Of a stretch of 64,000 bases of DNA, positions 1 to 64,000 are shown piece after piece. Both the position numbers and the translations under genes were made by a program. The notes beneath the pieces were generated by a model, which had not been told where the DNA came from, did no database searches, and saw only the letters and a program-made list of their open reading frames with translations. The stretch is from Geodermatophilus marinus. Its GTDB lineage: Bacteria > Actinomycetota > Actinomycetes > Mycobacteriales > Geodermatophilaceae. Positions within the stretch are counted from its first letter, which is position 1; each line of letters opens with the position of its first letter. The DNA is taken from contig NZ_QVQH01000001.1 of assembly GCF_003428645.1 (NCBI RefSeq), positions 401,110-465,109 of the forward strand, in the 5' to 3' direction.

Positions 1-314
1 CCCCCTACAAGCACCTCTCCAGCGGCATGAAGGTCCGCGTGGCGTTCGCCGTGGTCTCCCGGCTCGAGGAACCGATCCTGCTCGTCGACGAGGTGCTCGC
101 GGTCGGTGACGCGGCGTTCCGCAAGAAGTGCTACGCCCGCATCGAGGAGATGACCCGTGGTGGGACGACGCTGTTCGTCGTCTCCCACAACGAGGCCGAC
201 CTGCGCCGCTTCTGCGGGCGGGGCATCTACCTCGCGAAGGGCGGCCTGGTCTTCGACGGCCCGATGGAGGAGGCCCTCGAGCGCTACGGGTCCGACAGCG
301 GGCTGCTGCGGTGA
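1..314 (+). CDS. Polysaccharide/teichoic-acid ABC exporter ATPase, C-terminal fragment
   Basis: The window opens inside this gene (frame from base 3) and shows its last 103 residues. Visible are the ABC signature region (HLSSGMK), a Walker B segment ending in DEVLAVGD, and the H-loop (VVSHNEADL). The DEVLAVGDAAFRKKC signature is typical of TagH/Wzt-type ATPases, which with a two-subunit permease move lipid-linked wall polymers or O-antigens across the membrane. There is no C-terminal carbohydrate-binding extension, so it resembles TagH more than long Wzt. Its stop lies 10 bases before a CDP-glycerol/ribitol transferase gene, which supports a teichoic-acid-like substrate. The permease is presumably upstream, outside the window. 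Confidence 0.88.
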   Translation, partial: PYKHLSSGMKVRVAFAVVSRLEEPILLVDEVLAVGDAAFRKKCYARIEEMTRGGTTLFVVSHNEADLRRFCGRGIYLAKGGLVFDGPMEEALERYGSDSGLLR

Positions 315-324
315 GCCCGGCGTG

Positions 325-2214
325 ATGTCCTCCCCCGGCGCCTGGGTGCGCCGGCTGCCCACCCTGCCGGCCCCGGGGGCGCTCCTCGCTCTGGCCGGGG
401 TCGCCGCCGTGTCGGGCTGGGCCCCCGTGGTGCCGGCCGGCCTCCTGGCGGTGGCGGTCCTCGACGCCCTGGCCACCGACCGCGACGCGGATGCCGACGC
501 CGGGCAGGCGCGGCGCGTCGACGCCGCGCTCGGGACGACGCTGTGGGGCCTGGTCCTGCTGCTGCACGGGGCACGGGAGTGGTCGCCCGGCGTCCTCCGG
601 GTCGTCGTCGTGGCACTCGCCGTCCAGGTGTGCCTCGTCGCCCTCACCTCGGCGGTCCACACCGGCCTCGACGGGCTGCACCGGTACCCGGCTGCCCGTG
701 GCCTCCCCGGTGTGGGCGCCGTACCGCTGGTCCGCCGCCCCTCGGCGCAGCTGGTGGCCCTGCTGCCGCAGATGGCCCTCCTCGTGCCCGCCGTCCTGGC
801 GCCGCAGCGACCGGCGGTCGTGGCGGCGGCCGCGGGAGCCGGACTGCTCGCCGGTGCAGCCGCCGTCGTCCGCTGGGTCCTCGCGCTCCACCGGGCCCGC
901 GGACGGCGGCAGGCGGTCCTGCAGGGGATGCGCGACCACCTCCGAAGCACGCACCCGACCGTCGTCCTCTACGCCGGCGAGGGTGTGGCGGCCCTGCACG
1001 AGGTCACGATGTGGCTGCCCTCGCTGGAGCGGCTCAGCGTCGACGCGGTGCTGCTCATGCGCAACCGCCGGGCGCTGGAGCGGCTCCCGGCGACGACCCT
1101 GCCGGTGCTCTGCGTGCCCGGGGCGACCGACCTGATGTCCCTGCCGCTGGAGCGGTTCCGCGTGGGGCTGTTCGTCTCCAACGTCGGCAACAACATCCAC
1201 CTACTGCGCGTCCCCGGCGTGCGGACGGCGTTCATCGGGCACGGCGACAGCGACAAGAACGCCTCGGCCAACCCCTACAGCAAGGTCTACGACGAGATCT
1301 GGGTGGCCGGCCCGGCGGGTCGCGACCGCTACCTGCGCGCCGATACCGGCGTCCGGCCCGACGCCGTGGTCGAGGTGGGCCGGCCCCAGCTGGAACTGGT
1401 CCGCCGGGCCCCGGCGACACGCCCGGACGTCGTGACGCTGCTCTACGCGCCCACCTGGGAGGGCTGGAACAGCGAGCAGGACTACGCGTCCGTGGCCTCC
1501 CACGGCGAGGCGCTGGTCCGTGCGGTGCTGGGGCACCCCGACCGCATCCGGCTGGTCTACCGTCCGCACCCCTACGCGGGCCGCCGGTCACCGGCGGTCG
1601 CCGCCGCGCACCGGCGGATCGTGGATCTGCTCGGCGCCGCCAACCAGGCCGCGGGGGTCGACGTCCCCACCGTGCTGGAGGCCGAGCCTGCACCGGAGGC
1701 GTCCTCGGCGGCATCGGCCGAGCGCGACGCCGTCCGGCGGGGGGAGCAGCGACTGGCCGAGCGGCCGCCGACCGCCCACGTCGTCCTGGGGGCCGGGGCC
1801 GTCCCGCTGATCAGCTCCCTCAACGCCGCGTCGGCCCTCGTGACCGACGTGTCCAGCGTCCTCACCGACTTCCTGGCCAGCGACAAGCCGGTGGCCGTCT
1901 GCGACGCCCAGCAGCGCGGGCCCGAGCGGTTCGTCGCCGACTTCCCCTCTGCGGCGTCCGCGACGGTGCTGGCCACCGACCCGGCGGAGCTGGCCGCCTT
2001 CTGCGACGTCGTGACCGGGCGGCGGCCCGACCCCGCTGCCCCGGCCCGCGCCGGCGTCCGGCGGCAGCTCCTGGGCCCCGCGGAACCAACGGCGACGGCG
2101 CGCTTCGACGCCGCCGTCACCGCGCTGGCCGCTCGCGCCCACGCGCTGGGGCCGGTCGCCCCCGATCCCGACCCGACGACCCCGGCAGTCCCGACCGCAG
2201 GCACAGGAAGGTGA
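325..2214 (+). CDS. Membrane-anchored CDP-glycerol/CDP-ribitol polyolphosphotransferase
   Basis: A 629-residue protein in two parts. The first ~240 residues hold about five hydrophobic segments. The rest is a CDP-glycerol glycerophosphotransferase domain (TagB/TagF/TarL family) with the motifs HGDSDK, VGRPQLE, LYAPTWEG, YRPHPY and TDVSSVLTDF. Family members add glycerol-phosphate or ribitol-phosphate units to a lipid-linked carrier at the inner membrane face. Most TagF-like enzymes are peripheral and lack built-in membrane segments, so the N-terminal part is unusual. The ATG at 325 is used; a GTG at 322 is equally possible. It lies 10 bases after the exporter ATPase and 7 before the next glycosyltransferase, so the three are probably one operon. 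The glycerol versus ribitol substrate cannot be read from sequence; the Bcs1-like gene at 8797-10293 favours ribitol. Confidence 0.85.
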   Translation: MSSPGAWVRRLPTLPAPGALLALAGVAAVSGWAPVVPAGLLAVAVLDALATDRDADADAGQARRVDAALGTTLWGLVLLLHGAREWSPGVLRVVVVALAVQVCLVALTSAVHTGLDGLHRYPAARGLPGVGAVPLVRRPSAQLVALLPQMALLVPAVLAPQRPAVVAAAAGAGLLAGAAAVVRWVLALHRARGRRQAVLQGMRDHLRSTHPTVVLYAGEGVAALHEVTMWLPSLERLSVDAVLLMRNRRALERLPATTLPVLCVPGATDLMSLPLERFRVGLFVSNVGNNIHLLRVPGVRTAFIGHGDSDKNASANPYSKVYDEIWVAGPAGRDRYLRADTGVRPDAVVEVGRPQLELVRRAPATRPDVVTLLYAPTWEGWNSEQDYASVASHGEALVRAVLGHPDRIRLVYRPHPYAGRRSPAVAAAHRRIVDLLGAANQAAGVDVPTVLEAEPAPEASSAASAERDAVRRGEQRLAERPPTAHVVLGAGAVPLISSLNAASALVTDVSSVLTDFLASDKPVAVCDAQQRGPERFVADFPSAASATVLATDPAELAAFCDVVTGRRPDPAAPARAGVRRQLLGPAEPTATARFDAAVTALAARAHALGPVAPDPDPTTPAVPTAGTGR

Positions 2215-2221
2215 GGGGACA

Positions 2222-3736
2222 GTGCGCGAGATCTACATGCTGATCCACCAGATCGGCACGCAGGCCGGCGGGATGACCCTCTCGATGATGACGAGGGCCA
2301 ACCTGTTCGCCGCGAACGGCTGGCGCGCGGCGCTCGTCACCACCGACCCCCGGCGCGACTACCGCGAGGTCGAGGCGGAGTACCGGCGGCTCGGCCTGCT
2401 GCGGCCCGACGCCCGCCTCCTCAACATCTTCGAGCACCACCGGCAGCAGGCCGGCGCCGCCGACCCGGACGTGCGCGGTGAGTTCGCCGACCTGCCGCGC
2501 ACCGACGAGCCGGGGATGCTCCGTGCCGTCTCGGCCGGGACCGACGGCCGGGGCGCCCGGTACTTCGAGGGCGGGCGCTACCGGATGTACAAGCAGTGGC
2601 GCGCGGACGGTTCGCTTGAGTTCGTCGACTTCTTCGACGACGCGCACCGCCGCACCCGGCGGGTGGAGTTCACCACCGGCGACGAGGCGCGGCGGGAGCT
2701 CAGCTACGACCCCTACGGCACAATCGTCGTCCAGGACCGGTTCCTCGACACCGACGGCTTCTGCTACGCGATGCGCTGGATGGGGGTCAAGAACCGGGCC
2801 GTCTACAAGGTGCTCACCTTCGACCGGTCCGGCGCGGTCCGCGAGTACGGCTCCACGACCGAGTGGGAGACCGCCTGGCTGGACCAGCTGGCGGCGAGCG
2901 GCCCGGCGCGACCGGTCTTCATCGGTGACGGGATCGGCGGCATCGCCACCCTGCCGGGTGTCCGGGCGAACGGGGCCCTGAGGTTCATGCAGATCCACAA
3001 CAACCACCTGGCCCAGCCGCTGGTGGACAGGACCACGGTGCAGGCCGACCACGACCGGGTCTTCCGTGCGGCCCGGTCCGTCGACGGGATCATCGTCCTC
3101 ACCGAGCGCCAGCGCCGGGACCTGCACGACATGTACGGCATCGGCGACATCACGCACGTCATCCCGCACGCGTTCGCCGACACCCCGGCGCTGCAGGAGG
3201 AGCGCGAGCCGTGCACGGCGGTGACCGTGGCACGGCTGAGCGACCAGAAGGCCATCGATGCCGGCATCCGGGCGTTCCGCCACGTCGTCGAGGAGCTGCC
3301 GCAGGCCGTCTACCGCATCTACGGCACGGGCGAGGAGCGGGAGAAGCTGGCCCGGGTCATCGAGGAGCAGGGCCTGCAGGGCAACGTCTTCCTCGAGGGC
3401 TTCACCCGCGAGGCGACCAGGCAGATGGCCCGCGCCCAGGTCTCGGTGATCACCTCCGCCTACGAGGGCTTCTGCCTCTCGGCCGCGGAGTCCTGCCTGC
3501 AGGAGACACCGGTGGTGGCCTTCGACGTGGACTACGGGCCCTCGGACATCGTGCCCGGGGACAAGCAGGGGTCCATCCTCCCGGGCCGGGACGAGCGCAC
3601 GCTGGCCCGGGAGATCGTCCGCTACCTGAGCAGCGACCGGCTGCGCCGCAAGGTCGGCGCCCGAGCGCGCCAGTCGGTCCTGGAGCGATTCGGGGAGCAG
3701 GCGGTCTTCGAACGGTGGAACCGCCTCCTGGCCTGA
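2222..3736 (+). CDS. Family 4 glycosyltransferase, TagE-like
   Basis: A 504-residue retaining GT-B glycosyltransferase. The N-terminal third has the GG-M-T-SMM-RAN pattern seen in poly(glycerol-phosphate) alpha-glucosyltransferases such as TagE. The C-terminal GT4 domain (~residues 330-500) has a nucleotide-sugar site with the E-x7-E motif in YEGFCLSAAES. The likely job is to add sugar side chains to the polyol-phosphate polymer made by its neighbours. The GTG start has a GAGGGGA ribosome site five bases upstream and lies 7 bases after the preceding stop. The family is clear; the exact donor sugar and acceptor are inference from context. Confidence 0.82.
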   Translation: MREIYMLIHQIGTQAGGMTLSMMTRANLFAANGWRAALVTTDPRRDYREVEAEYRRLGLLRPDARLLNIFEHHRQQAGAADPDVRGEFADLPRTDEPGMLRAVSAGTDGRGARYFEGGRYRMYKQWRADGSLEFVDFFDDAHRRTRRVEFTTGDEARRELSYDPYGTIVVQDRFLDTDGFCYAMRWMGVKNRAVYKVLTFDRSGAVREYGSTTEWETAWLDQLAASGPARPVFIGDGIGGIATLPGVRANGALRFMQIHNNHLAQPLVDRTTVQADHDRVFRAARSVDGIIVLTERQRRDLHDMYGIGDITHVIPHAFADTPALQEEREPCTAVTVARLSDQKAIDAGIRAFRHVVEELPQAVYRIYGTGEEREKLARVIEEQGLQGNVFLEGFTREATRQMARAQVSVITSAYEGFCLSAAESCLQETPVVAFDVDYGPSDIVPGDKQGSILPGRDERTLAREIVRYLSSDRLRRKVGARARQSVLERFGEQAVFERWNRLLA

Positions 3737-3996
3737 CTGTGAGGGTGTCAGCCGCCGCTACACCGCCGGGTCTCAAGGCACCACGGTCCCGGTCATGAGC
3801 GCGACGTCCTCCACGCGGATCTCATCGGGCCCACCTCGCACGATGGGGTCGGAGAGCGACTCACGATGCACTGCAGTCACACCGACGACGGACACCTCTT
3901 CGCTACCGGCGGGCGCCCGGAGTTCCGCTCGCGTCCGTGCCAGGGTCGGTCGTGCTCGACATCCGCACCCACGCGGTCACCCAGGGCGTTCCCCAT

Positions 3997-5154
3997 GTGA
4001 CGCGACCGGGATCCAGCGCTGGAGATCCTCGGACGCCAGCCCAGGTTTCCGGTGTCACCCAGGGCGCCGGGCCGGCGAATGTCGCTGGACGGATGCGGGC
4101 CCTCGACGGCCTGCGGCTGGTGGTGGCGCTGATGGTCGCCCTCTACCACTACCTGGGCAGGGAGTCGGCGTCCGACTTCTGGGGCGTAGACGTCCACCGG
4201 GTCTTCCCGAACGCCGACTTCCTGGCCCACTACGGCTGGTTGGGCGTCCAGATCTTCTTCGTCATCAGTGGCTTCGTCATCTGCATGAGCAGCTGGGGGA
4301 AGTCCGTCGGCCAGTTCGCCACATCGCGGGTGGTCCGGCTGTACCCGGTGTACTGGGCGGCCATCTGTCTGACCTTCCTGGTCGTGACGTTCGTGCCGAC
4401 CGTGATCGAGGCCCCCACGCTGGGCGCGGTGCTCGCGAACATGACGATGTTCCAGGAGGGGCTCGGCGCGCGGCACGTCGACGGCGTCTACTGGACCCTC
4501 TGGGTCGAGCTCCGCTTCTACCTGCTCTTCGCCCTGGTCGTGTGGACCGGCCTGTCGTACCGGAAGGTCGCCCTCTTCTGCGCGGCCTGGACGATCGCCA
4601 TCCCCCTGTCGGACCGGATCGGCAACGGGCTGGTGTCGTACCTGGTGCAACCCAAGTACGCCTGCTTCTTCCTCCTCGGGATCGGCTTCTACCTGCTGCA
4701 CCGGTTCGGCAACCAGTTCGTCACCTGGCTGCTCGTCGGGGCGAACGGCGCCTTCACCCTGTTCCGGCTGGAGACGTTCATGCCGCACCAGGAAGACGTC
4801 ACCGGCAGGGACGTCCACTACTGGGGCGTGCTGGTGATGGTGGGCCTGATGGCCCTGTTCTTCCTGGCCCTGGTGCGGGGGCGGCTGGACTGGATGTCTT
4901 GGCGGTGGCTGACGGTCGCCGGCGCGCTGAGCTACCCCTTCTACCTGATCCACCAGAACGTCGGGTACACCATGATCGGCGTCCTCGCCGGGCGGCACGG
5001 CGTCTCCGCCTACGTCGTCCTGCCGGCGACGGTGCTCGCCATGCTGCTGCTGTCCTGGCTCCTCCACCGCCTCGTCGAGCGCCCGGTCAGCGCATTCCTG
5101 CAGCGCCAGCTGCGCCGCCCCGGCCTGCTCGACCCGCAGCCCGTCTCCCGCTGA
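3997..5154 (+). CDS. Acyltransferase 3 family (OafA/YrhL-like) membrane protein
   Basis: About 385 residues with ~10 hydrophobic segments. Family motifs include RALDGLR at the start of helix 1, GWLGVQIFFVISGFVI and YWTLWVELRFYLLF. Such integral membrane enzymes transfer acetyl or other acyl groups from the cytoplasm to extracytoplasmic sugars or wall polymers. Given the neighbours, O-acylation of the exported polyol-phosphate polymer is likely. The start is uncertain: the frame is open from GTG 3937, GTG 3997 has a weak AGGG upstream, and ATG 4093 begins right at the conserved RALDGLR. The 260 bases before it hold no other gene that I can support. Confidence 0.83.
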   Translation: MTRPGSSAGDPRTPAQVSGVTQGAGPANVAGRMRALDGLRLVVALMVALYHYLGRESASDFWGVDVHRVFPNADFLAHYGWLGVQIFFVISGFVICMSSWGKSVGQFATSRVVRLYPVYWAAICLTFLVVTFVPTVIEAPTLGAVLANMTMFQEGLGARHVDGVYWTLWVELRFYLLFALVVWTGLSYRKVALFCAAWTIAIPLSDRIGNGLVSYLVQPKYACFFLLGIGFYLLHRFGNQFVTWLLVGANGAFTLFRLETFMPHQEDVTGRDVHYWGVLVMVGLMALFFLALVRGRLDWMSWRWLTVAGALSYPFYLIHQNVGYTMIGVLAGRHGVSAYVVLPATVLAMLLLSWLLHRLVERPVSAFLQRQLRRPGLLDPQPVSR

Positions 5155-5798
5155 GCTCGTCGGCCGGTCCTCCGCGCCGGTGAGCCGCACGGCTGTGGTG
5201 CCGGGCTCGTGTACGAGGGCGACCACCGCGTGATGCTCCGGGCTCGGGTGATCGGCGGTGGCCGTGGAGGAAGTGCGGCCCGGGCCGACGACGTCGACCG
5301 GGCCGCCCCGGCTGCCGCACCAGTCGGAGGCCGACCGGCGGATCCGCCGGCCGTGGGCGGCCTTCGAGCAGCTGCGCGCCGCGCTGGCCGCCGGGGTGGA
5401 CGTCGATCACTGCGCCCAGGTCGACGCCAGCGCGCTGCCGGTCGAGCACCCCTCCCGGGTCCGCGGCCCCGACGGCCGGGTCGGCCCGAATGACCTGGTC
5501 GCCGGCTCCGGCCGCGACTGTGCGCACGGCGAGTGGTCTCCGGTCCCCGGCTGACCCTCGATACCGATTCGGCCCCAGCGCGCCGGCCTGCCCCGCGCGC
5601 TGCGCCCGGTGATCGCCTGCCGGCGCAACTACATCAAGGTCACCGTCGGCGAGCTCCCCGACCGGATTGCGCCCGCCCACCACGGCGCGCACACCTCCTG
5701 AGGCCTGCCGACCCGCACCGCCGCCACCATCGCCGCGCACGCCCTGCTACGCGTTCATCCCACCGACCTCGGGGTTGGGTCGACCCAGAGGAGGCGTC
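5155..5798. other. 640-base region without an intact gene; probable decayed coding DNA
   Basis: This lies between a plus-strand acyltransferase and the end of a minus-strand operon. Short open frames exist on both strands (for example 5258-5554), but none has a recognisable domain or good start. One plus-strand stretch near 5585-5700 reads like the end of a protein (ALRPVIACRRNYIKVTVGELPD, then a stop after HGAHTS) without a usable start. I read it as remnants of a lost gene at the boundary between two convergent wall-polymer operons. I see no transposase, terminal repeat or clear terminator. Confidence 0.4.
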
Positions 5799-6632
5799 TC
5801 AGGCCCGCAGCCGGGAGGAGGTCACGATTGCGAGGAAGTGGCCGGCCACGGCGAGCAGGGACGCGGGGACCAGCGCCACGAGGAGCACGCGGGTCCCGGT
5901 CAGGTCGCCGGTCACGACGTCGAACAGCGCCGCGGCGACCACCAGCAGGCTCAGCTCGATCGAGTGATAGAGCCGGTGGAACGGCACGAAGCGGGCCAAG
6001 CGTCGCAGCCGGGCCAGGCCCGAGGCGCCAGGCGCGGTGGTGGCCTCGTCGTCGGCTGCCCGCGCCAGGCCGGCCGACGCCCGGGCCACGTGCACCATGT
6101 CGTTGAGCGCCTTGTTCAGCACGATGACCACGGCCAGGAGCGCCCCGAGGGTCGTCCACCCGTACCCGCCGGGCAGGTCGCCGAGCCTGCCCGCGGCGCG
6201 CACCCCCAGGGCCAGCGGGATGAGCGACTCGGTGAGGTAGTGGCCGACCTTGTCCAGGAAGACGCCGAGCGGGCTCGACGTCCCCCGCCAGCGGGCGACC
6301 TCGCCGTCGCTGGCGTCCCAGAGCATCTGCAGCTGGGTCAGCAGCACGGCCAGGAGCGCCCCGCCGAGACCCGGGACGAGCAGCGCGAACCCCGACGCGG
6401 CGCCGGTGACAATCATGAGCGCGGTGACCGCGTTCGCCGTCAGGCCGGCGCGGACCAGCAGGCGGGTCAGGTACGGCGAGACGCGCCGCATGTAGAGGTC
6501 GCCGGTCCAGTGCTCGGCGGTCCGGCGACCCCGGATGGCCGGCGGCTGGGTGACCTCCCGCAGCTGCGCGATGGTCGGCCGGGCGGGCCGCTGTGGCGCG
6601 GTGCCGGTGGTCTCCGGTGCGGTGGTGCTCAT
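5799..6632 (-). CDS. CDP-alcohol phosphatidyltransferase family membrane protein, altered active site
   Basis: 277 residues with about five to six membrane segments after a ~60-residue cytoplasmic lead. The family motif D-x2-DG-x2-AR-x8-G-x3-D-x3-D appears as DASDGEVAR...GVFLDKVGH: seven of the eight fixed residues are present and the last Asp is His. In characterised enzymes that last Asp acts as the catalytic base. The protein ends a four-gene minus-strand operon and overlaps the preceding transferase by four bases (ATGA). By context it may make or modify the lipid anchor or a head group of the wall polymer. It may be a divergent subfamily that uses His, or inactive. Confidence 0.8.
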   Translation of the reverse strand: MSTTAPETTGTAPQRPARPTIAQLREVTQPPAIRGRRTAEHWTGDLYMRRVSPYLTRLLVRAGLTANAVTALMIVTGAASGFALLVPGLGGALLAVLLTQLQMLWDASDGEVARWRGTSSPLGVFLDKVGHYLTESLIPLALGVRAAGRLGDLPGGYGWTTLGALLAVVIVLNKALNDMVHVARASAGLARAADDEATTAPGASGLARLRRLARFVPFHRLYHSIELSLLVVAAALFDVVTGDLTGTRVLLVALVPASLLAVAGHFLAIVTSSRLRA

Positions 6633-7873
6633 CGTGGGCCTTCCGTGGTGCGTGCCGGCCGACGGGCGTCCCGGGCGGCGAGGACCTCGGCGCAGGCCGC
6701 CACGAACCGGGCTGCCGCCGGTCCGTCGGCGGGGTCGCCGAGGTAGTGCGTGCGGAGGCGGGCGCGGACGTCCCGCTCCTCGTCGGTCTCCAGGCAGCGG
6801 CGCAGCAGGGCGCCGGCCGCGCCGGCCTCCCCGGCGGTCACCCGGGGGACGGCCTCCAGCAGGGCCGAGGGCCGGACCAGGGCCCCGGCCTCCCGGGGGA
6901 CCGTGACGACGAGCGGCCGGCCGGTGGGCAGCCACTCGGTGGCCATCGACGAGATGTCGGTGACCAGCGCGTCGGCGCCGGCGAAGGCGTCGGCCAGCGC
7001 GGCGCCGCCGTCCACGGTGCTGCCCGTGGCCCGCGCGGCGGGCTCGTCGAACGCCCGGCGCAGCGCGGCGTCGGCCACGGCCACGTCCGGCCGGTTGGCG
7101 CCGGTGCGCGGGTGCGGCCGGTACACCACCCGGAAGCCCTCGGCCAGCAGCGAGCGGACCAGCGCGGCCCCGTGGGTGGCCACCGAGCTGTAGGCCATGG
7201 CCGGCTGGGCGCCCTCCCAGGTCGGCGCGTAGAGCACCGTGGGGGGCTCGCCCGCCGCGCGGGGGCGCCGGGGCGCCACCGCGGGCAGCTGGGGCCGGCC
7301 CACGACGACGAGCCGGTCCGGGTCGAACCACATGAGCTCGTCGCGCACCCGGTCGACCCCGGCCTGGCCGGCGACGAAGGTGAAGTCGTAGGCCTTGAGC
7401 TGGTTGGACGCCGACACGGCCTTGTCGCTCTCGCCGTGGCCGACGTAGACGTGCGCGAGGGAGGCGAAGCGCAGGAACTGGAAGTTGCGCGGGTGGTGGC
7501 TGGCGTAGAGGGCCAGGCCGAGGGCGCCGCGCTCCACCAGCCCCTCCAGGGTGGCGGTCCGGGCGACGCAGTGCACGGGCAGCCGGGTCAGCGTGCGCAG
7601 CCGGGCCGTGGTCCGGCTGTCCTGGGTGAGGAGCACGACGCCGTGCTTCCGGTCCAGGTCGAGCAGCGGCTCCAGCCACTGCTCGACCTGGTATGCGTTG
7701 CGCGGGGGCTCCGGGAAGAACACGGCCACCCGCTGCGCCAGGGCGACGTCGCCGAGGGCCGCGTCCTCGCCGATCCCGTCGGGTTCACCACCCGGCAGCA
7801 GGCCCAGCCGCCGGACCAGGCGCCCACCGGTGGAGCGCAGCCGGGACGTCAGGACGGGGGGAACGGGTGGCAC
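6629..7873 (-). CDS. CDP-glycerol/CDP-ribitol polyolphosphotransferase family protein
   Basis: A 414-residue soluble version of the TagB/TagF family. It carries the same motifs as the protein at 325-2214: HGESDK, VGRPQL, LYAPTWEG, YRPHP and TDISSMATEWL. It lacks the multi-helix N-terminus of that paralogue, so it could be the priming transferase while the other polymerises, or the reverse. The GTG start has GGAGGAG about nine bases upstream. It sits 33 bases after the GT2 gene and overlaps the next gene by four bases, so the cistrons are probably translationally coupled. Substrate choice is inferred from the CDP-ribitol synthase at the head of this operon. Confidence 0.84.
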   Translation of the reverse strand: MPPVPPVLTSRLRSTGGRLVRRLGLLPGGEPDGIGEDAALGDVALAQRVAVFFPEPPRNAYQVEQWLEPLLDLDRKHGVVLLTQDSRTTARLRTLTRLPVHCVARTATLEGLVERGALGLALYASHHPRNFQFLRFASLAHVYVGHGESDKAVSASNQLKAYDFTFVAGQAGVDRVRDELMWFDPDRLVVVGRPQLPAVAPRRPRAAGEPPTVLYAPTWEGAQPAMAYSSVATHGAALVRSLLAEGFRVVYRPHPRTGANRPDVAVADAALRRAFDEPAARATGSTVDGGAALADAFAGADALVTDISSMATEWLPTGRPLVVTVPREAGALVRPSALLEAVPRVTAGEAGAAGALLRRCLETDEERDVRARLRTHYLGDPADGPAAARFVAACAEVLAARDARRPARTTEGPR

Positions 7874-7906
7874 TGCGAGGACTCCTCCGGTGGTGCGGGC
7901 GTGGCG

Positions 7907-8779
7907 TCAGACGAGCGGTGGGCGCCCGTGCCGGGCCATCCGGGCGGCGGTCCGCCACCGCAGCGGTCGGCGGGGACCGGCCGGCGTCCGCCACCCCTCC
8001 CACCACCCGCCGAACCAGGGCCGAAGCGTCCCGGGGGTGCGCGCGGACCGGACCACCTGGAGCGCCGTCCAGGTCAGCACGTAGGGGACGCCGAGGGCCC
8101 AGGGCAGGTTGCGCCGGGCCAGCCAGACGCGGTTGCGCGCGTTGAGGCGGAAGAATTCCGCGTGGCGGGTCGTCGCGGTCACCGGGTGCGTGGCCGCCAG
8201 GTCGCCGGCGTAGCGCACGGCGGCGCCGGCGTCCCAGACCCGCCACGCCAGCTCGATGCCCTCGTGGGCGTAGAAGAACGGCGCCGGCCAGCCGCCGGCC
8301 GCCTCGAACACCGCCCGGCGCACCACCACCGCGCCCTCCCAGACGGAGAACGCGGCGCTCGGGCGGTGCCGGTCGCCGACCCGCACCCGGGGCGTCCACC
8401 GGCGCGGTGGCGTGCCGCCGCCGGCGGCGTCGACGCGGGGCTGCAGGAGGCCCAGGCCGGGGTCGGCGGCGAACCGGCGGCACGCCTCGGCCAGGAAGCC
8501 GGGATCGGGGAGCGCGGCGTCGTCGTCCAGGAACAGCAGCAGGCCGCCCTCGACGCGGGGCACGCCGGCGTTGCGCCCGGCGGGGATGCCGACGTTCTCG
8601 GGCAGGGCGAGGGCGGCCACGCCGTCCGGCAGGCCGACCGGCGCCCAGCCGTTGCCGACGACGACCACGTCGGTGCGCACGCCCTCCTGGGCGAGGACCG
8701 AGCGCACCGCCCGGTCGAGGTCGCCGGGGCGCCGGCCCTGGGTCAGGACGACGACGCCGACGTGCGGAACCGGGGCCAT
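7907..8779 (-). CDS. Family 2 glycosyltransferase
   Basis: 290 residues with a GT-A fold. The N-terminal half has a VVVLTQGRR nucleotide-binding strand, the ENVGIPAGRNAG segment and the metal-binding LFLDDDA (DxD-type) motif at about residue 90. The C-terminal part has conserved aromatic and basic positions (FFYAHEGIELAWRVW, matching the ED/Q-RW-type acceptor region). It is probably a sugar transferase that builds the linkage unit or side chains of the surface polymer. It starts 17 bases after the CDP-ribitol synthase-like gene. There is no obvious ribosome site, so coupling to upstream translation is likely. Confidence 0.85.
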   Translation of the reverse strand: MAPVPHVGVVVLTQGRRPGDLDRAVRSVLAQEGVRTDVVVVGNGWAPVGLPDGVAALALPENVGIPAGRNAGVPRVEGGLLLFLDDDAALPDPGFLAEACRRFAADPGLGLLQPRVDAAGGGTPPRRWTPRVRVGDRHRPSAAFSVWEGAVVVRRAVFEAAGGWPAPFFYAHEGIELAWRVWDAGAAVRYAGDLAATHPVTATTRHAEFFRLNARNRVWLARRNLPWALGVPYVLTWTALQVVRSARTPGTLRPWFGGWWEGWRTPAGPRRPLRWRTAARMARHGRPPLV

Positions 8780-8796
8780 GCCGGGGTGGGCGGAGG

Positions 8797-10293
8797 TCAG
8801 GCGCCGTGGACGAGCAGCGGGTCCACCCCTGCGGGGACCACGTCGCCGGGCTCCTCTTCGTGGAGTTCCGCCGCGGCCACGGAGGCGTGGAGGTGCGAGG
8901 CGAGCTTGTCCTCGCGTCGGACGTCCACGATGTGCCCGGTCCAGGAGGAGATCAGCACGTCCAGGGAGGTCTCGGCGACGGCCCCGGGGGTGAGCAGCGT
9001 GCCCTCCGGCTCCCGGCCGAAGGCCCGGGTCCGCATGGGCGTGGCGGTGCGCTCCGGGTTGATGCAGTTCACCCGGACGCCGTCACCGGCCCACTCGTCG
9101 GCCAGCGCCTGCGTCAGGTTGACGACGGCGGCCTTGGCGGAGGAGTAGAGGCTGTAGCCGCTGCGCCCGCGGGTGTAGGAGCTGGACGTGTAGAGCAGCA
9201 GCGATCCGCCGGTCCGCCGCAGGTGCGGGTGGAAGACCTGTGCGATGTGGATCGGGGCGAGGTAGTTGACCTCGGTCGCCAGGAAGACCGTCTCCTCGCT
9301 GGTCGCGGCCAGCTCGCCGCGGGGGAGCACGCCGGCGGTGTTGACCACGAAGTCCACCCGGCCGGTGGCGGCGAGCACCTGCTCGCAGGCGGCCACGATG
9401 TCGGAGCGCCGCTCGACGTGGGTCCGCGTCTCCGAGCGGCTGAAGGTGAAGGTGGTGGCGCCGTAGGACTCGGCTAGGCGCACGATGTCCGCGCCGATCC
9501 CGTAGGAACCGCCGAACACGACGACGGTCTTGCCCTCCAGGGCTGCCCGGTACTCGGCCTCGAACCGCGGCCGGGGCGCATCGTGGCTGTCGAGCTGGAA
9601 CAGCTTGTCGGCGATGTAGACGTCGATGGGCTCGGTGACCTTCATGTTGCGGTCCTCGCCCCGGACGACGGCGATCGGCACGTCGGGCAGGTAGCGCAGC
9701 ACCACGGTGCAGTCGTCGGTCGCCTCGAAGTCCGGGTCACCGGCGGCGAGCTCGTAGGCCCGCCGGATGACGGACAGGCGGAAGCACTGCGGGGTCTGCC
9801 CCCGGCGCAGCAGCGGCCGGTGCAGCACCTGGTCGATCGTCTGGCCCGTCGCCTCGTCGACCTTGATTATCGTGTCCGCGGAGGGGATGGCCGTGTCCAC
9901 GGCCTCGTACTCGTCCAGGGCGTCGACGCAGTCGGCGATGACCCGCTGGCTCAGCAGCGGCCGCACGGCGTCGTGGAAGAGGACGTTGCACTCATCGGCG
10001 CCCAGCGCGTCGATGGCCCGCTGGGTGGTGGCGTTGCGCGTGTCGGCGCCCTCGAGGACCTCGGTGACCTTCGGGTAGGCGCCCGACCGGAGGAAGCCGC
10101 GGACGGCGTCGAGGTGACCGGGCGTCATCATCACGACGATCTCGTCGATCAGCGGTGAGGCGTTGAGCAGCCCGATGGTGTGCTCGATGATCGGCTTGCC
10201 GGCGACCTTGATCAACTGCTTGGGGATGGACAGGCCCACGCGCGTCCCCGTGCCCCCGGCCAGGACCACCGCCACGTTCCGCAGTCTCGTCAC
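8797..10293 (-). CDS. Bifunctional ribitol-5-phosphate cytidylyltransferase / SDR reductase (Bcs1/Acs1-like)
   Basis: 498 residues in two domains. Residues ~1-235 are an IspD/TarI-type cytidylyltransferase with the nucleotide loop AGGTGTRVGLSIPKQ and an HDAVRPLL segment. Residues ~255-485 are a short-chain dehydrogenase with a GGSYGIGAD cofactor loop, NTAGV, and a catalytic Ser plus Y-x3-K (YSLYSSAK). This arrangement matches Bcs1/Acs1 of Haemophilus capsule loci, which reduces ribulose-5-phosphate and activates ribitol-5-phosphate to CDP-ribitol. It heads the operon and would supply the CDP-polyol for both transferases. I chose GTG 10293 because a TACGGT -10 hexamer (10306-10301) lies seven bases upstream, which suggests a leaderless mRNA. 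The longer open frame (to 10344) has no conserved sequence. Confidence 0.87.
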   Translation of the reverse strand: MTRLRNVAVVLAGGTGTRVGLSIPKQLIKVAGKPIIEHTIGLLNASPLIDEIVVMMTPGHLDAVRGFLRSGAYPKVTEVLEGADTRNATTQRAIDALGADECNVLFHDAVRPLLSQRVIADCVDALDEYEAVDTAIPSADTIIKVDEATGQTIDQVLHRPLLRRGQTPQCFRLSVIRRAYELAAGDPDFEATDDCTVVLRYLPDVPIAVVRGEDRNMKVTEPIDVYIADKLFQLDSHDAPRPRFEAEYRAALEGKTVVVFGGSYGIGADIVRLAESYGATTFTFSRSETRTHVERRSDIVAACEQVLAATGRVDFVVNTAGVLPRGELAATSEETVFLATEVNYLAPIHIAQVFHPHLRRTGGSLLLYTSSSYTRGRSGYSLYSSAKAAVVNLTQALADEWAGDGVRVNCINPERTATPMRTRAFGREPEGTLLTPGAVAETSLDVLISSWTGHIVDVRREDKLASHLHASVAAAELHEEEPGDVVPAGVDPLLVHGA

Positions 10294-10306
10294 GAGCACG
10301 ACCGTA
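10294..10306 (-). promoter_or_regulatory. Probable leaderless promoter of the CDP-ribitol synthase operon
   Basis: On the minus strand a TACGGT hexamer (10306-10301) is followed by seven bases and the GTG start. A -10 box this close puts transcription initiation at or next to the start codon. No good -35 box is visible at the normal spacing. Confidence 0.5.
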
Positions 10307-10396
10307 GCGACAGAGCGTGATCGCACAGTTGCACATGGGATCACCGAGACGGCGTGGGACGAAATGGTGCCAGAGGGACGGCCCGGGCCGTCCCGG

Positions 10397-11125
10397 TCAC
10401 GCGGTGTGGACGACGTGGAAGGCCTCCGCCATGCGACCGTGCGGCAGCCCGAAACGGGACGCCGTCTGCCGCATCCAGCCGCCGACGAACTCCTCGAGGT
10501 CGTCGCGGTGGGCCACCTGGCTGACGTGGCTCTTGAGCGCGGCGAACTTCAGCTCCACCACGTCGGTCACGTCCACCGCGTGGTCGGGCCGGGGGCCGGC
10601 CCCGAGCCACACCTCGGAGACCGTCCACGCCTCGAGGCCCTCGTCGGCGAGCAGCTCCGGGAAGGCGAACGGGTTGCGGGCGTCGGGGTAGACGGCGCGC
10701 AGGGTGGACTCGCCGACGGTCATGTGGTCGGGGTGGCTGGCGCCGATGCGCTCGTAGAACCGCTCCGGGGAGCTGGTCAGCACCCGCTGCGGGCGGACCT
10801 GGCGGATGACGCGGGTGATGTCGCGGCGCAGGTCCAGGGTCAGCTCGAGCCGGCCGTCGGGGTAGCCGAGGAAGCGGACGTCGCGGACGCCGACCGCCGC
10901 CGCGGCGGCCTCCTGCTCCGCGCGGCGCAGCGGGCCCATCCGCTCGCGGGGTGTCTCGTCGAACCCGCCGGCGTCCCCGTCGGTGACGATGCAGTAGGTG
11001 ACCTCGGTGCCGGCCTCGGTCCAGGTGGCGACCGTCCCGGCACTGCCGAAGTCGACGTCGTCGGGGTGGGCCAGGACGCACAGCGCGCGCTCGACGTGCT
11101 CGGCGGGCTTCGGGGGTGTCGGCAT
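10397..11125 (-). CDS. PIG-L family deacetylase
   Basis: 242 residues of the LmbE/PIG-L/MshB zinc deacetylase family. The metal motif AHPDDVDFG is at the N-terminus and the second zinc ligand region is SHPDHMTVG. Family members remove N-acetyl groups from GlcNAc-containing molecules, including mycothiol precursors and mycothiol conjugates. It is shorter than MshB/Mca (~290-300) and carries AHPDDVD where MshB usually has AHPDDE, so the substrate is not assigned. A TAGGCT hexamer lies eight bases before GTG 11128 and eleven before ATG 11125, so the mRNA is probably leaderless and either codon could be the start. It is divergent from the SnoaL-like gene. Confidence 0.85.
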   Translation of the reverse strand: MPTPPKPAEHVERALCVLAHPDDVDFGSAGTVATWTEAGTEVTYCIVTDGDAGGFDETPRERMGPLRRAEQEAAAAAVGVRDVRFLGYPDGRLELTLDLRRDITRVIRQVRPQRVLTSSPERFYERIGASHPDHMTVGESTLRAVYPDARNPFAFPELLADEGLEAWTVSEVWLGAGPRPDHAVDVTDVVELKFAALKSHVSQVAHRDDLEEFVGGWMRQTASRFGLPHGRMAEAFHVVHTA

Positions 11126-11277
11126 CACGTCGGGCAAGCCTAGGTGGGTCCTGCGATGCCCCGTCCCCGGAGGCCCACGCGGTCCGGGGTTCCCCCGGAA
11201 CGGCATCGGGCGGACCCTGGCGGTCCACGGACCAGGTGCACGGCCGGCCGCTGCGGCCCGCCGGGGGAGGAGCCGAC

Positions 11278-11685
11278 GTGGACCCTGCACTGTCCCGGGC
11301 GCTGGACCGGGTCGCGGACGGGCTGGCCGCCATGGGGGCCGGCAACCCCGGTCCCTACGCGGCCTGCTGGGCCGACTCCCCCGACGTGACGCTGTTCGGC
11401 GCCTGGGGACCGGTCGAGAAGGGGTACCGCGCCGTCACGAAGACCTTCGAGTGGGTGGGCAGCCGCTTCAGCGACGGCCGGCTCGTCCCGCGCTACGAGG
11501 TCGTCGACGTCAGCGGGGACCTCGCCTTCACGGTCGGGTCCGAGCAGGGGGTCGTCCGCGTGGACGGCGGGGAGCCGCGGGAGATGACGATCCGGGTGAC
11601 GCACGTCTACCGGCGCGTCGAGGGCGACTGGTGGCTGGTGCACCGGCACGCCGACTTCCCACCGGCCGACCAGCGGGAGCGCTGA
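11278..11685 (+). CDS. SnoaL-like / nuclear transport factor 2 family protein
   Basis: 135 residues with the cone-shaped NTF2/SnoaL fold signature: an N-terminal helix pair (ALDRVADGLAAMGAGNPGPYAACWAD), a V-T-L-F-G-A-W-G strand and the C-terminal RVTHVYRRVEGDWWLVHRHADFP motif typical of ketosteroid isomerase-like proteins. Such proteins bind small ligands or isomerise them; no substrate can be assigned. The GTG start is supported by GGGGGAGG eight bases upstream. The longer open frame to 11116 crosses the divergent promoter and is not supported. Confidence 0.78.
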   Translation: MDPALSRALDRVADGLAAMGAGNPGPYAACWADSPDVTLFGAWGPVEKGYRAVTKTFEWVGSRFSDGRLVPRYEVVDVSGDLAFTVGSEQGVVRVDGGEPREMTIRVTHVYRRVEGDWWLVHRHADFPPADQRER

Positions 11686-11694
11686 GCCCGCCCG

Positions 11695-11991
11695 CTACAG
11701 CCGGCCGCGGCCCTGGCGGAGCAGCATCATGCCGAGCGCGGCGCCGTCGCTGCCGAGCGCCTCCTGGAAACGGGCCAGCACCTGCTGCTCGCGGGCGAGG
11801 GAGAGCCGGGTGCCACCCGCGGCCCGGCGCAGCTCACCGATCTCCCGGGAGACGGCCAGGCGTTGGCGGACCAGGCGGATGATCTCCGCATCGCAGGCGT
11901 CGATCTCCTGGCGCAGCTCGGAGATGCGGGCGTCGGGCGCGGTGGGCGGCGGCGTGGCGGGGGCCGGCGTGGCGGGGATCATGGCGGTCAT
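11695..11991 (-). CDS. Chorismate mutase, AroQ-delta type
   Basis: 98 residues, an all-helical chorismate mutase that converts chorismate to prephenate for Phe and Tyr synthesis in the cytoplasm. The core ISELRQEIDACDAEIIRLVRQR with a later GGTRLSLAREQQVL helix and the C-terminal LLLRQGRGRL tail match the Mycobacterium intracellular enzyme Rv0948c. That enzyme has low activity alone and is activated by binding DAHP synthase; the same GRGRL tail suggests the same mode here. ATG 11991 has a GGAGGAA ribosome site six bases upstream. The gene is preceded by an aromatic leader peptide and a terminator hairpin (12036-12143), so transcription attenuation by charged Phe/Tyr tRNA is likely. Its divergence from pcrA/uvrD1 is the same as in Mycobacterium. 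Confidence 0.92.
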   Translation of the reverse strand: MTAMIPATPAPATPPPTAPDARISELRQEIDACDAEIIRLVRQRLAVSREIGELRRAAGGTRLSLAREQQVLARFQEALGSDGAALGMMLLRQGRGRL

Positions 11992-12035
11992 CGGTTCCTC
12001 CGGTGCGGGGGGCCGTCGGGCCCGGAGGACGAGAA

Positions 12036-12064
12036 ACGCCCCGGGCTCCTCGGGCCCGGGGCGT
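12036..12064 (-). terminator. Attenuator terminator hairpin before chorismate mutase
   Basis: On the minus strand an 11-base perfect stem (ACGCCCCGGGC with its complement) and a 7-base loop are followed directly by TTTCTCGTC. It lies between the leader peptide stop (12081) and the mutase start (11991), so it would end transcripts before the structural gene. A short T-run is rare in this GC-rich window and supports intrinsic termination. Confidence 0.78.
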
Positions 12065-12080
12065 CTGTTGCGGCGTGTGC

Positions 12081-12143
12081 TCAGCCAGCGGTGACGGACA
12101 CCGGAACCCGGTGGCCGTAGTAAAAGCTGCGCGCGGTGAGCAC
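12081..12143 (-). CDS. Aromatic leader peptide of the chorismate mutase attenuator (20 aa)
   Basis: A 20-codon frame (GTG start) encodes a peptide with the core ARSFYYGHRVPVSVTAG. The Phe-Tyr-Tyr codons (TTT TAC TAC, plus-strand 12117-12125) are followed at once by a CACCGG-3-CCGGTG hairpin within the reading frame (12099-12113), then the stop, then the terminator at 12036-12064. This is the classic layout of a ribosome-mediated attenuator for Phe/Tyr supply. A CAGACT -10-like hexamer sits six bases before the GTG, consistent with a leaderless start. It is too short for normal gene callers. The functional reading is inference; the peptide and hairpins are directly visible. Confidence 0.72.
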   Translation of the reverse strand: MLTARSFYYGHRVPVSVTAG

Positions 12144-12242
12144 GGCGGGAGTCTGCCACACCCGCGGCGGGCGGCGCCAGCGCACCCGCGGGGCGCGTGG
12201 GGCGGGCGGGTCCGCGACCCGAGGACCGTCGCCCGTCCGAAC

Positions 12243-12248
12243 TACAGT
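12243..12248 (+). promoter_or_regulatory. Probable -10 box of the pcrA transcript
   Basis: A TACAGT hexamer lies nine bases before the ATG of a 20-codon upstream frame that overlaps the pcrA start. No convincing -35 box is visible. Confidence 0.45.
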
Positions 12249-12257
12249 GGTGTGGTC

Positions 12258-12320
12258 ATGAACCCACCCCACGAAAACGCTCCGCTGGCGCTCCACGTCT
12301 CCGTGGGGTCCCCGGGATGA
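12258..12320 (+). CDS. 20-codon upstream ORF overlapping the pcrA start
   Basis: An ATG nine bases after a TACAGT -10 box opens a frame reading MNPPHENAPLALHVSVGSPG and ends in TGA at 12318-12320. The stop overlaps the pcrA ATG (12317) in the arrangement ATGA, so the small frame would couple translation into pcrA. The RNA here can also fold (CCACG-TCTC-CGTGG near 12292-12305, and CCCCACG pairing with CGTGGGG). I do not recognise the peptide. It may be a regulatory uORF or simply a leaderless entry point. Confidence 0.45.
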   Translation: MNPPHENAPLALHVSVGSPG

Positions 12321-14611
12321 GCGTCCAGCAGGCCCTCCCCGGCACTGCGTCCCTCCAGCGTTCCGCGTCCGGCTCGGTGGGCCGGGAGCTGGACCGCATG
12401 CTCGCCGGCCTCAACGGCCCGCAGCGCCAGGCCGTGGTGCACGAGGGCGGCCCGCTGCTCATCGTCGCCGGCGCCGGGTCGGGCAAGACCCGGGTGCTCA
12501 CCCACCGGGTCGCCTACCTCCTCGGTGCCCGCGGGGTGCAGCCCGGCGAGGTCCTCGCGATCACCTTCACGAACAAGGCCGCGGGCGAGATGAAGGAGCG
12601 GGTGGCCCAGCTGGTCGGCCCGCGCGCCCGCGCGATGTGGGTGTCGACCTTCCACTCCATGTGCGTGCGCATCCTGCGCGCCGAGGCCGCCAAGCTCGGG
12701 CTGAAGAGCTCGTTCACCATCTACGACCAGGGCGACTCCGTCCGGCTCATGACGATGGTCGCCCGCGACCTGGACCTCGACGCCAAGCGCTACCCCGGGC
12801 GCAGCCTCGCGGCGCAGGTGTCGAACCTGAAGAACGAGCTGGTCGACGAGGAGTCGTTCACCCCGGTCACCGCGCCGGAGAAGGTGCTCGCCGAGGCGTA
12901 CACGCTGTACCAGCAGCGGCTGCGCCAGGCGCACGCGCTGGACTTCGACGACCTGATCATGACGACGGTGAACCTGCTCCAGGCCTTCCCCGACGTCGCG
13001 GAGCACTACCGGCGCCGGTTCCGGCACGTCCTGGTCGACGAGTACCAGGACACCAACCACGCCCAGTACGTGCTGGTGCGCGAGCTGGTGGGCACGGGTG
13101 CCGGCCCGGTGCCGCCGGCCGAGCTGTGCGTCGTCGGCGACGCCGACCAGTCGATCTACGCCTTCCGCGGCGCCACGATCCGCAACATCGACGAGTTCGA
13201 GCGCGACTACCCCGAGGCCACGACGATCCTGCTGGAGCAGAACTACCGCTCCACCCAGCGCATCCTCAAGGCGGCCAACCAGGTCATCGCCAAGAACACC
13301 GGACGCCGGCCGAAGAACCTCTGGACCGACGCCGGGGACGGCGAGCTCATCGAGGGCTACGTCGCCGAGAACGAGCACGACGAGGCCGCCTGGGTGGCCG
13401 AGCAGATCGACGCGCTGGTCGACGAGGGCCAGGCCAGGCCCAAGGACATCGCGGTCTTCTACCGCACCAACAACGCCTCCCGCGTGTTCGAGGAGGTGTT
13501 CATCCGCGTCGGCATGCCCTACAAGGTCGTCGGCGGGGTGCGCTTCTACGAGCGCAAGGAGGTCCGCGACGCGCTGGCCTACCTCAAGGTGGTGGCCAAC
13601 CCCGCAGACGTGGTGAGCCTGCGGCGGGTGCTCAACACGCCCAAGCGCGGCATCGGCGACAAGGCCGAGTCCTGCATCGAGACCTTCGCCGACCGCGAGC
13701 GGATCGCCTTCGCCACCGCCCTGCGGCGCTGCGCGGAGGTCCCCGACCTCGCCGCCCGCTCGCTCAAGGCGGTGCAGGAGTTCGTCGCGCTGCTGGAGGA
13801 GTTCGAGCACCTGGTCGAGACCGGCTCGGGCCCGGCCGCGCTGCTGGAGAGCATCCTCGACCGCACCGGCTACCTGACCGAGCTGCAGGCCTCGACCGAC
13901 CCGCAGGACGAGGGGCGCGTCGACAACCTCAACGAGCTCATCTCCGTGGCCGCGGAGTTCGAGGCGGCCAACCCCGGGGGCTCGGTCACCGACTTCCTCG
14001 AGCAGGTGTCGCTGGTGGCCGACGCCGACCAGATCCCGGTCGCGGGGGACGACGCCGGCGTGGTCACGCTGATGACCCTGCACACCGCCAAGGGGCTGGA
14101 GTTCCCGGTGGTCTTCCTCACCGGCATGGAGGACGGCGTCTTCCCCCACCTGCGCGCCCTGGGCGACCCGCGGGAGCTGGAGGAGGAGCGCCGGCTGGCC
14201 TACGTCGGCATCACCCGGGCGCAGCAGCGGCTGTTCCTCTCCCGGGCCACGGTGCGCACCAGCTGGGGGCAGCCGGCCTACAACCCGCCGTCCCGCTTCC
14301 TCGACGAGCTGCCGGGCGACACGGTCCGGTGGGCGGGCAAGGAGCCGGTGCCCGCGCCGAGCACGGGTTACCGCTCGGCGCAGCAGCGGGTCGCCGCGAC
14401 CGGGCTGTCGACCGGCGGGCTGCGCGGTGGCGCGGGCAACCGGGCGGTCATCTCGGTCGAGGTGGGGGACCGGGTCAGCCACGACGCCTTCGGGCTCGGG
14501 ACCGTCGTCGAGGTCACCGGCGTCGGCGACAAGGCCCAGGCGACGGTGGACTTCGGCTCGGGCGGCACCAAGCGCCTCGTCCTCCGCTACGCCCCGCTCG
14601 TCAAGCTCTGA
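12317..14611 (+). CDS. pcrA: ATP-dependent DNA helicase UvrD1/PcrA
   Basis: A 764-residue superfamily 1A helicase that unwinds DNA 3'-5' in nucleotide excision repair and replication restart. Visible motifs are Walker A GAGSGKTR, motif Ia TFTNKAAGEMKER, Walker B VDEYQDTN, motif III GDADQSIYAFRGA, motif IV EQNYRS, motif V TLHTAKGLEFPVVF and motif VI VGITRAQQRL. The C-terminal ~55 residues (VGDRVSHDAFGLGTVVEV...) are the Tudor-like domain of PcrA/UvrD1 that binds RNA polymerase. Length matches mycobacterial UvrD1, which lies in the same order between chorismate mutase and an M23 peptidase. ATG 12317 overlaps the stop of a 20-codon upstream ORF. Confidence 0.96.
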   Translation: MSVQQALPGTASLQRSASGSVGRELDRMLAGLNGPQRQAVVHEGGPLLIVAGAGSGKTRVLTHRVAYLLGARGVQPGEVLAITFTNKAAGEMKERVAQLVGPRARAMWVSTFHSMCVRILRAEAAKLGLKSSFTIYDQGDSVRLMTMVARDLDLDAKRYPGRSLAAQVSNLKNELVDEESFTPVTAPEKVLAEAYTLYQQRLRQAHALDFDDLIMTTVNLLQAFPDVAEHYRRRFRHVLVDEYQDTNHAQYVLVRELVGTGAGPVPPAELCVVGDADQSIYAFRGATIRNIDEFERDYPEATTILLEQNYRSTQRILKAANQVIAKNTGRRPKNLWTDAGDGELIEGYVAENEHDEAAWVAEQIDALVDEGQARPKDIAVFYRTNNASRVFEEVFIRVGMPYKVVGGVRFYERKEVRDALAYLKVVANPADVVSLRRVLNTPKRGIGDKAESCIETFADRERIAFATALRRCAEVPDLAARSLKAVQEFVALLEEFEHLVETGSGPAALLESILDRTGYLTELQASTDPQDEGRVDNLNELISVAAEFEAANPGGSVTDFLEQVSLVADADQIPVAGDDAGVVTLMTLHTAKGLEFPVVFLTGMEDGVFPHLRALGDPRELEEERRLAYVGITRAQQRLFLSRATVRTSWGQPAYNPPSRFLDELPGDTVRWAGKEPVPAPSTGYRSAQQRVAATGLSTGGLRGGAGNRAVISVEVGDRVSHDAFGLGTVVEVTGVGDKAQATVDFGSGGTKRLVLRYAPLVKL

Positions 14612-14670
14612 CCCGGGCGGTCGGCCCCCGGCCGGTGGCGCCCGTGGGCTCGTCGCGCGTGGGCCGGTGC

Positions 14671-14733
14671 CGGGCACAGGCAGCTCTTCCCACGTCGGCG
14701 GCTCCGGGACGCCGGACATGCTTCCTGTGCCCC
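14671..14733. terminator. Possible bidirectional terminator between convergent genes
   Basis: Between the ends of pcrA (plus) and the M23 peptidase (minus), GGGCACAGG (14672-14680) pairs with CCTGTGCCC (14724-14732), with a smaller GC hairpin (GTCGGCG/CGCCGGAC) in the loop. There is no T-run on either side. Confidence 0.4.
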
Positions 14734-14755
14734 GGGGTGGGGGGGGCCGATCCGG

Positions 14756-15565
14756 TCAGGGCACCGAGACGCCGCGCTCGGCGAGGAAGTCCTCCGGGTC
14801 GACGGCGCGGCCGTTTTGGCCGCCGCTGTGGATCTGGTAGTGCAGGTGGGGGCCGGTCGACTGGCCCTCGTTGCCGATCTTCGCGATCGGATCGCCGGCG
14901 TGCACGATGTCGCCGGCCTGCACCGAGTAGTAGCGCATGTGGCCGTAGACGTGCACGTTGCCGTCGGGGTCCTGGATGTAGACGGCGTTGCCGTACCCGG
15001 AGGCCCGGCCGGCACGGATCACCACGCCGTCGGTGGCCGCCAGGATGGGCGTGCCGAGCGGCGCCGCGAGGTCGATGCCCCAGTGCATGACCCCCCAGCG
15101 CATGCAGAAGCAGGTGGTCAGGCGGGCGCCCTCGACGGGCCGGGCGGTCGTCGGCCGCCGGGCGGCGCGGGAGGCGGCGAGCTCGGTGAGCCGGGCCTGC
15201 GCCTCGGCCTCGGTGATGCCGCGGCGCACGAGGGCGTCGTCCAGCTCGCCCGCCAGCCCGAGGTCGGAGACCCCGAGGCCGTAGTCGACGGAGGTCATGC
15301 CGGTGGGGACGGGGTCGTCGCCCAGCAGGCCGGGCAGGCCGGCGAGGACGGCGCCCGCGACGAGGGCGGCCAGCCAGACCGGACCGCGCCGGCCGGGAGG
15401 ACGGGGGAGGCCGCGGCGGCGCGGGGCGGGCGTCGCGACGGCGGGCGCCTGCTCCGCCGGCGCCTCTGCCGCGGGCACCCGCTCGGCGGGCGTCCTGTCC
15501 ACGGGGAGGCGCGGGGTGACCGCGGGTTCCCGGTCGGCCGTCGGCCGCTCCAGCAGGCTGGTCAC
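14756..15565 (-). CDS. M23 family metallopeptidase, membrane-anchored
   Basis: 269 residues: a ~60-residue Pro/Ala-rich cytoplasmic lead, one membrane segment (about residues 62-80) and a C-terminal LytM/M23 domain. Zinc ligands appear in the H-x3-D motif MHWGIDLAAP, and the final H-x-H in GPHLHYQIH. Such proteins cut peptidoglycan cross-bridges or, if inactive, activate amidases; here all zinc ligands are present. The position between uvrD1 and sucC equals that of Rv0950c in Mycobacterium. The GTG start has an AGGGAGG site about seven bases upstream. Confidence 0.88.
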   Translation of the reverse strand: MTSLLERPTADREPAVTPRLPVDRTPAERVPAAEAPAEQAPAVATPAPRRRGLPRPPGRRGPVWLAALVAGAVLAGLPGLLGDDPVPTGMTSVDYGLGVSDLGLAGELDDALVRRGITEAEAQARLTELAASRAARRPTTARPVEGARLTTCFCMRWGVMHWGIDLAAPLGTPILAATDGVVIRAGRASGYGNAVYIQDPDGNVHVYGHMRYYSVQAGDIVHAGDPIAKIGNEGQSTGPHLHYQIHSGGQNGRAVDPEDFLAERGVSVP

Positions 15566-15897
15566 CGGAGCACCTCCCTGGTGGGTCTGCCCCTCCGGCC
15601 GGGCTGCCGAGCGGCAGACCGCCGGGGGAGCGGCGGTGGCGCGGGCGACCTGTGCGGGTCCCCCTCCGGTTGTCCGGTGCCGTGATCGGACGGTAACGAT
15701 CCGTCATTGCCACCATCGGCCGGCGCGGGCGCGTGTCGCCTTGTCTGCAACCCGTGTGACGAATGAGCCGGAAGAGCCGGGTGTGGCGCTCCGCGGGTCG
15801 TCCTGCTCCGGACGGCAGCCACCGGGGCTCAGGGGCGCCGCCCTCGTCCAGGGGTCCGCCACGAGCGGGCGAGGGGTGGGGGGACGAGGGCCTTTCC
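15566..15897. other. 332-base spacer and probable M23 peptidase leader
   Basis: This lies between the lipase stop and the M23 start on the minus strand. No coding sequence is supported. It has a GATCGGACGGTAACGATCC partial inverted repeat near 15684-15702 and a GTGTGACG word (plus strand) at ~15754. These resemble half-sites bound by MtrA-type regulators of wall hydrolases, but the match is too short to call. I looked for a cyclic-di-AMP (ydaO) riboswitch and did not find its conserved core. Confidence 0.35.
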
Positions 15898-16854
15898 TCA
15901 GGCCGCGGCGGTGGTCGCGAGCGGTACGGCGACCGGTCGGTGGCCGGCGAGGGTCGCCGCCACCTCGTCGAGGACCTGCCGGTGGAAGGGCAGGGTCATG
16001 TGCCCGATGCCGCGGACCAGCACGTTGCGGACGTGCAGGTCGGGGTGGTCGCAGCGGCCCGCGCGGGTGGGGAGCACCACCTGGTCCAGGTCGCTGTAGA
16101 CCGCGGTGATCGGGGTGCGGACCCCCGGGGCCGGCAACGCCAGCTCCTCGAGCACCGGTGAACCCGGGCGCAGCTGCCGCACCAGCGGGGTGGGCAGCAG
16201 GTGCGCGAGCACCGAACCCCGGTGCGGCGTCCCGAGGGTCACGAGGGAGGCCACCCGGGCGTCGCCGCCCTGCCGCTGGACGTGGTAGCGCGCGATCAGG
16301 CCGCCCAGGCTGTGCCCGACCACGTGCACCCGCTCGTGCCCGGTCTGCTCGCAGACCCGCTCCAGGTGCGCACCGAGGTCGGCGGCGCCCCGGGCGACGT
16401 CGTCCAGCAGCGGGCTGTAGTTCCACGAGCAGACGTGGGCGAAGCCCCGCCGGCGGAGGCTGCGCCGCATCACGGCGAAGATCGAGCAGTTGTCGATCAG
16501 GCCGTGCACCAGGACGACGGGGGTCCGCGCGGCCAGCGGGTCGGCGGCGAACAACGCCCGCGCCGCAGGGTTCCGGCCGCCGGGCCGGCGGCTGGGGTCG
16601 GGGCGCACCGGCTCCACCCGCGTGCCCAGCGGGTACATCAGCACGTGGGCGCCGACGAGGGCCAGCTCGGTGATCCCGCCGGTCAGGACCGCCCGGGAGG
16701 CGAGGGCCCGCAACCCCCGTGGCGCGGCCGGGAGGACGGCCTCGGTGTGCGAGGCTGGACCGGTAGGAGGGTCGGCGGCCGGACGCACGGTCTCCGCCTC
16801 CCGTCCTCGGTCCGGGGGCTCCCCGGCTCGACCGACCCGCCGAGGCGGGTGCAC
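15898..16854 (-). CDS. Alpha/beta-hydrolase, esterase/lipase family
   Basis: 318 residues. The hydrolase core starts near residue 110 with the oxyanion strand VVLVHGLIDN. The nucleophile elbow is VVGHSLGGLIARYH (Ser ~182), a candidate acid is in VYSDLDQVV, and the His is in the terminal GIGHMTLPFH. The layout fits PGAP1/triacylglycerol-lipase-like enzymes. An internal hydrophobic stretch at about residues 50-75 may anchor it to the membrane. No lid or signal peptide is clear. It is divergent from the membrane protein at 16973. The GTG 16854 start has no strong ribosome site and could be displaced inward by up to ~40 residues. Confidence 0.8.
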   Translation of the reverse strand: MHPPRRVGRAGEPPDRGREAETVRPAADPPTGPASHTEAVLPAAPRGLRALASRAVLTGGITELALVGAHVLMYPLGTRVEPVRPDPSRRPGGRNPAARALFAADPLAARTPVVLVHGLIDNCSIFAVMRRSLRRRGFAHVCSWNYSPLLDDVARGAADLGAHLERVCEQTGHERVHVVGHSLGGLIARYHVQRQGGDARVASLVTLGTPHRGSVLAHLLPTPLVRQLRPGSPVLEELALPAPGVRTPITAVYSDLDQVVLPTRAGRCDHPDLHVRNVLVRGIGHMTLPFHRQVLDEVAATLAGHRPVAVPLATTAAA

Positions 16855-16972
16855 CGCCGCAGCGGCGCCCTGTTCACTCGACGGTAATCCCCGTGTGTGT
16901 CGGTCGTCACACGCACGACAGCACCCGGCCGCCGATCGAGGCCGGTTCGTGACCTACCGACGGAGGGGGACC

Positions 16973-18037
16973 GTGACCGCCCGAGACGGTTCGACCCGGA
17001 GACGCCCGGCCGCGGGGGCCCGCGCGCCGTCGGCCCGGCGGTCGCCGGCCCGGGGCGCGGCCGACGCGCGCGGCGGCGGTGCGCGACCCGGGCCCCCGCC
17101 GGGTGACGCGCTCGTCATCGGGCCGGTCCCGCCGCTGGCCCGGGCGGCCGGCGTGCTGCTCGTCCTCTCCGGGGTCGTGGGCCTCGTGGCGCCGTTCCCG
17201 ACCTACCTGGTCGTCGGCGGGCAGGAGCTGGTCCGGGGGGACGGCATCGCCGGCGTCCTCGCGGCGTGGCTCGTGCCCGTGGTCTCGGTCGCGGTGGGGG
17301 CCGGGCTGGCCGCCGGGCGGGTGCCTCGGTTCGGGCTGGCCTTCGCCGGCGTCCTCGGGGCACCCGCCCTCGGCCTGCTGGCCATCGAGCTGTACCGCGC
17401 CCGGGACTCGACGGTGCGCCCGGCGGTGGAGGTGCTCGCCGGCGAGCGGGTGCTGACCAGTTCGGTCGAGGTCGGCGCCGGCTGGGTGCTGGGTGCGGTG
17501 TCCCTCGGTCTCCTCGTGCTGGCCGGTGTCGTCGCCGCGGCGGCGTGGGGCCGCACGGTCATGGAGGACGGCGGCGCCCTCGACCCGCTCCGCCCGGTCC
17601 TCGCCGGGGCCGGCGCGGTGCTGGGGGTGGCGACCGTCCTCTGCCTGGTGCTGCCCGCGGCCGACGTCCCCGACCGGGTCGTGACCGACCCCGTCACCGG
17701 CCTGCAGACCGTGGTCGAGCAGCCGGGGCCGCAGGGGCTGCTCGAGCGCCCGGGGCTGGCCCTGCTGGGCGGGCTGCTGCTGGCCGCGGCCCTGGTGCTG
17801 GGGGCGGTGGTGGCGCCGTCCCTGCGCCCCCGGCTGGCGGCGGTCGGCGGGCTGCTGGCGATCACCGCCGTCGTCCTCGCCGCCGGCCTGGGCGGGCTGC
17901 GGGACGCCGGGTCGCCGGACCTCCGGTGGACGCTCGCCGGCGCGGGCCTGCTGGTCGCCGGCCTGGCCTGGGCCGGGCTCACCGCGGTGGCCTGGCGCGC
18001 CCGCCGCGCACCCGCGGTGGAGCGGGGAGGGCGCTGA
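16973..18037 (+). CDS. Hypothetical multi-pass membrane protein
   Basis: 354 residues. A ~55-residue basic, Ala/Pro/Gly-rich cytoplasmic N-terminus is followed by about eight membrane segments arranged in pairs with Asp/Val-rich loops (for example [22 protein letters not shown] between segments 5 and 6). I do not recognise a family. GTG 16973 is chosen because GGAGGGGGA lies just upstream; GTG 16949 in the same frame lacks this. It stands alone between a divergent lipase and sucC, and ends 92 bases before sucC. Confidence 0.65.
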
Positions 18038-18115
18038 GCAGGGCCTCCGCCCGGCGGTGCTGTGATGCGGCCCACGCCCCCCGACGTCGGGGGGACGGTG
18101 CCCGCACGCGGGGTC

Positions 18116-18121
18116 TACGGT
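18116..18121 (+). promoter_or_regulatory. Probable leaderless promoter of sucC
   Basis: A TACGGT hexamer eight bases before the sucC GTG; no ribosome site is present in the gap. This matches the spacing seen at upp, mdh and other genes in the window. Confidence 0.55.
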
Positions 18122-18129
18122 GCCTCTCC

Positions 18130-19290
18130 GTGGATCTCTTCGAGTACCAGGCCCGTGACCTGTTGGCCGCGCACGGCGTACCCGTGCTGCCCGGCGGCGT
18201 CGCCGAGACCCCCGAGCAGGCCGAGGCGATCGCACGGGAGATCGCCGCCCCCGTCGTCGTCAAGGCGCAGGTGAAGACCGGTGGCCGGGGCAAGGCCGGG
18301 GGCGTCAAGCTCGCCGACGACGCCGAGACCGCCCGGGCCCGTGCCGAGGACATCCTGGGCCTGGACATCAAGGGCCACATCACCCACCGCGTGATGGTCG
18401 CCCAGGCCAGCGACATCGCCGAGGAGTACTACTTCTCGTACCTGCTCGACCGCGCCAACCGGACCTTCCTGGCCATGGCCAGCGTCGAGGGCGGGATGGA
18501 GATCGAGCAGCTGGCCGTCGAGCGGCCCGAGGCGCTGGCCCGGGTCCCGGTCGACGCCGCGGTCGGGGTCGACACCGCGAAGGCCGCCGAGATCGTCGAC
18601 GCCGCGGGCTTCCCGGCCGAGGTGCGGGACCAGGTGATCGCCATCGCCGTCCAGCTGTGGGACGTCTTCAGCAAGGAGGACGCCACGCTGGTCGAGGTCA
18701 ACCCGCTGGCGAAGGCCCCCGACGGCACCGTGCTCGCGCTCGACGCGAAGGTGACCCTCGACGAGAACGCCGCGTTCCGGCACGAGGGCCACGCCGCCCT
18801 GGAGGACAGCGCCTCGGCCGACCCGCTCGAGGCGGCGGCCAAGGAGAAGGACCTCAACTACGTCAAGCTCGACGGCGCGGTCGGCATCATCGGCAACGGC
18901 GCCGGCCTGGTGATGAGCACGCTGGACGTCGTCGCCTACGCCGGCGAGGAGTTCGGCGGCGTCAAGCCGGCCAACTTCCTCGACATCGGCGGAGGCGCCT
19001 CGGCCGAGGTCATGGCCAACGGCCTGCACATCATCCTCTCCGACCCCGCCGTGAAGAGCGTCTTCGTCAACGTGTTCGGCGGGATCACCGCCTGCGACGC
19101 GGTGGCCAACGGCATCGTGCACGCGCTGCAGCTGCTCGGGGACGAGGCGACCAAGCCGCTGGTGGTCCGGCTCGACGGCAACAACGTGGAGGAGGGCCGG
19201 CGGATCCTCGCCGACGCCAACCACCCGCTGGTGACCCTGGTGGACACGATGGACGGCGCCGCCCGCCGGGCCGCGGAGCTGGCCGGGTAA
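18130..19290 (+). CDS. sucC: Succinyl-CoA synthetase (ADP-forming) beta subunit
   Basis: 386 residues, the usual length. It begins with [18 protein letters not shown], the typical N-terminus. The ATP-grasp domain carries [20 protein letters not shown] and the metal and nucleotide residues in EVNPLAK and LDAKVTLD. The C-terminal domain has [12 protein letters not shown] and [13 protein letters not shown]. With SucD it makes the tetramer that converts succinyl-CoA to succinate in the TCA cycle with ATP formation. Start GTG 18130 is fixed by homology and by a TACGGT -10 box eight bases upstream, so the mRNA is probably leaderless. A hairpin element lies in the 90-base gap before sucD. Confidence 0.97.
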
Positions 19291-19291
19291 G

Positions 19292-19344
19292 GGCCCCGTC
19301 CCCCTCATCCCTCGCAGGCTCGGGACGAGCCTCTGGACGGGGCC
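19292..19344 (+). repeat. Dispersed gene-end hairpin element, copy A
   Basis: Directly after the sucC stop, GGCCCCGTCC (19292-19301) pairs with GGACGGGGCC (19335-19344), and an inner AGGCTCG-GGA-CGAGCCT hairpin fills the loop. It shares the CCCCGTCC...CTCGCAGGCTCGGG...GGACGGGGCC layout with copies after mdh, tlyC and at 46752. It sits inside the sucC-sucD pair, so it is unlikely to be a complete terminator. Confidence 0.65.
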
Positions 19345-19380
19345 ATCGGTGCCCCCCTTCCGAGACAGGACTCAGCAACG

Positions 19381-20256
19381 ATGTCGATCTTCCTCAACGA
19401 GAACAGCAAGGTCATCGTCCAGGGCATGACCGGCTCCGAGGGGCGCAAGCACACCCAGCGCATGCTCTCCTCCGGGACCGCGATCGTCGGCGGGGTCAAC
19501 CCGAAGAAGGCCGGCCAGAGCGTCGACTTCGACGGTGCCGGCGTGCCGGTGTTCGGCTCGGTCGGCGAGGCGATGAAGGAGACCGGCGCCGACGTCAGCG
19601 TCATCTTCGTGCCCCCGGCCGGGGCGAAGGGCGCCGTCGTCGAGGCCGTGGACGCGCAGATCGGGCTGGCCGTCGTCATCACCGAGGGCATCCCGGTGCA
19701 CGACTCGACCTCCTTCTGGGCGCACGCCCAGGGCGGCTCGACCCGGATCATCGGCCCGAACTGCCCGGGGCTGATCAGCCCCGGCCGCTCGAACGCCGGC
19801 ATCATCCCGGCCAACATCACCAAGCAGGGGAAGATCGGGCTGGTCAGCAAGTCCGGCACCCTGACCTACCAGATGATGTACGAGCTCCGGGACATCGGGT
19901 TCTCCACCTGCGTCGGCATCGGCGGCGACCCGGTCATCGGGACGACGCACATCGACTGCCTGCAGGCCTTCCAGGACGACCCGGAGACCGAGGCCATCGT
20001 GATGATCGGTGAGATCGGCGGCGACGCCGAGGAGCGGGCCGCCGACTTCATCGCGGCCAACGTCACCAAGCCCGTCGTCGGCTACGTCGCCGGCTTCACC
20101 GCGCCCGAGGGCAAGACGATGGGTCACGCCGGCGCGATCGTCTCCGGCTCGGCCGGCACCGCGCAGGCCAAGAAGGAGGCCCTCGAGGCCGCCGGGGTCA
20201 GGGTCGGCAAGACGCCCTCGGAGACCGCCCGCCTCATGCGCGAGATCGTCGGCTGA
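19381..20256 (+). CDS. sucD: Succinyl-CoA synthetase (ADP-forming) alpha subunit
   Basis: 291 residues. The N-terminal CoA-binding Rossmann domain shows [18 protein letters not shown] and the ATP-loop region [11 protein letters not shown]. The phosphohistidine is in [12 protein letters not shown] near residue 245. It partners SucC. The 90-base spacing from sucC with an intervening hairpin is larger than usual for this pair. A 15-base GC stem (20264-20299) ends the unit. Same order as in Mycobacterium (Rv0951-Rv0952). Confidence 0.97.
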
Positions 20257-20263
20257 CGCCTCC

Positions 20264-20299
20264 CCGCCCGCTGCCCCCACCCCCGGGGGCGGCGGGCGG
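20264..20299 (+). terminator. Terminator hairpin after sucD
   Basis: A 15-pair stem (one G-T pair) with a 6-base loop starts eight bases after the sucD stop. No T-run follows, as is common for GC-rich actinobacterial terminators. Confidence 0.6.
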
Positions 20300-20318
20300 C
20301 GCTGCGCCGGGGACTCGG

Positions 20319-20324
20319 TAGCGT
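20319..20324 (+). promoter_or_regulatory. Possible -10 box for the gene at 20424
   Basis: TAGCGT after the sucD terminator and 99 bases before the next start codon; it would give a ~90-base leader with GGAGGAG as ribosome site. Confidence 0.3.
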
Positions 20325-20423
20325 CACGGACGTCGGCCGCGGGGCGTGCCGCGATTGCCTGGCGTGGCGCCGCTCGTCAGCATGCGCCCCGGTGGAGCCC
20401 GGCCGACGGAGGAGTGCCCCGCG

Positions 20424-21644
20424 ATGACCAGCCAGCCCCCGCCCGCGGGCGGGTACGGAGGACCGGGGTGGGGGCAGGAGCCCCCGGGGGAGCCGCGCCA
20501 CGGGCACCCCCCCTACGGCGGGCCGTCCCACGAGCAGCCCCCGTACGGGCAGCCGACCCACGGGCAGCCGCCCGGCTGGGGACAGCCGGGGGCGGGGCAG
20601 CAGCCCGGCCACGCCCAGCCGGCGTCCTGGGCCCAGCCGGGCCCGGGTCAGCAGGGGCCCTACGGCCAGCAGCCCGGCGGGCCGGCCCCGCACGGGCAGG
20701 CGGGCGGAGCCCGGTACGGGGGGCGTCCGGGCGGCGGACCCGCGTTCGACGCCCGGAAGCTGAGGATGGCCGACCTCGTCGTCGCCGGCGGCACCCTGCT
20801 GTTCCTCGTCCTGGCGTTCTTCCCCTGGTACCGGTTCGAGGACGTCTTCTTCGGCGCGGACGTCAGCGTCTGGGGGTGGAGCTCCGGCCAGGTCACCACG
20901 GCGTTCTTCCTCTTCCTGCTCGCCTCGCTGTGGGCCGTGCTGCCGGCGTTCGTGCGCCTCGACCTCGGCTTCCCCCGGTCGTGGATCACCGTGGGCCTGG
21001 CCGGTCTCGGCTTCCTCATGGCCCTGCTGGCCTGGATCGACACCTTCAGCATCGGGCTGTCCTTCTCGTTGTGGGCGCTGCTCGGGTTCCTGACGGCGCT
21101 CGCCGTCCTGGCCTTCGCCGTGCTGGCGCTGCTGCCCGAGCTGACGGCGGGGCGCGCGCTGCCGGGCGGGCTGGCCGACGCCGCGCGGTGGGCCGACCAG
21201 CGGGCTCCGCAGTTCGGTCCCCCGGCCGGGCCGCGGGCCGACGACCAGCAGCCCCGGGAGCAGGCCCCCTACGGCCAGCAGCCGCCGTACGGCCAGCAGC
21301 CGCCGTACGGCCAGCAGCCGCCGTACGGCCAGCAGCCGCCGTACGGCCAGCAGCCGCCGTACGGCCAGGCCCCCTACGGCCAGCAGCCGCCCTACGGCCA
21401 GACCCCCTACGGCCAGACCCCCTACGGCCAGCAGCCGCCGTACGGCCACGCCCCCCAAGGTCAGCAGCCCGCCTACGGGCAGTTCCCCCCGCCGCCCGGC
21501 TGGCCCGCCGGCCCGGCGCCGCACGGGCAGCCCGGCGGTGCCACCCCGCGCGATCCGGGGACGGACCCGGGACCCGGGACCCCGTCCGGCGGGTCCACCG
21601 CCTCCGGGCAGGGGGCGGACCCCGAGCGGCCTTCCGGGACCTGA
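20424..21644 (+). CDS. Pro/Gln/Tyr-rich membrane protein with PPYGQQ repeats
   Basis: 406 residues. A ~110-residue Pro/Gly/Gln/His-rich lead is followed by four membrane segments (about residues 113-250) and then a low-complexity tail with about a dozen PYGQQP or PYGQTP units. The DNA of the tail is a near-perfect 18-base tandem repeat (about 21265-21440). It occupies the position of Rv0954 in Mycobacterium, also a Pro-rich four-helix membrane protein next to perM, so it is probably the counterpart. The tail composition suggests a disordered cytoplasmic scaffold; the function is unknown. ATG 20424 has GGAGGAG upstream. Confidence 0.75.
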
Positions 21645-21722
21645 CCCGGGACGCGCCCACCGGTCGTCCCCGGCCGCGGCGCGGTGCCCACGACCGGCGC
21701 CGCGGCTTGGGACAGTGGGGGC

Positions 21723-22919
21723 GTGGTCTCCCTCCTGGCGCGACTGACCGTGCCCCGGCAGAGCGCGACCGGTGCCCGGTGGCCGGACCGGGCACCGGCC
21801 GTGGCCGCCGCCGCGTCCGCGGCGGTCACCGCCCTCGGCCTGGCCGGCCTGACGCTGGCCGTGGTGGTCGTGCAGACGCTCGACCCGTCCGGCGGCCTCC
21901 CCTTCGGCGGCTCGCTGCGCCTCGCCGGGCAGCTCTGGCTGCTGGCCCAGGGGGGCGAGCTGACGCTGGCATCGGGGCGCTTGTCGCTCGCGCCGCTGCT
22001 CGTCACCCTGCTGCTGGCCTGCGGTCTGGCGAGCGCCGGCCGGGTCGTCGTCCGTGCCTGCGACCTGACCGGGGCCCGCGCCGCGGCGGTCGCGGTGGGC
22101 GTGCTCGCCGCCGTCCACGTGCTGCTCACCGCCGGGGTCGCCCTCGCCGCCGACACGGCCGGCGCCCGCGTCGGCCTGCTGCCCGCGGTGCTCGGCGCGG
22201 CCGTCCTCGCCGTCGCCGCGGCAGGGTGGGGCGTCGTCCGCGAGTCCGGGGCCCTCGACCCCGTCGCGGGACGCCTGCCCGACGCCGTGCGCCCGCTGCT
22301 GCGCGGTGTGCTGGCCGGCTGGCTCGCCGCCGTCGCCCTGGGCCTGGCGGTGGTCGCCGTGGCGCTGGCCTCCGACACCGCGGGCTACGCGGCGGTGTCC
22401 CGCTCGCTGGGTGGTGCCGGCGCCGGGGCGCTGGGCCTGCTGGCCCTCGGCGTCCTGCTGCTGCCGAACGCCGCCGCGGGCGCCCTCGGCGTGGCGGCCG
22501 GGCCGGGCCTGTCCGTCGGCAGCGGGACGCTGGTCTCCGTCCACGGCGTCACCCTCGGCACCGTGCCGGCGCTGCCCCTGCTGGCCGCGCTGCCCGACAC
22601 GCAGGCCGTGCCGCTGCTCGCGTTCGCCTCCCAGGTGGTGCCCGCGCTGGCCGGGGTCGTCGCGGGCACCACGCTCGGCCGGCACCTCGGCGGCAGCAGC
22701 GCCGGGTCGGTCGTCGCCGGTCTGTGGGGCGTGCTGGCCGGCGTGCTGCTCGGGGCGGCCTGCGGGCTGTTCGCCTGGGTCGCGGGCGGGTCGCTCGGGG
22801 ACGGCGCCCTGGCCGAGGTCGGGGCACCCCCGGTGGCCACGGCGCTGTCCGTCGCCGTCCAGGCCGGCCTCGCCGCGGGCCTGGCCGCCGCGGTGGCCCG
22901 GTGGCGGTCCCCGGCCTGA
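21723..22919 (+). CDS. PerM-like integral membrane protein (DUF6350)
   Basis: 398 residues, about ten membrane segments with very few charged residues in between. The ordering directly before purN-purH matches perM (Rv0955) of Mycobacterium, a cell-division-linked membrane protein, and motifs such as LPNAAAGALGVAAGPGLSVGSGT and GTVPALPLLAALPD fit the DUF6350 family. Start GTG 21723 has GACAGT six bases upstream and no ribosome site, so the mRNA is probably leaderless. The molecular role in the family is not settled. Confidence 0.75.
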   Translation: MVSLLARLTVPRQSATGARWPDRAPAVAAAASAAVTALGLAGLTLAVVVVQTLDPSGGLPFGGSLRLAGQLWLLAQGGELTLASGRLSLAPLLVTLLLACGLASAGRVVVRACDLTGARAAAVAVGVLAAVHVLLTAGVALAADTAGARVGLLPAVLGAAVLAVAAAGWGVVRESGALDPVAGRLPDAVRPLLRGVLAGWLAAVALGLAVVAVALASDTAGYAAVSRSLGGAGAGALGLLALGVLLLPNAAAGALGVAAGPGLSVGSGTLVSVHGVTLGTVPALPLLAALPDTQAVPLLAFASQVVPALAGVVAGTTLGRHLGGSSAGSVVAGLWGVLAGVLLGAACGLFAWVAGGSLGDGALAEVGAPPVATALSVAVQAGLAAGLAAAVARWRSPA

Positions 22920-22986
22920 CCGGCCGCGTCCGCAGGGCCGCGCCGAGCCCGCGAGGCCCGCACGGCGCCCTTGTAGGGTCGCTGCC

Positions 22987-23598
22987 GTGCCCGCACCCGA
23001 GCCGTCCCCGCGGGCGCGGGTCGTCGTCCTGCTGTCCGGCACCGGCTCGCTCTGCGCCGCGCTGCTCGCCGCCACCGACGACCCGGCCTACCCCGCGCAG
23101 GTCGTCGCGGTCGGCAGCGACCGGGACGCCGCCGGGCTCGAGCACGCCCGCCGCCGCGGCATCCCGACGTTCGCGTGCCGGCTCGGCGCGCACCCCGACC
23201 GCGCCACCTGGGACCGCGCCCTGGCTGCCGAGATCGCGGCGCACGCGCCGGACCTGGTGGTCTCCGCGGGCTTCATGAAGATCGTCGGCCCCGCGGTCCT
23301 CGCCGCCTTCGAGGGCAGGTTGCTCAACACCCACCCGGCGCTGCTGCCGGCCTTCCCCGGGGCCCACGCGGTGCGCGACGCGCTCGCCGCGGGCGTCGCG
23401 GTCACCGGCAGCACGGTGCACCTGGTCGACGCCGGCGTGGACACCGGCCCGGTGCTCGCGCAGCGCGAGGTGCCGGTGCAGCCCGGGGACGACGAGGCCC
23501 GGCTGCACGAACGGATCAAGACGGTGGAGCGCGAGCTCCTGGTGGAGACGGTGGCCCGCCTGGTCCCCGCCGTCCGAGGAACGGAGACCCCTGGATGA
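22987..23598 (+). CDS. purN: Phosphoribosylglycinamide formyltransferase
   Basis: 203 residues, the normal length for GART. It transfers formyl from 10-formyl-THF to GAR in purine synthesis. The GAR-binding loop [13 protein letters not shown], the catalytic Asn-His in [17 protein letters not shown] and the Asp loop [16 protein letters not shown] are present. A TAGGGT hexamer lies seven bases before GTG 22987, so it is probably leaderless. Its stop overlaps the purH ATG by four bases. Confidence 0.96.
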
Positions 23599-25145
23599 CC
23601 GATCGGACCCCGATCCGCCGCGCGCTGCTGGGCGTGTACGACAAGAGCGGCATCGAGGACCTGGCGCGCGGGCTGGCCGCGGCCGGGGTCGAGCTGGTCA
23701 GCACCGGGGCGACCGCCCGGCGCATCGCCGACGCCGGCGTCCCGGTCACCCCCGTCGAGCAGGTGACCGGCTTCCCCGAGTGCCTGGACGGGCGGGTCAA
23801 GACCCTGCACCCGGCCGTGCACGCCGGCATCCTGGCCGACCGCCGCAAGCCGGAGCACGTCGCGCAGCTCGACCGGCTCGGGATCGGCGCGTTCGACCTC
23901 GTGGTGGTCAACCTCTACCCGTTCACGCAGACCGTCGCCTCGGGCGCCACGCCCGACGAGTGCGTCGAGCAGATCGACATCGGCGGGCCGGCGATGGTGC
24001 GGGCCGCGGCGAAGAACCACCCGTCGGTCGCGGTCGTCGTCGACCCGGCCCGCTACGACGACGTCCTAGTCGCGGTGCGGGAGGGCGGCTTCACGCCGGC
24101 CCAGCGGCAGCGGCTGGCCGCTGCGGCGTTCCGGCACACCGCCACCTACGACATCGCCGTCGCCTCCTGGATGGGCAACGTGCTGGCACCGGACGACGAC
24201 TCGGGCTTCCCCGCCTGGGTGGGGGCGAGCTGGGAGCGGGCCGAGGTGCTGCGCTACGGCGAGAACCCGCACCAGGCCGCGGCGCTCTACCGCAGCGACC
24301 GGCCCGGGCTGGCCCACGCCGAGCAGCTGCACGGCAAGCAGATGTCCTACAACAACTACGTCGACACCGACGCCGCGTGGCGGGCCGCGCACGACCACGA
24401 CGACCCCTGCGTGGCGATCATCAAGCACGCCAACCCCTGCGGGATCGCCGTCGGGCCGGACATCGCCTCGGCCCACCGCAAGGCGCACGCCTGCGACCCC
24501 GTGTCCGCCTTCGGCGGGGTCATCGCGGCCAACCGGGAGGTGGACCTCGCGATGGCCGAGCAGGTCGCCGAGGTCTTCACCGAGGTCGTCGTCGCGCCGT
24601 CCTTCACCGCCGACGCGGTGGACGTGCTGACGGCGAAGAAGAACATCCGGCTGCTGCGACTGCCCGACGAGACCCGGCCGGCCACCGAGCTGCGACCGCT
24701 CGGCGGCGGGCTGCTGCTCCAGGTCGCCGACCGCGTCGACGCCGCGGGCGACGACCCGACGACCTGGACGCTCGCGACCGGCCAGCCGCTGGACGCCGCC
24801 GGGCTCGACGACCTCGTCTTCGCCTGGCGCAGCGTCCGCGCGGTGCGCAGCAACGCCATCCTGCTGGCCCACGACCGGGCGACGGTCGGCGTCGGCATGG
24901 GCCAGGTCAACCGGGTGGACGCCGCCCGGCTGGCGGTGACCCGCGCCGGCGACCGCGCGGCCGGGGCGGTCGCGGCCTCCGACGCCTTCTTCCCGTTCGC
25001 CGACGGTCTCCAGGTGCTGCTCGAGGCGGGCGTGCGGGCGGTGGTGCAGCCGGGCGGGTCGGTGCGCGACGCCGAGGTGGTCGCGGCGGCCGAGGCCGCC
25101 GGCGTGCCGCTCTACCTGACCGGCACCCGGCACTTCGCGCACTGA
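23595..25145 (+). CDS. purH: Bifunctional AICAR transformylase / IMP cyclohydrolase
   Basis: 516 residues. The N-terminal MGS-fold IMP cyclohydrolase (residues 1-~190) begins [17 protein letters not shown] and includes [16 protein letters not shown]. The AICAR transformylase domain follows with [11 protein letters not shown] and the catalytic KHANPCG. It catalyses the last two steps to IMP and uses the same formyl donor pool that FolD, encoded nearby, supplies. ATG 23595 overlaps the purN stop. Just past the stop is a hairpin and then a 45-base tandem repeat. Confidence 0.97.
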
Positions 25146-25149
25146 AGAA

Positions 25150-25205
25150 GGACCTCCTCGCCCCCCGCCACTCGCACGCTCGCGGCGGGTCCCTGCGAGG
25201 AGGCC
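25150..25205 (+). repeat. Dispersed gene-end hairpin element, variant copy E
   Basis: Immediately after the purH stop, AAGGACCTCCTCGC opens a stem whose arms CCTCCTCGC (25153-25161) and GCGAGGAGG (25195-25203) pair perfectly. It keeps the AAGGAC...GGCC frame of the other copies but has a different stem sequence with full complementarity. The right arm falls in the first unit of the tandem repeat that follows. Confidence 0.55.
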
Positions 25206-25460
25206 GTTCCAGCACGTCACCTGCTCGGCGCGGGCCCCTGGAGGGTGGCCGTTCCAACTCGTCACCTGCTCGCGGCGGGTTCCTGCGAGGAGGCCGTTCC
25301 AGCACGTCACCTGCTCGGCGCGGGCCCCTGGAGGGTGGCCGTTCCGGCTCGTCACCTGCTCGCGGCGGGTTCCTGGAGGGTGGCCGTTCCAACTCGTCAC
25401 CTGCTCGCGGCGGGTCCCTGCGAGGACGCCGTTCCAGCACGTCGCCTGCTCGGCGCGGGG
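25182..25460. repeat. 45-base tandem repeat, six units plus a partial
   Basis: Six consecutive 45-base units start at 25182, 25227, 25272, 25317, 25362 and 25407, with a short partial seventh. Most end in GTCACCTGCTC (the sixth in GTCGCCTGCTC) and share a central GGCCGTTCC (GCCGTTCC in the sixth). Two subtypes mainly alternate: GCGGCGGGTTCCTGCGAGG and GGCGCGGGCCCCTGGAGGG. The length is a multiple of three, and several frames stay open without codon bias, so I do not treat it as coding. It lies between purH and the promoter of the pentapeptide gene. Confidence 0.85.
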
Positions 25461-25474
25461 CCTACCCTGCACCG

Positions 25475-26107
25475 GTGCACAGCAGCCGACCGCACGTCCG
25501 ACCGCCCGAGGCCGGTGCGGTGGTCGAGGGGCAGGACCTCGCCCGGGTCGACTGGTGGGGCACCGAGCTCGAGGCCGTCACCTTCACCCGCTGCCGCTTC
25601 GAGGACGCCGGGCTGGAGGAGCTGGTCACCCGGCGCTGCGTGTTCGACTCCTGCGTGCTCACCGGCGTCCGCCTGGGCGGCTCCCGGCACACCGGGTCGG
25701 CGTTCCTCTCCTGCCGCTTCGACCGGGCCCGGCTGTTCGACGCCGTGTGGACCGGGTGCAAGCTCACCGGCTCGCAGTTCCCCGGCGCGGTGCTGCGGCC
25801 CGTGACCTCGGTGGACTGCGACTGGTCGTGGACGTCGCTGCGCGGGGTGGACCTCTCCGGCTCCGACCTCTCCGGCCAGCGGTTCCGGGAGGCGGACCTG
25901 ACCGGCGCCGACCTGCGCGAGTGCGACCTCACCGGCGCCGACCTCGACCACTCCCGCCTGCAGGGGGCCGCGTTGCGCGGTGCCGACCTGCGGGGGGCGT
26001 CCACCGACGCCGTCCCCTGGCGCGCGCTGGACCTCACCGGCGTGCGGCTGGACCTCCAGCAGTCCGTCCAGGTCGCCCGCGCCCACGGCGCCCTGGTCAC
26101 CGACTGA
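25475..26107 (+). CDS. Pentapeptide repeat protein
   Basis: 210 residues with about 20 A(D/N)LxX-type five-residue repeats, clearest near the end: LSGSDLSGQRFREADLTGADL and so on. These fold as a right-handed quadrilateral beta-helix. Some family members (MfpA/Qnr) mimic DNA and bind gyrase; many have unknown partners. Nothing here fixes the target. TACCCT six bases before GTG 25475 suggests a leaderless start just after the 45-base tandem repeat. Confidence 0.85.
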   Translation: MHSSRPHVRPPEAGAVVEGQDLARVDWWGTELEAVTFTRCRFEDAGLEELVTRRCVFDSCVLTGVRLGGSRHTGSAFLSCRFDRARLFDAVWTGCKLTGSQFPGAVLRPVTSVDCDWSWTSLRGVDLSGSDLSGQRFREADLTGADLRECDLTGADLDHSRLQGAALRGADLRGASTDAVPWRALDLTGVRLDLQQSVQVARAHGALVTD

Positions 26108-26144
26108 GACCCCGGCCCGGGCGGGGCGACGCCGTCCCCGCCGC

Positions 26145-26894
26145 CTACCTCCGCGGGCCGGTGAACATCGCCTTCAGCGCACCGAGCAGGCCCAGCGCCG
26201 GGACGGCGGCGGCGAACCAGAACCCCGTGTCGACCTGCTCGAGGTCCCACCCCACGTCGTCCAGCGGGACGAGCACCCCGGCCGCCGCCACCAGGCTGAC
26301 CAGCAGGGCCAGCACCCCGAGGAAGCGGTGCGTGCGGGCCGGCAGCACCGCCAGCAGCCCGAGCACGAAGAGGACCCCGCCACCGAGGACCACGGCGAGC
26401 GGCTGCCAGAGGCCGGTGTCGAGCAGCACCCCGAAGCCCTGCTCGAGGTCGTCGAGGCCGCGGGTGACGAGGTCCCAGCCGGACAGCTCGCTGCCGGGCA
26501 GCCAGGTCAGGAGCAGGCTCACCGCCGCCGCGATGCCGGCCAGGATCAGCAGCAGGCTGGCGAGCGAGTCCGGGCGCCGGACGGTGACCGGCTTCGTCGA
26601 GTACTCCGGCGTGGTGGGCGGCGCGCCGTACCCCGGGCCGGAGCCGTACCCCGGGCCGGAGCCGTACCCCGGGCCGGTGCCGTACCCCGGGCCGGTGCCG
26701 TACCCCGGGCCGGAGCCGTGGCCCGGGCCGGAGCCGTGGCCCGGGCCGGCCGCGTGGCCCGGGCCGGTGCCGTACCCGGTCGCGCCGGGTGGCCCCCAGC
26801 CCGGCCCGGCGTCCGTGTGCTCACCCACCGGCCGGAGGCCCGGCGTCGTGGTCTCGCGCCAGTCGGCGGGAGTGGACTGCTCGCGCTCGGTCAT
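26145..26894 (-). CDS. Gly/Pro/Tyr-repeat membrane protein
   Basis: 249 residues. About 95 residues of lead contain eight [16 protein letters not shown] units, encoded by an 18-base tandem repeat at about 26625-26780. Four membrane segments follow (about residues 112-245), with a [22 protein letters not shown] loop between the first and second. It resembles the PPYGQQ protein at 20424 in plan (low-complexity tail plus four helices) but has the tail at the N-terminus. Function unknown. ATG 26894 has AGGAG six bases upstream. It is divergent from folD. Confidence 0.7.
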
Positions 26895-26989
26895 CTGCGC
26901 TCCTGGCGGGTCGGCAGCGGGGAGGCCCTGCCGTCGAGCGTAGGACCGTCGGCGGCTCCCCGGCCCGGCGTCGGGCACACTGTGCTGCC

Positions 26990-27862
26990 GTGGGCGCGAC
27001 GATCCTCGACGGCAAGGCCACCGCGGCCGCCATCCGGGCCGAGCTGACCGAGCGGGTCGCGGCGCTGACCGCCGCCGGCCACCGGCCCGGCCTCGGCACG
27101 CTGCTGGTCGGCGACGACCCGGGCAGCCGGTGGTACGTCAACGCCAAGCACTCCGACTGCGCGCAGGTCGGCATCGCCAGCATCCAGCGCGAGCTGCCCG
27201 CGACCGCCACGCTCGGCGACGTCCTCGAGGTCGTCGACGAGCTCAACGCCGACCCGGCCTGCACCGGCTACATCGTCCAGCTCCCGCTGCCCGCGGGCGT
27301 CGAGGAGAGCACCGTCCTCGAGCGCATGGACCCCGCCAAGGACGCCGACGGGCTGCACCCGGTGAACCTCGGCCGGCTGGTGCTCAACGTCCCCGGCCCG
27401 CTCCCGTGCACCCCGGTCGGCATCGTCGAGCTGCTCCGCCGCTACGACGTGCCGATCGCCGGGGCGGAGGTCGTCGTCGTCGGCCGCGGCATCACGGTGG
27501 GCCGCCCGCTCGGCCTGCTGCTCACGCGGCGCACCGAGAACGCCACCGTGACGCTCTGCCACACCGGGACGCGGGACCTGGCCGCGCACCTGCGCCGGGC
27601 CGACGTCGTCGTCGCCGCGGCCGGCGTGCCCGGCCTGGTCACGGCGGACGTCGTCCGGCCGGGGGCCGCCGTCCTGGACGTCGGGGTGAGCCGGGTCGAC
27701 GGGAAGATCGCCGGGGACGTCGCGAGGGACGTCGTCGACGTCGCCGGCTTCGTGGCCCCCAACCCCGGCGGGGTCGGGCCGATGACCCGGGCGATGCTGC
27801 TGCAGAACGTCGTCCTCGCCGCCGAGCAGGCGGTCGCCGCCGAGGTCCTGACGTCCTCGTGA
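26990..27862 (+). CDS. folD: Methylene-THF dehydrogenase / methenyl-THF cyclohydrolase
   Basis: 290 residues. It interconverts 5,10-methylene- and 10-formyl-THF with NADP, feeding PurN and PurH. Family features: WYVNAKH with the catalytic Tyr and Lys, [22 protein letters not shown], the cofactor loop [17 protein letters not shown] and the terminal [19 protein letters not shown] six bases before GTG 26990 suggests a leaderless mRNA. The following DUF3017 gene is the same neighbour as in Mycobacterium. Confidence 0.96.
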
Positions 27863-27902
27863 CCGGGCGCGGAGTGGGCGCGCCGGCCCGGGGTGCACGG
27901 CC

Positions 27903-28202
27903 GTGACCCGACCACCGCTGTACCGGCGGCGCCCGGTGCTGGCCGGGGTCCTCCGCCAGCTCCCGCTGTTCGCGGTGCTCCTCGTGGTGGCCGCCGGCAT
28001 GGTCATGGTGGTGCTCGAGCACTGGCGGCGCGGGCTGGTCGTCCTCGGCGCGGCGCTGGCGCTGGCGGCCCTGCTGCGGTTGCTGCTGCCGGCGCGCCGC
28101 ATCGGCTTCCTCGCCGTCCGCAGCCGGCCGGTCGACGTCGTCCTCATGGGCGCTGCCGGCGTGACCCTCGCCGCCGTCGCGCTGGCCATCCCGGCCGGCT
28201 GA
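27903..28202 (+). CDS. DUF3017 small membrane protein
   Basis: 99 residues with three membrane segments (about 18-38, 43-65 and 78-97) separated by short basic loops (EHWRRG, PARRIGFLAVRSRPVD). Size, topology and position after folD match DUF3017. Function is not known. It starts at GTG 27903, 40 bases after folD, so probably co-transcribed. Confidence 0.75.
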   Translation: MTRPPLYRRRPVLAGVLRQLPLFAVLLVVAAGMVMVVLEHWRRGLVVLGAALALAALLRLLLPARRIGFLAVRSRPVDVVLMGAAGVTLAAVALAIPAG

Positions 28203-28246
28203 AGGAGGGGTGGGCACCCGCGCGGGCGCCGGGCGGCGACCGGCGA

Positions 28247-28252
28247 TAGGTT
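28247..28252 (+). promoter_or_regulatory. Probable leaderless promoter of mdh
   Basis: TAGGTT with seven bases to the mdh ATG and no ribosome site in between. Confidence 0.5.
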
Positions 28253-28259
28253 CACGCCC

Positions 28260-29213
28260 ATGGCAGAGCAGCCCCGGAACGGCAAGGTCACCGTCGTCGG
28301 TGCCGGTTTCTACGGCTCGACCACCGCCCTGCGCCTCGCGGAGTACGACGTCTTCGAGACGGTCGTGCTCACCGACATCGTCGAGGGCAAGCCCGAGGGC
28401 CTGGCCCTCGACATGAACCAGTCGCGGCCCATCGAGGGCTTCGAGACGCAGGTCGTCGGGGTCGGCGGGGGGTCCTACGAGGGCACCGAGGGCTCGGACG
28501 TCGTGGTCATCACCGCCGGGCTGCCCCGCAAGCCGGGCATGAGCCGCATGGACCTCATCGAGACCAACGCGAAGATCGTCCGCCAGGTCGCGGAGAATAT
28601 CGCGCGGACCTCGCCGGACGCCGTCGTCATCGTGGTGTCCAACCCGCTCGACGAGATGACGGCGCTGGCCCAGCTGGCCACCGGCTTCCCGAAGAACCGG
28701 GTGATGGGCCAGGCCGGCATGCTCGACACCGCCCGGTTCACCAACAACGTCGCCGAGGAGCTCGGCGTCCCGGTGGGCTCGGTGCGCACCCTGACGCTGG
28801 GCTCGCACGGCGACACGATGGTGCCGGTGCCCTCGCGCTGCACGGTCGACGGCAAGCCGCTGACCGACGTGCTGGCGGCCGACCGCATCGAGCACCTCGT
28901 CGACCGGACCCGCAACGGCGGCGCCGAGGTGGTCGCCCTGCTGAAGACGGGCTCGGCCTACTACGCCCCGTCGGCCGCCGCGGCCCGCATGGCGCGGGCC
29001 GTGATGGAGGACGCAGGCAGCGTCATGCCGGTGTGCGCCTGGGTCGACGGCGAGTACGGCATCTCCGGCGTCTACCTGGGGGTCGAGGCCGAGATCGGGC
29101 GGGAGGGCGTCCGCCGGGTGGTCGAGGGGGACCTGTCCGAGAACGAGCTGACCGGACTGCGCGAGGCCGCCGAGGCCGTGCGCGCCAAGCAGGCCGACGT
29201 AGCCGACCTCTGA
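28260..29213 (+). CDS. mdh: Malate dehydrogenase, LDH-like type
   Basis: 317 residues. It oxidises malate to oxaloacetate with NAD in the TCA cycle. The cofactor loop is VVGAGFYGSTTA; the substrate arginines are in LPRKPGMSRMDL; the catalytic pair is in NPLDEMT and GSHGDTMVP. The sequence type is the tetrameric LDH-like malate dehydrogenase of Chloroflexus and Bacillus, not the dimeric Mdh usual in Mycobacterium and Streptomyces, which is noteworthy for an actinobacterium but typical of some lineages. It is followed by a double hairpin element and icd. Confidence 0.93.
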   Translation: MAEQPRNGKVTVVGAGFYGSTTALRLAEYDVFETVVLTDIVEGKPEGLALDMNQSRPIEGFETQVVGVGGGSYEGTEGSDVVVITAGLPRKPGMSRMDLIETNAKIVRQVAENIARTSPDAVVIVVSNPLDEMTALAQLATGFPKNRVMGQAGMLDTARFTNNVAEELGVPVGSVRTLTLGSHGDTMVPVPSRCTVDGKPLTDVLAADRIEHLVDRTRNGGAEVVALLKTGSAYYAPSAAAARMARAVMEDAGSVMPVCAWVDGEYGISGVYLGVEAEIGREGVRRVVEGDLSENELTGLREAAEAVRAKQADVADL

Positions 29214-29321
29214 AGAAGGACCCCGCTGCCCCCACCGTGGAAGGACCCCGTCCTCCTCACCCTTCGCAAGCCCGGGGTGGGACCCGGGACGGGGCCGGGG
29301 GCGGGACCCTGCAGCGGGGCC
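29214..29321 (+). repeat. Dispersed gene-end hairpin element, copy B (double stem)
   Basis: Right after the mdh stop two nested stems occur. The outer is CCCCGCTGC (29221-29229) with GCAGCGGGG (29311-29319); the inner is CCCCGTCC (29246-29253) with GGACGGGG (29287-29294), around CTTCGCAAGCCCGGGG. Copy D has the same plan with a different but still paired outer stem. It ends 21 bases before icd, so it is either in the icd leader or a barrier between the genes. Confidence 0.7.
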
Positions 29322-29342
29322 ACGAGAGCACAAGGAGAACGC

Positions 29343-30557
29343 GTGAGCAAGATCAAGGTCGAGGGCACCGTCGTCGAGCTCGACGGCGACGAGATGACCC
29401 GGATCATCTGGCAGTTCATCAAGGACCAGCTGATCCTCCCGTACCTCGACGTCAACCTCGAGTACTACGACCTGGGCATCGAGAAGCGCGACGAGACCGA
29501 CGACCAGATCACCGTCGACGCCGCGAACGCGATCAAGCAGCACGGCGTCGGCGTCAAGTGCGCGACGATCACCCCCGACGAGGCGCGGGTCGAGGAGTTC
29601 GGGCTCAAGCGGATGTACCGCTCGCCCAACGGGACGATCCGCAACATCCTCGGCGGGGTCATCTTCCGCGAGCCGATCATCATGTCCAACGTCCCGCGGC
29701 TGGTGCCCGGCTGGACGCAGCCGATCGTCGTCGGCCGCCACGCCTTCGGCGACCAGTACCGCGCCACCGACTTCCGGTTCCCCGGCGAGGGCACGCTGAC
29801 GGTGACCTTCACGCCGAAGGACGGCTCGGCGCCCATCGAGCACGAGGTGTTCCAGTCGCCCGGCGCCGGCGTCGCCCTGGCGATGTACAACCTCGACGAG
29901 TCGATCCGCGACTTCGCCCGGGCCTCGATGAACTACGGCCTGCAGCGCGGCTACCCGGTCTACCTGTCGACCAAGAACACGATCCTCAAGGCCTACGACG
30001 GCCGGTTCAAGGACCTCTTCCAGGAGGTCTTCGACGCCGAGTTCAAGGCCGAGTTCGACGAGGCCGGCATCACCTACGAGCACCGGCTGATCGACGACAT
30101 GGTCGCGGCGTCCCTCAAGTGGGAGGGCGGCTACGTCTGGGCCTGCAAGAACTACGACGGCGACGTGCAGTCCGACACCGTGGCGCAGGGCTTCGGCTCG
30201 CTGGGCCTGATGACCTCGGTGCTGATGAGCCCCGACGGCCGCACCGTCGAGGCCGAGGCCGCCCACGGCACGGTCACCCGCCACTTCCGCCAGCACCAGC
30301 GGGGCGAGGCCACCTCGACCAACCCGATCGCCTCGATCTTCGCCTGGACCCGGGGCCTGGCCCACCGCGGCAAGCTGGACGGCACCCCCGAGGTGACCCG
30401 GTTCGCCGAGACGCTGGAGAAGGTCTGCGTCGACACCGTCGAGGGCGGTCAGATGACCAAGGACCTCGCGCTGCTGATCAGCAAGGAGCAGCCGTGGCTG
30501 AACACCCAGGACTTCCTGGCGGCCATCGACGGCAACCTGCAGAAGGCCATGGCCTGA
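29343..30557 (+). CDS. icd: NADP-dependent isocitrate dehydrogenase, homodimeric type
   Basis: 404 residues, type II IDH related to the eukaryotic NADP enzyme and Rv3339c. It begins [22 protein letters not shown], which is diagnostic. The substrate loop [10 protein letters not shown], catalytic Tyr in [14 protein letters not shown], metal site [11 protein letters not shown] and NADP site [14 protein letters not shown] are present. GTG 29343 has AAGGAGA upstream. A 15-pair terminator follows at 30593. With mdh and the sucCD genes it makes this window rich in TCA enzymes. Confidence 0.97.
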
Positions 30558-30592
30558 CCTGGTCGGCCTGAGCGCCGCCTGGAACCGCGTCC

Positions 30593-30626
30593 ACGGGCCC
30601 CCGACCCCACCGGGTCGGGGGCCCGT
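30593..30626 (+). terminator. Strong terminator after icd
   Basis: A perfect 15-base stem with a 4-base CACC loop (ACGGGCCCCCGACCC and its complement), 36 bases after the icd stop. It lies before a convergent gene, so it may act in both directions. Confidence 0.75.
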
Positions 30627-30706
30627 CGACGTGTGCGGCCCTGCCCCCCGGTGCTGCACGTGCGGGGAGAGGGGCGGACGGTCGTCGCGACCGGCGGCCC
30701 CCGGCG

Positions 30707-31609
30707 TCAGGCGCCGAAGAGCTGCGTCCACCACGGGCCGCCCGGGCCCTCGGCCACCCCCACGCCCATCGTGCGCAGGTCGCAGTCGAGGATGTTGGCC
30801 CGGTGGCCCTCGCTGCCCAGCCAGGCCGTCACCACGGCCTGCGCGTCGGGCTGCCCGTAGGCGATGTTCTCCGCCCGCGCGGTGTCGATGCCGGCCGTCT
30901 CGGCGCGGTCGAACGGGTCGAGGCCGTCGGGGTCGGTGTGCGAGAAGTAGTCCCGGTCGCGCATGTCCGCGCTGTGGGCGCGCGCGACGGCGGCCAGCCC
31001 TTCGTCGGCGGCCAGCGCACCGCAACCGGCCTCGGCCCGGGCCGCGTTGACCAGGGTCAGCACCTCGTCCTCCGCGGCCGGGTCGGCGGGCAGCGCCGCC
31101 GCGACGGGCGCCTCGGCGCCGGACCCCGGGTCGCCGCCGGGGACCGGCCTGCCGGCACCGCCGGCCGGCGCCGCGGGCGGCGCCGGCTCGTCGGTCCCGG
31201 GCGTCGCCGGGGCGCCGGCGGGGTCGGCGGGGTCGGCGCTGCCGGGGGCGGACGGCGTCGCCCCGGCGGGGGGTGCGACCGGCTCGGCCCCCCCTGCCGC
31301 CGCCGGCGGCTCCGCCGGCGCCGCTGCCCCGCCGGCGGGCGCCTCGACCACCGCCCCGGCGCCCGGGATGCCGTCGACACCCATCCGGACCGGGCCGGTG
31401 CTCGCCCCGGGGTCGTGCACGCCCGGCGCGGTGGAGGTGGCGGCGGTGGCGTCCAGGCCCACGACCCGGGAGACGGCCGGCACCCCGACCGCCACCGCAC
31501 CGCTCAGGACGACGCCGACGAACAGCGGCAGGACGACACGGCGGGCCCGGAGCGCGCGGCGGAGGGCCGAGGGGATGCGGGACGGGGGGCCTGCCGGCAT
31601 GTGGTGCAC
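30707..31609 (-). CDS. Secreted or anchored CAP-domain (SCP/PR1) protein
   Basis: 300 residues. An N-terminal membrane or signal segment (about residues 24-46, after a basic RRALRARR) is followed by a ~130-residue Pro/Ala/Gly-rich linker, then a CAP domain (about residues 180-300). CAP motifs: LTLVNAARAEAGC, the first His in ARAHSADMRDRDYFSHTDPDG, ENIAYGQPDAQAVVTAWLGSEGHRANIL with the second His, and the terminal WWTQLFGA. Bacterial CAP proteins are extracytoplasmic; ligands are mostly unknown. No sortase motif. GAGGAC precedes GTG 31609. A TAGTCT -10-like box lies ~45 bases upstream. Confidence 0.87.
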   Translation of the reverse strand: MHHMPAGPPSRIPSALRRALRARRVVLPLFVGVVLSGAVAVGVPAVSRVVGLDATAATSTAPGVHDPGASTGPVRMGVDGIPGAGAVVEAPAGGAAAPAEPPAAAGGAEPVAPPAGATPSAPGSADPADPAGAPATPGTDEPAPPAAPAGGAGRPVPGGDPGSGAEAPVAAALPADPAAEDEVLTLVNAARAEAGCGALAADEGLAAVARAHSADMRDRDYFSHTDPDGLDPFDRAETAGIDTARAENIAYGQPDAQAVVTAWLGSEGHRANILDCDLRTMGVGVAEGPGGPWWTQLFGA

Positions 31610-31814
31610 GAGGGGTCCTCACGTGGTGCTGGACTCGGGGGCGGAACCTTGGCAAGACTAGCCGTAGGCAAGCGATCACGCACAGTCAGATATGCGCGGC
31701 TTCACATCCCCTCGGCTCCACCCGGACGGGGGCCGTGTCCGCTGTCGGGCCGGGGCCGCGGCAGGCAGCATGGTCGGCGTCCGCTGACCGCCCACACCGA
31801 GGAGCGCGCCGCCG

Positions 31815-33128
31815 GTGAGCGACGTCTGGCTCAACATCGTCATGGTCGTGGTCTTCGTGCTGGTCGGCGGTGCCTTCGCCGGTGCGGAGATCGCCCTGGT
31901 CAGCCTGCGCGAGTCGCAGGTCCGTGCCATGTCCGACCGCGGCCGGCGCGGGCGGACCGTGGCCCGCCTCCTGGAGGACCCCAACCGGTTCCTCGCCGCG
32001 GTGCAGGTCGGTGTCACCCTCGCCGGCTTCTTCTCCGCGGCCTTCGGCGCGAGCACGCTCTCCGAGCCGCTGGCCGACGGGCTGACCGAGCTCGGCCTCG
32101 GCAGCGGGTTCGCGGGCACCCTCGCCTTCGTGCTGGTCACCCTCGCGATCAGCTACCTCTCGCTCGTCGTCGGCGAGCTCGTGCCCAAGCGGCTCGCCCT
32201 GCAGCGGGCGGAGGGCTTCTCCCTGCTCGTCGGCTCCCCGCTCAACGCCATCGCGACCCTGTTCCGCCCGGTCATCTGGCTGCTGTCGGTGTCGACCAAC
32301 GCGCTCGTCCGGCTGCTCGGCGGTGACCCGCGCGCCAGCGGGGAGGCGATCAGCCAGGAGGAGCTGCGGGACCTGGTGGCCGCCCACGAGTCCCTGAGCA
32401 GCGACGAGCGCCGGCTCATCGACGAGGTCTTCCGCGCCGGCGACCGGGAGGTCCGCGAGGTGATGACCCCGCGCACGGAGGTGGACTTCCTCGAGGCCTC
32501 GACCACCGTCAGCCGGGCGGCCAAGCAGGTGCACGACTCGAGCCACTCCCGCTACCCGGTGGTGGGGCGGGACGAGGACGACGTCGTCGGCTTCGTGCAC
32601 GTGCGGGACCTGTTCCTGCCCAACCACCCGGCCGGCCGGGCGGCCACGGTGGGGGACCTGACCCGCGAGGTGAAGCGGCTGCCGGGCACCGCCGGCGTCC
32701 TCACCGCCCTGTCGGAGATGCGGCGGGAGAACCACCACCTGGCCATCGTGGTCGACGAGTACGGCGGCACCGACGGCATCGTCACGCTCGAGGACCTCAT
32801 CGAGGAGGTCATCGGGGAGATCTACGACGAGTACGACGAGGACGTCGCGGCCGAGCCCGAGACGGCCCCCGGCGGCCCCCAGGAGGTCGACGGGCTGCTC
32901 AACCTGGAGGACTTCCGCGAGGCCACCGGCCTGCACCTGCCCGAGGGCCCCTACGAGACCGTCGCCGGCTACGTGCTCGCCGAGCTGGGCCGGCTGCCCG
33001 AGCCCGGCGACCACGTCGAGGTCGAGGGCCGCGCGGTGACGGTCCTGGAGCTCGACGGACGGCGGATCGCCCGCCTCTCGGTGGACCGGGTCCCCCAGCC
33101 GGCGCCGGCCGAACCGCCGGAGGCCTAG
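31815..33128 (+). CDS. CNNM-domain/CBS-domain membrane protein (hemolysin C/TlyC-CorC family)
   Basis: 437 residues: a DUF21/CNNM transmembrane domain (residues 1-~190, four segments), a paired CBS domain (about 205-335; RTEVDFLEASTTVSRAA, SRYPVVGRDEDDVVGFVHVRD, LAIVVDEYGGTDGIVTLEDLIEEVIGEI) and a C-terminal CorC_HlyC domain. The family includes magnesium and cobalt transport-linked proteins; the old hemolysin label is misleading. GTG 31815 has GAGGAG 13 bases upstream. A copy of the dispersed hairpin follows its stop. Confidence 0.88.
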   Translation: MSDVWLNIVMVVVFVLVGGAFAGAEIALVSLRESQVRAMSDRGRRGRTVARLLEDPNRFLAAVQVGVTLAGFFSAAFGASTLSEPLADGLTELGLGSGFAGTLAFVLVTLAISYLSLVVGELVPKRLALQRAEGFSLLVGSPLNAIATLFRPVIWLLSVSTNALVRLLGGDPRASGEAISQEELRDLVAAHESLSSDERRLIDEVFRAGDREVREVMTPRTEVDFLEASTTVSRAAKQVHDSSHSRYPVVGRDEDDVVGFVHVRDLFLPNHPAGRAATVGDLTREVKRLPGTAGVLTALSEMRRENHHLAIVVDEYGGTDGIVTLEDLIEEVIGEIYDEYDEDVAAEPETAPGGPQEVDGLLNLEDFREATGLHLPEGPYETVAGYVLAELGRLPEPGDHVEVEGRAVTVLELDGRRIARLSVDRVPQPAPAEPPEA

Positions 33129-33130
33129 CG

Positions 33131-33188
33131 GAAGGACCCCGTCCTCCCCACCCCTCGCAGGCTCGGGGCGGGGCCCGGGACGGGGCCG
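33131..33188 (+). repeat. Dispersed gene-end hairpin element, copy C
   Basis: Four bases after the tlyC-like stop, CCCCGTCC (33137-33144) pairs with GGACGGGG (33178-33185) around CCCCACCCCTCGCAGGCTCGGGG. It lies between convergent genes (galE ends at 33202) and could terminate both. Confidence 0.7.
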
Positions 33189-33201
33189 CGGAAGGGCCGG
33201 C

Positions 33202-34158
33202 TCAGGCTCGCTTCCGCGCGGTCTCCCAGGCGTCGCGGACGATCCCGGTCAGGTCGGTGTGCCGCGGCGCCCAGCCCAGGTCGGCGCGGATCCGGTCGCT
33301 GGAGGCCACCAGCTGCGCCGGGTCACCGGCCCGCCGCTCGCCGACGACGACCGGGATCGGGTGCCCGGTCACCTCGCGCGCGGCGTCGACCACCTGCTGC
33401 ACCGAGAAGCCGGTGCCGTTGCCCAGGTTGTAGACGCGGTGCTCGCCGGGCTGCGGGGCGTCCAGCGCCAGCAGGTGGGCCTCGGCGAGGTCGGCGACGT
33501 GGATGTAGTCGCGGATGCAGGTGCCGTCGGGGGTCGGGTAGTCCTCGCCGTAGACGGTCATCGCCTCGCGGGTGCCGGCGGCGACCTGCAGGGCGATCGG
33601 GATGAGGTGGGTCTCGGTCGTGTGCCGCTCACCCAGGCCGTGGGCCGCCCCGGCCACGTTGAAGTAGCGCAGGCTGACCGCGGCGAAGTCGTGCGCGGTC
33701 GCGTAGGAGGTGAGCATCGCGTCGACGGCGAGCTTCGTGGCGCCGTAGGTGTTGGTCGGCCGGGTCGGCGCGTCCTCGGGGATCGGCACCTGCTCGGGCT
33801 CGCCGTAGGTGGCCGCGGTCGAGGAGAACACGATGCGCCGGCAGTCGACGGCCCGCATCGCCTCGAGCAGCGCCAGCGTGCCGGCGACGTTGGTGTCCCA
33901 GTAGATCTCCGGGCGGACCTGCGACTCGCCGACCAGGCTCTTGGCCGCGAAGTGCAGCACCGCCTCCGGGCGGACGTCGGCCAGCACGGGGCCCGAGTCG
34001 TGCAGCGAGGCCTGCACGAGGGTGGCGCCGGCGGGCACCGCGTCGGCGTGGCCGGTGGACAGGTCGTCGAGCACGGTCACCTCGTGCCCGCCTTCGAGCA
34101 GGGCGGCGGTGACTACGCTGCCGATGTAGCCGGCCCCACCGGCGACGAGAACGCGCAT
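33202..34158 (-). CDS. galE: UDP-glucose 4-epimerase
   Basis: 318 residues, an extended SDR. The NAD loop is [12 protein letters not shown], the catalytic triad has Ser in [11 protein letters not shown] and YGATK, and the product-specific stretch RYFNVAGA is present. It interconverts UDP-glucose and UDP-galactose, supplying precursors for surface polysaccharides. ATG 34158 is chosen over the upstream GTG because TAGGGT (34171-34166) lies seven bases before it, giving a leaderless mRNA. It is divergent from the aminotransferase gene. Confidence 0.93.
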
Positions 34159-34232
34159 GACGCCCACCCTAGGAGGGGGCGCGGGCACCGGCGTCCCGCG
34201 ATCGGGCGAGATGCGGTCAGGAGGCAGAACAC

Positions 34233-35345
34233 GTGGTCAGCGCACGTCCGGCGATCGAGCAACTACCGGCCTACCGGCCCGGTCGCAACCCCGCGGACCT
34301 CGCCCGCGAGATCGGCGTCCCCCGCGCGGTCAAGCTCGCCAGCAACGAGGTGGCCTTCCCCCCGCTGCCCGCCGTGGTCGAGGCGCTCGCGGCGACGGCG
34401 GCGGAGACCAACCGCTACCCGGACAACGGCGCCGTCGTCCTCACCGGTGCGCTCGCGGAGCGCTACGGCGTCGACCCGGCGCAGGTCGTGACCGGCTGCG
34501 GGGCGGTCATGCTGTGCCAGCAGCTGGCCCAGTCGTTCAACGACCCGGGCACCAGCATCGCCTTCGCCTGGCGGTCGTTCGAGATGTACCCGCTGCTGGC
34601 CCGGGTGGCCGGCGCGCGGGCGGTCCAGGTGCCGCTGGTGCCGGGCCGCCCCGGGGGACCGGCCGACACCCACGACCTCGAGGGGCTGGCCGCGGCGGTC
34701 GACGACACCACCCGCGTGGTGTTCGTCTGCAACCCGAACAACCCGACCGGGACGGCGGTGCGGCGGGCGGAGCTGGAGGGCTTCCTGGACGCCGTCCCCG
34801 GGACCGCGCTCGTCGTCCTGGACGAGGCCTACCGGGAGTTCGTCACCGACCCCGACGTCCCCGACGGCATGGAGCTCCTGCGCGGGCGGCCCAACGTGGC
34901 GGTGCTGCGCACGTTCTCCAAGGCCTGGGGGCTGGCCGGGCTGCGGGTCGGCTACCTGGTCGCCGAGGACCCCGCCGTCGCCGAGGCGGTGCGCAAGACC
35001 CACGTGCCCTTCAGCGTGTCCAGCCTGGCCCAGGCGGCCGCGGTCGCCGCCCTGGCCAGCGAGGACGAGGTGCGGCGCCGCTGCGCGGCGGTCACCGCCG
35101 AGCGCGACCGGCTGACCACGGCGCTGCGCGAGCGCGGGTTCGACGTCGCCGACAGCCAGGCCAACTTCGTCTGGCTGCCCGTGGGCGAGGCGGCCGCACC
35201 CCTCGCCGCCGCCCTCGAGGGGCGGGCGGTGATCACCCGGCCCTTCGCCGGGGAGGGGATCCGCGTCACGGTGGGCACCCCGGAGGAGGACGACGTCTTC
35301 CTCGCCGCCCTCGACGAGGTGCGCGAACCTGCCGGGCTGGGCTGA
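34233..35345 (+). CDS. Histidinol-phosphate / aromatic amino acid aminotransferase
   Basis: A 370-residue fold-type I PLP enzyme of the HisC family. Motifs: [39 protein letters not shown] and the PLP lysine in [14 protein letters not shown]. The KLASNE-FPPLP start and the isolated location outside a his operon fit the aromatic aminotransferase Pat (Rv3772-type), which makes Phe and Tyr from their keto acids; a HisC role cannot be excluded. GTG 34233 has AGGAGG eight bases upstream. It may act downstream of the chorismate mutase in this window. Confidence 0.85.
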
Positions 35346-37012
<1,667 letters not shown>

Positions 37013-37058
37013 CCGGGCCGTCGGGCGCCCGACCCTCCGCGGGCCCGGACTGGGGCCG

Positions 37059-38093
37059 GTGAGCTCCGCCCGGACCACGCCCGAGCGCACCGACGAGCCG
37101 CCGGTGGGCAGCCGCTGGTCCCGGCTCGGTGCCCGGGTCGGCGGTGGGTGGGAGTCCTTCCTCCGCGGGCGCCGGCGGGCCTGGCCGTGGCTGGACCACC
37201 TGGCCCGCGCCGGGGGCCGCTACCGGGGCACGCAGGGCGACCTGATGGCCGCCGGGGTCACCTACTTCGTCTTCCTGGGCCTGGTCCCGGTGCTGCTGCT
37301 GGCCGCCTCGGTCATCGGCCTGGTCCTGTCCGGCAACACGCTCCTGCAGGAGCAGCTCTACGACGCCATCCGCGAGGCCTTTCCCGGCGCGACCGGTGAG
37401 GAGATCGTCGCCGAGCTGCAGGGGGCCGTGGGTGCGGCGGGCGTGTTCGGCCTGGTCGGGCTGGCCGGTTTCGTCTACGCGGGCCTGCGGGCGATGGACA
37501 AGCTCCGGATCGGCATGGAGCGCATCTGGAAGGGGCGCGCGGACGACCCCGAGTTCCTCAAGGACAACCTGCACGACCTGACGGCGCTCCTGGCGCTCGG
37601 CGCGCTCGGCGTGCTCAGCCTCGGGTTCACCGGGCTGGTCACCCAGGCCACCGGGTGGGTGCTGGACTGGGCGGGGCTGGCCGAGGCGCCCGGCCTGCCG
37701 CTGGCCACCGCGCTGCTCGGCATCGCCCTCGCCCTGGCCAGCGACGTGGCGGTCTTCCTGTGGCTGCTCAAGGTGGTGCCGGCGACCGGGCACCCGCTGC
37801 GCCGGCTGCTGCCCGGGGCGCTGTTCGGCGCCGCCGGGTTCGAGCTGATGAAGCTGGCGGGCAGCCTCTACGTCTCGCTGATCTCCGGCAGCGTGACCGC
37901 CTCGGCGTTCGGGGGCGCGGTCGGCGTCCTGGTGTGGATCAACCTGGTGTTCCGCTTCGCGTTCTTCACCGCGGCCTGGACCGCGACCCTCCCGGCGGTG
38001 GTCCGGGCGACCCCCGGGGGGCCGGCCGAGCCGGCTCGGCCGCTGCCCGACCGGAGCGGGGCACCCACCGCCGCGCGCGGCGACGACCCGTGA
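37059..38093 (+). CDS. YihY/BrkB-family integral membrane protein
   Basis: 344 residues with six membrane segments. Family features: GDLMAAGVTYFVFLGLVPVLLLAAS in segment 1, GFVYAGLRAMDKLRIGMERIWK between segments, and ASAFGGAVGVLVWINLVFRFAFFTAAW near the end. Once called ribonuclease BN, it is now treated as an inner membrane protein of unclear role. Its 3' end overlaps the 3' end of the convergent dacB by 128 bases. Confidence 0.85.
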   Translation: MSSARTTPERTDEPPVGSRWSRLGARVGGGWESFLRGRRRAWPWLDHLARAGGRYRGTQGDLMAAGVTYFVFLGLVPVLLLAASVIGLVLSGNTLLQEQLYDAIREAFPGATGEEIVAELQGAVGAAGVFGLVGLAGFVYAGLRAMDKLRIGMERIWKGRADDPEFLKDNLHDLTALLALGALGVLSLGFTGLVTQATGWVLDWAGLAEAPGLPLATALLGIALALASDVAVFLWLLKVVPATGHPLRRLLPGALFGAAGFELMKLAGSLYVSLISGSVTASAFGGAVGVLVWINLVFRFAFFTAAWTATLPAVVRATPGGPAEPARPLPDRSGAPTAARGDDP

Positions 38094-39288
38094 CCGCCAG
38101 CGCGGCGACCGCGACCGCGGTCAGCGCCAGGACGGCGGGCAGCAGCGCGGACGGCGGCGGTCCGGCCGGCGCCGCGGAGGCGCCGGCGGCGGCCACGGCG
38201 GGCGGCGGTCCCGTCGTCCGGGGCGCGGTGCGGGACGGCGGCGGGACGTCGGCCGCCGAGTCCACCAGCACCCCGACCCCCGGCGTCCCGGCGGGCACGG
38301 CGAACCCCCAGTCGAGCAGCAGCGCCGCCTGGTCGGCCGCCCGCAGGGGCACGTTCTCGGTGCCCATGACGCTCACGAGCAGCCGGCGGCCGTCGCGTTC
38401 CGCGGCGGTCACGAAGGTGTGGCGCGCCGCGTCGGTGAACCCGGTCTTCCCCCCGAGGTTGCCCGGGTAGCGGGACAGCAGCGGGTTCTCGTTCTGGATC
38501 TGGTACCCCTCGGAGCGGCCCTCGACCGGAGGCATCTGCGCGGTCGGCGTGACGAGCAGCGCCGCCGCGCGCGGGTCGGCCAGCAGCCGCCGGAAGACGA
38601 GCACCAGGTCGTACGGGGAGGAGCTCTGCCCGGCGACGTCGAGGCCGGACGGCGAGCCGGCGACGGTGTCGTACGCGCCGAGGGCCCGGGCGGTCTCGTT
38701 CATCGCGCGCAGCGTCACGTCGACCCCGCCGGCGGCACGGGCCAGCGCGAGGGCGGCGTCGTTGCCCGACTGCATCACCAGCGCCTCGAACAGCAGCCGG
38801 ACCGGGTACCGGCCGCCGGCCACCAGGCCCACGCGGCTGCCCTCGACCGCCTCGTCCTCGACCGTGCCCTCGACCACGTGCTCCGGGTCGAGCAGCGGCA
38901 GGAGGGTGAGCAGGGTGAGCGTCTTGAGCGTGCTGGCGGGGGCGTAGCGGCCGTGCGGGTCCCGGGCGGCCAGGACGGTCCCGTCGGCGTCGGCCACCAG
39001 CCAGCCGGGCGCGACGACGCCCTCGGGCAGCGGCGGGGTCCCCTCGGCCACCACGGTGCCGCGGGTGTCGAGCTCCTCGCCGCCGACGGTGACCCCGCCG
39101 GGACCGCTGCCCTGGGGCGGGCCGCCGGGCGGCGGGGCGGTGGGGGTCGGCGCCAGCGGGTCCGCGGTGGGCCGGGCGGGTGCGGCCTGCGCGCCCCCGG
39201 CCGGTGCGCCCAGCAGGGCGGGCAGCGCGACGAGGACGGCCGCCAGGACGGCGACCAGCGCCGTCCCCACCCGCTCCCGTCGCCGCAC
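37966..39288 (-). CDS. D-alanyl-D-alanine carboxypeptidase (class A low-MW PBP)
   Basis: 440 residues. A signal segment (about 8-32, ending GAQA-AP) precedes a Pro-rich linker and the penicillin-binding domain. Active-site motifs: SxxK in YAPASTLKTL, SxN in MQSGNDAALA and KTG in GGKTGFTDAARH. A second hydrophobic segment near the C-terminus (LLPAVLALTAVAVAALAV) and basic tail would anchor it outside the membrane. It trims pentapeptide stems of peptidoglycan, like DacB1. GTG 39288 is chosen because TAGCGT lies seven bases upstream (39301-39296). The last 43 codons overlap yihY on the other strand. Confidence 0.92.
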   Translation of the reverse strand: MRRRERVGTALVAVLAAVLVALPALLGAPAGGAQAAPARPTADPLAPTPTAPPPGGPPQGSGPGGVTVGGEELDTRGTVVAEGTPPLPEGVVAPGWLVADADGTVLAARDPHGRYAPASTLKTLTLLTLLPLLDPEHVVEGTVEDEAVEGSRVGLVAGGRYPVRLLFEALVMQSGNDAALALARAAGGVDVTLRAMNETARALGAYDTVAGSPSGLDVAGQSSSPYDLVLVFRRLLADPRAAALLVTPTAQMPPVEGRSEGYQIQNENPLLSRYPGNLGGKTGFTDAARHTFVTAAERDGRRLLVSVMGTENVPLRAADQAALLLDWGFAVPAGTPGVGVLVDSAADVPPPSRTAPRTTGPPPAVAAAGASAAPAGPPPSALLPAVLALTAVAVAALAVTGRRRARRWVPRSGRAAAEPARPAPRGSPGPPPGGSRSRPR

Positions 39289-39295
39289 GGGGGCG

Positions 39296-39301
39296 ACGCT
39301 A
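39296..39301 (-). promoter_or_regulatory. Probable leaderless promoter of the carboxypeptidase gene
   Basis: Minus-strand TAGCGT followed by seven bases and the GTG start. Confidence 0.5.
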
Positions 39302-39566
39302 GCCGTCGACGTGCCCGCCCGCCGCGCCGTCCACCCCGGCGCGGGGTCCGGCCCGGTGACCGCCCGGTGACCCGGGCCACGCCGCCGTCGCGCCTTCGCA
39401 ACGATCCCATCTCGGTGTCGCCCCGATGTGGCGGGAACGGGCGAGGTCGCGGTTAGCGTGCCGAGGTCGTGCGCACCGCGCCCCCGGTGCGGCAGCGCAC
39501 GGTCCACGCCCCCACGGGACGCGCCCGGCACCTGCCGCGGGCCGTCCCCCCAGAGAGGAGACCGTC

Positions 39567-40628
39567 TTGCGCCGAGCGCGGAGGATGAAGGCTGCCGCCC
39601 TGCTGCTGGCCGGCAGCATGGCCCTCGCGGCCTGTGCCAGCGACGAGACCGACGGCGGCGGAGGCGAGGGCGGCGGCAGCGCCGCCGAGGAGCTCCAGGT
39701 CGGGCTGGCCTACGACACCGGCGGCCGCGGCGACCGGTCGTTCAACGACTCGGCCTACACGGGGGCCTCCACGGCCGTCGACGACCTCGGCGGCGAGCTG
39801 CAGGAGCTCAGCCCCAACGACGACGCCTCCAACCGCGCGGACCTGCTCACCCAGCTGGCCGAGCAGGGGTACGACCCGGTCATCGCGGTCGGCTTCAACT
39901 ACGACGAGGTCATCGCCGAGGTCGCCCCGCAGTTCCCCGACACCACCTTCGCCCAGGTCGACGGCTCCAACGCCGACGGCGCCAAGGGCGACAACGTGAC
40001 CGGGCTGATCTTCGCGGAGGAGGAGGGCTCCTTCCTCGCCGGCGTCGCCGCGGCGCTGAAGACCGAGACCGGCCACATCGGCTTCGTCGGCGGCGTGGAG
40101 AGCCCGCTGATCGAGAAGTTCGAGGCCGGCTACGTCGCCGGTGCCCAGGCCGTGAACCCGGACATCATCATCGACCGGCAGTACATCTCCCCGGCCGGTG
40201 ACTTCACGGGCTTCAACGACCCGGCGCGCGGTCAGATCGTCGCCCAGGGCATGTACGACGCGGGCGCGGACATCGTCTACCACGCCGCCGGCGGGTCGGG
40301 GATCGGTGTCTTCACGGCGGCGGCGGCCTCCGGGGGCCGGGCCATCGGGGTCGACTCGGACCAGTACCTGACCGTCTCCGACCCGGCGCTGCAGGCCGTG
40401 ATCATGACGTCGATGCTCAAGCGGGTCGACAACGCCGTCGAGCAGTTCATCACGAGCTACTCCGAGGGCGACGTCGAGGGGGCCACCGACGTCCTCAACG
40501 ACCTGTCCACCGGGGGCATCGACCTGGCCACCAGCGGTGGCTTCATCGACGACATCTCCGGCGAGATCGACAGCTACAAGCAGCAGATCGTCGACGGCAC
40601 GATCGAGGTCCCGACCACGATCGAGTGA
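39567..40628 (+). CDS. BMP-family nucleoside-binding lipoprotein
   Basis: About 353 residues. It starts at TTG 39567 (GAGGAG seven bases upstream) with a basic MRRARRMK, a hydrophobic core and the lipobox LAAC, so the mature protein is lipid-anchored. The Bmp/PnrA domain shows VGLAYDTGGRGDRSFNDSAY, AVGFNYDEVIAEVAPQFPDTTFAQVD and FAEEEGSFLAGVAAAL. Family members bind purine and pyrimidine nucleosides. It is followed by a strong terminator and then the matching ATPase and permeases, which fits higher expression of the binding protein. Confidence 0.92.
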   Translation: MRRARRMKAAALLLAGSMALAACASDETDGGGGEGGGSAAEELQVGLAYDTGGRGDRSFNDSAYTGASTAVDDLGGELQELSPNDDASNRADLLTQLAEQGYDPVIAVGFNYDEVIAEVAPQFPDTTFAQVDGSNADGAKGDNVTGLIFAEEEGSFLAGVAAALKTETGHIGFVGGVESPLIEKFEAGYVAGAQAVNPDIIIDRQYISPAGDFTGFNDPARGQIVAQGMYDAGADIVYHAAGGSGIGVFTAAAASGGRAIGVDSDQYLTVSDPALQAVIMTSMLKRVDNAVEQFITSYSEGDVEGATDVLNDLSTGGIDLATSGGFIDDISGEIDSYKQQIVDGTIEVPTTIE

Positions 40629-40652
40629 CGCTCCGAGCGGCTGGCTGACGCC

Positions 40653-40693
40653 CGACGACGCGGGCCCGGGCATAGCCTGGGCCCGCGTCGTCG
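40653..40693 (+). terminator. Strong hairpin between binding protein and transporter operon
   Basis: A perfect 15-base stem (CGACGACGCGGGCCC and its complement) with an 11-base loop, 24 bases after the lipoprotein stop. It would cut most transcripts before the ATPase gene, leaving a differential expression of the two parts of the transporter. Confidence 0.7.
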
Positions 40694-40845
40694 TCCGTGC
40701 CCCCGTCGCCGCCCGCGACCCGTGACCCGCGGCATCATGCCCACGGCTCACCACGTCCGCCCCCAGGGGCGGACGGCCGATCCCGCCCCCGGGGGGCGAG
40801 GGCGCAGACCGCCCACCGGCGGAGTACACGGAGGGAGAGGGCGTC

Positions 40846-42420
40846 ATGACCACAGGGAGCTCGTCCCCGGAGAGCGACGCGGCCGGGTCGGCCGGTGCGC
40901 CCCTCGCGGTGGAGCTGCGCGGGATCACGAAGCGCTTCCCCGGCGTGGTGGCCAACAAGGACATCGAGCTGCGGGTCCGCCGCGGAGAGGTGCACGCGGT
41001 CGTCGGCGAGAACGGTGCCGGCAAGTCCACGTTGATGAAGACGCTCTACGGCGAGCACCGCCCGGACGAGGGGCAGATCCTGCTCGACGGGCGCGAGGTG
41101 CGCTTCCGCAACCCGTCCGACGCCATCGCCGCCGGGATCGGCATGGTCCACCAGCACTTCATGCTCGCCGACAACTTCACGGTCCTGGAGAACGTCGTCC
41201 TGGGCAGCGAGCCGACCCGCGGCGGCCGGCTGGACCTGGCCGAGGCACGGCGCCGGATCACCGAGATCTCCGACCGCTACGCCCTCGGGCTGCGCCCTGA
41301 CGACCTCGTCGAGGACCTCGGCGTGGGCGATCGGCAGCGGGTCGAGATCGCCAAGGTCCTCTACCGCGATGCGCGCACGCTGATCCTCGACGAGCCCACC
41401 GCCGTCCTCGTGCCCCAGGAGGTCGACGAGCTGTTCGGCAACCTCGCCGAGCTCAAGCGCGAGGGGCTGACCGTCATCTTCATCTCCCACAAGCTCGACG
41501 AGGTGCGCCGCGTCGCCGACTCGATCACCGTCATCCGCCGCGGCACGACCGTCGGCACGGCCGACCCGCGGGCGACGACCACCAAGCAGCTGGCCGAGAT
41601 GATGGTCGGCTCGGAGCTCCCGCTGCCGGAGAAGCGGGAGTCGACCGTCCGGGAGACCCCCGTCCTCGAGCTCACCGACGTCCGGGTGGACGACGGCGGT
41701 GGCCGGCCGGCCGTGGACGGCGTCACGATGACCGTCCGTGAAGGTGAGGTCGTCGGCATCGCCGGGGTGGAGGGCAACGGCCAGGCCGAGCTGGTCGACG
41801 CCATCATGGGCCTGCGCCCGCTGGCCGGCGGGGAGATCGCCCTCGCCGGGGAGGACGTCACCTCCTGGAGCACCCGGGCCCGGCGGGAGGCGGGGGTGGG
41901 GTTCATCCCCGAGGACCGGCACCGCCAGGGGATGCTGCTCGACGCGCCGCTGTGGGAGAACCGCATCCTGGGTCACCAGACCCGCCCGCCGGCGTCGCGA
42001 GGGGTCTTCATCGACCGGTCCGGGTCCCGCGCCGACACCGCCCGGATCATGCAGGAGTACGACGTCCGGGCGCCCGGCCCCGACACCCTCGCCGTGGCCC
42101 TCTCCGGTGGCAACCAGCAGAAGCTGATCGTCGGGCGGGAGATGAGCGCCACACCCCGCCTGCTCGTCGCCGCCCACCCCACCCGCGGCGTCGACGTGGG
42201 GGCCCAGGCGGCCATCTGGGAGCTGCTGAAGGACGCCCGCGCCGCCGGCATGGCCATCGTCCTGATCTCGGCCGACCTCGACGAGCTCATCGGGCTCTCC
42301 GACAGCCTCTACGTCATGCTGCGCGGTCGGCTCGTCGCCTCGCTCGATCCCGCCTCGTGCACCCCCGAGCAGCTCGGTGGGTACATGACCGGGGCGCGGA
42401 CCGAGGCGGGTGCGGCGTGA
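40846..42420 (+). CDS. Nucleoside ABC transporter ATPase, double-domain (NupO/YufO-like)
   Basis: 524 residues with two ABC domains. The first is complete: Walker A GENGAGKSTLMK, Walker B TLILDEPTAVL, His loop ISHKLDEV. The second has a degenerate Walker A (GVEGNGQAEL), an intact LSGGNQQK signature and a degenerate Walker B (LLVAAHPTRGVDVG). This asymmetry is normal for sugar and nucleoside uptake ATPases of the RbsA/NupO group. It powers uptake with the two permeases that follow with ATGA/GTGA overlaps. GGAGGGAG precedes ATG 40846. Confidence 0.94.
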   Translation: MTTGSSSPESDAAGSAGAPLAVELRGITKRFPGVVANKDIELRVRRGEVHAVVGENGAGKSTLMKTLYGEHRPDEGQILLDGREVRFRNPSDAIAAGIGMVHQHFMLADNFTVLENVVLGSEPTRGGRLDLAEARRRITEISDRYALGLRPDDLVEDLGVGDRQRVEIAKVLYRDARTLILDEPTAVLVPQEVDELFGNLAELKREGLTVIFISHKLDEVRRVADSITVIRRGTTVGTADPRATTTKQLAEMMVGSELPLPEKRESTVRETPVLELTDVRVDDGGGRPAVDGVTMTVREGEVVGIAGVEGNGQAELVDAIMGLRPLAGGEIALAGEDVTSWSTRARREAGVGFIPEDRHRQGMLLDAPLWENRILGHQTRPPASRGVFIDRSGSRADTARIMQEYDVRAPGPDTLAVALSGGNQQKLIVGREMSATPRLLVAAHPTRGVDVGAQAAIWELLKDARAAGMAIVLISADLDELIGLSDSLYVMLRGRLVASLDPASCTPEQLGGYMTGARTEAGAA

Positions 42421-43640
42421 GCCGGACCTCCGCCGTCCTGCGCCGGATCGGGTTCGCCCTGTTCGGCCCGCTGCTGGCCGTCGTCGTGGCCCTGGCCATC
42501 TCGGCGGTGGTCATCGCCCTGATCGGTGAGGACCCGCTCACCGCCTTCCAGGTGATGGTCGACCTGGGTGACACCCCCTCGCAGCAGGTGCAGTCGATCG
42601 TCGTCATCCTCAACCGGGCGGTGCCGCTGTTCCTGGCCGGCCTGGCGGTCGCGGTCGCCTTCCGCATGGGCCTGTTCAACATCGGCGTCGAGGGCCAGTA
42701 CCGGCTGGCCACCATCCTGGCCGCGGCCGTGGGCGCCGCGATCGTCCTGCCCGGCCCGCTGCACGTGCTCGTCGTCGTGCTGGTGGCGATGGTCGTAGGG
42801 GCGCTGTGGGCCGGCATCGTCGGCGTGCTGAAGGTGACCCGGGGGGTGAGCGAGGTCATCAGCTCGATCATGCTCAACTTCATCGCGCTGGGGCTGTCGT
42901 CCTACCTGCTCACCGGTCCCCTGCGCGGCAGCCCGCCGGGGGCGTCGATCATCACGACGGCGGAGATCCCCGAGTCCGGCCGCTTCCCGAGCCTCAACGG
43001 GCTGCTCACCGGGCTGGGCCTGGCCGCGCCGCGCAGCGGCCTCTACGGGTTCCTGCTGGTCGCGGCCGTGGCCGGCGTCCTCGTCGCGGTGCTGCTCAAG
43101 CGCACCCGCTTCGGCTTCGACCTGCGCGCCACCGGGCTGTCGCCGTCCGCGGCCGCCGCCAGCGGTGTCGACGCCCGGGCGATGGTCGTGAAGACCATGC
43201 TCATCTCCGGCGCCATCGCCGGCCTCATCGGCCTGCCCGACCTGCTGGGCAGCCAGTTTGACTACGGCACGGAGTTCACCGCCGGCCTGGGCTTCCTGGG
43301 CATCGCCGTCGCGCTGCTGGGCCGGAGCACGCCGCTGGGCATCGCGCTGGCCGCGCTGCTGTTCGCGTTCCTCGACCGGGCGGCGCTGCCGCTGCAGTTC
43401 GCCGACATCCCCTCCTCTGTGGTGACGATCATCCAGGGGACGATCGTCCTCGCGGTCGTCGTCGCCAACGAGATCGCCCGCCGGCTCGCGCTGCGCTCGG
43501 CGGAGCGTGCCGGTGCCGCCGCGGACGCCGGCCCGGCCGGCGGCGGCACCGGCGGCGGCGCACCGCCCGCCACCGGCCCGGACGGCGGACGCCGGGTGCG
43601 CACCGGTGTCCCCGACACCCCCGAGGACGTGCAGGCATGA
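42417..43640 (+). CDS. Nucleoside ABC transporter permease 1 (NupP-like)
   Basis: 407 residues with about ten membrane segments. It belongs to the BPD_transp_2 family: FRMGLFNIGVEGQYRLA, GVLKVTRGVSEVISSIMLNFIA and LRATGLSPSAAAASGVDA are typical. The C-terminal ~45 residues are a Gly/Ala-rich cytoplasmic tail. It overlaps the ATPase and the second permease by four bases on each side, so the three are translated together. Confidence 0.93.
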   Translation: MSRTSAVLRRIGFALFGPLLAVVVALAISAVVIALIGEDPLTAFQVMVDLGDTPSQQVQSIVVILNRAVPLFLAGLAVAVAFRMGLFNIGVEGQYRLATILAAAVGAAIVLPGPLHVLVVVLVAMVVGALWAGIVGVLKVTRGVSEVISSIMLNFIALGLSSYLLTGPLRGSPPGASIITTAEIPESGRFPSLNGLLTGLGLAAPRSGLYGFLLVAAVAGVLVAVLLKRTRFGFDLRATGLSPSAAAASGVDARAMVVKTMLISGAIAGLIGLPDLLGSQFDYGTEFTAGLGFLGIAVALLGRSTPLGIALAALLFAFLDRAALPLQFADIPSSVVTIIQGTIVLAVVVANEIARRLALRSAERAGAAADAGPAGGGTGGGAPPATGPDGGRRVRTGVPDTPEDVQA

Positions 43641-44914
43641 GCAGCACGGCGTCACCCCGGACCGACCGGCCCAGCCGCGGGCCGCTCACCGACCTGCTCA
43701 CCGGCGGTGGCCGTGCCCGGCGGGTCATGTGGCTGCTGATCGGTCTCTGGCTGGTCTTCGCCCTGGTACGGGTGGTCTCCGGCGAGCGGGAGCTCACGTC
43801 GTCGTCGACCCTGTCGGCGGCGCTGCTGCTGGCCGTCCCGATCGGCCTCGCGGCCCTCGGCGGCCTGTGGTCCGAGCGCGCCGGCGTGGTCAACATCGGC
43901 CTCGAGGGCATGCTCATCCTCGGCACGTGGGGTGCGGGGTGGGCCGGCTACCAGTGGGGCTGGGCCGGTGCCGTGGTCGGCGGGGTCCTCTTCGGAGCGC
44001 TCGGCGGACTCCTGCACGCGGTCGCCACGGTGACCTTCGGGGTGGACCACGTGGTGTCCGGGGTCGCGATCAACATCCTCGCCGCGGGCGTGGTGCGCTT
44101 CCTCTCCGAGCTGCTGTTCACCGAGGACACCGGCGGTGGGCCCACCCAGTCGCCCTCGCTGTCCAGCGATCCGCCGTCCTTCTCGCTGCCGGTGCTCTCC
44201 TCCGGCCCGGACCTGCTCGGTGACCTCGAACGGCAGGACTGGTTCCTGCTCAGCGATCTCGCCGGCCTGCTGCGCGGGCTGACCAGCGGCGTGGGGCTGC
44301 TCACCATCCTCGCCCTGCTGCTGGTGCCGGTGTCCTACCTGGTGCTGTGGCGGACGGCCTTCGGCCTGCGGCTGCGGTCCTGCGGCGAGAACCCGGCGGC
44401 GGCGGACTCGCTGGGGGTGCCGGTCTACCGGCTCAAGTACACCGCCGTGGTCATCTCCGGTGCGCTGGCCGGGCTCGGCGGGGTGTTCCTCGTCTTCGTC
44501 GCCGGGATCTACCGCGAGGGCCAGACCGGCGGGCGCGGCTTCATCGGCCTCGCGGCGCTCATCTTCGGCAACTGGCGCCCCGGCGGGCTGGCCGCGGGCG
44601 CCGGCCTGTTCGGCTTCGCCGACGCCCTGCAGCTGCGCAGCCGGACGGCGGTCGTCGCACTGCTGCTCCTGGTCGCCGTGCTCCTCGCCGGCTTCGCGGT
44701 CTGGCTCGGGCTGCGTCGGCAGCTGCTGCAGGCCGTCGTGGCCGGAGGAGTCGCGGCCCTTACGCTGGTCGGGTTCCTCACCATCGACGTCCTGCCCGAG
44801 GGGATCGTCTTCTTCACGCCGCACCTCACCACGCTGCTGGTGCTGTCGCTGGCCTCCCAACGCCTGCGGATGCCCAAGGCGGACGGGCTCGTGTACCGAC
44901 GAGGGGAGCACTAG
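43637..44914 (+). CDS. Nucleoside ABC transporter permease 2 (NupQ-like)
   Basis: 425 residues with about ten to twelve membrane segments. Family signature: LGGLWSERAGVVNIGLEGMLILG, FGVDHVVSGVAINILAAGV and LRSCGENPAAADSLGVPVYRLKY. It pairs with permease 1. It has two extra C-terminal segments compared with minimal members. Its stop shares one base with the cdd start, tying transport to nucleoside breakdown. Confidence 0.93.
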   Translation: MSSTASPRTDRPSRGPLTDLLTGGGRARRVMWLLIGLWLVFALVRVVSGERELTSSSTLSAALLLAVPIGLAALGGLWSERAGVVNIGLEGMLILGTWGAGWAGYQWGWAGAVVGGVLFGALGGLLHAVATVTFGVDHVVSGVAINILAAGVVRFLSELLFTEDTGGGPTQSPSLSSDPPSFSLPVLSSGPDLLGDLERQDWFLLSDLAGLLRGLTSGVGLLTILALLLVPVSYLVLWRTAFGLRLRSCGENPAAADSLGVPVYRLKYTAVVISGALAGLGGVFLVFVAGIYREGQTGGRGFIGLAALIFGNWRPGGLAAGAGLFGFADALQLRSRTAVVALLLLVAVLLAGFAVWLGLRRQLLQAVVAGGVAALTLVGFLTIDVLPEGIVFFTPHLTTLLVLSLASQRLRMPKADGLVYRRGEH

Positions 44915-45342
44915 TGGCGGAGGTCGACTGGGAGGTGCTGCGCGGGGCGGCCCGGGAGGCGATGCGGCACGCCTACGCGCCGTACTCGAGGTTCCCGGTC
45001 GGCGTGGCCGGGCTGGTGGACGACGGCCGGCTCGTCACCGGCTGCAACGTCGAGAACGCCTCCTACGGGCTGGGGCTGTGCGCCGAGTGCGGCATGGTCA
45101 GCGACCTGGCCCGCACCGGCGGCGGGCGGCTGGTCGCGGTGGTCTGCGTCGGCGGCGACGGGCAGCCGCTCATGCCCTGCGGCCGCTGCCGGCAGCTGCT
45201 GTGGGAGCACGGGGGGCCCGACATGCTCATCGAGACCGTCTCGCTCGGCATCGTGCCGATGCGCGCGGTGCTGCCCGACGCCTTCGGCCCGGCCGACCTC
45301 GACGCGGCGGCCGCGCGCGGCACCGGGCAGGTCCCGGCGTGA
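44914..45342 (+). CDS. cdd: Cytidine deaminase
   Basis: 142 residues, the small tetrameric type. It deaminates cytidine and deoxycytidine. Catalytic Glu and zinc Cys are in GLCAECGMVS and the other two zinc Cys in MPCGRCRQLLWEHG; the substrate loop is TGCNVENASYGLG. The GTG start shares a base with the permease stop, and the stop overlaps the deoA start, so it is part of one coupled transport-salvage operon. Confidence 0.96.
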   Translation: MAEVDWEVLRGAAREAMRHAYAPYSRFPVGVAGLVDDGRLVTGCNVENASYGLGLCAECGMVSDLARTGGGRLVAVVCVGGDGQPLMPCGRCRQLLWEHGGPDMLIETVSLGIVPMRAVLPDAFGPADLDAAAARGTGQVPA

Positions 45343-46616
45343 GCGTCGACGCCATCGACGTCATCCGCGCCAAGCGGGACGGCGTCGAGCTGACCCCCGA
45401 GCAGATCCGCTGGGTCATCCGGTCCTACACCGACGGGACGATCCCCGACGAGCAGGTCAGCGCCCTGCTCATGGCCGTGTTCTTCCGGGGGATGACGCCG
45501 GCCGAGCTCACCGCCTGGACCCGGGCGATGATCGACTCGGGGGTGCGCAAGGACCTCTCGCCGCTCGGGCGGCCGACGGCCGACAAGCACTCGACCGGCG
45601 GGGTCGGCGACAAGATCACGCTCCCGCTGGCGCCGCTCGTCGCCGCCTGCGGGGTGGCCGTCCCGCAGCTGTCGGGCCGCGGGCTGGGCCACACCGGCGG
45701 CACGCTGGACAAGCTGGAGGCGATCCCCGGCTGGCGGGCCGACGTGGGCGAGGCCGACTACCTCCGGCAGCTGCGCGAGGTGGGCGCGGTCGTGTGCGCG
45801 GCCGGCAACGACCTGGCCCCCGCGGACAAGAAGCTCTACGCCCTGCGGGACGTCACCGGCACGGTCGAGTCGATCCCGCTGATCGCCAGCTCGATCATGA
45901 GCAAGAAGATCGCCGAGGGAGCCGACGCGCTGGTGCTCGACGTCAAGACGGGCTCGGGGGCCTTCATGAAGGACGTCGACTCCTCGCGGGAGCTGGCCCG
46001 CACCATGGTCGGCCTGGGGGAGGCGGCCGGCGTCCGCACGGTCGCGCTGGTGACCGCGATGGACCGGCCCCTGGGCCGCGCTGCGGGCAACGCCGTCGAG
46101 GTCGCCGAGTCGGTGGAGGTGCTCGCCGGCGGCGGGCCGGCCGACGTCGTCGAGCTCACCCTGGCCCTGGCCCGGGAGATGCTCGCCACCGCCGGGCGGG
46201 ACGACGTCGACCCGGCCGAGGCGCTGCGCGACGGCCGCGCGATGGACGTCTGGCGGCGGATGATCGCCGCCCAGGGCGGGGACCCGGACGCGCCGCTGCC
46301 GACGCCGGCCGAGCGGCACGTGGTGACCGCCCCGGCGACCGGCACCCTCACCCGGCTGGACGCCTACGCGCTCGGGGTGGCGGCCTGGCGGCTCGGGGCC
46401 GGCCGGTCCCGCAAGGAGGACCCGGTGTCGGGGGCCGCGGGCGTGGTCTGGACCGCCGGGGTGGGGGAGCAGGTCACCGCGGGCCAACCGCTGCTGGAGC
46501 TGCACACCGACGACGCCGACCGCATCCCGCGGGCCCTGGAGGCGCTGGAGGGGGCGGTCGGCGTCGACACCGGGGACGAGCCGCTGCCGCTGGTGCTCGA
46601 CCGGATCACCGCGTGA
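45339..46616 (+). CDS. deoA: Thymidine phosphorylase
   Basis: 425 residues. It cleaves thymidine and deoxyuridine to base plus deoxyribose-1-phosphate. The phosphate and pyrimidine motif KHSTGGVGDKITLPLAPLVAACG is exact, followed by SGRGLGHTGGTLDKLEAIPG, and the substrate residues in YALRDVTGTVESIPLIASSIMSKK. Product sugar would go to DeoC, encoded 13 kb away. It ends the coupled run of ATPase, permeases, cdd and deoA. Confidence 0.97.
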   Translation: MSVDAIDVIRAKRDGVELTPEQIRWVIRSYTDGTIPDEQVSALLMAVFFRGMTPAELTAWTRAMIDSGVRKDLSPLGRPTADKHSTGGVGDKITLPLAPLVAACGVAVPQLSGRGLGHTGGTLDKLEAIPGWRADVGEADYLRQLREVGAVVCAAGNDLAPADKKLYALRDVTGTVESIPLIASSIMSKKIAEGADALVLDVKTGSGAFMKDVDSSRELARTMVGLGEAAGVRTVALVTAMDRPLGRAAGNAVEVAESVEVLAGGGPADVVELTLALAREMLATAGRDDVDPAEALRDGRAMDVWRRMIAAQGGDPDAPLPTPAERHVVTAPATGTLTRLDAYALGVAAWRLGAGRSRKEDPVSGAAGVVWTAGVGEQVTAGQPLLELHTDDADRIPRALEALEGAVGVDTGDEPLPLVLDRITA

Positions 46617-46640
46617 CGAGCGGGACCCCGCTCCCCCCGT

Positions 46641-46696
46641 GATCATGGCGCCGGGACCGCGTACCGGGGGACCGGGGCGGTCCCGGCGCCGTGATC
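46641..46696. repeat. Long inverted repeat, GTGATCATGG family, copy 1
   Basis: Arms of 20 bases (46641-46660 and 46677-46696) pair with one mismatch around a 16-base centre. The left arm reads GATCATGGCGCCGGGACCGC, preceded by GT. A second element with the same start is at 51731-51800. It sits between deoA and the ABC-2 exporter. Confidence 0.7.
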
Positions 46697-46748
46697 GTCG
46701 GGGACCGGGCGACCGGCTCCCCAGGTCGACGGAGCACACTGGGCTCTC

Positions 46749-47705
46749 GTGCAGAAGGACTCCCTCCTCCCCACCGGGAAAGGACCCCGTCCTCCCCACC
46801 CTGCGCAGGCTCAGGGCGGGACCCGGGACGGGGCCGCGGCGGGACCCTGGAGGGAGCCCGATCCCGACGCGGCGATCTCCATCCGCGGCCTGGTGAAGCG
46901 CTACGGCACGGCCACCGCGGTCGACGGCCTCGACCTCGACATCCACCGCGGGGAGATCTTCGCCCTGCTCGGCCCGAACGGCGCCGGCAAGACGACGACC
47001 GTGGAGATCTGCGAGGGGTTCCGCCGGCGCGACGGCGGTGAGGTGCGGGTGCTCGGCACCGACCCCGCGGAGGCCTCGCGGCGGTGGAAGGCGCAGCTGG
47101 GCATCGTGCTGCAGTCCGGCGCCGGGGACAGCCAGCTGACCTGCCGCGAGCTGGTCCGGGCGGAGGCCTCCTACCACGCCGACCCGCGCGACCCGGACGA
47201 GGTGCTGGAGCTGGTCGGGCTGACCGAGAAGGCCGACGCCCGCGGCCGGTTGCTCTCCGGCGGCCAGCGGCGCCGGCTGGACGTCGCCCTCGGCATCGTC
47301 GGCCGCCCCACCCTGCTGTTCCTCGACGAGCCCACCACCGGTTTCGACCCCGAGGCGCGCCGGCAGTTCTGGTCGTTGATCCGCTCGCTGCGCGACCTCG
47401 GCACCACGATGCTGCTGACCACCCACTACCTCGACGAGGCCGAGGCGCTGGCCGACCGGGTGGGCGTCATCGCCCACGGCCGGCTGGTCGAGGTGGCCGT
47501 GCCCGCCGCCCTGGGCGGGCGGGGCCAGGCCCCCGCGGTGGTCAGCTGGACCGAGGACGGCGTCCGCCGCACCGCCGACACGGCCACCCCCACCGCGTTC
47601 GTGCGGGAACTGGCCACCCGCTTCCCCGGCGAGGTCCCCGACCTGGCCGTGGCCCGGCCGACCCTCGAGGACGTCTACCTCCGGATGATCGGACACGAGC
47701 AGTGA
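46749..47705 (+). CDS. ABC-2 type exporter ATPase with a repeat-derived N-terminus
   Basis: 318 residues. The ABC domain (about 40-255) has Walker A GPNGAGKTTTVE, signature LLSGGQRRRLDV, Walker B LLFLDEPTTGFDP and TTHYLDEAEAL. The closest type is the daunorubicin/lipid exporter ATPase; the substrate is unknown. The first ~37 residues (QKDSLLPTGKGPRPPHPAQ...) are encoded by a copy of the dispersed hairpin element, and no other start codon precedes the conserved domain except an internal GTG within LVKRYG. CACACT eight bases before GTG 46749 fits a leaderless start. It overlaps its permease by four bases. Confidence 0.88.
   Translation: MQKDSLLPTGKGPRPPHPAQAQGGTRDGAAAGPWREPDPDAAISIRGLVKRYGTATAVDGLDLDIHRGEIFALLGPNGAGKTTTVEICEGFRRRDGGEVRVLGTDPAEASRRWKAQLGIVLQSGAGDSQLTCRELVRAEASYHADPRDPDEVLELVGLTEKADARGRLLSGGQRRRLDVALGIVGRPTLLFLDEPTTGFDPEARRQFWSLIRSLRDLGTTMLLTTHYLDEAEALADRVGVIAHGRLVEVAVPAALGGRGQAPAVVSWTEDGVRRTADTATPTAFVRELATRFPGEVPDLAVARPTLEDVYLRMIGHEQ
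46752..46860 (+). repeat. Dispersed hairpin element, copy D, inside a coding region
   Basis: Double-stem copy. The outer stem is CTCCCTCC (46760-46767) with GGAGGGAG (46849-46856); the inner is CCCCGTCC (46785-46792) with GGACGGGG (46826-46833), around CTGCGCAGGCTCAGGG. It starts at codon 2 of the ABC ATPase and stays in frame throughout. Confidence 0.75.
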
Positions 47706-48517
47706 CCACGACGACCAGCCGCACCGACGTCGTCCTGCCGCCGCTGACGCGCGTCTACCGGTCCCGCGCCTCGGTCGAGCTCAAGGAGTTCTTCCGGCAG
47801 CGCGAGTCGGTGGTGTTCACGCTGCTGTTCCCGGTGATCCTGCTCGGCGTCTTCGGGGCGGTGCTCGACTACGACATCGGCGCCGGCGTCTCCTTCACCC
47901 AGTACTTCATGGCCGGCATCATCGCGGCCGGCATCCTCGGCGCGAGCCTGCAGAACATGGCGATCAGCATCGCCACGGAGCGCTCCGACGGCACGCTCAA
48001 GCACCTCGCCGGCACGCCCATGCCCAAGAGCGCCTACTTCATCGGCAAGGTCGTGCAGGTCCTGGCGGTGACCGTCCTCATCATCGTCGTCCTGCTCGCG
48101 GTGGGGGGGCTGGCCTACGGCGTCCCGCTGCCGTCGGGGAGCGACTGGGTGACGTTCGCGTGGGTCGCCGCGCTCGGCGCCGCGGCCTGCACGCTGCTGG
48201 GCATCGCCGTCTCGAGCCTGGCGCGCAACGGCCGCTCCGCCTCGGCCATGGTGACGCCGATCGCCCTCGTGCTGCAGTTCATCTCGGGGGTCTTCTTCCA
48301 GTTCAGCCAGGTGCCGACGTGGATGCAGACCATCGCCTCCCTCTTCCCGCTGAAGTGGATGGCCCAGGGCCTGCGGTCGGTCTTCCTGCCCGACGTGCTG
48401 GCCGCGCAGGAGCCGGCCGGCTCCTGGGAGCTGGACCGGGTGGCCCTCGTGCTCGGGCTGTGGTGCGTCGCCGGGCTGGTGCTGTGCGTGCTGACCTTCC
48501 GCTGGCAGGACCGGTGA
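47702..48517 (+). CDS. ABC-2 type exporter permease
   Basis: 271 residues with six membrane segments, of the ABC-2 membrane family. A cytoplasmic amphipathic lead (RSRASVELKEFFRQRESVVFTLLFPVILLGVFG) is followed by the ATERSDGTLKHLAGTPMPKSAY loop and the characteristic SGVFFQFSQVPTWMQTIASLFPLKWMAQGLR near the end. It pairs with the ATPase before it through a GTGA overlap. Substrate unknown. Confidence 0.9.
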   Translation: MTTTTSRTDVVLPPLTRVYRSRASVELKEFFRQRESVVFTLLFPVILLGVFGAVLDYDIGAGVSFTQYFMAGIIAAGILGASLQNMAISIATERSDGTLKHLAGTPMPKSAYFIGKVVQVLAVTVLIIVVLLAVGGLAYGVPLPSGSDWVTFAWVAALGAAACTLLGIAVSSLARNGRSASAMVTPIALVLQFISGVFFQFSQVPTWMQTIASLFPLKWMAQGLRSVFLPDVLAAQEPAGSWELDRVALVLGLWCVAGLVLCVLTFRWQDR

Positions 48518-48551
48518 GACGGTTGCGGTGACACGGCGGTCCTCCGGACCG

Positions 48552-48695
48552 CACCGCGGCCAGGTGCCGTCCCCGGCCGCCGCTGAGCCCCGGACCCCGG
48601 CTCCTCCTCGGGGGACCCTCCGGGCCCCCGCTCGTCGGACCGCACCGAGGCCACCCGTCACCGCGGCCAGGTGCCGTCCCCGGCCACCGCTGAGC
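48552..48695. repeat. 37-base direct repeat pair in the add upstream region
   Basis: A 37-base segment containing GCGGCCAGGTGCCGTCCCC occurs at 48552-48588 and again at 48659-48695 with one mismatch, offset 107 bases. The flanking CGGACCGCACCG is also repeated. It lies in the 234-base gap between the exporter permease and add; I see no gene in that gap. Confidence 0.6.
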
Positions 48696-48751
48696 GCCGC
48701 ACGGGGCGGGGCCTCGGCATGGGCCGTCCCGGGGCGGGGCAGGATGACCCG

Positions 48752-49825
48752 GTGATCCCGCTCGACGCCGACGTCCTCCACGCCGCCCCGAAGGTCCTGC
48801 TGCACGACCACCTCGACGGCGGGCTGCGGCCGCAGACGGTGCTGGAGCTGGCCGACGAGCTCGGGTACCGCGGGCTGCCGGCCGACGACGCCGACGACCT
48901 GGCCCGCTGGTTCCTGCAGGCCGCCGACTCCGGGTCGCTGGAGCGCTACCTGGAGACGTTCGCCCACACCGTGGCGGTCATGCAGCGGCCGGACGCGGTG
49001 CACCGGGTCGCCCGCGAGTGCGCCCTGGACCTCGCCGCCGACGGCGTCGTCTACGCCGAGGTGCGCATGGCACCCGAGCTCGCCACCGCGGCGGGGACGC
49101 CGATCGAGGAGGTCGTCGAGGCGATGCTCGACGGCTACGCGCAGGGTGCCCGGGAGGCGGCCGCCGCCGGGGAGCCGATCGTCGTCGGCACCCTGCTGTG
49201 CGCGATGCGGCAGGAGGACCGCTGGGACGAGGTGGCCGAGCTCGTGGTGCGCTACCGCGACGCGGGGGTGGTCGGGTTCGACCTGGCCGGCCCGGAGATC
49301 GGCTTCCCGCCCGACCGGCACCCCTCGGCGATCGCGCTGCTCGACCGGGCCGGCGCCCACCGCACCGTCCACGCGGGCGAGGCGGCCGGCGTGGACAGCA
49401 TCGTCGCAGCCCTCGACGGGGCGCGGGCCGAGCGGCTCGGCCACGGCGTGCGCATCGCCGACGACATCGCCGACGACGGCACGCTCGGGCCGGTCGCGCG
49501 GCGGATCCGGCATGCCGGCGTGCCGCTGGAGGTGGCGCCGTCCTCGAACGTCCAGACCGGCGCCTACGCCTCGCTCGCCGACCACCCGGTCGGCCGGCTG
49601 CACGCGCTCGGCTTCGCGGTCACGGTGAACACCGACAACCGGCTGATGAGCGGGGTGACGGTGACCTGCGAGCTGGCCGCCGTGGCCGCGGCGGCCGGGT
49701 GGGGCTGGGACGACGTCCAGACCGTCACCGAGCGGGCGCTCGACGCCGGCTTCGCCGAGGAGTCGGTGCGCCGGCGCCTGCTCACCGACGTGGTCCGCCC
49801 CGGCTACGCCGCCCTCCGGGACTGA
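48752..49825 (+). CDS. add: Adenosine deaminase
   Basis: 357 residues, a metal-dependent TIM barrel that turns adenosine and deoxyadenosine into inosine forms. Motifs: the HxH metal site in LLHDHLDGGL, TVHAGEAAG, EVAPSSNVQTGAY and TVNTDNRLMSG. The last position reads TDN where many enzymes have TDD, a form common in actinobacterial Add. CAGGAT six bases before GTG 48752 suggests a leaderless start. It extends the nucleoside salvage cluster. Confidence 0.94.
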   Translation: MIPLDADVLHAAPKVLLHDHLDGGLRPQTVLELADELGYRGLPADDADDLARWFLQAADSGSLERYLETFAHTVAVMQRPDAVHRVARECALDLAADGVVYAEVRMAPELATAAGTPIEEVVEAMLDGYAQGAREAAAAGEPIVVGTLLCAMRQEDRWDEVAELVVRYRDAGVVGFDLAGPEIGFPPDRHPSAIALLDRAGAHRTVHAGEAAGVDSIVAALDGARAERLGHGVRIADDIADDGTLGPVARRIRHAGVPLEVAPSSNVQTGAYASLADHPVGRLHALGFAVTVNTDNRLMSGVTVTCELAAVAAAAGWGWDDVQTVTERALDAGFAEESVRRRLLTDVVRPGYAALRD

Positions 49826-49880
49826 CCTGACGTGGCGGGGGCCACCCCTCGCTCGGGAATCCCGGCGTGACCTGCGCTGC

Positions 49881-50058
49881 TACGGTAGATGGGCCGGCAC
49901 TCGCCGGCCATCCTCCCGGACGGTCCGTCCGGGCATGAGCGCATCCGTGCAGATCTGCAGCGTCTCCTGACGTCGTGATCGCCAGTGAGGACGCCGGTCG
50001 ACGGTGTCCGCGCACCGCCACGGGACGCGCCCGAGAAGCATCGGAGTCCCACACCCGC
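49881..50058 (+). promoter_or_regulatory. Promoter and long structured 5' leader of the DEAD-box helicase gene
   Basis: A TACGGT -10 hexamer (49881-49886) is followed by ~165 bases before the helicase ATG. The leader has a perfect CCCGGACG-GTC-CGTCCGGG hairpin (49915-49933) and a GCCGGC-CTCGCCGGC stem just before it. Long structured leaders are known for cold-induced RNA helicases in other bacteria; a similar role here is inference. Confidence 0.45.
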
Positions 50059-51570
50059 ATGACCACGTCCGACATCGTCGACGTCCAGACCACCCCCGAG
50101 AACGACCCGGCGACCACCGTCCCCGGGACCGCCCCCGAGCCGACCGGCCCCACCTTCGCCCAGCTGGGGCTGCCCCAGCAGCTGGTGACCGCGCTGGAGC
50201 GGCGGGGCATCCGACACCCGTTCGCCATCCAGGCCTCCGTGCTGCCCGACGCCCTCACCGGGCGCGACGTGCTCGGCAAGGCCGCCACCGGCTCGGGCAA
50301 GACCCTCGCCTTCGGCCTGCCGCTGCTGACCCGCCTGGGCCTCACGGCCCGCCGCGGCCCTCGCGCTCCGCGTGCGCTGGTGCTCGTCCCCACGCGGGAG
50401 CTCGCGCAGCAGGTCTCCGACAACCTGGCCCCGCTCGGTCAGGCCATCGGCGTCCAGTTCGCGACCGTGTACGGCGGCGCCTCGATGGGCCGCCAGATCT
50501 CGCAGCTGCGCCGCGGCGTGGACGTCGTCGTCGCCACCCCCGGCCGGCTGCAGGACCTGATCGGCCAGGGCGAGGCCACCCTCGCCGACGTCGAGGTCAG
50601 CGTCATCGACGAGGCCGACTTCATGTCCGACCTCGGCTTCCTGCCGGTCGTGCAGGAGCTGCTCGACCAGACCCGCCCCGACGCCCAGCGGTTGCTCTTC
50701 TCGGCCACGCTGGACGGCGAGGTCGACACGCTGGTCCGCCGCTACCTGACCGACCCCGCCCGCCACGAGGTGCGGCGCCCCGGGGACGACGCCCCGCCGG
50801 CCGAGCACCTGGCCTACAGCGTGGCCTTCCGCGACAAGGTCCCGGTGACCCAGGAGCTGGCCGCACGTCCGGGGCGCACGATCGTCTTCGCGCGCACCCA
50901 GCTCGGCGTCGACCGGCTGACCGAGAACCTGCGGGCGGCCGGCATCCGGGCCGAGGCGATCCACGGCGGCCTGCCGCAGGGCGCCCGCCGCCGGGCGCTG
51001 GAGGCGTTCACCGACGCCCGCAGCCCGGTGCTGGTCGCCACCGACGTCGCCGCCCGCGGCATCCACGTCGACGACGTGTCGCTGGTGCTGCACTACGACC
51101 CGCCGGCCGACCACAAGACCTACCTGCACCGCTCGGGCCGCACGGCGCGGGCCGGTGCCGGAGGCGTGGTCGTCTCGCTGCTCCTGCCCGACCAGGTGGG
51201 CCAGGCCAAGCGCCGCTTCCGCCAGGCCCGGGTCGAGCCGGTGGTCAGCCGGGTCCGGCCGGGTGACGCCCCGATCGCCGAGCTCGTCGCCAGCGGCGTG
51301 CACGTCGAGCCCGTGCAGCGCCCCGCGCGCGAGCACCGGCGGCCCTCCGGTGGTCCCGGCGGCCGTCGCCCGCGCCGGGACGGCGACCGCCCCCGCCGGC
51401 CCTACGGCGAGCGGCCGCGCCGGGACGGCGAGCGCCCGGTGGGGGAGCGCCCCGACCGTCCCCGCCGGGAGGGCGAGCGCTTCGGCGCCGACCGCCGGGG
51501 TGGCGGGGACCGTCGTCCGGGCGGCTACCGCGGTCAGGGCCGGCGACCCAGCCACACCTCCGCCGACTGA
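50059..51570 (+). CDS. DEAD-box ATP-dependent RNA helicase
   Basis: 503 residues. Helicase core (about 30-400): Q motif with FAQLGLP and PFAIQASVLP, Walker A ATGSGKTLAFG, PTRELAQQ, TPGRLQD, DEAD in VIDEADFMSDLGF, SATLDG, and RecA-2 motifs VATDVAARGIHVDDVSLV and HRSGRTARAG. The last ~90 residues are an Arg/Gly/Asp-rich tail (GERPRRDGERP repeats) that probably binds RNA. It acts on ribosome assembly or mRNA structure. ATG 50059 has no strong ribosome site; GTG 49975-side extensions carry no conserved sequence. Confidence 0.93.
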   Translation: MTTSDIVDVQTTPENDPATTVPGTAPEPTGPTFAQLGLPQQLVTALERRGIRHPFAIQASVLPDALTGRDVLGKAATGSGKTLAFGLPLLTRLGLTARRGPRAPRALVLVPTRELAQQVSDNLAPLGQAIGVQFATVYGGASMGRQISQLRRGVDVVVATPGRLQDLIGQGEATLADVEVSVIDEADFMSDLGFLPVVQELLDQTRPDAQRLLFSATLDGEVDTLVRRYLTDPARHEVRRPGDDAPPAEHLAYSVAFRDKVPVTQELAARPGRTIVFARTQLGVDRLTENLRAAGIRAEAIHGGLPQGARRRALEAFTDARSPVLVATDVAARGIHVDDVSLVLHYDPPADHKTYLHRSGRTARAGAGGVVVSLLLPDQVGQAKRRFRQARVEPVVSRVRPGDAPIAELVASGVHVEPVQRPAREHRRPSGGPGGRRPRRDGDRPRRPYGERPRRDGERPVGERPDRPRREGERFGADRRGGGDRRPGGYRGQGRRPSHTSAD

Positions 51571-51634
51571 GCACCTGACTCGGCGCACCTGACGCGGCGC
51601 GCCTGACGCGGCGCGCCTGACGCGGCGCACCTGA
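51571..51634. repeat. 14-base tandem repeat after the helicase gene
   Basis: Four full units of GCACCTGACGCGGC (two with GCGCC) and a partial fifth start right after the helicase stop at 51571, 51585, 51599, 51613 and 51627. Confidence 0.75.
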
Positions 51635-51639
51635 TGCAC

Positions 51640-51680
51640 GGCAGCGGCCGGTTCCGGGACCCCCGGGGCCGGCCGCTGCC
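51640..51680. terminator. Terminator hairpin after the helicase gene
   Basis: GGCAGCGGCCGG (51640-51651) pairs perfectly with CCGGCCGCTGCC (51669-51680); the right arm is repeated at 51691-51702, so two alternative hairpins can form. It lies between convergent genes. Confidence 0.65.
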
Positions 51681-51730
51681 GCGCCGAGGGCCGGCCGCTG
51701 CCGCGCTGAGGGCCCGCCCCCGCCCCGTCG

Positions 51731-51800
51731 GTGATCATGGAGTTGTCGCCCCGGGACACGCCGGACCACCGCGAGTCGCGGGCGACATCCCCATGATCAC
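51731..51800. repeat. Long inverted repeat, GTGATCATGG family, copy 2
   Basis: Arms of 21 bases (51731-51751 and 51780-51800) pair with two mismatches around 28 bases. The left arm begins GTGATCATGGAGTTGTCGCC. It shares its first ten bases with copy 1 at 46639 (GTGATCATGG). The flanking 51801-51845 has short GCGGGGAGCA direct repeats. No gene is present in 51571-51847. Confidence 0.7.
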
Positions 51801-51847
51801 CGCGGGGAGCAGCGGCGGGGAGCACCGCGGGGAGCAGCGGCGGATGC

Positions 51848-53305
51848 TCAGTCGCGGAAGACCAGGGTCCCGCTGACCTCGGTCACGACCTCGTCCCACA
51901 GCGGGCGCAGGGTGGCCGCCTCCTCCGCGCGCAGGGGGCGGTCCGGCTCGCTCTCCGCGCTCAGCGCCGCCCGCCCGAGCGGCTCGGTGGGCTGCAGCAG
52001 CCGCTCGACCCGGGCCAGGCGGGCGTACTCGGCGATGTCGCGGACGCCCTCCACCGGCTGGGCCAGTGCCCGGTGGTCGACCAGGCCCGGCGCCCCGTCG
52101 GCGACCTCGGCGAGCACCTCGGCCAGCTCGGTGAGGTCGTAGCGGTCCTGCTCGGCCGGGAGCGCGCGGGTCTCGGTGTCGGCGACCTCGGGCCAGGAGG
52201 TGATCTCGGTGAGGTCGTGCTCCTCGTCCCCGGCGCAGAAGCGGCGGAGGTCCTCGGGGGTGGGGAAGAGGAAGACCTCGCCGTCCCGGCCGAGGAAGCG
52301 GGCCCGGTCGTCGACGTAGCACCGCAGGGTCAGACCGGTGCCCTCGGGGACGACCAGCTCCACGGGGAGGATGCCGACCGACTCCCAGAACTCCGCGGCG
52401 GCGGCCACCTCGGCCGGGCCGGCGCTGATCCGGCCCGGGCGGGCGATGGCGCTGGTGCCGGGTGCCCCGCCGGCCGACTCGACCGCCGCCGGGCGCGCCG
52501 GCAGCGAGGCGGCGGTGGCTCCGGCCGGCCGCTCGTCGGCGTCCCCCGCCGTGCCGCCGCCCTCTTCGTCCTCGTCCTCGTCGTCCTCCTCCGCCGCCGG
52601 GTAGTCGGCGAGGGTGACGGTGCCGCCGCCGGTCCAGTCCAGGTGCGCGTCGAGCTCCTCGAGGACGTCCTCCCAGAGGTCGTCGAGGGCCGATCCGACG
52701 CCGAGCCAGGCGTCCTCGCCGGCGCGGCCGACGAACGCCTCCGGGCCGAGGCCGAGGGAGCCGATCTCCGGCTTGGCGACCAGGTCGGCGAGGGCGCCGA
52801 ACTCCGTCCCCCCGTCGTCGGTCTCGTCCTCGTCGCCGTCCTCGTCGCCGTCCTCGTCCTCGGCGTCCTCCTCGTCCTCGGCGTCCTCCTCGGTGTCGTC
52901 CTCGGTGTCGTCCTCGGTGTCGAGGCACTCGGCGAGCCGGCTGACGATGTCGACCGTGGCCGCCAGCTCCTCGACCGCCCAGCGGTCGGGCTCCTCGGCA
53001 GCGACGTCGTAGACCGCGTCGAGGTCGTAGCGGTGGTCGTCGTCCGGGGTCAGGTCGGCCGCGCCGAGGCCCACCACCACCGGCCAGACGGGGTGGTCGG
53101 CGAGGTCGTGGTCGGTGCGGCGGCGGCAGAACGCCGCGAGCGCCGCCGGGGTCGGGAAGAGGTGCACCCGCGCCCGCTCGCCCTCCGAGGTGCCGAGGAA
53201 GGCCTGCCACTCCTCGCCGTCCTCCTCCCACGGCGGTGCCCACAGGGTGTAGCCGGTTCGGTCGTCGAGGGTGAGTGCGATGGGCACGATGCTGGGCCTG
53301 GCCAC
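51848..53305 (-). CDS. Hypothetical acidic protein with duplicated domain
   Basis: 485 residues, very acidic. The N-terminal ~140 residues (ARPSIVPIALTLDDRTGYTLW) contain VHLFPTPAALAAFCRRRTDHDLADHPVW; the C-terminal ~200 contain VFLFPTPEDLRRFCAGDEEHDLTEITSW, so the same domain seems to occur twice. Between them lie two long Glu/Asp runs (about residues 135-165 and 225-240) and an Ala/Pro linker. Start GTG 53305 gives MARPS and has CAGGAT seven bases upstream. Similar actinobacterial proteins have been labelled primosomal protein without clear support; I do not assign a function. Confidence 0.7.
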   Translation of the reverse strand: MARPSIVPIALTLDDRTGYTLWAPPWEEDGEEWQAFLGTSEGERARVHLFPTPAALAAFCRRRTDHDLADHPVWPVVVGLGAADLTPDDDHRYDLDAVYDVAAEEPDRWAVEELAATVDIVSRLAECLDTEDDTEDDTEEDAEDEEDAEDEDGDEDGDEDETDDGGTEFGALADLVAKPEIGSLGLGPEAFVGRAGEDAWLGVGSALDDLWEDVLEELDAHLDWTGGGTVTLADYPAAEEDDEDEDEEGGGTAGDADERPAGATAASLPARPAAVESAGGAPGTSAIARPGRISAGPAEVAAAAEFWESVGILPVELVVPEGTGLTLRCYVDDRARFLGRDGEVFLFPTPEDLRRFCAGDEEHDLTEITSWPEVADTETRALPAEQDRYDLTELAEVLAEVADGAPGLVDHRALAQPVEGVRDIAEYARLARVERLLQPTEPLGRAALSAESEPDRPLRAEEAATLRPLWDEVVTEVSGTLVFRD

Positions 53306-53384
53306 GGAGCCCATCCTGCCGTCTCGCCCCGGGAACGCGCCCCCGGGTTCCCCGGTCCGCGCGCCCCCGGGGCGGTGGGGGCGG

Positions 53385-54686
53385 TCAGGCGGGGACGCCC
53401 GCCGGGCGGCGACCGCGCTGGACGACCAGGACGCCGGCGATCGCGACCGCGATGCCGATGACCGGCGGGATGAACCACTGCGCCTCGTTGCTCCACCAGG
53501 CGGCGGACGCGGCGACGGCGTAGACCGCCACGTTGCGCCACTCGACGCCCGGCAGCTCGGCCGCGGCCCGCACCATCCCCCCGCGCCAGCGGGCCAGGAA
53601 GTCACCGATGATCACCCCGCCGAGCGGCGGGATCAGCACGCCCAGCCAGCTGAGGTAGTCGATCAGGTTGTCGTAGATCCCGGTGACCGCGAGCAGGGTG
53701 CCCAGGACGACGCCGCCGATGACGAAGGGCTTCTTCGACCGGGAGTTGGCGATCTCGGCTCCCGCGACGCCGAAGTTGTAGGCGGTGTTGTCGTTGGTGG
53801 TCCACAGGTTCGCGACGAGGAAGACCAGCCCCCAGCCGACGAGGCCGAGCTGGTACAGGACGAGGACGAAGTCGCCCTCACCGAACGACAGCGCGCCGAT
53901 GGCGCCGAAGCCGAGCATGAGCAGCTCACCGATGAGGAAGGCGACCAGGCAGGCCCAGAAGCCCGCGACGGGGGTGCGGGCGAACCGGGTCCAGTTGGGC
54001 GCCTGCGTGCCGCCCGAGGCGAAGGTGCCGACGACGACGGTGACGGCGAGCGCGACCGTCATGGACCCGGTGGGCTCGATGGCGGCCAGGCCGGACCAGC
54101 CGCCCACCTCCTCCAGCGACCGCCAGGTGACCCAGCCGGCGAGCACCAGCATCAGCGGTACCGACACCAGCGACAGCGCGTACATGCCCTTGTAGCCGTA
54201 GTACGCGGTGACGCCCATGACCGCGCCGCCGACGACCATCAGCGCGATCTCGGCGCCGTCGCCCTCCCAGCCCAGCGCGCTCGCGGTGAGGCCGGCCAGG
54301 GTCGCCACGGTGACCCCGTACCACCCGACCTGCGTGCCGCCGAGCAGCAGCGAGGCCAGCTTCGAGCCGCGGGTGCCCAGGGCGTAGCGGCACATCATCA
54401 CCGTGGTGAGGCCGGTGCGGGCCCCGATCGCGCCGATCACCGCGACGTAGACCCCGAGCACGGCGCTGCCGAGCAGCAGCACGCCGACCAGCGTCGCGAA
54501 CGGGAAGGCGGTGCCCACCTGCGCGCCGGCCAGCATCGTGGGGGTGAAGAAGGTGAACCCCAGCAGGACGACGGCCAGGGAGAACAGCGACCGCCGGGCG
54601 GAGGCCGGGACGGGGTCGATCGGGTAGTCGGGGTCGACCGCCCCGGCGGCGCGGACCGCCTCGTCGGGGGCCTGGGCGCGGCTCAT
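53385..54686 (-). CDS. Cytosine permease (NCS1/CodB family)
   Basis: 433 residues with twelve membrane segments. It has family traits such as SLAVVLLGFTFFTPTMLAGAQVGTA, GARTGLTTVMMCRYALGTRGSKLAS and NLWTTNDNTAYNFGVAGAEI. It imports cytosine or a related base with cations. Its start overlaps the end of the deaminase gene by four bases (ATGA), a coupling that supports cytosine as the substrate. Confidence 0.9.
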   Translation of the reverse strand: MSRAQAPDEAVRAAGAVDPDYPIDPVPASARRSLFSLAVVLLGFTFFTPTMLAGAQVGTAFPFATLVGVLLLGSAVLGVYVAVIGAIGARTGLTTVMMCRYALGTRGSKLASLLLGGTQVGWYGVTVATLAGLTASALGWEGDGAEIALMVVGGAVMGVTAYYGYKGMYALSLVSVPLMLVLAGWVTWRSLEEVGGWSGLAAIEPTGSMTVALAVTVVVGTFASGGTQAPNWTRFARTPVAGFWACLVAFLIGELLMLGFGAIGALSFGEGDFVLVLYQLGLVGWGLVFLVANLWTTNDNTAYNFGVAGAEIANSRSKKPFVIGGVVLGTLLAVTGIYDNLIDYLSWLGVLIPPLGGVIIGDFLARWRGGMVRAAAELPGVEWRNVAVYAVAASAAWWSNEAQWFIPPVIGIAVAIAGVLVVQRGRRPAGVPA

Positions 54687-55168
54687 GCCCCGACCTCCGC
54701 CCCGTCGTCCTCGCCGATGTCCTCGAACCAGAGGTCCGGGTGCGCGGCGACGAACTCCGCCATCATCCCGGCGCACCCGGGGTCGTCCAGCACGACGACC
54801 TCGACGCCGTGCTCGGCCAGCCAGTCGTGGCCGCCGGAGAACGTCCGGGCCTCCCCGACGACGAGCCGGGAGATGCCGAACTGCCGGACCAGGCCGCTGC
54901 AGTACCAGCACGGCGAGAGGGTGGTGACCATCGTGGTGCCGCGGTAGGAGCGCTGCCGGCCGGCGTCCCGGAACGCGGCCGTCTCCCCGTGCACCGACGG
55001 GTCGCCGTCCTGCACCCGGCGGTTGTGGCCGCGGCCGAGCACCGCGCCGTCGCGGCCGACGAGCACGGCCCCGATCGGGATGCCGCCCTCGTCGCGCCCG
55101 GCGCGCGCCTCCTCGACCGCGAGCGCGAGCCAGGACCGCGCCGTCTCCTCGTCCAGCGGGACCGTCAT
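54683..55168 (-). CDS. Cytosine/nucleoside deaminase, zinc-dependent CDA fold
   Basis: 161 residues, the small cytidine-deaminase-like fold, not the TIM-barrel CodA. Zinc and catalytic residues: VHGETAAF and TLSPCWYCSGLVRQFG. The C-terminal stretch VVLDDPGCAGMMAEFVAAHPDLWFEDIGED resembles yeast-type cytosine deaminase (Fcy1), which also fits the CodB partner. GGGAGGGAGG lies just before ATG 55168. It is divergent from a PucR regulator, the likely controller of the pair. Confidence 0.9.
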   Translation of the reverse strand: MTVPLDEETARSWLALAVEEARAGRDEGGIPIGAVLVGRDGAVLGRGHNRRVQDGDPSVHGETAAFRDAGRQRSYRGTTMVTTLSPCWYCSGLVRQFGISRLVVGEARTFSGGHDWLAEHGVEVVVLDDPGCAGMMAEFVAAHPDLWFEDIGEDDGAEVGA

Positions 55169-55280
55169 CCCCGCCTCCCTCCCACCGGGTCCCGGCCGCG
55201 TGCCGGGACGACGGACCGAGGCTCGGGGAGGGGGAGGTCAGGTCACAATCCCCCGGGTGTCGACGATCGGTGCCGTGATC

Positions 55281-55292
55281 CACGACGTCGTG
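55281..55292. promoter_or_regulatory. Palindrome in the PucR/cytosine divergent region
   Basis: A perfect 12-base palindrome, CACGACGTCGTG, lies 15 bases before the regulator start and ~110 bases before the deaminase start. It is a candidate operator for the adjacent regulator. Confidence 0.4.
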
Positions 55293-55306
55293 TCAGGGGG
55301 TGCGGG

Positions 55307-56830
55307 GTGGCGCTGAGCCTGGAGGAGTTCCTCGCGCTGGCCGCCGTCCGGGACGCGGACCCGGGGGTCGCGGTGGCGCCGGAGGCGCCCGGGACGGCGG
55401 TCCGCTGGGTGCACTCCAGCGAGATCTACGAGATCGGTCCGCTGCTGTCGGCCGGGGACCTCCTGCTGACCACCGGTCTGGGCCTGGCCGGCGTGGACGC
55501 CGGGGCGCGCCGGCACTGGGTGCGGGAGCTGGCCGGCCGCGGGGTCGCGGCGGCCTGCCTGGAGCTCGGCCGGTCGCTCCCGCAGCTGCCCGAGGAGGTC
55601 TCCGACGAGGCGCGGCGGGCCCGGCTCCCGCTCTACGTGCTGCGCCGGGTCGTGCCGTTCATCCGCATCTGCGAGGAGGCCAACGGGGCGATCCTGCACG
55701 CCGACGCCCGGCGGCTGCGGGTGGTCGACGCGGTCGTGGACGAGGTGCACGACGCGCTGGCCGCCGGGGGCGGCACCCCGGCGCTGGTCTCCTGCGTCGC
55801 GGCGGCGACCGGCGGCCCGGTCGCGCTGGTGACCCGGTCGGGGCAGGTGGTCGCCGCGGCGGGGGCCCGCGACCAGCGGGCCACGGACCGGCTGCTGCGC
55901 CGGCCGGCCGCCAGCGCCGTCGTCCGGCCGTGGGACGTCGACTGGGGGGCGGTGCTGCTGGGGGCGGGCCCCGGCACCGACGACGCGCTGCTGGACCTCC
56001 TGGCCGCCCGGGTGGCCAAGCTGGCCGCGGTCGCCGTCGCCCGGGCCGGCACCGGGTCCCCCGGCGACCCGGCCGCGGCGCTGCTCACCGACCTCCTCGC
56101 CGACACGGTGCCCGGGACGCGGGAGCTGCTGCTGCGGGCCGGGCTCGGCGACTTCCACCCACCGCCGGCCGCGCGGGTGGTCGGGCTGGCGGCCTCGGCC
56201 CCCGATCCCCGGCACGTGCTGGCCGGGTGGGCGCGGACGGCGCACGGCTGCGGTCTGGAGCTGCTGGCCGACCGGGTGCGCGGGGAGGCGCTGGGGCTGG
56301 TCGCCGTCCCGGCGGCCCCGGACCGCAGCGACCCCGCGGGGTGGCTGGCGGGCCGGCTCCCCGAGGAGGGCGCGGTGACCACCGTGGGCCCGGCCGTGCC
56401 CCTGGCCGAGGCCGGCCACTCGCTGCGCCAGGCCCACGCCGCGCTGCCCACCGCGACCCTGCTGGGCCGGGGCACGGTGCTGACCCGGGAGCTCACCCTC
56501 GCCCAGCTGCTCGGCCGGCTCGACGACCGGGCCCTGGGGCGGCTCGTCGACGACGCGCTGGCCCCGCTGGTCGCCTGGGACGCCGCGACGGGCAGCGACC
56601 TGGTGCGCACCCTGGCGGTGCACCTGCGCCACGGCGGCAACCGGACCCGCACCGCGGCGGCGCTGCACGTGCAGCGCCAGTCGCTGCACCAGCGGCTGCG
56701 CCGCATCGCGACCGTGCTCGGCCGGCCGGTCGACGACCCGGCGTCGCACGACGACCTCGTGGTGGCCACCACCGCGGCCCTCCTCCTGCACGCCCGCGAC
56801 CGGCAGGGCGACCGGCCGCGCCGGCGCTGA
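55307..56830 (+). CDS. PucR family transcriptional regulator
   Basis: 507 residues. The N-terminal PucR domain (residues 1-~125) contains VRWVHSSEIYEIGPLLSAGDLLLTTG. The middle is a GGDEF-like/ligand region without enzyme motifs. The C-terminal HTH_30 domain carries HLRHGGNRTRTAAALHVQRQSLHQRLRRIATVLGRP. PucR proteins control purine and pyrimidine catabolism; here the divergent deaminase-permease pair is the likely target, with cytosine or a product as the signal. GTG 55307 has GGGGG eight bases upstream. Confidence 0.9.
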   Translation: MALSLEEFLALAAVRDADPGVAVAPEAPGTAVRWVHSSEIYEIGPLLSAGDLLLTTGLGLAGVDAGARRHWVRELAGRGVAAACLELGRSLPQLPEEVSDEARRARLPLYVLRRVVPFIRICEEANGAILHADARRLRVVDAVVDEVHDALAAGGGTPALVSCVAAATGGPVALVTRSGQVVAAAGARDQRATDRLLRRPAASAVVRPWDVDWGAVLLGAGPGTDDALLDLLAARVAKLAAVAVARAGTGSPGDPAAALLTDLLADTVPGTRELLLRAGLGDFHPPPAARVVGLAASAPDPRHVLAGWARTAHGCGLELLADRVRGEALGLVAVPAAPDRSDPAGWLAGRLPEEGAVTTVGPAVPLAEAGHSLRQAHAALPTATLLGRGTVLTRELTLAQLLGRLDDRALGRLVDDALAPLVAWDAATGSDLVRTLAVHLRHGGNRTRTAAALHVQRQSLHQRLRRIATVLGRPVDDPASHDDLVVATTAALLLHARDRQGDRPRRR

Positions 56831-56847
56831 CTGCGAGAGGAGGGCCG

Positions 56848-57714
56848 TCACAGCCCGATCGGATGCCACACGGACTTGGTCTCGAGGAAGGGGGTCAGGC
56901 GGGAGGTGCCCGGGTCGGCGGTCCAGTCGGGCTCCTCGGACGGCGGGCGGACCACCCGCTTGATGCTCCCGGCCGCGAGGCGCTCGAGCTCCATGGCCCG
57001 GCCGGCGGGCGCGCCGGTGAGGTCGATGGCGTCGACGTCGTCGTGCTCGGCCAGCCAGGGTCCCAGCTCCGCGGCGTCGCCGGTGAGCAGGTTGACCACC
57101 CCGCCGGGGACGTCGCTGGTGGCCAGCACCTCGCCGAGGGTCACCGCCGGCAGCGGCCGCGCCCCGGACGTGACGACGACCGCGGTGTTGCCGCAGGCCA
57201 GCACCGGCGCCAGCACGCTGACCAGACCCAGCAGCGACGAGCGCTGCGGCGCGAGGACGGCGACCACGCCGGTCGGCTCGGGCGTCGAGAAGCCGAAGTA
57301 GGGGCCGGCGATCGGGTTGGCCCCGCCGAGGACGGCGGCCAGCTTGTCGGTCCAGCCCGCGTACCAGACCCAGCGGTCGATGGCGGCGTCCACGGCGGCC
57401 CGCGCCCGCGACGACGACAGGCCCTCACCCGCGGCGACCTCGTCGCAGAACTGGACGTGCCGGCCCTCCATCACCTCGGCCACCCGGTAGAGCACCTGGC
57501 CGCGGTTGTAGGCGGTCGCGCCGGACCACTTCCCGAAGGCGGCGCGGGCGGCGACGACGGCGTCCCGGGCGTCCTTGCGGCTGGCGCGCGCGGCGTTGGC
57601 GAGGAAGTGGCCCCTGGTGTCGGTCACCTCGTACGTGCGGCCGGACTCCGAGCGGGGGAAGGCGCCGTTCACGTACAGCTTGTAGGTCTTGCGGACCGCC
57701 AGACGGTCGCTCAT
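56848..57714 (-). CDS. Short, non-catalytic aldehyde dehydrogenase-like protein (ALDH16 second-domain type)
   Basis: 288 residues, against ~480 for an active ALDH. It keeps the N-terminal NAD-fold features (LYVNGAFPRSESGRTYEVTD, AAFGKWSGATAYNRGQVLYRVAEVM, PTGVVAVLAPQRSSLLGLVSVLAPVLACGN, SDVPGGVVNLLTGD) and ends before the catalytic Cys region. The pattern fits the second, inactive domain of ALDH16. It lies 76 bases after a full ALDH on the same strand, and the two together (776 residues) equal a fused bacterial ALDH16. It may be a structural partner subunit. Confidence 0.82.
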   Translation of the reverse strand: MSDRLAVRKTYKLYVNGAFPRSESGRTYEVTDTRGHFLANAARASRKDARDAVVAARAAFGKWSGATAYNRGQVLYRVAEVMEGRHVQFCDEVAAGEGLSSSRARAAVDAAIDRWVWYAGWTDKLAAVLGGANPIAGPYFGFSTPEPTGVVAVLAPQRSSLLGLVSVLAPVLACGNTAVVVTSGARPLPAVTLGEVLATSDVPGGVVNLLTGDAAELGPWLAEHDDVDAIDLTGAPAGRAMELERLAAGSIKRVVRPPSEEPDWTADPGTSRLTPFLETKSVWHPIGL

Positions 57715-57790
57715 CGGGCGTCGGCCCCCGTCCCACCGGGGAGCTCCCGCGCGCGCTCCGCTCCTCGCTCGCCGGCGCTCGCTGCGATGC

Positions 57791-59257
57791 TCACTTGCTG
57801 TCAGCTCCCGTCAGGTACGCGGCCAGACCCTGCCGGCCGCCCTCGCGGCCGTAGCCGGACTGCTTGTAGCCGCCGAAGGGCGACGTCGGGTCGAACTTGT
57901 TGAACGTGTTGGCCCAGACCACCCCGGCGCGCAGCCGGTCGGTGATCGCGAGGATCCGCGACCCCTTCTCCGTCCAGATGCCGGCCGACAGGCCGTAGGT
58001 GGTGTTGTTCGCCTTTGCCACCGCCTCGTCCGGCGTCCGGAAGGTGAGCACCGAGAGGACCGGGCCGAAGACCTCGTCGCGGGCGATGCGGTGGGCGGGG
58101 GAGACCTCGGTGAAGACGGTCGGCGGGAACCAGAACCCGCGGTCGGGCAGCGCGCACGCCGGCTGCCAGCGCTGCGCGCCCTCCGCCTCCCCGATCTCGG
58201 ACAGCTCGCGGATCCGGGCGAGCTGCTCGGCGGAGTTGATCGCCCCGATGTCGGTGTTCTTGTCCAGCGGGTCGCCGAGGCGCAGGGTGCCGATCCGCCG
58301 CTGCAGGCGCGCGATGACCTCGTCGTGCACGTTCTCCTGCACCAGCAGCCGGGAGCCCGCGCAGCACACGTGGCCCTGGTTGAAGAAGATGCCCTGGACG
58401 ATCCCCTCGACGGCCTGGTCGACCGGGGCGTCGTCGAAGACGATGTTGGCCGCCTTGCCGCCCAGCTCCAGCGTCAGCTTCTTGCGGGTGCCGGCCACGG
58501 CGCGGGCGATCGAGCGGCCGACCTCGGTGGAGCCGGTGAACGCGACCTTGTCGACGTCCGCGTGCTCGACGACGGCCCGGCCGGTCTCGCCGGCGCCGGT
58601 GACGACGTTCACCACGCCCGCCGGCAGGTCGGCCTGCCGGCAGACCTCGGCGAACAGCAGCGCGGTCAGCGGGGTGGTCTCGGCCGGCTTGAGGACGACG
58701 GTGTTGCCGGTGGCCAGCGCGGGGGCGATCTTCCACGCCAGCATCAGCAGCGGGAAGTTCCACGGGATGACCTGGCCGGCCACGCCCAGCGGCCTCGGGC
58801 CGGGCCCCAGCCCCGCCCAGTCCAGCTTGTCGGCCCAGCCGGCGTGGTATAAGAAGTGCGCCGCGGCGAGGGGCACGTCGACGTCGCGGGACTCCCGGAT
58901 CGGCTTGCCGTTGTCCAGCGTCTCCAGGACGGCGAACTCCCGGGCCCGCTCCTGCAGCAGCCGGGCGATCCGGAACAGGTACTTGCCGCGGTCGGCCGGG
59001 CGCATCGGCCCCCAGGTGCGGGTGAACGCGCGCCGGGCGGCCTTCACGGCGCGGTCGACGTCGGCCTCGGTGCCCACCGCGACCTCGGAGAGGACCTCCT
59101 CGGTGGCCGGGTTCACCGTCTTCATGGCCTCGCCGGTGCCGTCGACGAACTCGCCGTCGACGAACAGGCCGTAGGAGGGCGCGATGTCGACGATGGAGCG
59201 CGACTCGGGTGCGGGGGCGTACTCGAACGCGGGGCTGGGCTGGGCGGGTGCGGTCAT
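57791..59257 (-). CDS. NAD(P)-dependent aldehyde dehydrogenase
   Basis: 488 residues, complete. Catalytic Cys in FFNQGHVCCAGSR, general base Glu in TLELGGKAANIVF, NAD site PWNFPLLMLAWKIAPALATGNTVVLKPAE, and the C-terminal SPFGGYKQSGYGREGG. It starts two bases after deoC. DeoC releases acetaldehyde from deoxyribose-5-phosphate, and oxidation of acetaldehyde to acetate is the natural job for this neighbour. The short ALDH downstream probably belongs with it. Confidence 0.93.
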   Translation of the reverse strand: MTAPAQPSPAFEYAPAPESRSIVDIAPSYGLFVDGEFVDGTGEAMKTVNPATEEVLSEVAVGTEADVDRAVKAARRAFTRTWGPMRPADRGKYLFRIARLLQERAREFAVLETLDNGKPIRESRDVDVPLAAAHFLYHAGWADKLDWAGLGPGPRPLGVAGQVIPWNFPLLMLAWKIAPALATGNTVVLKPAETTPLTALLFAEVCRQADLPAGVVNVVTGAGETGRAVVEHADVDKVAFTGSTEVGRSIARAVAGTRKKLTLELGGKAANIVFDDAPVDQAVEGIVQGIFFNQGHVCCAGSRLLVQENVHDEVIARLQRRIGTLRLGDPLDKNTDIGAINSAEQLARIRELSEIGEAEGAQRWQPACALPDRGFWFPPTVFTEVSPAHRIARDEVFGPVLSVLTFRTPDEAVAKANNTTYGLSAGIWTEKGSRILAITDRLRAGVVWANTFNKFDPTSPFGGYKQSGYGREGGRQGLAAYLTGADSK

Positions 59258-59259
59258 GG

Positions 59260-60255
59260 TCAGTCGACGCTCACGTGGTCGGGGCCGGAGTAGTGGCCGG
59301 TGCGCAGCTTCTGCCGCTGCAGGAGCAGGTCGTTGAGCAGGCTGGAGGCGCCGAAGCGGAACCAGTCGGGGGAGAGCCAGTCGGGGCCGGCGACCTCGTT
59401 GACGAGGACGAGGTGCTTGACCGCGTCCTTCGTCGTCCGGATGCCGCCGGCGGGCTTGACGCCGACCTGGCGGCCGGTGGCGGCGCGGAAGTCGCGGACC
59501 GCCTCCATCATCACCAGGCAGACCGGCAGGGTCGCCGCGGGGGAGACCTTGCCGGTGGAGGTCTTGATGAAGTCGCCGCCGGCCAGCATCGCCAGCCAGG
59601 AGGCGCGGCGGACGTTGTCGAGGGTGACCAGCTCGCCGGTCTCGAGGATGACCTTCAGGTGGGCCTCGCCGCAGGCCTCCTTCACCGCGACGATCTCGTC
59701 GAAGACGTCGAGGTAGCGGCCGGCGAGGAAGGCGCCGCGGTCGATGACCATGTCGATCTCGTCGGCGCCGTTGGCCACGGCGTCCCGCACGTCGGCGAGC
59801 TTGACCGCGCGCGAGGCGCGGCCGCTGGGGAAGGCGGTGGCGACGGCGGCGACGTGGATGCCGGTACCCGTCAGCGCCTCGCGGGCGACCCCGGCGAGGT
59901 CGCCGTAGACGCAGACGGCCGCGACCCGCGGCGTCGACGGGTCGGTCGGGTCGGGCTGCCGGGCCTTGGCCGCCAGGCTGCGCACCTTGCCGGGGGTGTC
60001 GGCGCCCTCGAGCGTGGTGAGGTCGACCATCGAGATCGCGGTGTCGATCGCCCACGCCTTCGCGGTGGTCTTGATCGAGCGGGTGCCCAGCACGCCCACC
60101 CGGGCCTCGGCGCCGACCTGGTCGACGCCCGGCAGGCCGTGCAGGAAGGCCCGGAACGCGGCCTCGGACCGCGTCGCGTCGCCGAACGGCGGCGGGGGTT
60201 CCCGCCGTGGCGCGGCGTCCGCGGCCGCCGCCTGGGGGTCGAGCAGGTGGGTCAT
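59260..60255 (-). CDS. deoC: Deoxyribose-phosphate aldolase
   Basis: 331 residues; the TIM barrel is preceded by ~70 residues, longer than the ~220-260 of many DeoC but normal for the long actinobacterial type. Schiff-base Lys in [10 protein letters not shown], the second Lys in [15 protein letters not shown] and Asp in the [15 protein letters not shown] region. It splits deoxyribose-5-phosphate to glyceraldehyde-3-phosphate and acetaldehyde. It heads the operon deoC-ALDH-short ALDH and completes the path from thymidine via DeoA. Confidence 0.94.
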
Positions 60256-60378
60256 GCCCGCATTCTCCCCCGCAGCCGGCCCCGGCCCGTCGGCGCTTCC
60301 CCCCGGGGAGCGATGAGTCCACCCCCGCGGCGGGGTCCTCAGCAGTGCCCGTTCCCGCGCGCCCCCGGTGGAGGACCC

Positions 60379-61023
60379 GTGAGCCGACCCCGCGTCCGCA
60401 TGCTCCCCGAGGTGGCCGCCCAGCGACGGGCCCTCGCCGACCTGCTGGACGACCTGCACGCCCGGGAGTGGGCGGTCCGGTCGCTGTGCGCGGCCTGGAC
60501 CGTGCACGAGGTGCTGGCCCACCTCACCCTCTCCACCCGCCAGTCGACGGCGGCCACGCTGCTGCGGGTGCTGCGGGCGGGAGGCAGCTTCGAACGTGCC
60601 GACGCCCGCTGGGCGCAGGAGCGGGCGGCCGCCTTCCCCCCGGCGGCACTGGTCGCGCAGCTCCGCGAGACCGCGGACGCCGACCGGCGCCTGGGGCTCT
60701 CCAGCCCCTGGGACCCGCTGGTCGACGTCCTCGTCCACGCGCAGGACGTCGTCCGGCCGCTCGGGCGCGCGCTGCCCACGCCGCCGGACCTCGCCGTCGC
60801 GGGCCTGCGGCACGTGTGGTCCAACGTCTTCTACGGCCGGCCGGAGCGGCGGTTCCGCGGGCTGCGCCTGGTCGCCACCGACGGCGACTGGGACGCCGGC
60901 GAGGGCCCGGAGGTCCGGGGCGCGGCGGGGGAGCTGCTGCTGCTGGCCACCGGCCGCCCGCGGTCGGCGGTCGACGTCTCCGGGCCGGGCGCCCCCCGGG
61001 TGACCGACCGGCTCGGGCCCTGA
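60379..61023 (+). CDS. Maleylpyruvate isomerase family mycothiol-dependent protein
   Basis: 214 residues of the DinB_2/MDMPI-N fold. The lead [46 protein letters not shown] has the metal-site pattern [10 protein letters not shown]; a second His is in [18 protein letters not shown]. Such proteins use mycothiol as cofactor; the reaction is unassigned. The C-terminal half carries the usual SCP2-like or variable region. GTG 60379 has GGTGGAGGA upstream. It is divergent from deoC and precedes upp. Confidence 0.78.
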
Positions 61024-61042
61024 TCACCGCGCCGGCGGCGGT

Positions 61043-61048
61043 TACGGT
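61043..61048 (+). promoter_or_regulatory. Probable leaderless promoter of upp
   Basis: TACGGT with exactly seven bases to the GTG start; the preceding gene ends only 20 bases before the hexamer. Confidence 0.55.
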
Positions 61049-61055
61049 GTGCGCC

Positions 61056-61679
61056 GTGAAGCTGACCGTCGTCGACCACCCGCTGGCCCGTGCCCGACTG
61101 ACCCGCATGCGGGACGAGCGGACCGACAACGCGGCCTTCCGGGCGGCGTTGCGCGAGCTCACCCAGATGCTGGTCTACGAGGCCACCCGCGACCTGGCGG
61201 TCGCCGAGGAGCCGATCACCACCCCGGTGACGGCCACGACCGGCTACCGGCTGGCCGCGCCGCCGCTGATCGTGCCGGTGCTGCGGGCCGGGCTGGGGAT
61301 GGCCGACACCGCGCACGGGATGCTGCCGGAGTCGCAGATGGGCTTCGTCGGGTTGGCCCGCAACGAGGAGACCTTCCAGCCCGAGGCGTACATGGCCTCG
61401 CTGCCGGAGACGCTGGTCGACCGGCACGTGTTCGTCCTCGACCCGATGCTGGCGACGGGCGGCTCGCTGGTGCACTGCTGCGGGCTGCTGACCTCCCGCG
61501 GCGCCACGGCGATCACCGTGCTCTGCGCGCTGGCCGCGCCCGAGGGCCTGCGCCGGCTGGAGGAGAGCGGGCTGCCGCTGCGGGTGTTCACCGCCTCGGT
61601 CGACGAGGGGCTCAACGAGAAGGCGTACATCGTGCCGGGCCTCGGGGACGCCGGTGACCGGCAGTTCGGGGCGGTCTGA
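61056..61679 (+). CDS. upp: Uracil phosphoribosyltransferase
   Basis: 207 residues, the usual size. It makes UMP from uracil and PRPP. It begins [22 protein letters not shown]; the PRPP loop is [21 protein letters not shown] and the uracil site [16 protein letters not shown] is at the end. It would recycle uracil produced by the cytosine deaminase and DeoA. TACGGT seven bases upstream suggests a leaderless mRNA. Confidence 0.97.
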
Positions 61680-61681
61680 CC

Positions 61682-62569
61682 GTGCGCTTCGGGGTGCTCG
61701 GTACCGGCTACTGGGCCAAGCACGTGCACGCCGCGGCGCTGGCGGAGCACCCGACGGCGTCCCTGGCCGGGGTCTGGGGGCGTGACCCGGCCAAGGCGGA
61801 GGCGGTCGGGGCGGAGTTCGACGTCCCCGGCTACGACGACCTCGACGCGCTGCTCGACGTCGTCGACGCCGTGGCGGTCGCCGTCCCGCCGGACGTGCAG
61901 GTGGGGCTGGCCGAGCGCGCCGCGGCGGCGGGCAAGCACCTGCTGCTGGAGAAGCCGATCGCGCTGACCCCGGCGGACGCCGACCGGGTGGTCACCGCGG
62001 TCCGCGATGCGGGCGTGGCCTCGGTGGTGTTCTTCACCTTCCGGTTCCAGGCGGCCACCCAGACCTGGCTGACCCAGGCGGGGCGCACCCGGCTGGCCGG
62101 CGGTGCCGGCTCGTGGCTGAGCGCGCTGGCCGGCAGCCCCTTCGACTCGGCCTGGCGGCGGCAGCACGGCGCGCTGTGGGACATCGGGCCGCACGCGCTG
62201 TCGCTGCTGGTGCCGGCGCTCGGGCCGGTCGAGGCGGTGCAGGCCTCCGCCGGGCTGGGCGACACGGTGCACCTGCTGCTGCGGCACCCCCGCGGGGTCG
62301 CCTCGACGGTGACGCTGTCGCACACGGTCGCGGAGATGTCGACCGGCATCGAGTTCTTCGTGCACGGCGACGCCGGCCGGCTGGTGCTGCTCCCGCAGAC
62401 CGACGCGGCCCCGGCCGCGCTGTCGGTGGCGGTGGACGAGCTGGCGGCCGCAGCGATGACCGGCGGCAGGCACCCCTGCGACGTCGGGTTCGGCCGGGAC
62501 GTGGTGGCCGTGCTCGCCGCGGCGCAGCAGGCGCTGGAGACCGGACGCCGGGAGGCCGTGGCCTCCTGA
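61682..62569 (+). CDS. Gfo/Idh/MocA family oxidoreductase
   Basis: 295 residues. N-terminal Rossmann domain with FGVLGTGYWAKHVHAAAL; the family Lys-Pro is in LLLEKPIALT and the C-terminal domain contains the WDIGPHALSLLVPALG catalytic-helix type motif. It is shorter than the typical ~340. Substrate unknown. GTG 61682 follows the upp stop by two bases, so it is co-transcribed with upp. Confidence 0.88.
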   Translation: MRFGVLGTGYWAKHVHAAALAEHPTASLAGVWGRDPAKAEAVGAEFDVPGYDDLDALLDVVDAVAVAVPPDVQVGLAERAAAAGKHLLLEKPIALTPADADRVVTAVRDAGVASVVFFTFRFQAATQTWLTQAGRTRLAGGAGSWLSALAGSPFDSAWRRQHGALWDIGPHALSLLVPALGPVEAVQASAGLGDTVHLLLRHPRGVASTVTLSHTVAEMSTGIEFFVHGDAGRLVLLPQTDAAPAALSVAVDELAAAAMTGGRHPCDVGFGRDVVAVLAAAQQALETGRREAVAS

Positions 62570-62578
62570 CGCGGCCGG

Positions 62579-63145
62579 TCAGCCGGCCTCCCGCGCGTGG
62601 CGCAGCAGGACGACGCCGTTGCCGAGCGTCCGGGTCTCGACGAGCCGGAGGTCCGTGCGGCCCTCCGCCTCGGCGAAGAGGGGGCGGCCCTTGCCGAGCA
62701 GCACGGGGTGGACGTAGATCTGGTACTCGTCGACCAGGCCGAGCCGGCGGAACTCCGTGGCGAGCTCGGCGCCGCCGACCGCCATGTCGCCGCCCGGCTG
62801 CGCGGCCAGCTCCCGGATCCGGCCGGCGTCGACCTCCCGGACCAGCTCGGCGTTCGGCCCGACCTGCTGCAGCGTCCGGGAGAAGACGAGCTTGGGCGTC
62901 TCCCGCCAGATGCGGGCGAACTCGACCATGGGCCCGGTGCTGGCCGGATCGGCGTCGGCCGTGGGCCAGAAGGCCTCCATCAGCTCGTAGCTCCGCCGTC
63001 CCTCCAGGAACGCGCTCATCGCGCCGAGCTCCTCGTTGAAGTGCTCGTGCAGCTCGTCGTCGACCCGGTGCCAGCCGATGTCGCCGTCCGGGCCCTCGAA
63101 GAACCCGTCGAGGGACACGGACATCTGCAGGACGATCTTCCTCAT
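62579..63145 (-). CDS. Dihydrofolate reductase family protein (RibD C-terminal domain)
   Basis: 188 residues. It starts RKIVLQMSVSLDGFFEGPDGDIGWHRV and has FLEGRRSYELMEAFWP, DMAVGGAELATEFRRLGLVDEYQIYVHPVLLGKGRPLF, all typical of the RibD_C/DHFR-like group. These bind NADPH; the substrate is unassigned and it is not the folate enzyme FolA. AGGAGA precedes ATG 63145. It is convergent with the Gfo/Idh gene, nine bases apart. Confidence 0.88.
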   Translation of the reverse strand: MRKIVLQMSVSLDGFFEGPDGDIGWHRVDDELHEHFNEELGAMSAFLEGRRSYELMEAFWPTADADPASTGPMVEFARIWRETPKLVFSRTLQQVGPNAELVREVDAGRIRELAAQPGGDMAVGGAELATEFRRLGLVDEYQIYVHPVLLGKGRPLFAEAEGRTDLRLVETRTLGNGVVLLRHAREAG

Positions 63146-63208
63146 GGCTGGTCTCCTCTCCGGGAGGGAGACCGCCGCGCGGGCCGGAAGTGATCGGTGC
63201 CGGGCCCG

Positions 63209-63859
63209 TCAGTCGTGCGGGTTGGTGAGCACCGGACGGGCCTCCAGCACGTCGAAGGTGACCGGCGGGCCGTCGGTGGTCGTGGTGCCCGGGACGTCGG
63301 CGCTCGCCCCGCCGTCGACGCTGAAGGTGCCGCTCCAGGTCGTGGTCAACGAGGCGGTGTAGCTGCCGCCGGCGTAGTCGTGGGTCACGGTGTGGGCCGG
63401 GTAGGGCGCGCCGGGGTCGGTGGAGGTCAGGACGGTGCCGTCGCCGGTGTGCCAGGCGAAGGCGCTCGCCGTGGCGACGATGTCGACGGTGAAGCCGCGG
63501 ATGTCCACGGTGAAGGTCTGGGTGGTCGGGCTGTCGGTGTAGAAGATGACCGGCAGCCCGACGAGGGCGTCGCCGGGGGGCTGCTGCTGGGTGACGAGCT
63601 CGGGCAGCGGCAGGGTCTGGAAGTAGCGGTACACCTCGCCGGGCGATGGTGGCGGGTTCAGCGCGGTGATGTCGACGCAGGCCCGCGCAAGCGGCAGCCA
63701 GTCACCCACCGGGGTGCCTGCAGGTGTCCCGGGCAAGGGGTTGAATCCATCGATAGTCGTCCCGTCGGCAAGAACTAACCGTCGCCGTTCAACCACCATG
63801 ACGAGAACAACCCGTTCGGGCGGGGCAGCGCATAGCGCGTCATCGTCGGGACGACACAT
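63209..63859 (-). CDS. Hypothetical protein with PKD-like region; N-terminus doubtful
   Basis: 216 residues as read from ATG 63859. From about residue 30 on it is a well-formed protein (GTTIDGFNPLPG, SPGEVYRYFQTLPLPELVTQQQPPGDALVGLPVIFYTDSP, then FTVDIRGFTVDIVATASAFAWHTGDGTVLTSTDPG with the PKD-like TVTHDYAGGSYTASLTTTWSGTFSV). Such proteins are normally exported, yet no signal peptide is present. The first ~30 codons are less GC-rich than the rest, and another minus-strand frame (63775-63996) reads on top of them. A frameshift, an upstream truncation or a recombination joint is likely. Confidence 0.6.
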   Translation of the reverse strand: MCRPDDDALCAAPPERVVLVMVVERRRLVLADGTTIDGFNPLPGTPAGTPVGDWLPLARACVDITALNPPPSPGEVYRYFQTLPLPELVTQQQPPGDALVGLPVIFYTDSPTTQTFTVDIRGFTVDIVATASAFAWHTGDGTVLTSTDPGAPYPAHTVTHDYAGGSYTASLTTTWSGTFSVDGGASADVPGTTTTDGPPVTFDVLEARPVLTNPHD

Positions 63860-64000
63860 CCCGCCCGCGGCAGTGAGCCTTTCCCAGTAGCGGGCGGCTG
63901 GCAGGGCGGGCCGGACACGCCGACGCGCGCGAGGTGACGGGAGGAAGCGCAGGACCTCGGTAGGAGGGACGTCTTCTCACAGACCGTCTTCCCCACCCGA
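63860..64000. other. Window edge, 141 bases without a confident gene
   Basis: Two minus-strand frames run through this stretch. One is the frame of the gene at 63209-63859, open back to a TGA at about 63976-63974 but without a good start. The other is open from GTG 63996 and stops at 63775. Neither shows a clean signal peptide. Confidence 0.3.

Follow-up and report, generated by a model that had tools for sequence, protein, structure and literature searches.

In E. coli, mutase and dehydratase are fused in the pheA product, and the leader of pheA reads Phe. The locus described here differs in this respect from pheL, as its mutase is free-standing and supplies Phe as well as Tyr, and both amino acids are read by the leader. 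A common trait is given by the control of a terminator, predicted in our case, by stalling at codons of the end product in front of a gene with chorismate mutase activity, as far as pheL-pheA is covered by the available part of PMC11802643. In C. glutamicum, the aroR leader upstream of aroF carries Phe-Tyr-Phe (PMC11802643, PMC4046766, PMC3890552, in the excerpts available). Similar to the present locus, aroR-aroF combines a gene of the aromatic pathway with a leader, likewise actinobacterial, in which Phe and Tyr codons are neighbours, and transcription is reported in the available text to rise upon Phe limitation, with a response to Phe and not to Tyr (PMC11802643, PMC4046766, PMC7356990). 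However, aroR precedes the DAHP synthase gene aroF in these sources, whereas the leader studied here precedes a chorismate mutase gene. The statement of the initial annotation that actinobacterial attenuators have been described mainly for trp, leu and ilv genes is too narrow in this regard, since aromatic attenuation is not limited to trp in view of aroR-aroF (PMC11802643, PMC4046766, both as excerpts).

Actinobacterial trp, ilv and leu leaders share with the mutase leader a short, often leaderless peptide, a GC-rich terminator and complementary strand triples (accessible parts of PMC1262725 and PMC8079986), but they serve other amino acids and other genes. As far as its available text goes, PMC1262725 describes actinobacterial elements for trp, cys, leu and ile and states that conserved structures were not seen before other amino acid pathways. 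Eight leaders are given for S. lividans in the accessible part of PMC8079986, none of them for Phe or Tyr, and three for C. diphtheriae in that of PMC5784534. The mycobacterial whiB7 and cysteine uORFs are likewise short upstream frames, some of them leaderless, for which control of downstream genes is described or proposed (excerpts of PMC13236596 and PMC4633059), but their signals are antibiotics and cysteine, respectively, and their target genes are others. Attenuators before tyrA operons are treated in PMC1173090, the available sections of which contain none for a free-standing mutase gene. In the literature searched, partly available as excerpts and with most subscription papers outside its scope, no attenuator of a free-standing actinobacterial chorismate mutase was found.

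The locus is situated in Geodermatophilus marinus (GCF_003428645.1, NZ_QVQH01000001.1, 401,110-465,109). All coordinates refer to positions in the window, i.e., the whole stretch of 64,000 nt that was analysed. The mutase matches Pfam CM_2 with an E-value of 4.8e-12, exceeds the NCBIfam cut-off for PRK07857 and is, among solved structures, closest to the Rv0948c enzyme 2qbv (E 1.6e-18), which belongs to the AroQ-delta subclass (name according to the available text of PMC7762937). In this genome, DAHP synthase (class II), prephenate dehydratase and CM_2 protein were each found once, and type I DAHP synthase was not found. A PcrA/UvrD-type helicase gene is located on the other side of the leader. 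The mutase frame is open across the leader from 12159 to 11695 on the minus strand, and due to this open frame back to GTG 12159 automatic annotation may yield an extended mutase. At 8797-10344 on the minus strand, a single frame fuses an IspD-like cytidylyltransferase and a short-chain dehydrogenase. In the direction of transcription, the features of the leader region are the following:

12150..12155, minus strand: predicted -10 element CAGACT of the leader promoter, a NANNNT hexamer upstream of the start codon
12081..12143, minus strand: leader peptide gene with GTG start (predicted mRNA +1), 20 codons and TGA, kept in all 37 family genomes examined
12117..12125, minus strand: control codons TTT TAC TAC for Phe-Tyr-Tyr (conserved pattern Phe-x-Tyr), from sequence and family alignment
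12096..12116, minus strand: hairpin P1 (strands 1 and 2), directly 3' of the last Tyr codon, based on covariation, 8 of 9 pairs forming in the window
12093..12104, minus strand: strand 2, CCGGTGTCCGTC, predicted partner of strand 3 with strand 1 covered by the ribosome, based on the swap test
12054..12065, minus strand: strand 3, GACGCCCCGGGC, the 5' arm of the terminator plus one base, from script and folding comparisons
12036..12064, minus strand: terminator-like hairpin with an 11-bp perfect stem (arms 12064-12054 and 12046-12036) and a 7-nt loop
12032..12036, minus strand: short T-rich stretch TTTCT, its first T being the last stem base, read directly
11996..12001, minus strand: Shine-Dalgarno-like GGAGGA of the mutase gene, read and located by script
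11695..11991, minus strand: chorismate mutase gene, AroQ-delta type by similarity, the sole CM_2 match of the genome

The 20-codon minus-strand frame with TTT TAC TAC, on which the initial annotation was based, was recovered by direct reading and by script and translates into M-LTARS-FYY-GHRVPVSVTAG. Conservation of the Phe and Tyr codons, expected for an attenuator in that annotation, holds for the pattern Phe-x-Tyr in the leaders of the family: in the alignment of 63 distinct leaders the Phe and Tyr codons are fixed and the middle codon is free. The adjacent Phe-Tyr-Tyr is present in the window, but as a triplet it is not conserved: among the 68 distinct family leaders the middle codon encodes Tyr in 36 and Phe in 12, and in the other 20 it encodes Ser (13), Pro (4), Ala (2) or Leu (1). 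Synonymous bias in the peptide, likewise expected, is strong in the control codons. The first is TTT in 66 and TTC in 2 of the 68 leaders, compared to 5 TTT among 1322 Phe codons of the pcrA frames from the same family loci; among the 72 Phe codons of eight genes in the window TTT does not occur. The Tyr control codon is TAC in 67 leaders and TAT in one. In family f31, with genomes of 6-10 Mb and probably Streptomyces, all 13 leaders use TTT and all 13 use TAT, compared to 0/140 and 3/115, respectively, in a single long comparison frame per locus; these frames were chosen for their GC3 richness, by which such codons are disfavoured from the outset. The simplest reading of these spellings is selection acting on the control codons.

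In 116 of 122 distinct leaders a NANNNT hexamer, mostly CAGACT, CACACT or CATACT, is located 6 or 7 nt upstream of an in-frame start codon, with a mean of 1.49 such start codons offered per leader, whereas the same procedure succeeds at 2.6% of 9920 random positions in the same loci. Due to this spacing of 6-7 nt between -10 box and start codon, the leader mRNA is most likely leaderless, with the start codon as its 5' end; a leaderless start is reported for other actinobacterial leaders in the available text of PMC8079986.

The short hairpin noticed at 12099-12113, right after the Tyr codons, is present and in fact longer, reaching from 12116 to 12096. Covariation in the stems, a further expectation of the initial annotation, was found as strong compensatory change in this stem within the coding region (P1), for which the order-level consensus after the Tyr codon reads GGNNACCGG-NNN-CCGGTNNCC. 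Across 41 distinct hairpins, with f28, f30 and f31 left out due to their differently built hairpins and with L094, L097, L111 and L117 retained despite poorly fitting stems, 88.2% of cells are paired, 39 cells carry a change on both sides, and 16 further pair types occur; none of 500 shuffles reached the paired fraction, the number of doubly changed cells, the number of types or the score. Five pairs with both sides changed were reached in 6 of 500 shuffles. Sliding the partner by 1-3 columns lowered pairing to 21-50%. Covariation, with six pair types, also links the third base of the Gly codon and position 1 of the seventh codon after Tyr. Accordingly, the conservation of Gly-x-Arg and Pro after the control codons is explained most simply by their codons encoding P1. 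By eye, a similar hairpin with 4-nt loops is present in f30 and f31. The 5' arm of P1 is placed where a ribosome stalled at the control codons would lie, as expected for a protector hairpin; the ribosome reach used for this placement is general knowledge.

The 11-base perfect stem with TTTCT, the mutase start 45 bases further on (ATG 11991) and the clear ribosome site were all located as described in the initial annotation. The stretch of 151 nt from 12142 to 11992 folds more stably than 198 of its 200 shuffles. Folding of the leaders revealed a GC-rich hairpin 3' of the stop codon, followed by a T-run in most families, except for f30; in the window the T-run is weak (TTTCT). A single bulged base in the terminator 5' arm is retained in families f8 and f4 (CCCCGNGGTCC), and a similar one occurs in f15 (CCCCGGAGTCC), as seen in L103, L096 and L104. 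As a separate candidate, sequestering of the ribosome site 3' of the terminator was considered and rejected, as it is plausible in single folds and not in comparison to shuffled upstream sequence.

Strand 2 comprises the 3' arm of P1 plus its extension. Its pairing with strand 3 has a mean of -15.88 kcal/mol within a leader versus -14.13 kcal/mol between families; in the swap test, 28 of 20000 permutations were as good over 16 families and 99 of 20000 over 20 families, and in a composition control, for which strand 2 of every leader was shuffled, a difference of this size arose in 2 of 300 cases. In the window alone, this pairing is not above that of shuffled strand 2 (116/200 as good), and for this reason the antiterminator is inferred from the relatives. 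Leader by leader, most family means differ from the shuffles by less than one standard deviation due to the high GC content of the sequence; among the leader-by-leader results listed, the best are those of L100 (3/200) and L103 (11/200). The predicted antiterminator of strands 2 and 3 is derived from comparison across families. Folding under an imposed ribosome footprint, with strand 4 yet to emerge, gave a mixed picture: in 12 of 20 families strand 3 is predicted to be more engaged when the ribosome is at Tyr than when it is at the stop codon, and in the other eight (f3, f10, f11, f14, f16, f26, f28, and f30) equally or less so. In the own family this engagement amounts to 0.79 without ribosome, 0.66 at Tyr and 0.40 at the stop codon, and the maximum without ribosome, which a simple model does not predict, would count against such a model.

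The leader, the rare spelling of Phe-x-Tyr, P1, the terminator-like hairpin and the co-variation of strands 2 and 3 across families are established at the level of sequence, and the mechanism would be the classical one. A leader frame with codons of the end products is followed by a hairpin resembling an intrinsic terminator before the gene, and very probably the leader region is a ribosome-mediated transcription attenuator which would raise mutase expression when charged tRNA-Phe or tRNA-Tyr is scarce. This interpretation, already put forward in the initial annotation, is supported by the comparative tests, i.e., by the codons, the synonymous bias, the covarying stem and the absence of loss in close relatives. 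Transcription would begin at the G of the leader GTG, and the ribosome would load on the leaderless mRNA, as suggested by the spacing of the -10 element. With sufficient Phe and Tyr the ribosome would reach the stop codon, strands 3 and 4 would form the terminator, and transcription would end near 12032. In case of a shortage of charged Phe- or Tyr-tRNA, the ribosome would halt at the TTT or TAC control codons. When the Tyr codon occupies the A site, strand 1 of P1, which begins on the next base, would be hidden under the front edge of the ribosome, so that strand 2 would be free to pair with strand 3 and no terminator would form.

Loss in close relatives, which would have spoken against the attenuator, was not observed: all 37 genomes examined in the own family possess mutase and leader. 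The 57 named loci L002-L058 belong mostly to Geodermatophilus, Blastococcus, Modestobacter and Klenkia, and in 55 of them the leader was found by pattern. Concerning the other two, it is present in the second copy of L055 (L055 = L120), and the remaining locus begins at the mutase. L051 has no upstream sequence. Six loci with non-actinobacterial matches (L059-L064) were dropped before counting, as were L125, L126, L127, and L133 as second copies of L001, L102, L103, and L101, respectively. In other families of the class, using a pattern widened after the loci were read, a leader was found in 54 of 65 mutase loci. Exceptions are given by L098, L101, L116, L132, L135, L139, L140, L142, L161, L163, and L169. 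For L169 the upstream region is cut off by the contig end, visual inspection of L161 and L163 showed Phe-Tyr and, after it, a possible hairpin, and L116 carries an aromatic-rich frame without hairpin. In family f8, the leader is missing in 6 of 12 loci and thus can be lost. In L101 and L132 (genus g31, f8), where the Phe-Tyr leader is absent, another conserved 5' stretch is shared (GGTCTGTTTCACGGTGAA), located no more than about 280 nt before the mutase match and without Rfam match.

A covariance model built from the control codons and P1 was run over 296 genomes of the class and yielded 20 matches with E-values up to 1e-5, 19 of which are situated upstream of a mutase gene, 9 of these in genomes outside the earlier locus set. 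The remaining match, L192, falls within a long open frame, and no mutase is present there. With 19 of these 20 matches at a mutase gene, this form of the element is thus associated with the mutase. Ten loci with weaker matches (E above 1e-5) were read: L198, L199, and L201 are upstream of a mutase gene, L205 is upstream of a DAHP synthase gene, and six show no mutase. Any match at E up to 0.05 occurs in 110 genomes, most of which rest on weak matches. A scan of the own genome for further copies of the element with the pattern TTYNNNTAYGGNNNCCGG gave 3 matches versus 5 for the reversed control pattern and hence no sign of additional copies. An Rfam 15 scan at gathering score, T-box included, gave no match in the window or in five relative loci.

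At L205, leader (1483-1554) and terminator-like hairpin precede a type I DAHP synthase gene (1665-2711). Among 158 genomes of the class, type I DAHP synthase occurs in 66 and the mutase, at E below 1e-20 and apparently in the same draw of 158, in 45; both genes occur in 5. From the 66 genomes, 65 loci were obtained, with G043 left out as a weak match. In 33 of the 65 a strict script found an aromatic leader of the leaderless type (leaders in L206-L253), whereas family f32 has no leader at its 13 loci. Four loci were skipped by the script, namely L241 and L246 with less than 90 nt upstream, and L222 and L224, which were scanned afterwards and carry no leader. In case of L223, a leader missed by the strict script was recognized by eye. 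For the own class II DAHP synthase gene, the only one found in the genome, and the prephenate dehydratase gene, no such leader was found upstream. Of the five genomes with both genes, one of which is G043, the region before the DAHP synthase gene was read in the other four (G070, G131, G140, and G118) and has no leader; in three of them the mutase gene has one, and in the last the contig with the mutase is cut.

The mutase supplies Phe and Tyr, and DAHP synthase also supplies Trp. Trp codons occur in 15 of 23 distinct 7-residue peptide windows of DAHP synthase leaders versus 2 of 90 of mutase leaders, and in most windows in 7 of 10 families versus 0 of 20 (Fisher, 3e-11 by window and 6e-5 by family), with some selection bias possible as the DAHP synthase criterion admitted Trp explicitly and the mutase pattern less so; the compared windows reach beyond the search patterns. 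The leader codons appear to match the amino acids fed by each controlled enzyme. The type I DAHP synthase leaders of other families may be relatives of aroR of C. glutamicum, and mutase and DAHP synthase leaders may share a common origin. With slight preference, we assume that an ancient aromatic attenuator serving much of the class moved between partner enzymes, residing at the free-standing mutase gene where DAHP synthase is of class II and at the DAHP synthase gene where it is of type I, and that it gained Trp codons there due to the fact that this enzyme also feeds Trp.

The high conservation of Gly-x-Arg after the Tyr codon, within the order often extended by x-Pro-Val, is reminiscent of an arrest peptide, the nascent chain of which would halt the ribosome regardless of tRNA charging and thereby control the mutase. 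Yet these residues are not synthesised while the ribosome reads Tyr, their codons build P1 with compensatory change including the Gly third base, the residues preceding Phe-x-Tyr vary between families (ATVS, QRR, QTTFL), and a high frequency of Trp codons is confined to leaders whose target contributes to Trp synthesis as well; an arrest peptide is therefore very unlikely. Control at the level of translation, with the leader structure masking or exposing the ribosome site of the mutase and no termination of transcription, would be in line with the single-sequence fold of the window, in which this site is paired, and with mycobacterial cysteine leaders, described as acting on translation in the available text of PMC13236596. 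In the family, however, the accessibility of the site is 0.24 compared to 0.29 with shuffled upstream sequence, being lower in 37 of 59 cases and not clearly below, and strand 2 covaries with the terminator arm, which makes this mode of control highly improbable.

Since no stop codon interrupts the mutase frame of the window as far back as 12159, and 32 of 63 family loci have this frame open from the control codons onwards, the true gene might also be an N-terminally extended mutase starting at GTG 12159, with the short frame as a by-product and the hairpins as incidental. In the other 31 loci, though, this frame is closed and the leader is kept, and the Shine-Dalgarno-like GGAGGA at 12001-11996 likewise argues against an extension, which we regard as hardly conceivable.

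The AroQ-delta chorismate mutase is studied as an example of regulation via contact with DAHP synthase (available text of PMC7762937). Beside this contact, the proposed attenuator, being conserved, would add a second, transcriptional control at the branch point. The interest of the element lies in its breadth, its target gene and the agreement of leader codons with end products, and the class concerned includes antibiotic producers and mycobacteria. With Phe and Tyr codons at the mutase and often Phe, Tyr and Trp codons at DAHP synthase, amino-acid-specific stalling becomes testable. For strain builders the attenuator would represent a removable brake on Phe and Tyr synthesis, and if it indeed moved between partner enzymes, the codon content of a leader would predict the end products of the enzyme it controls.
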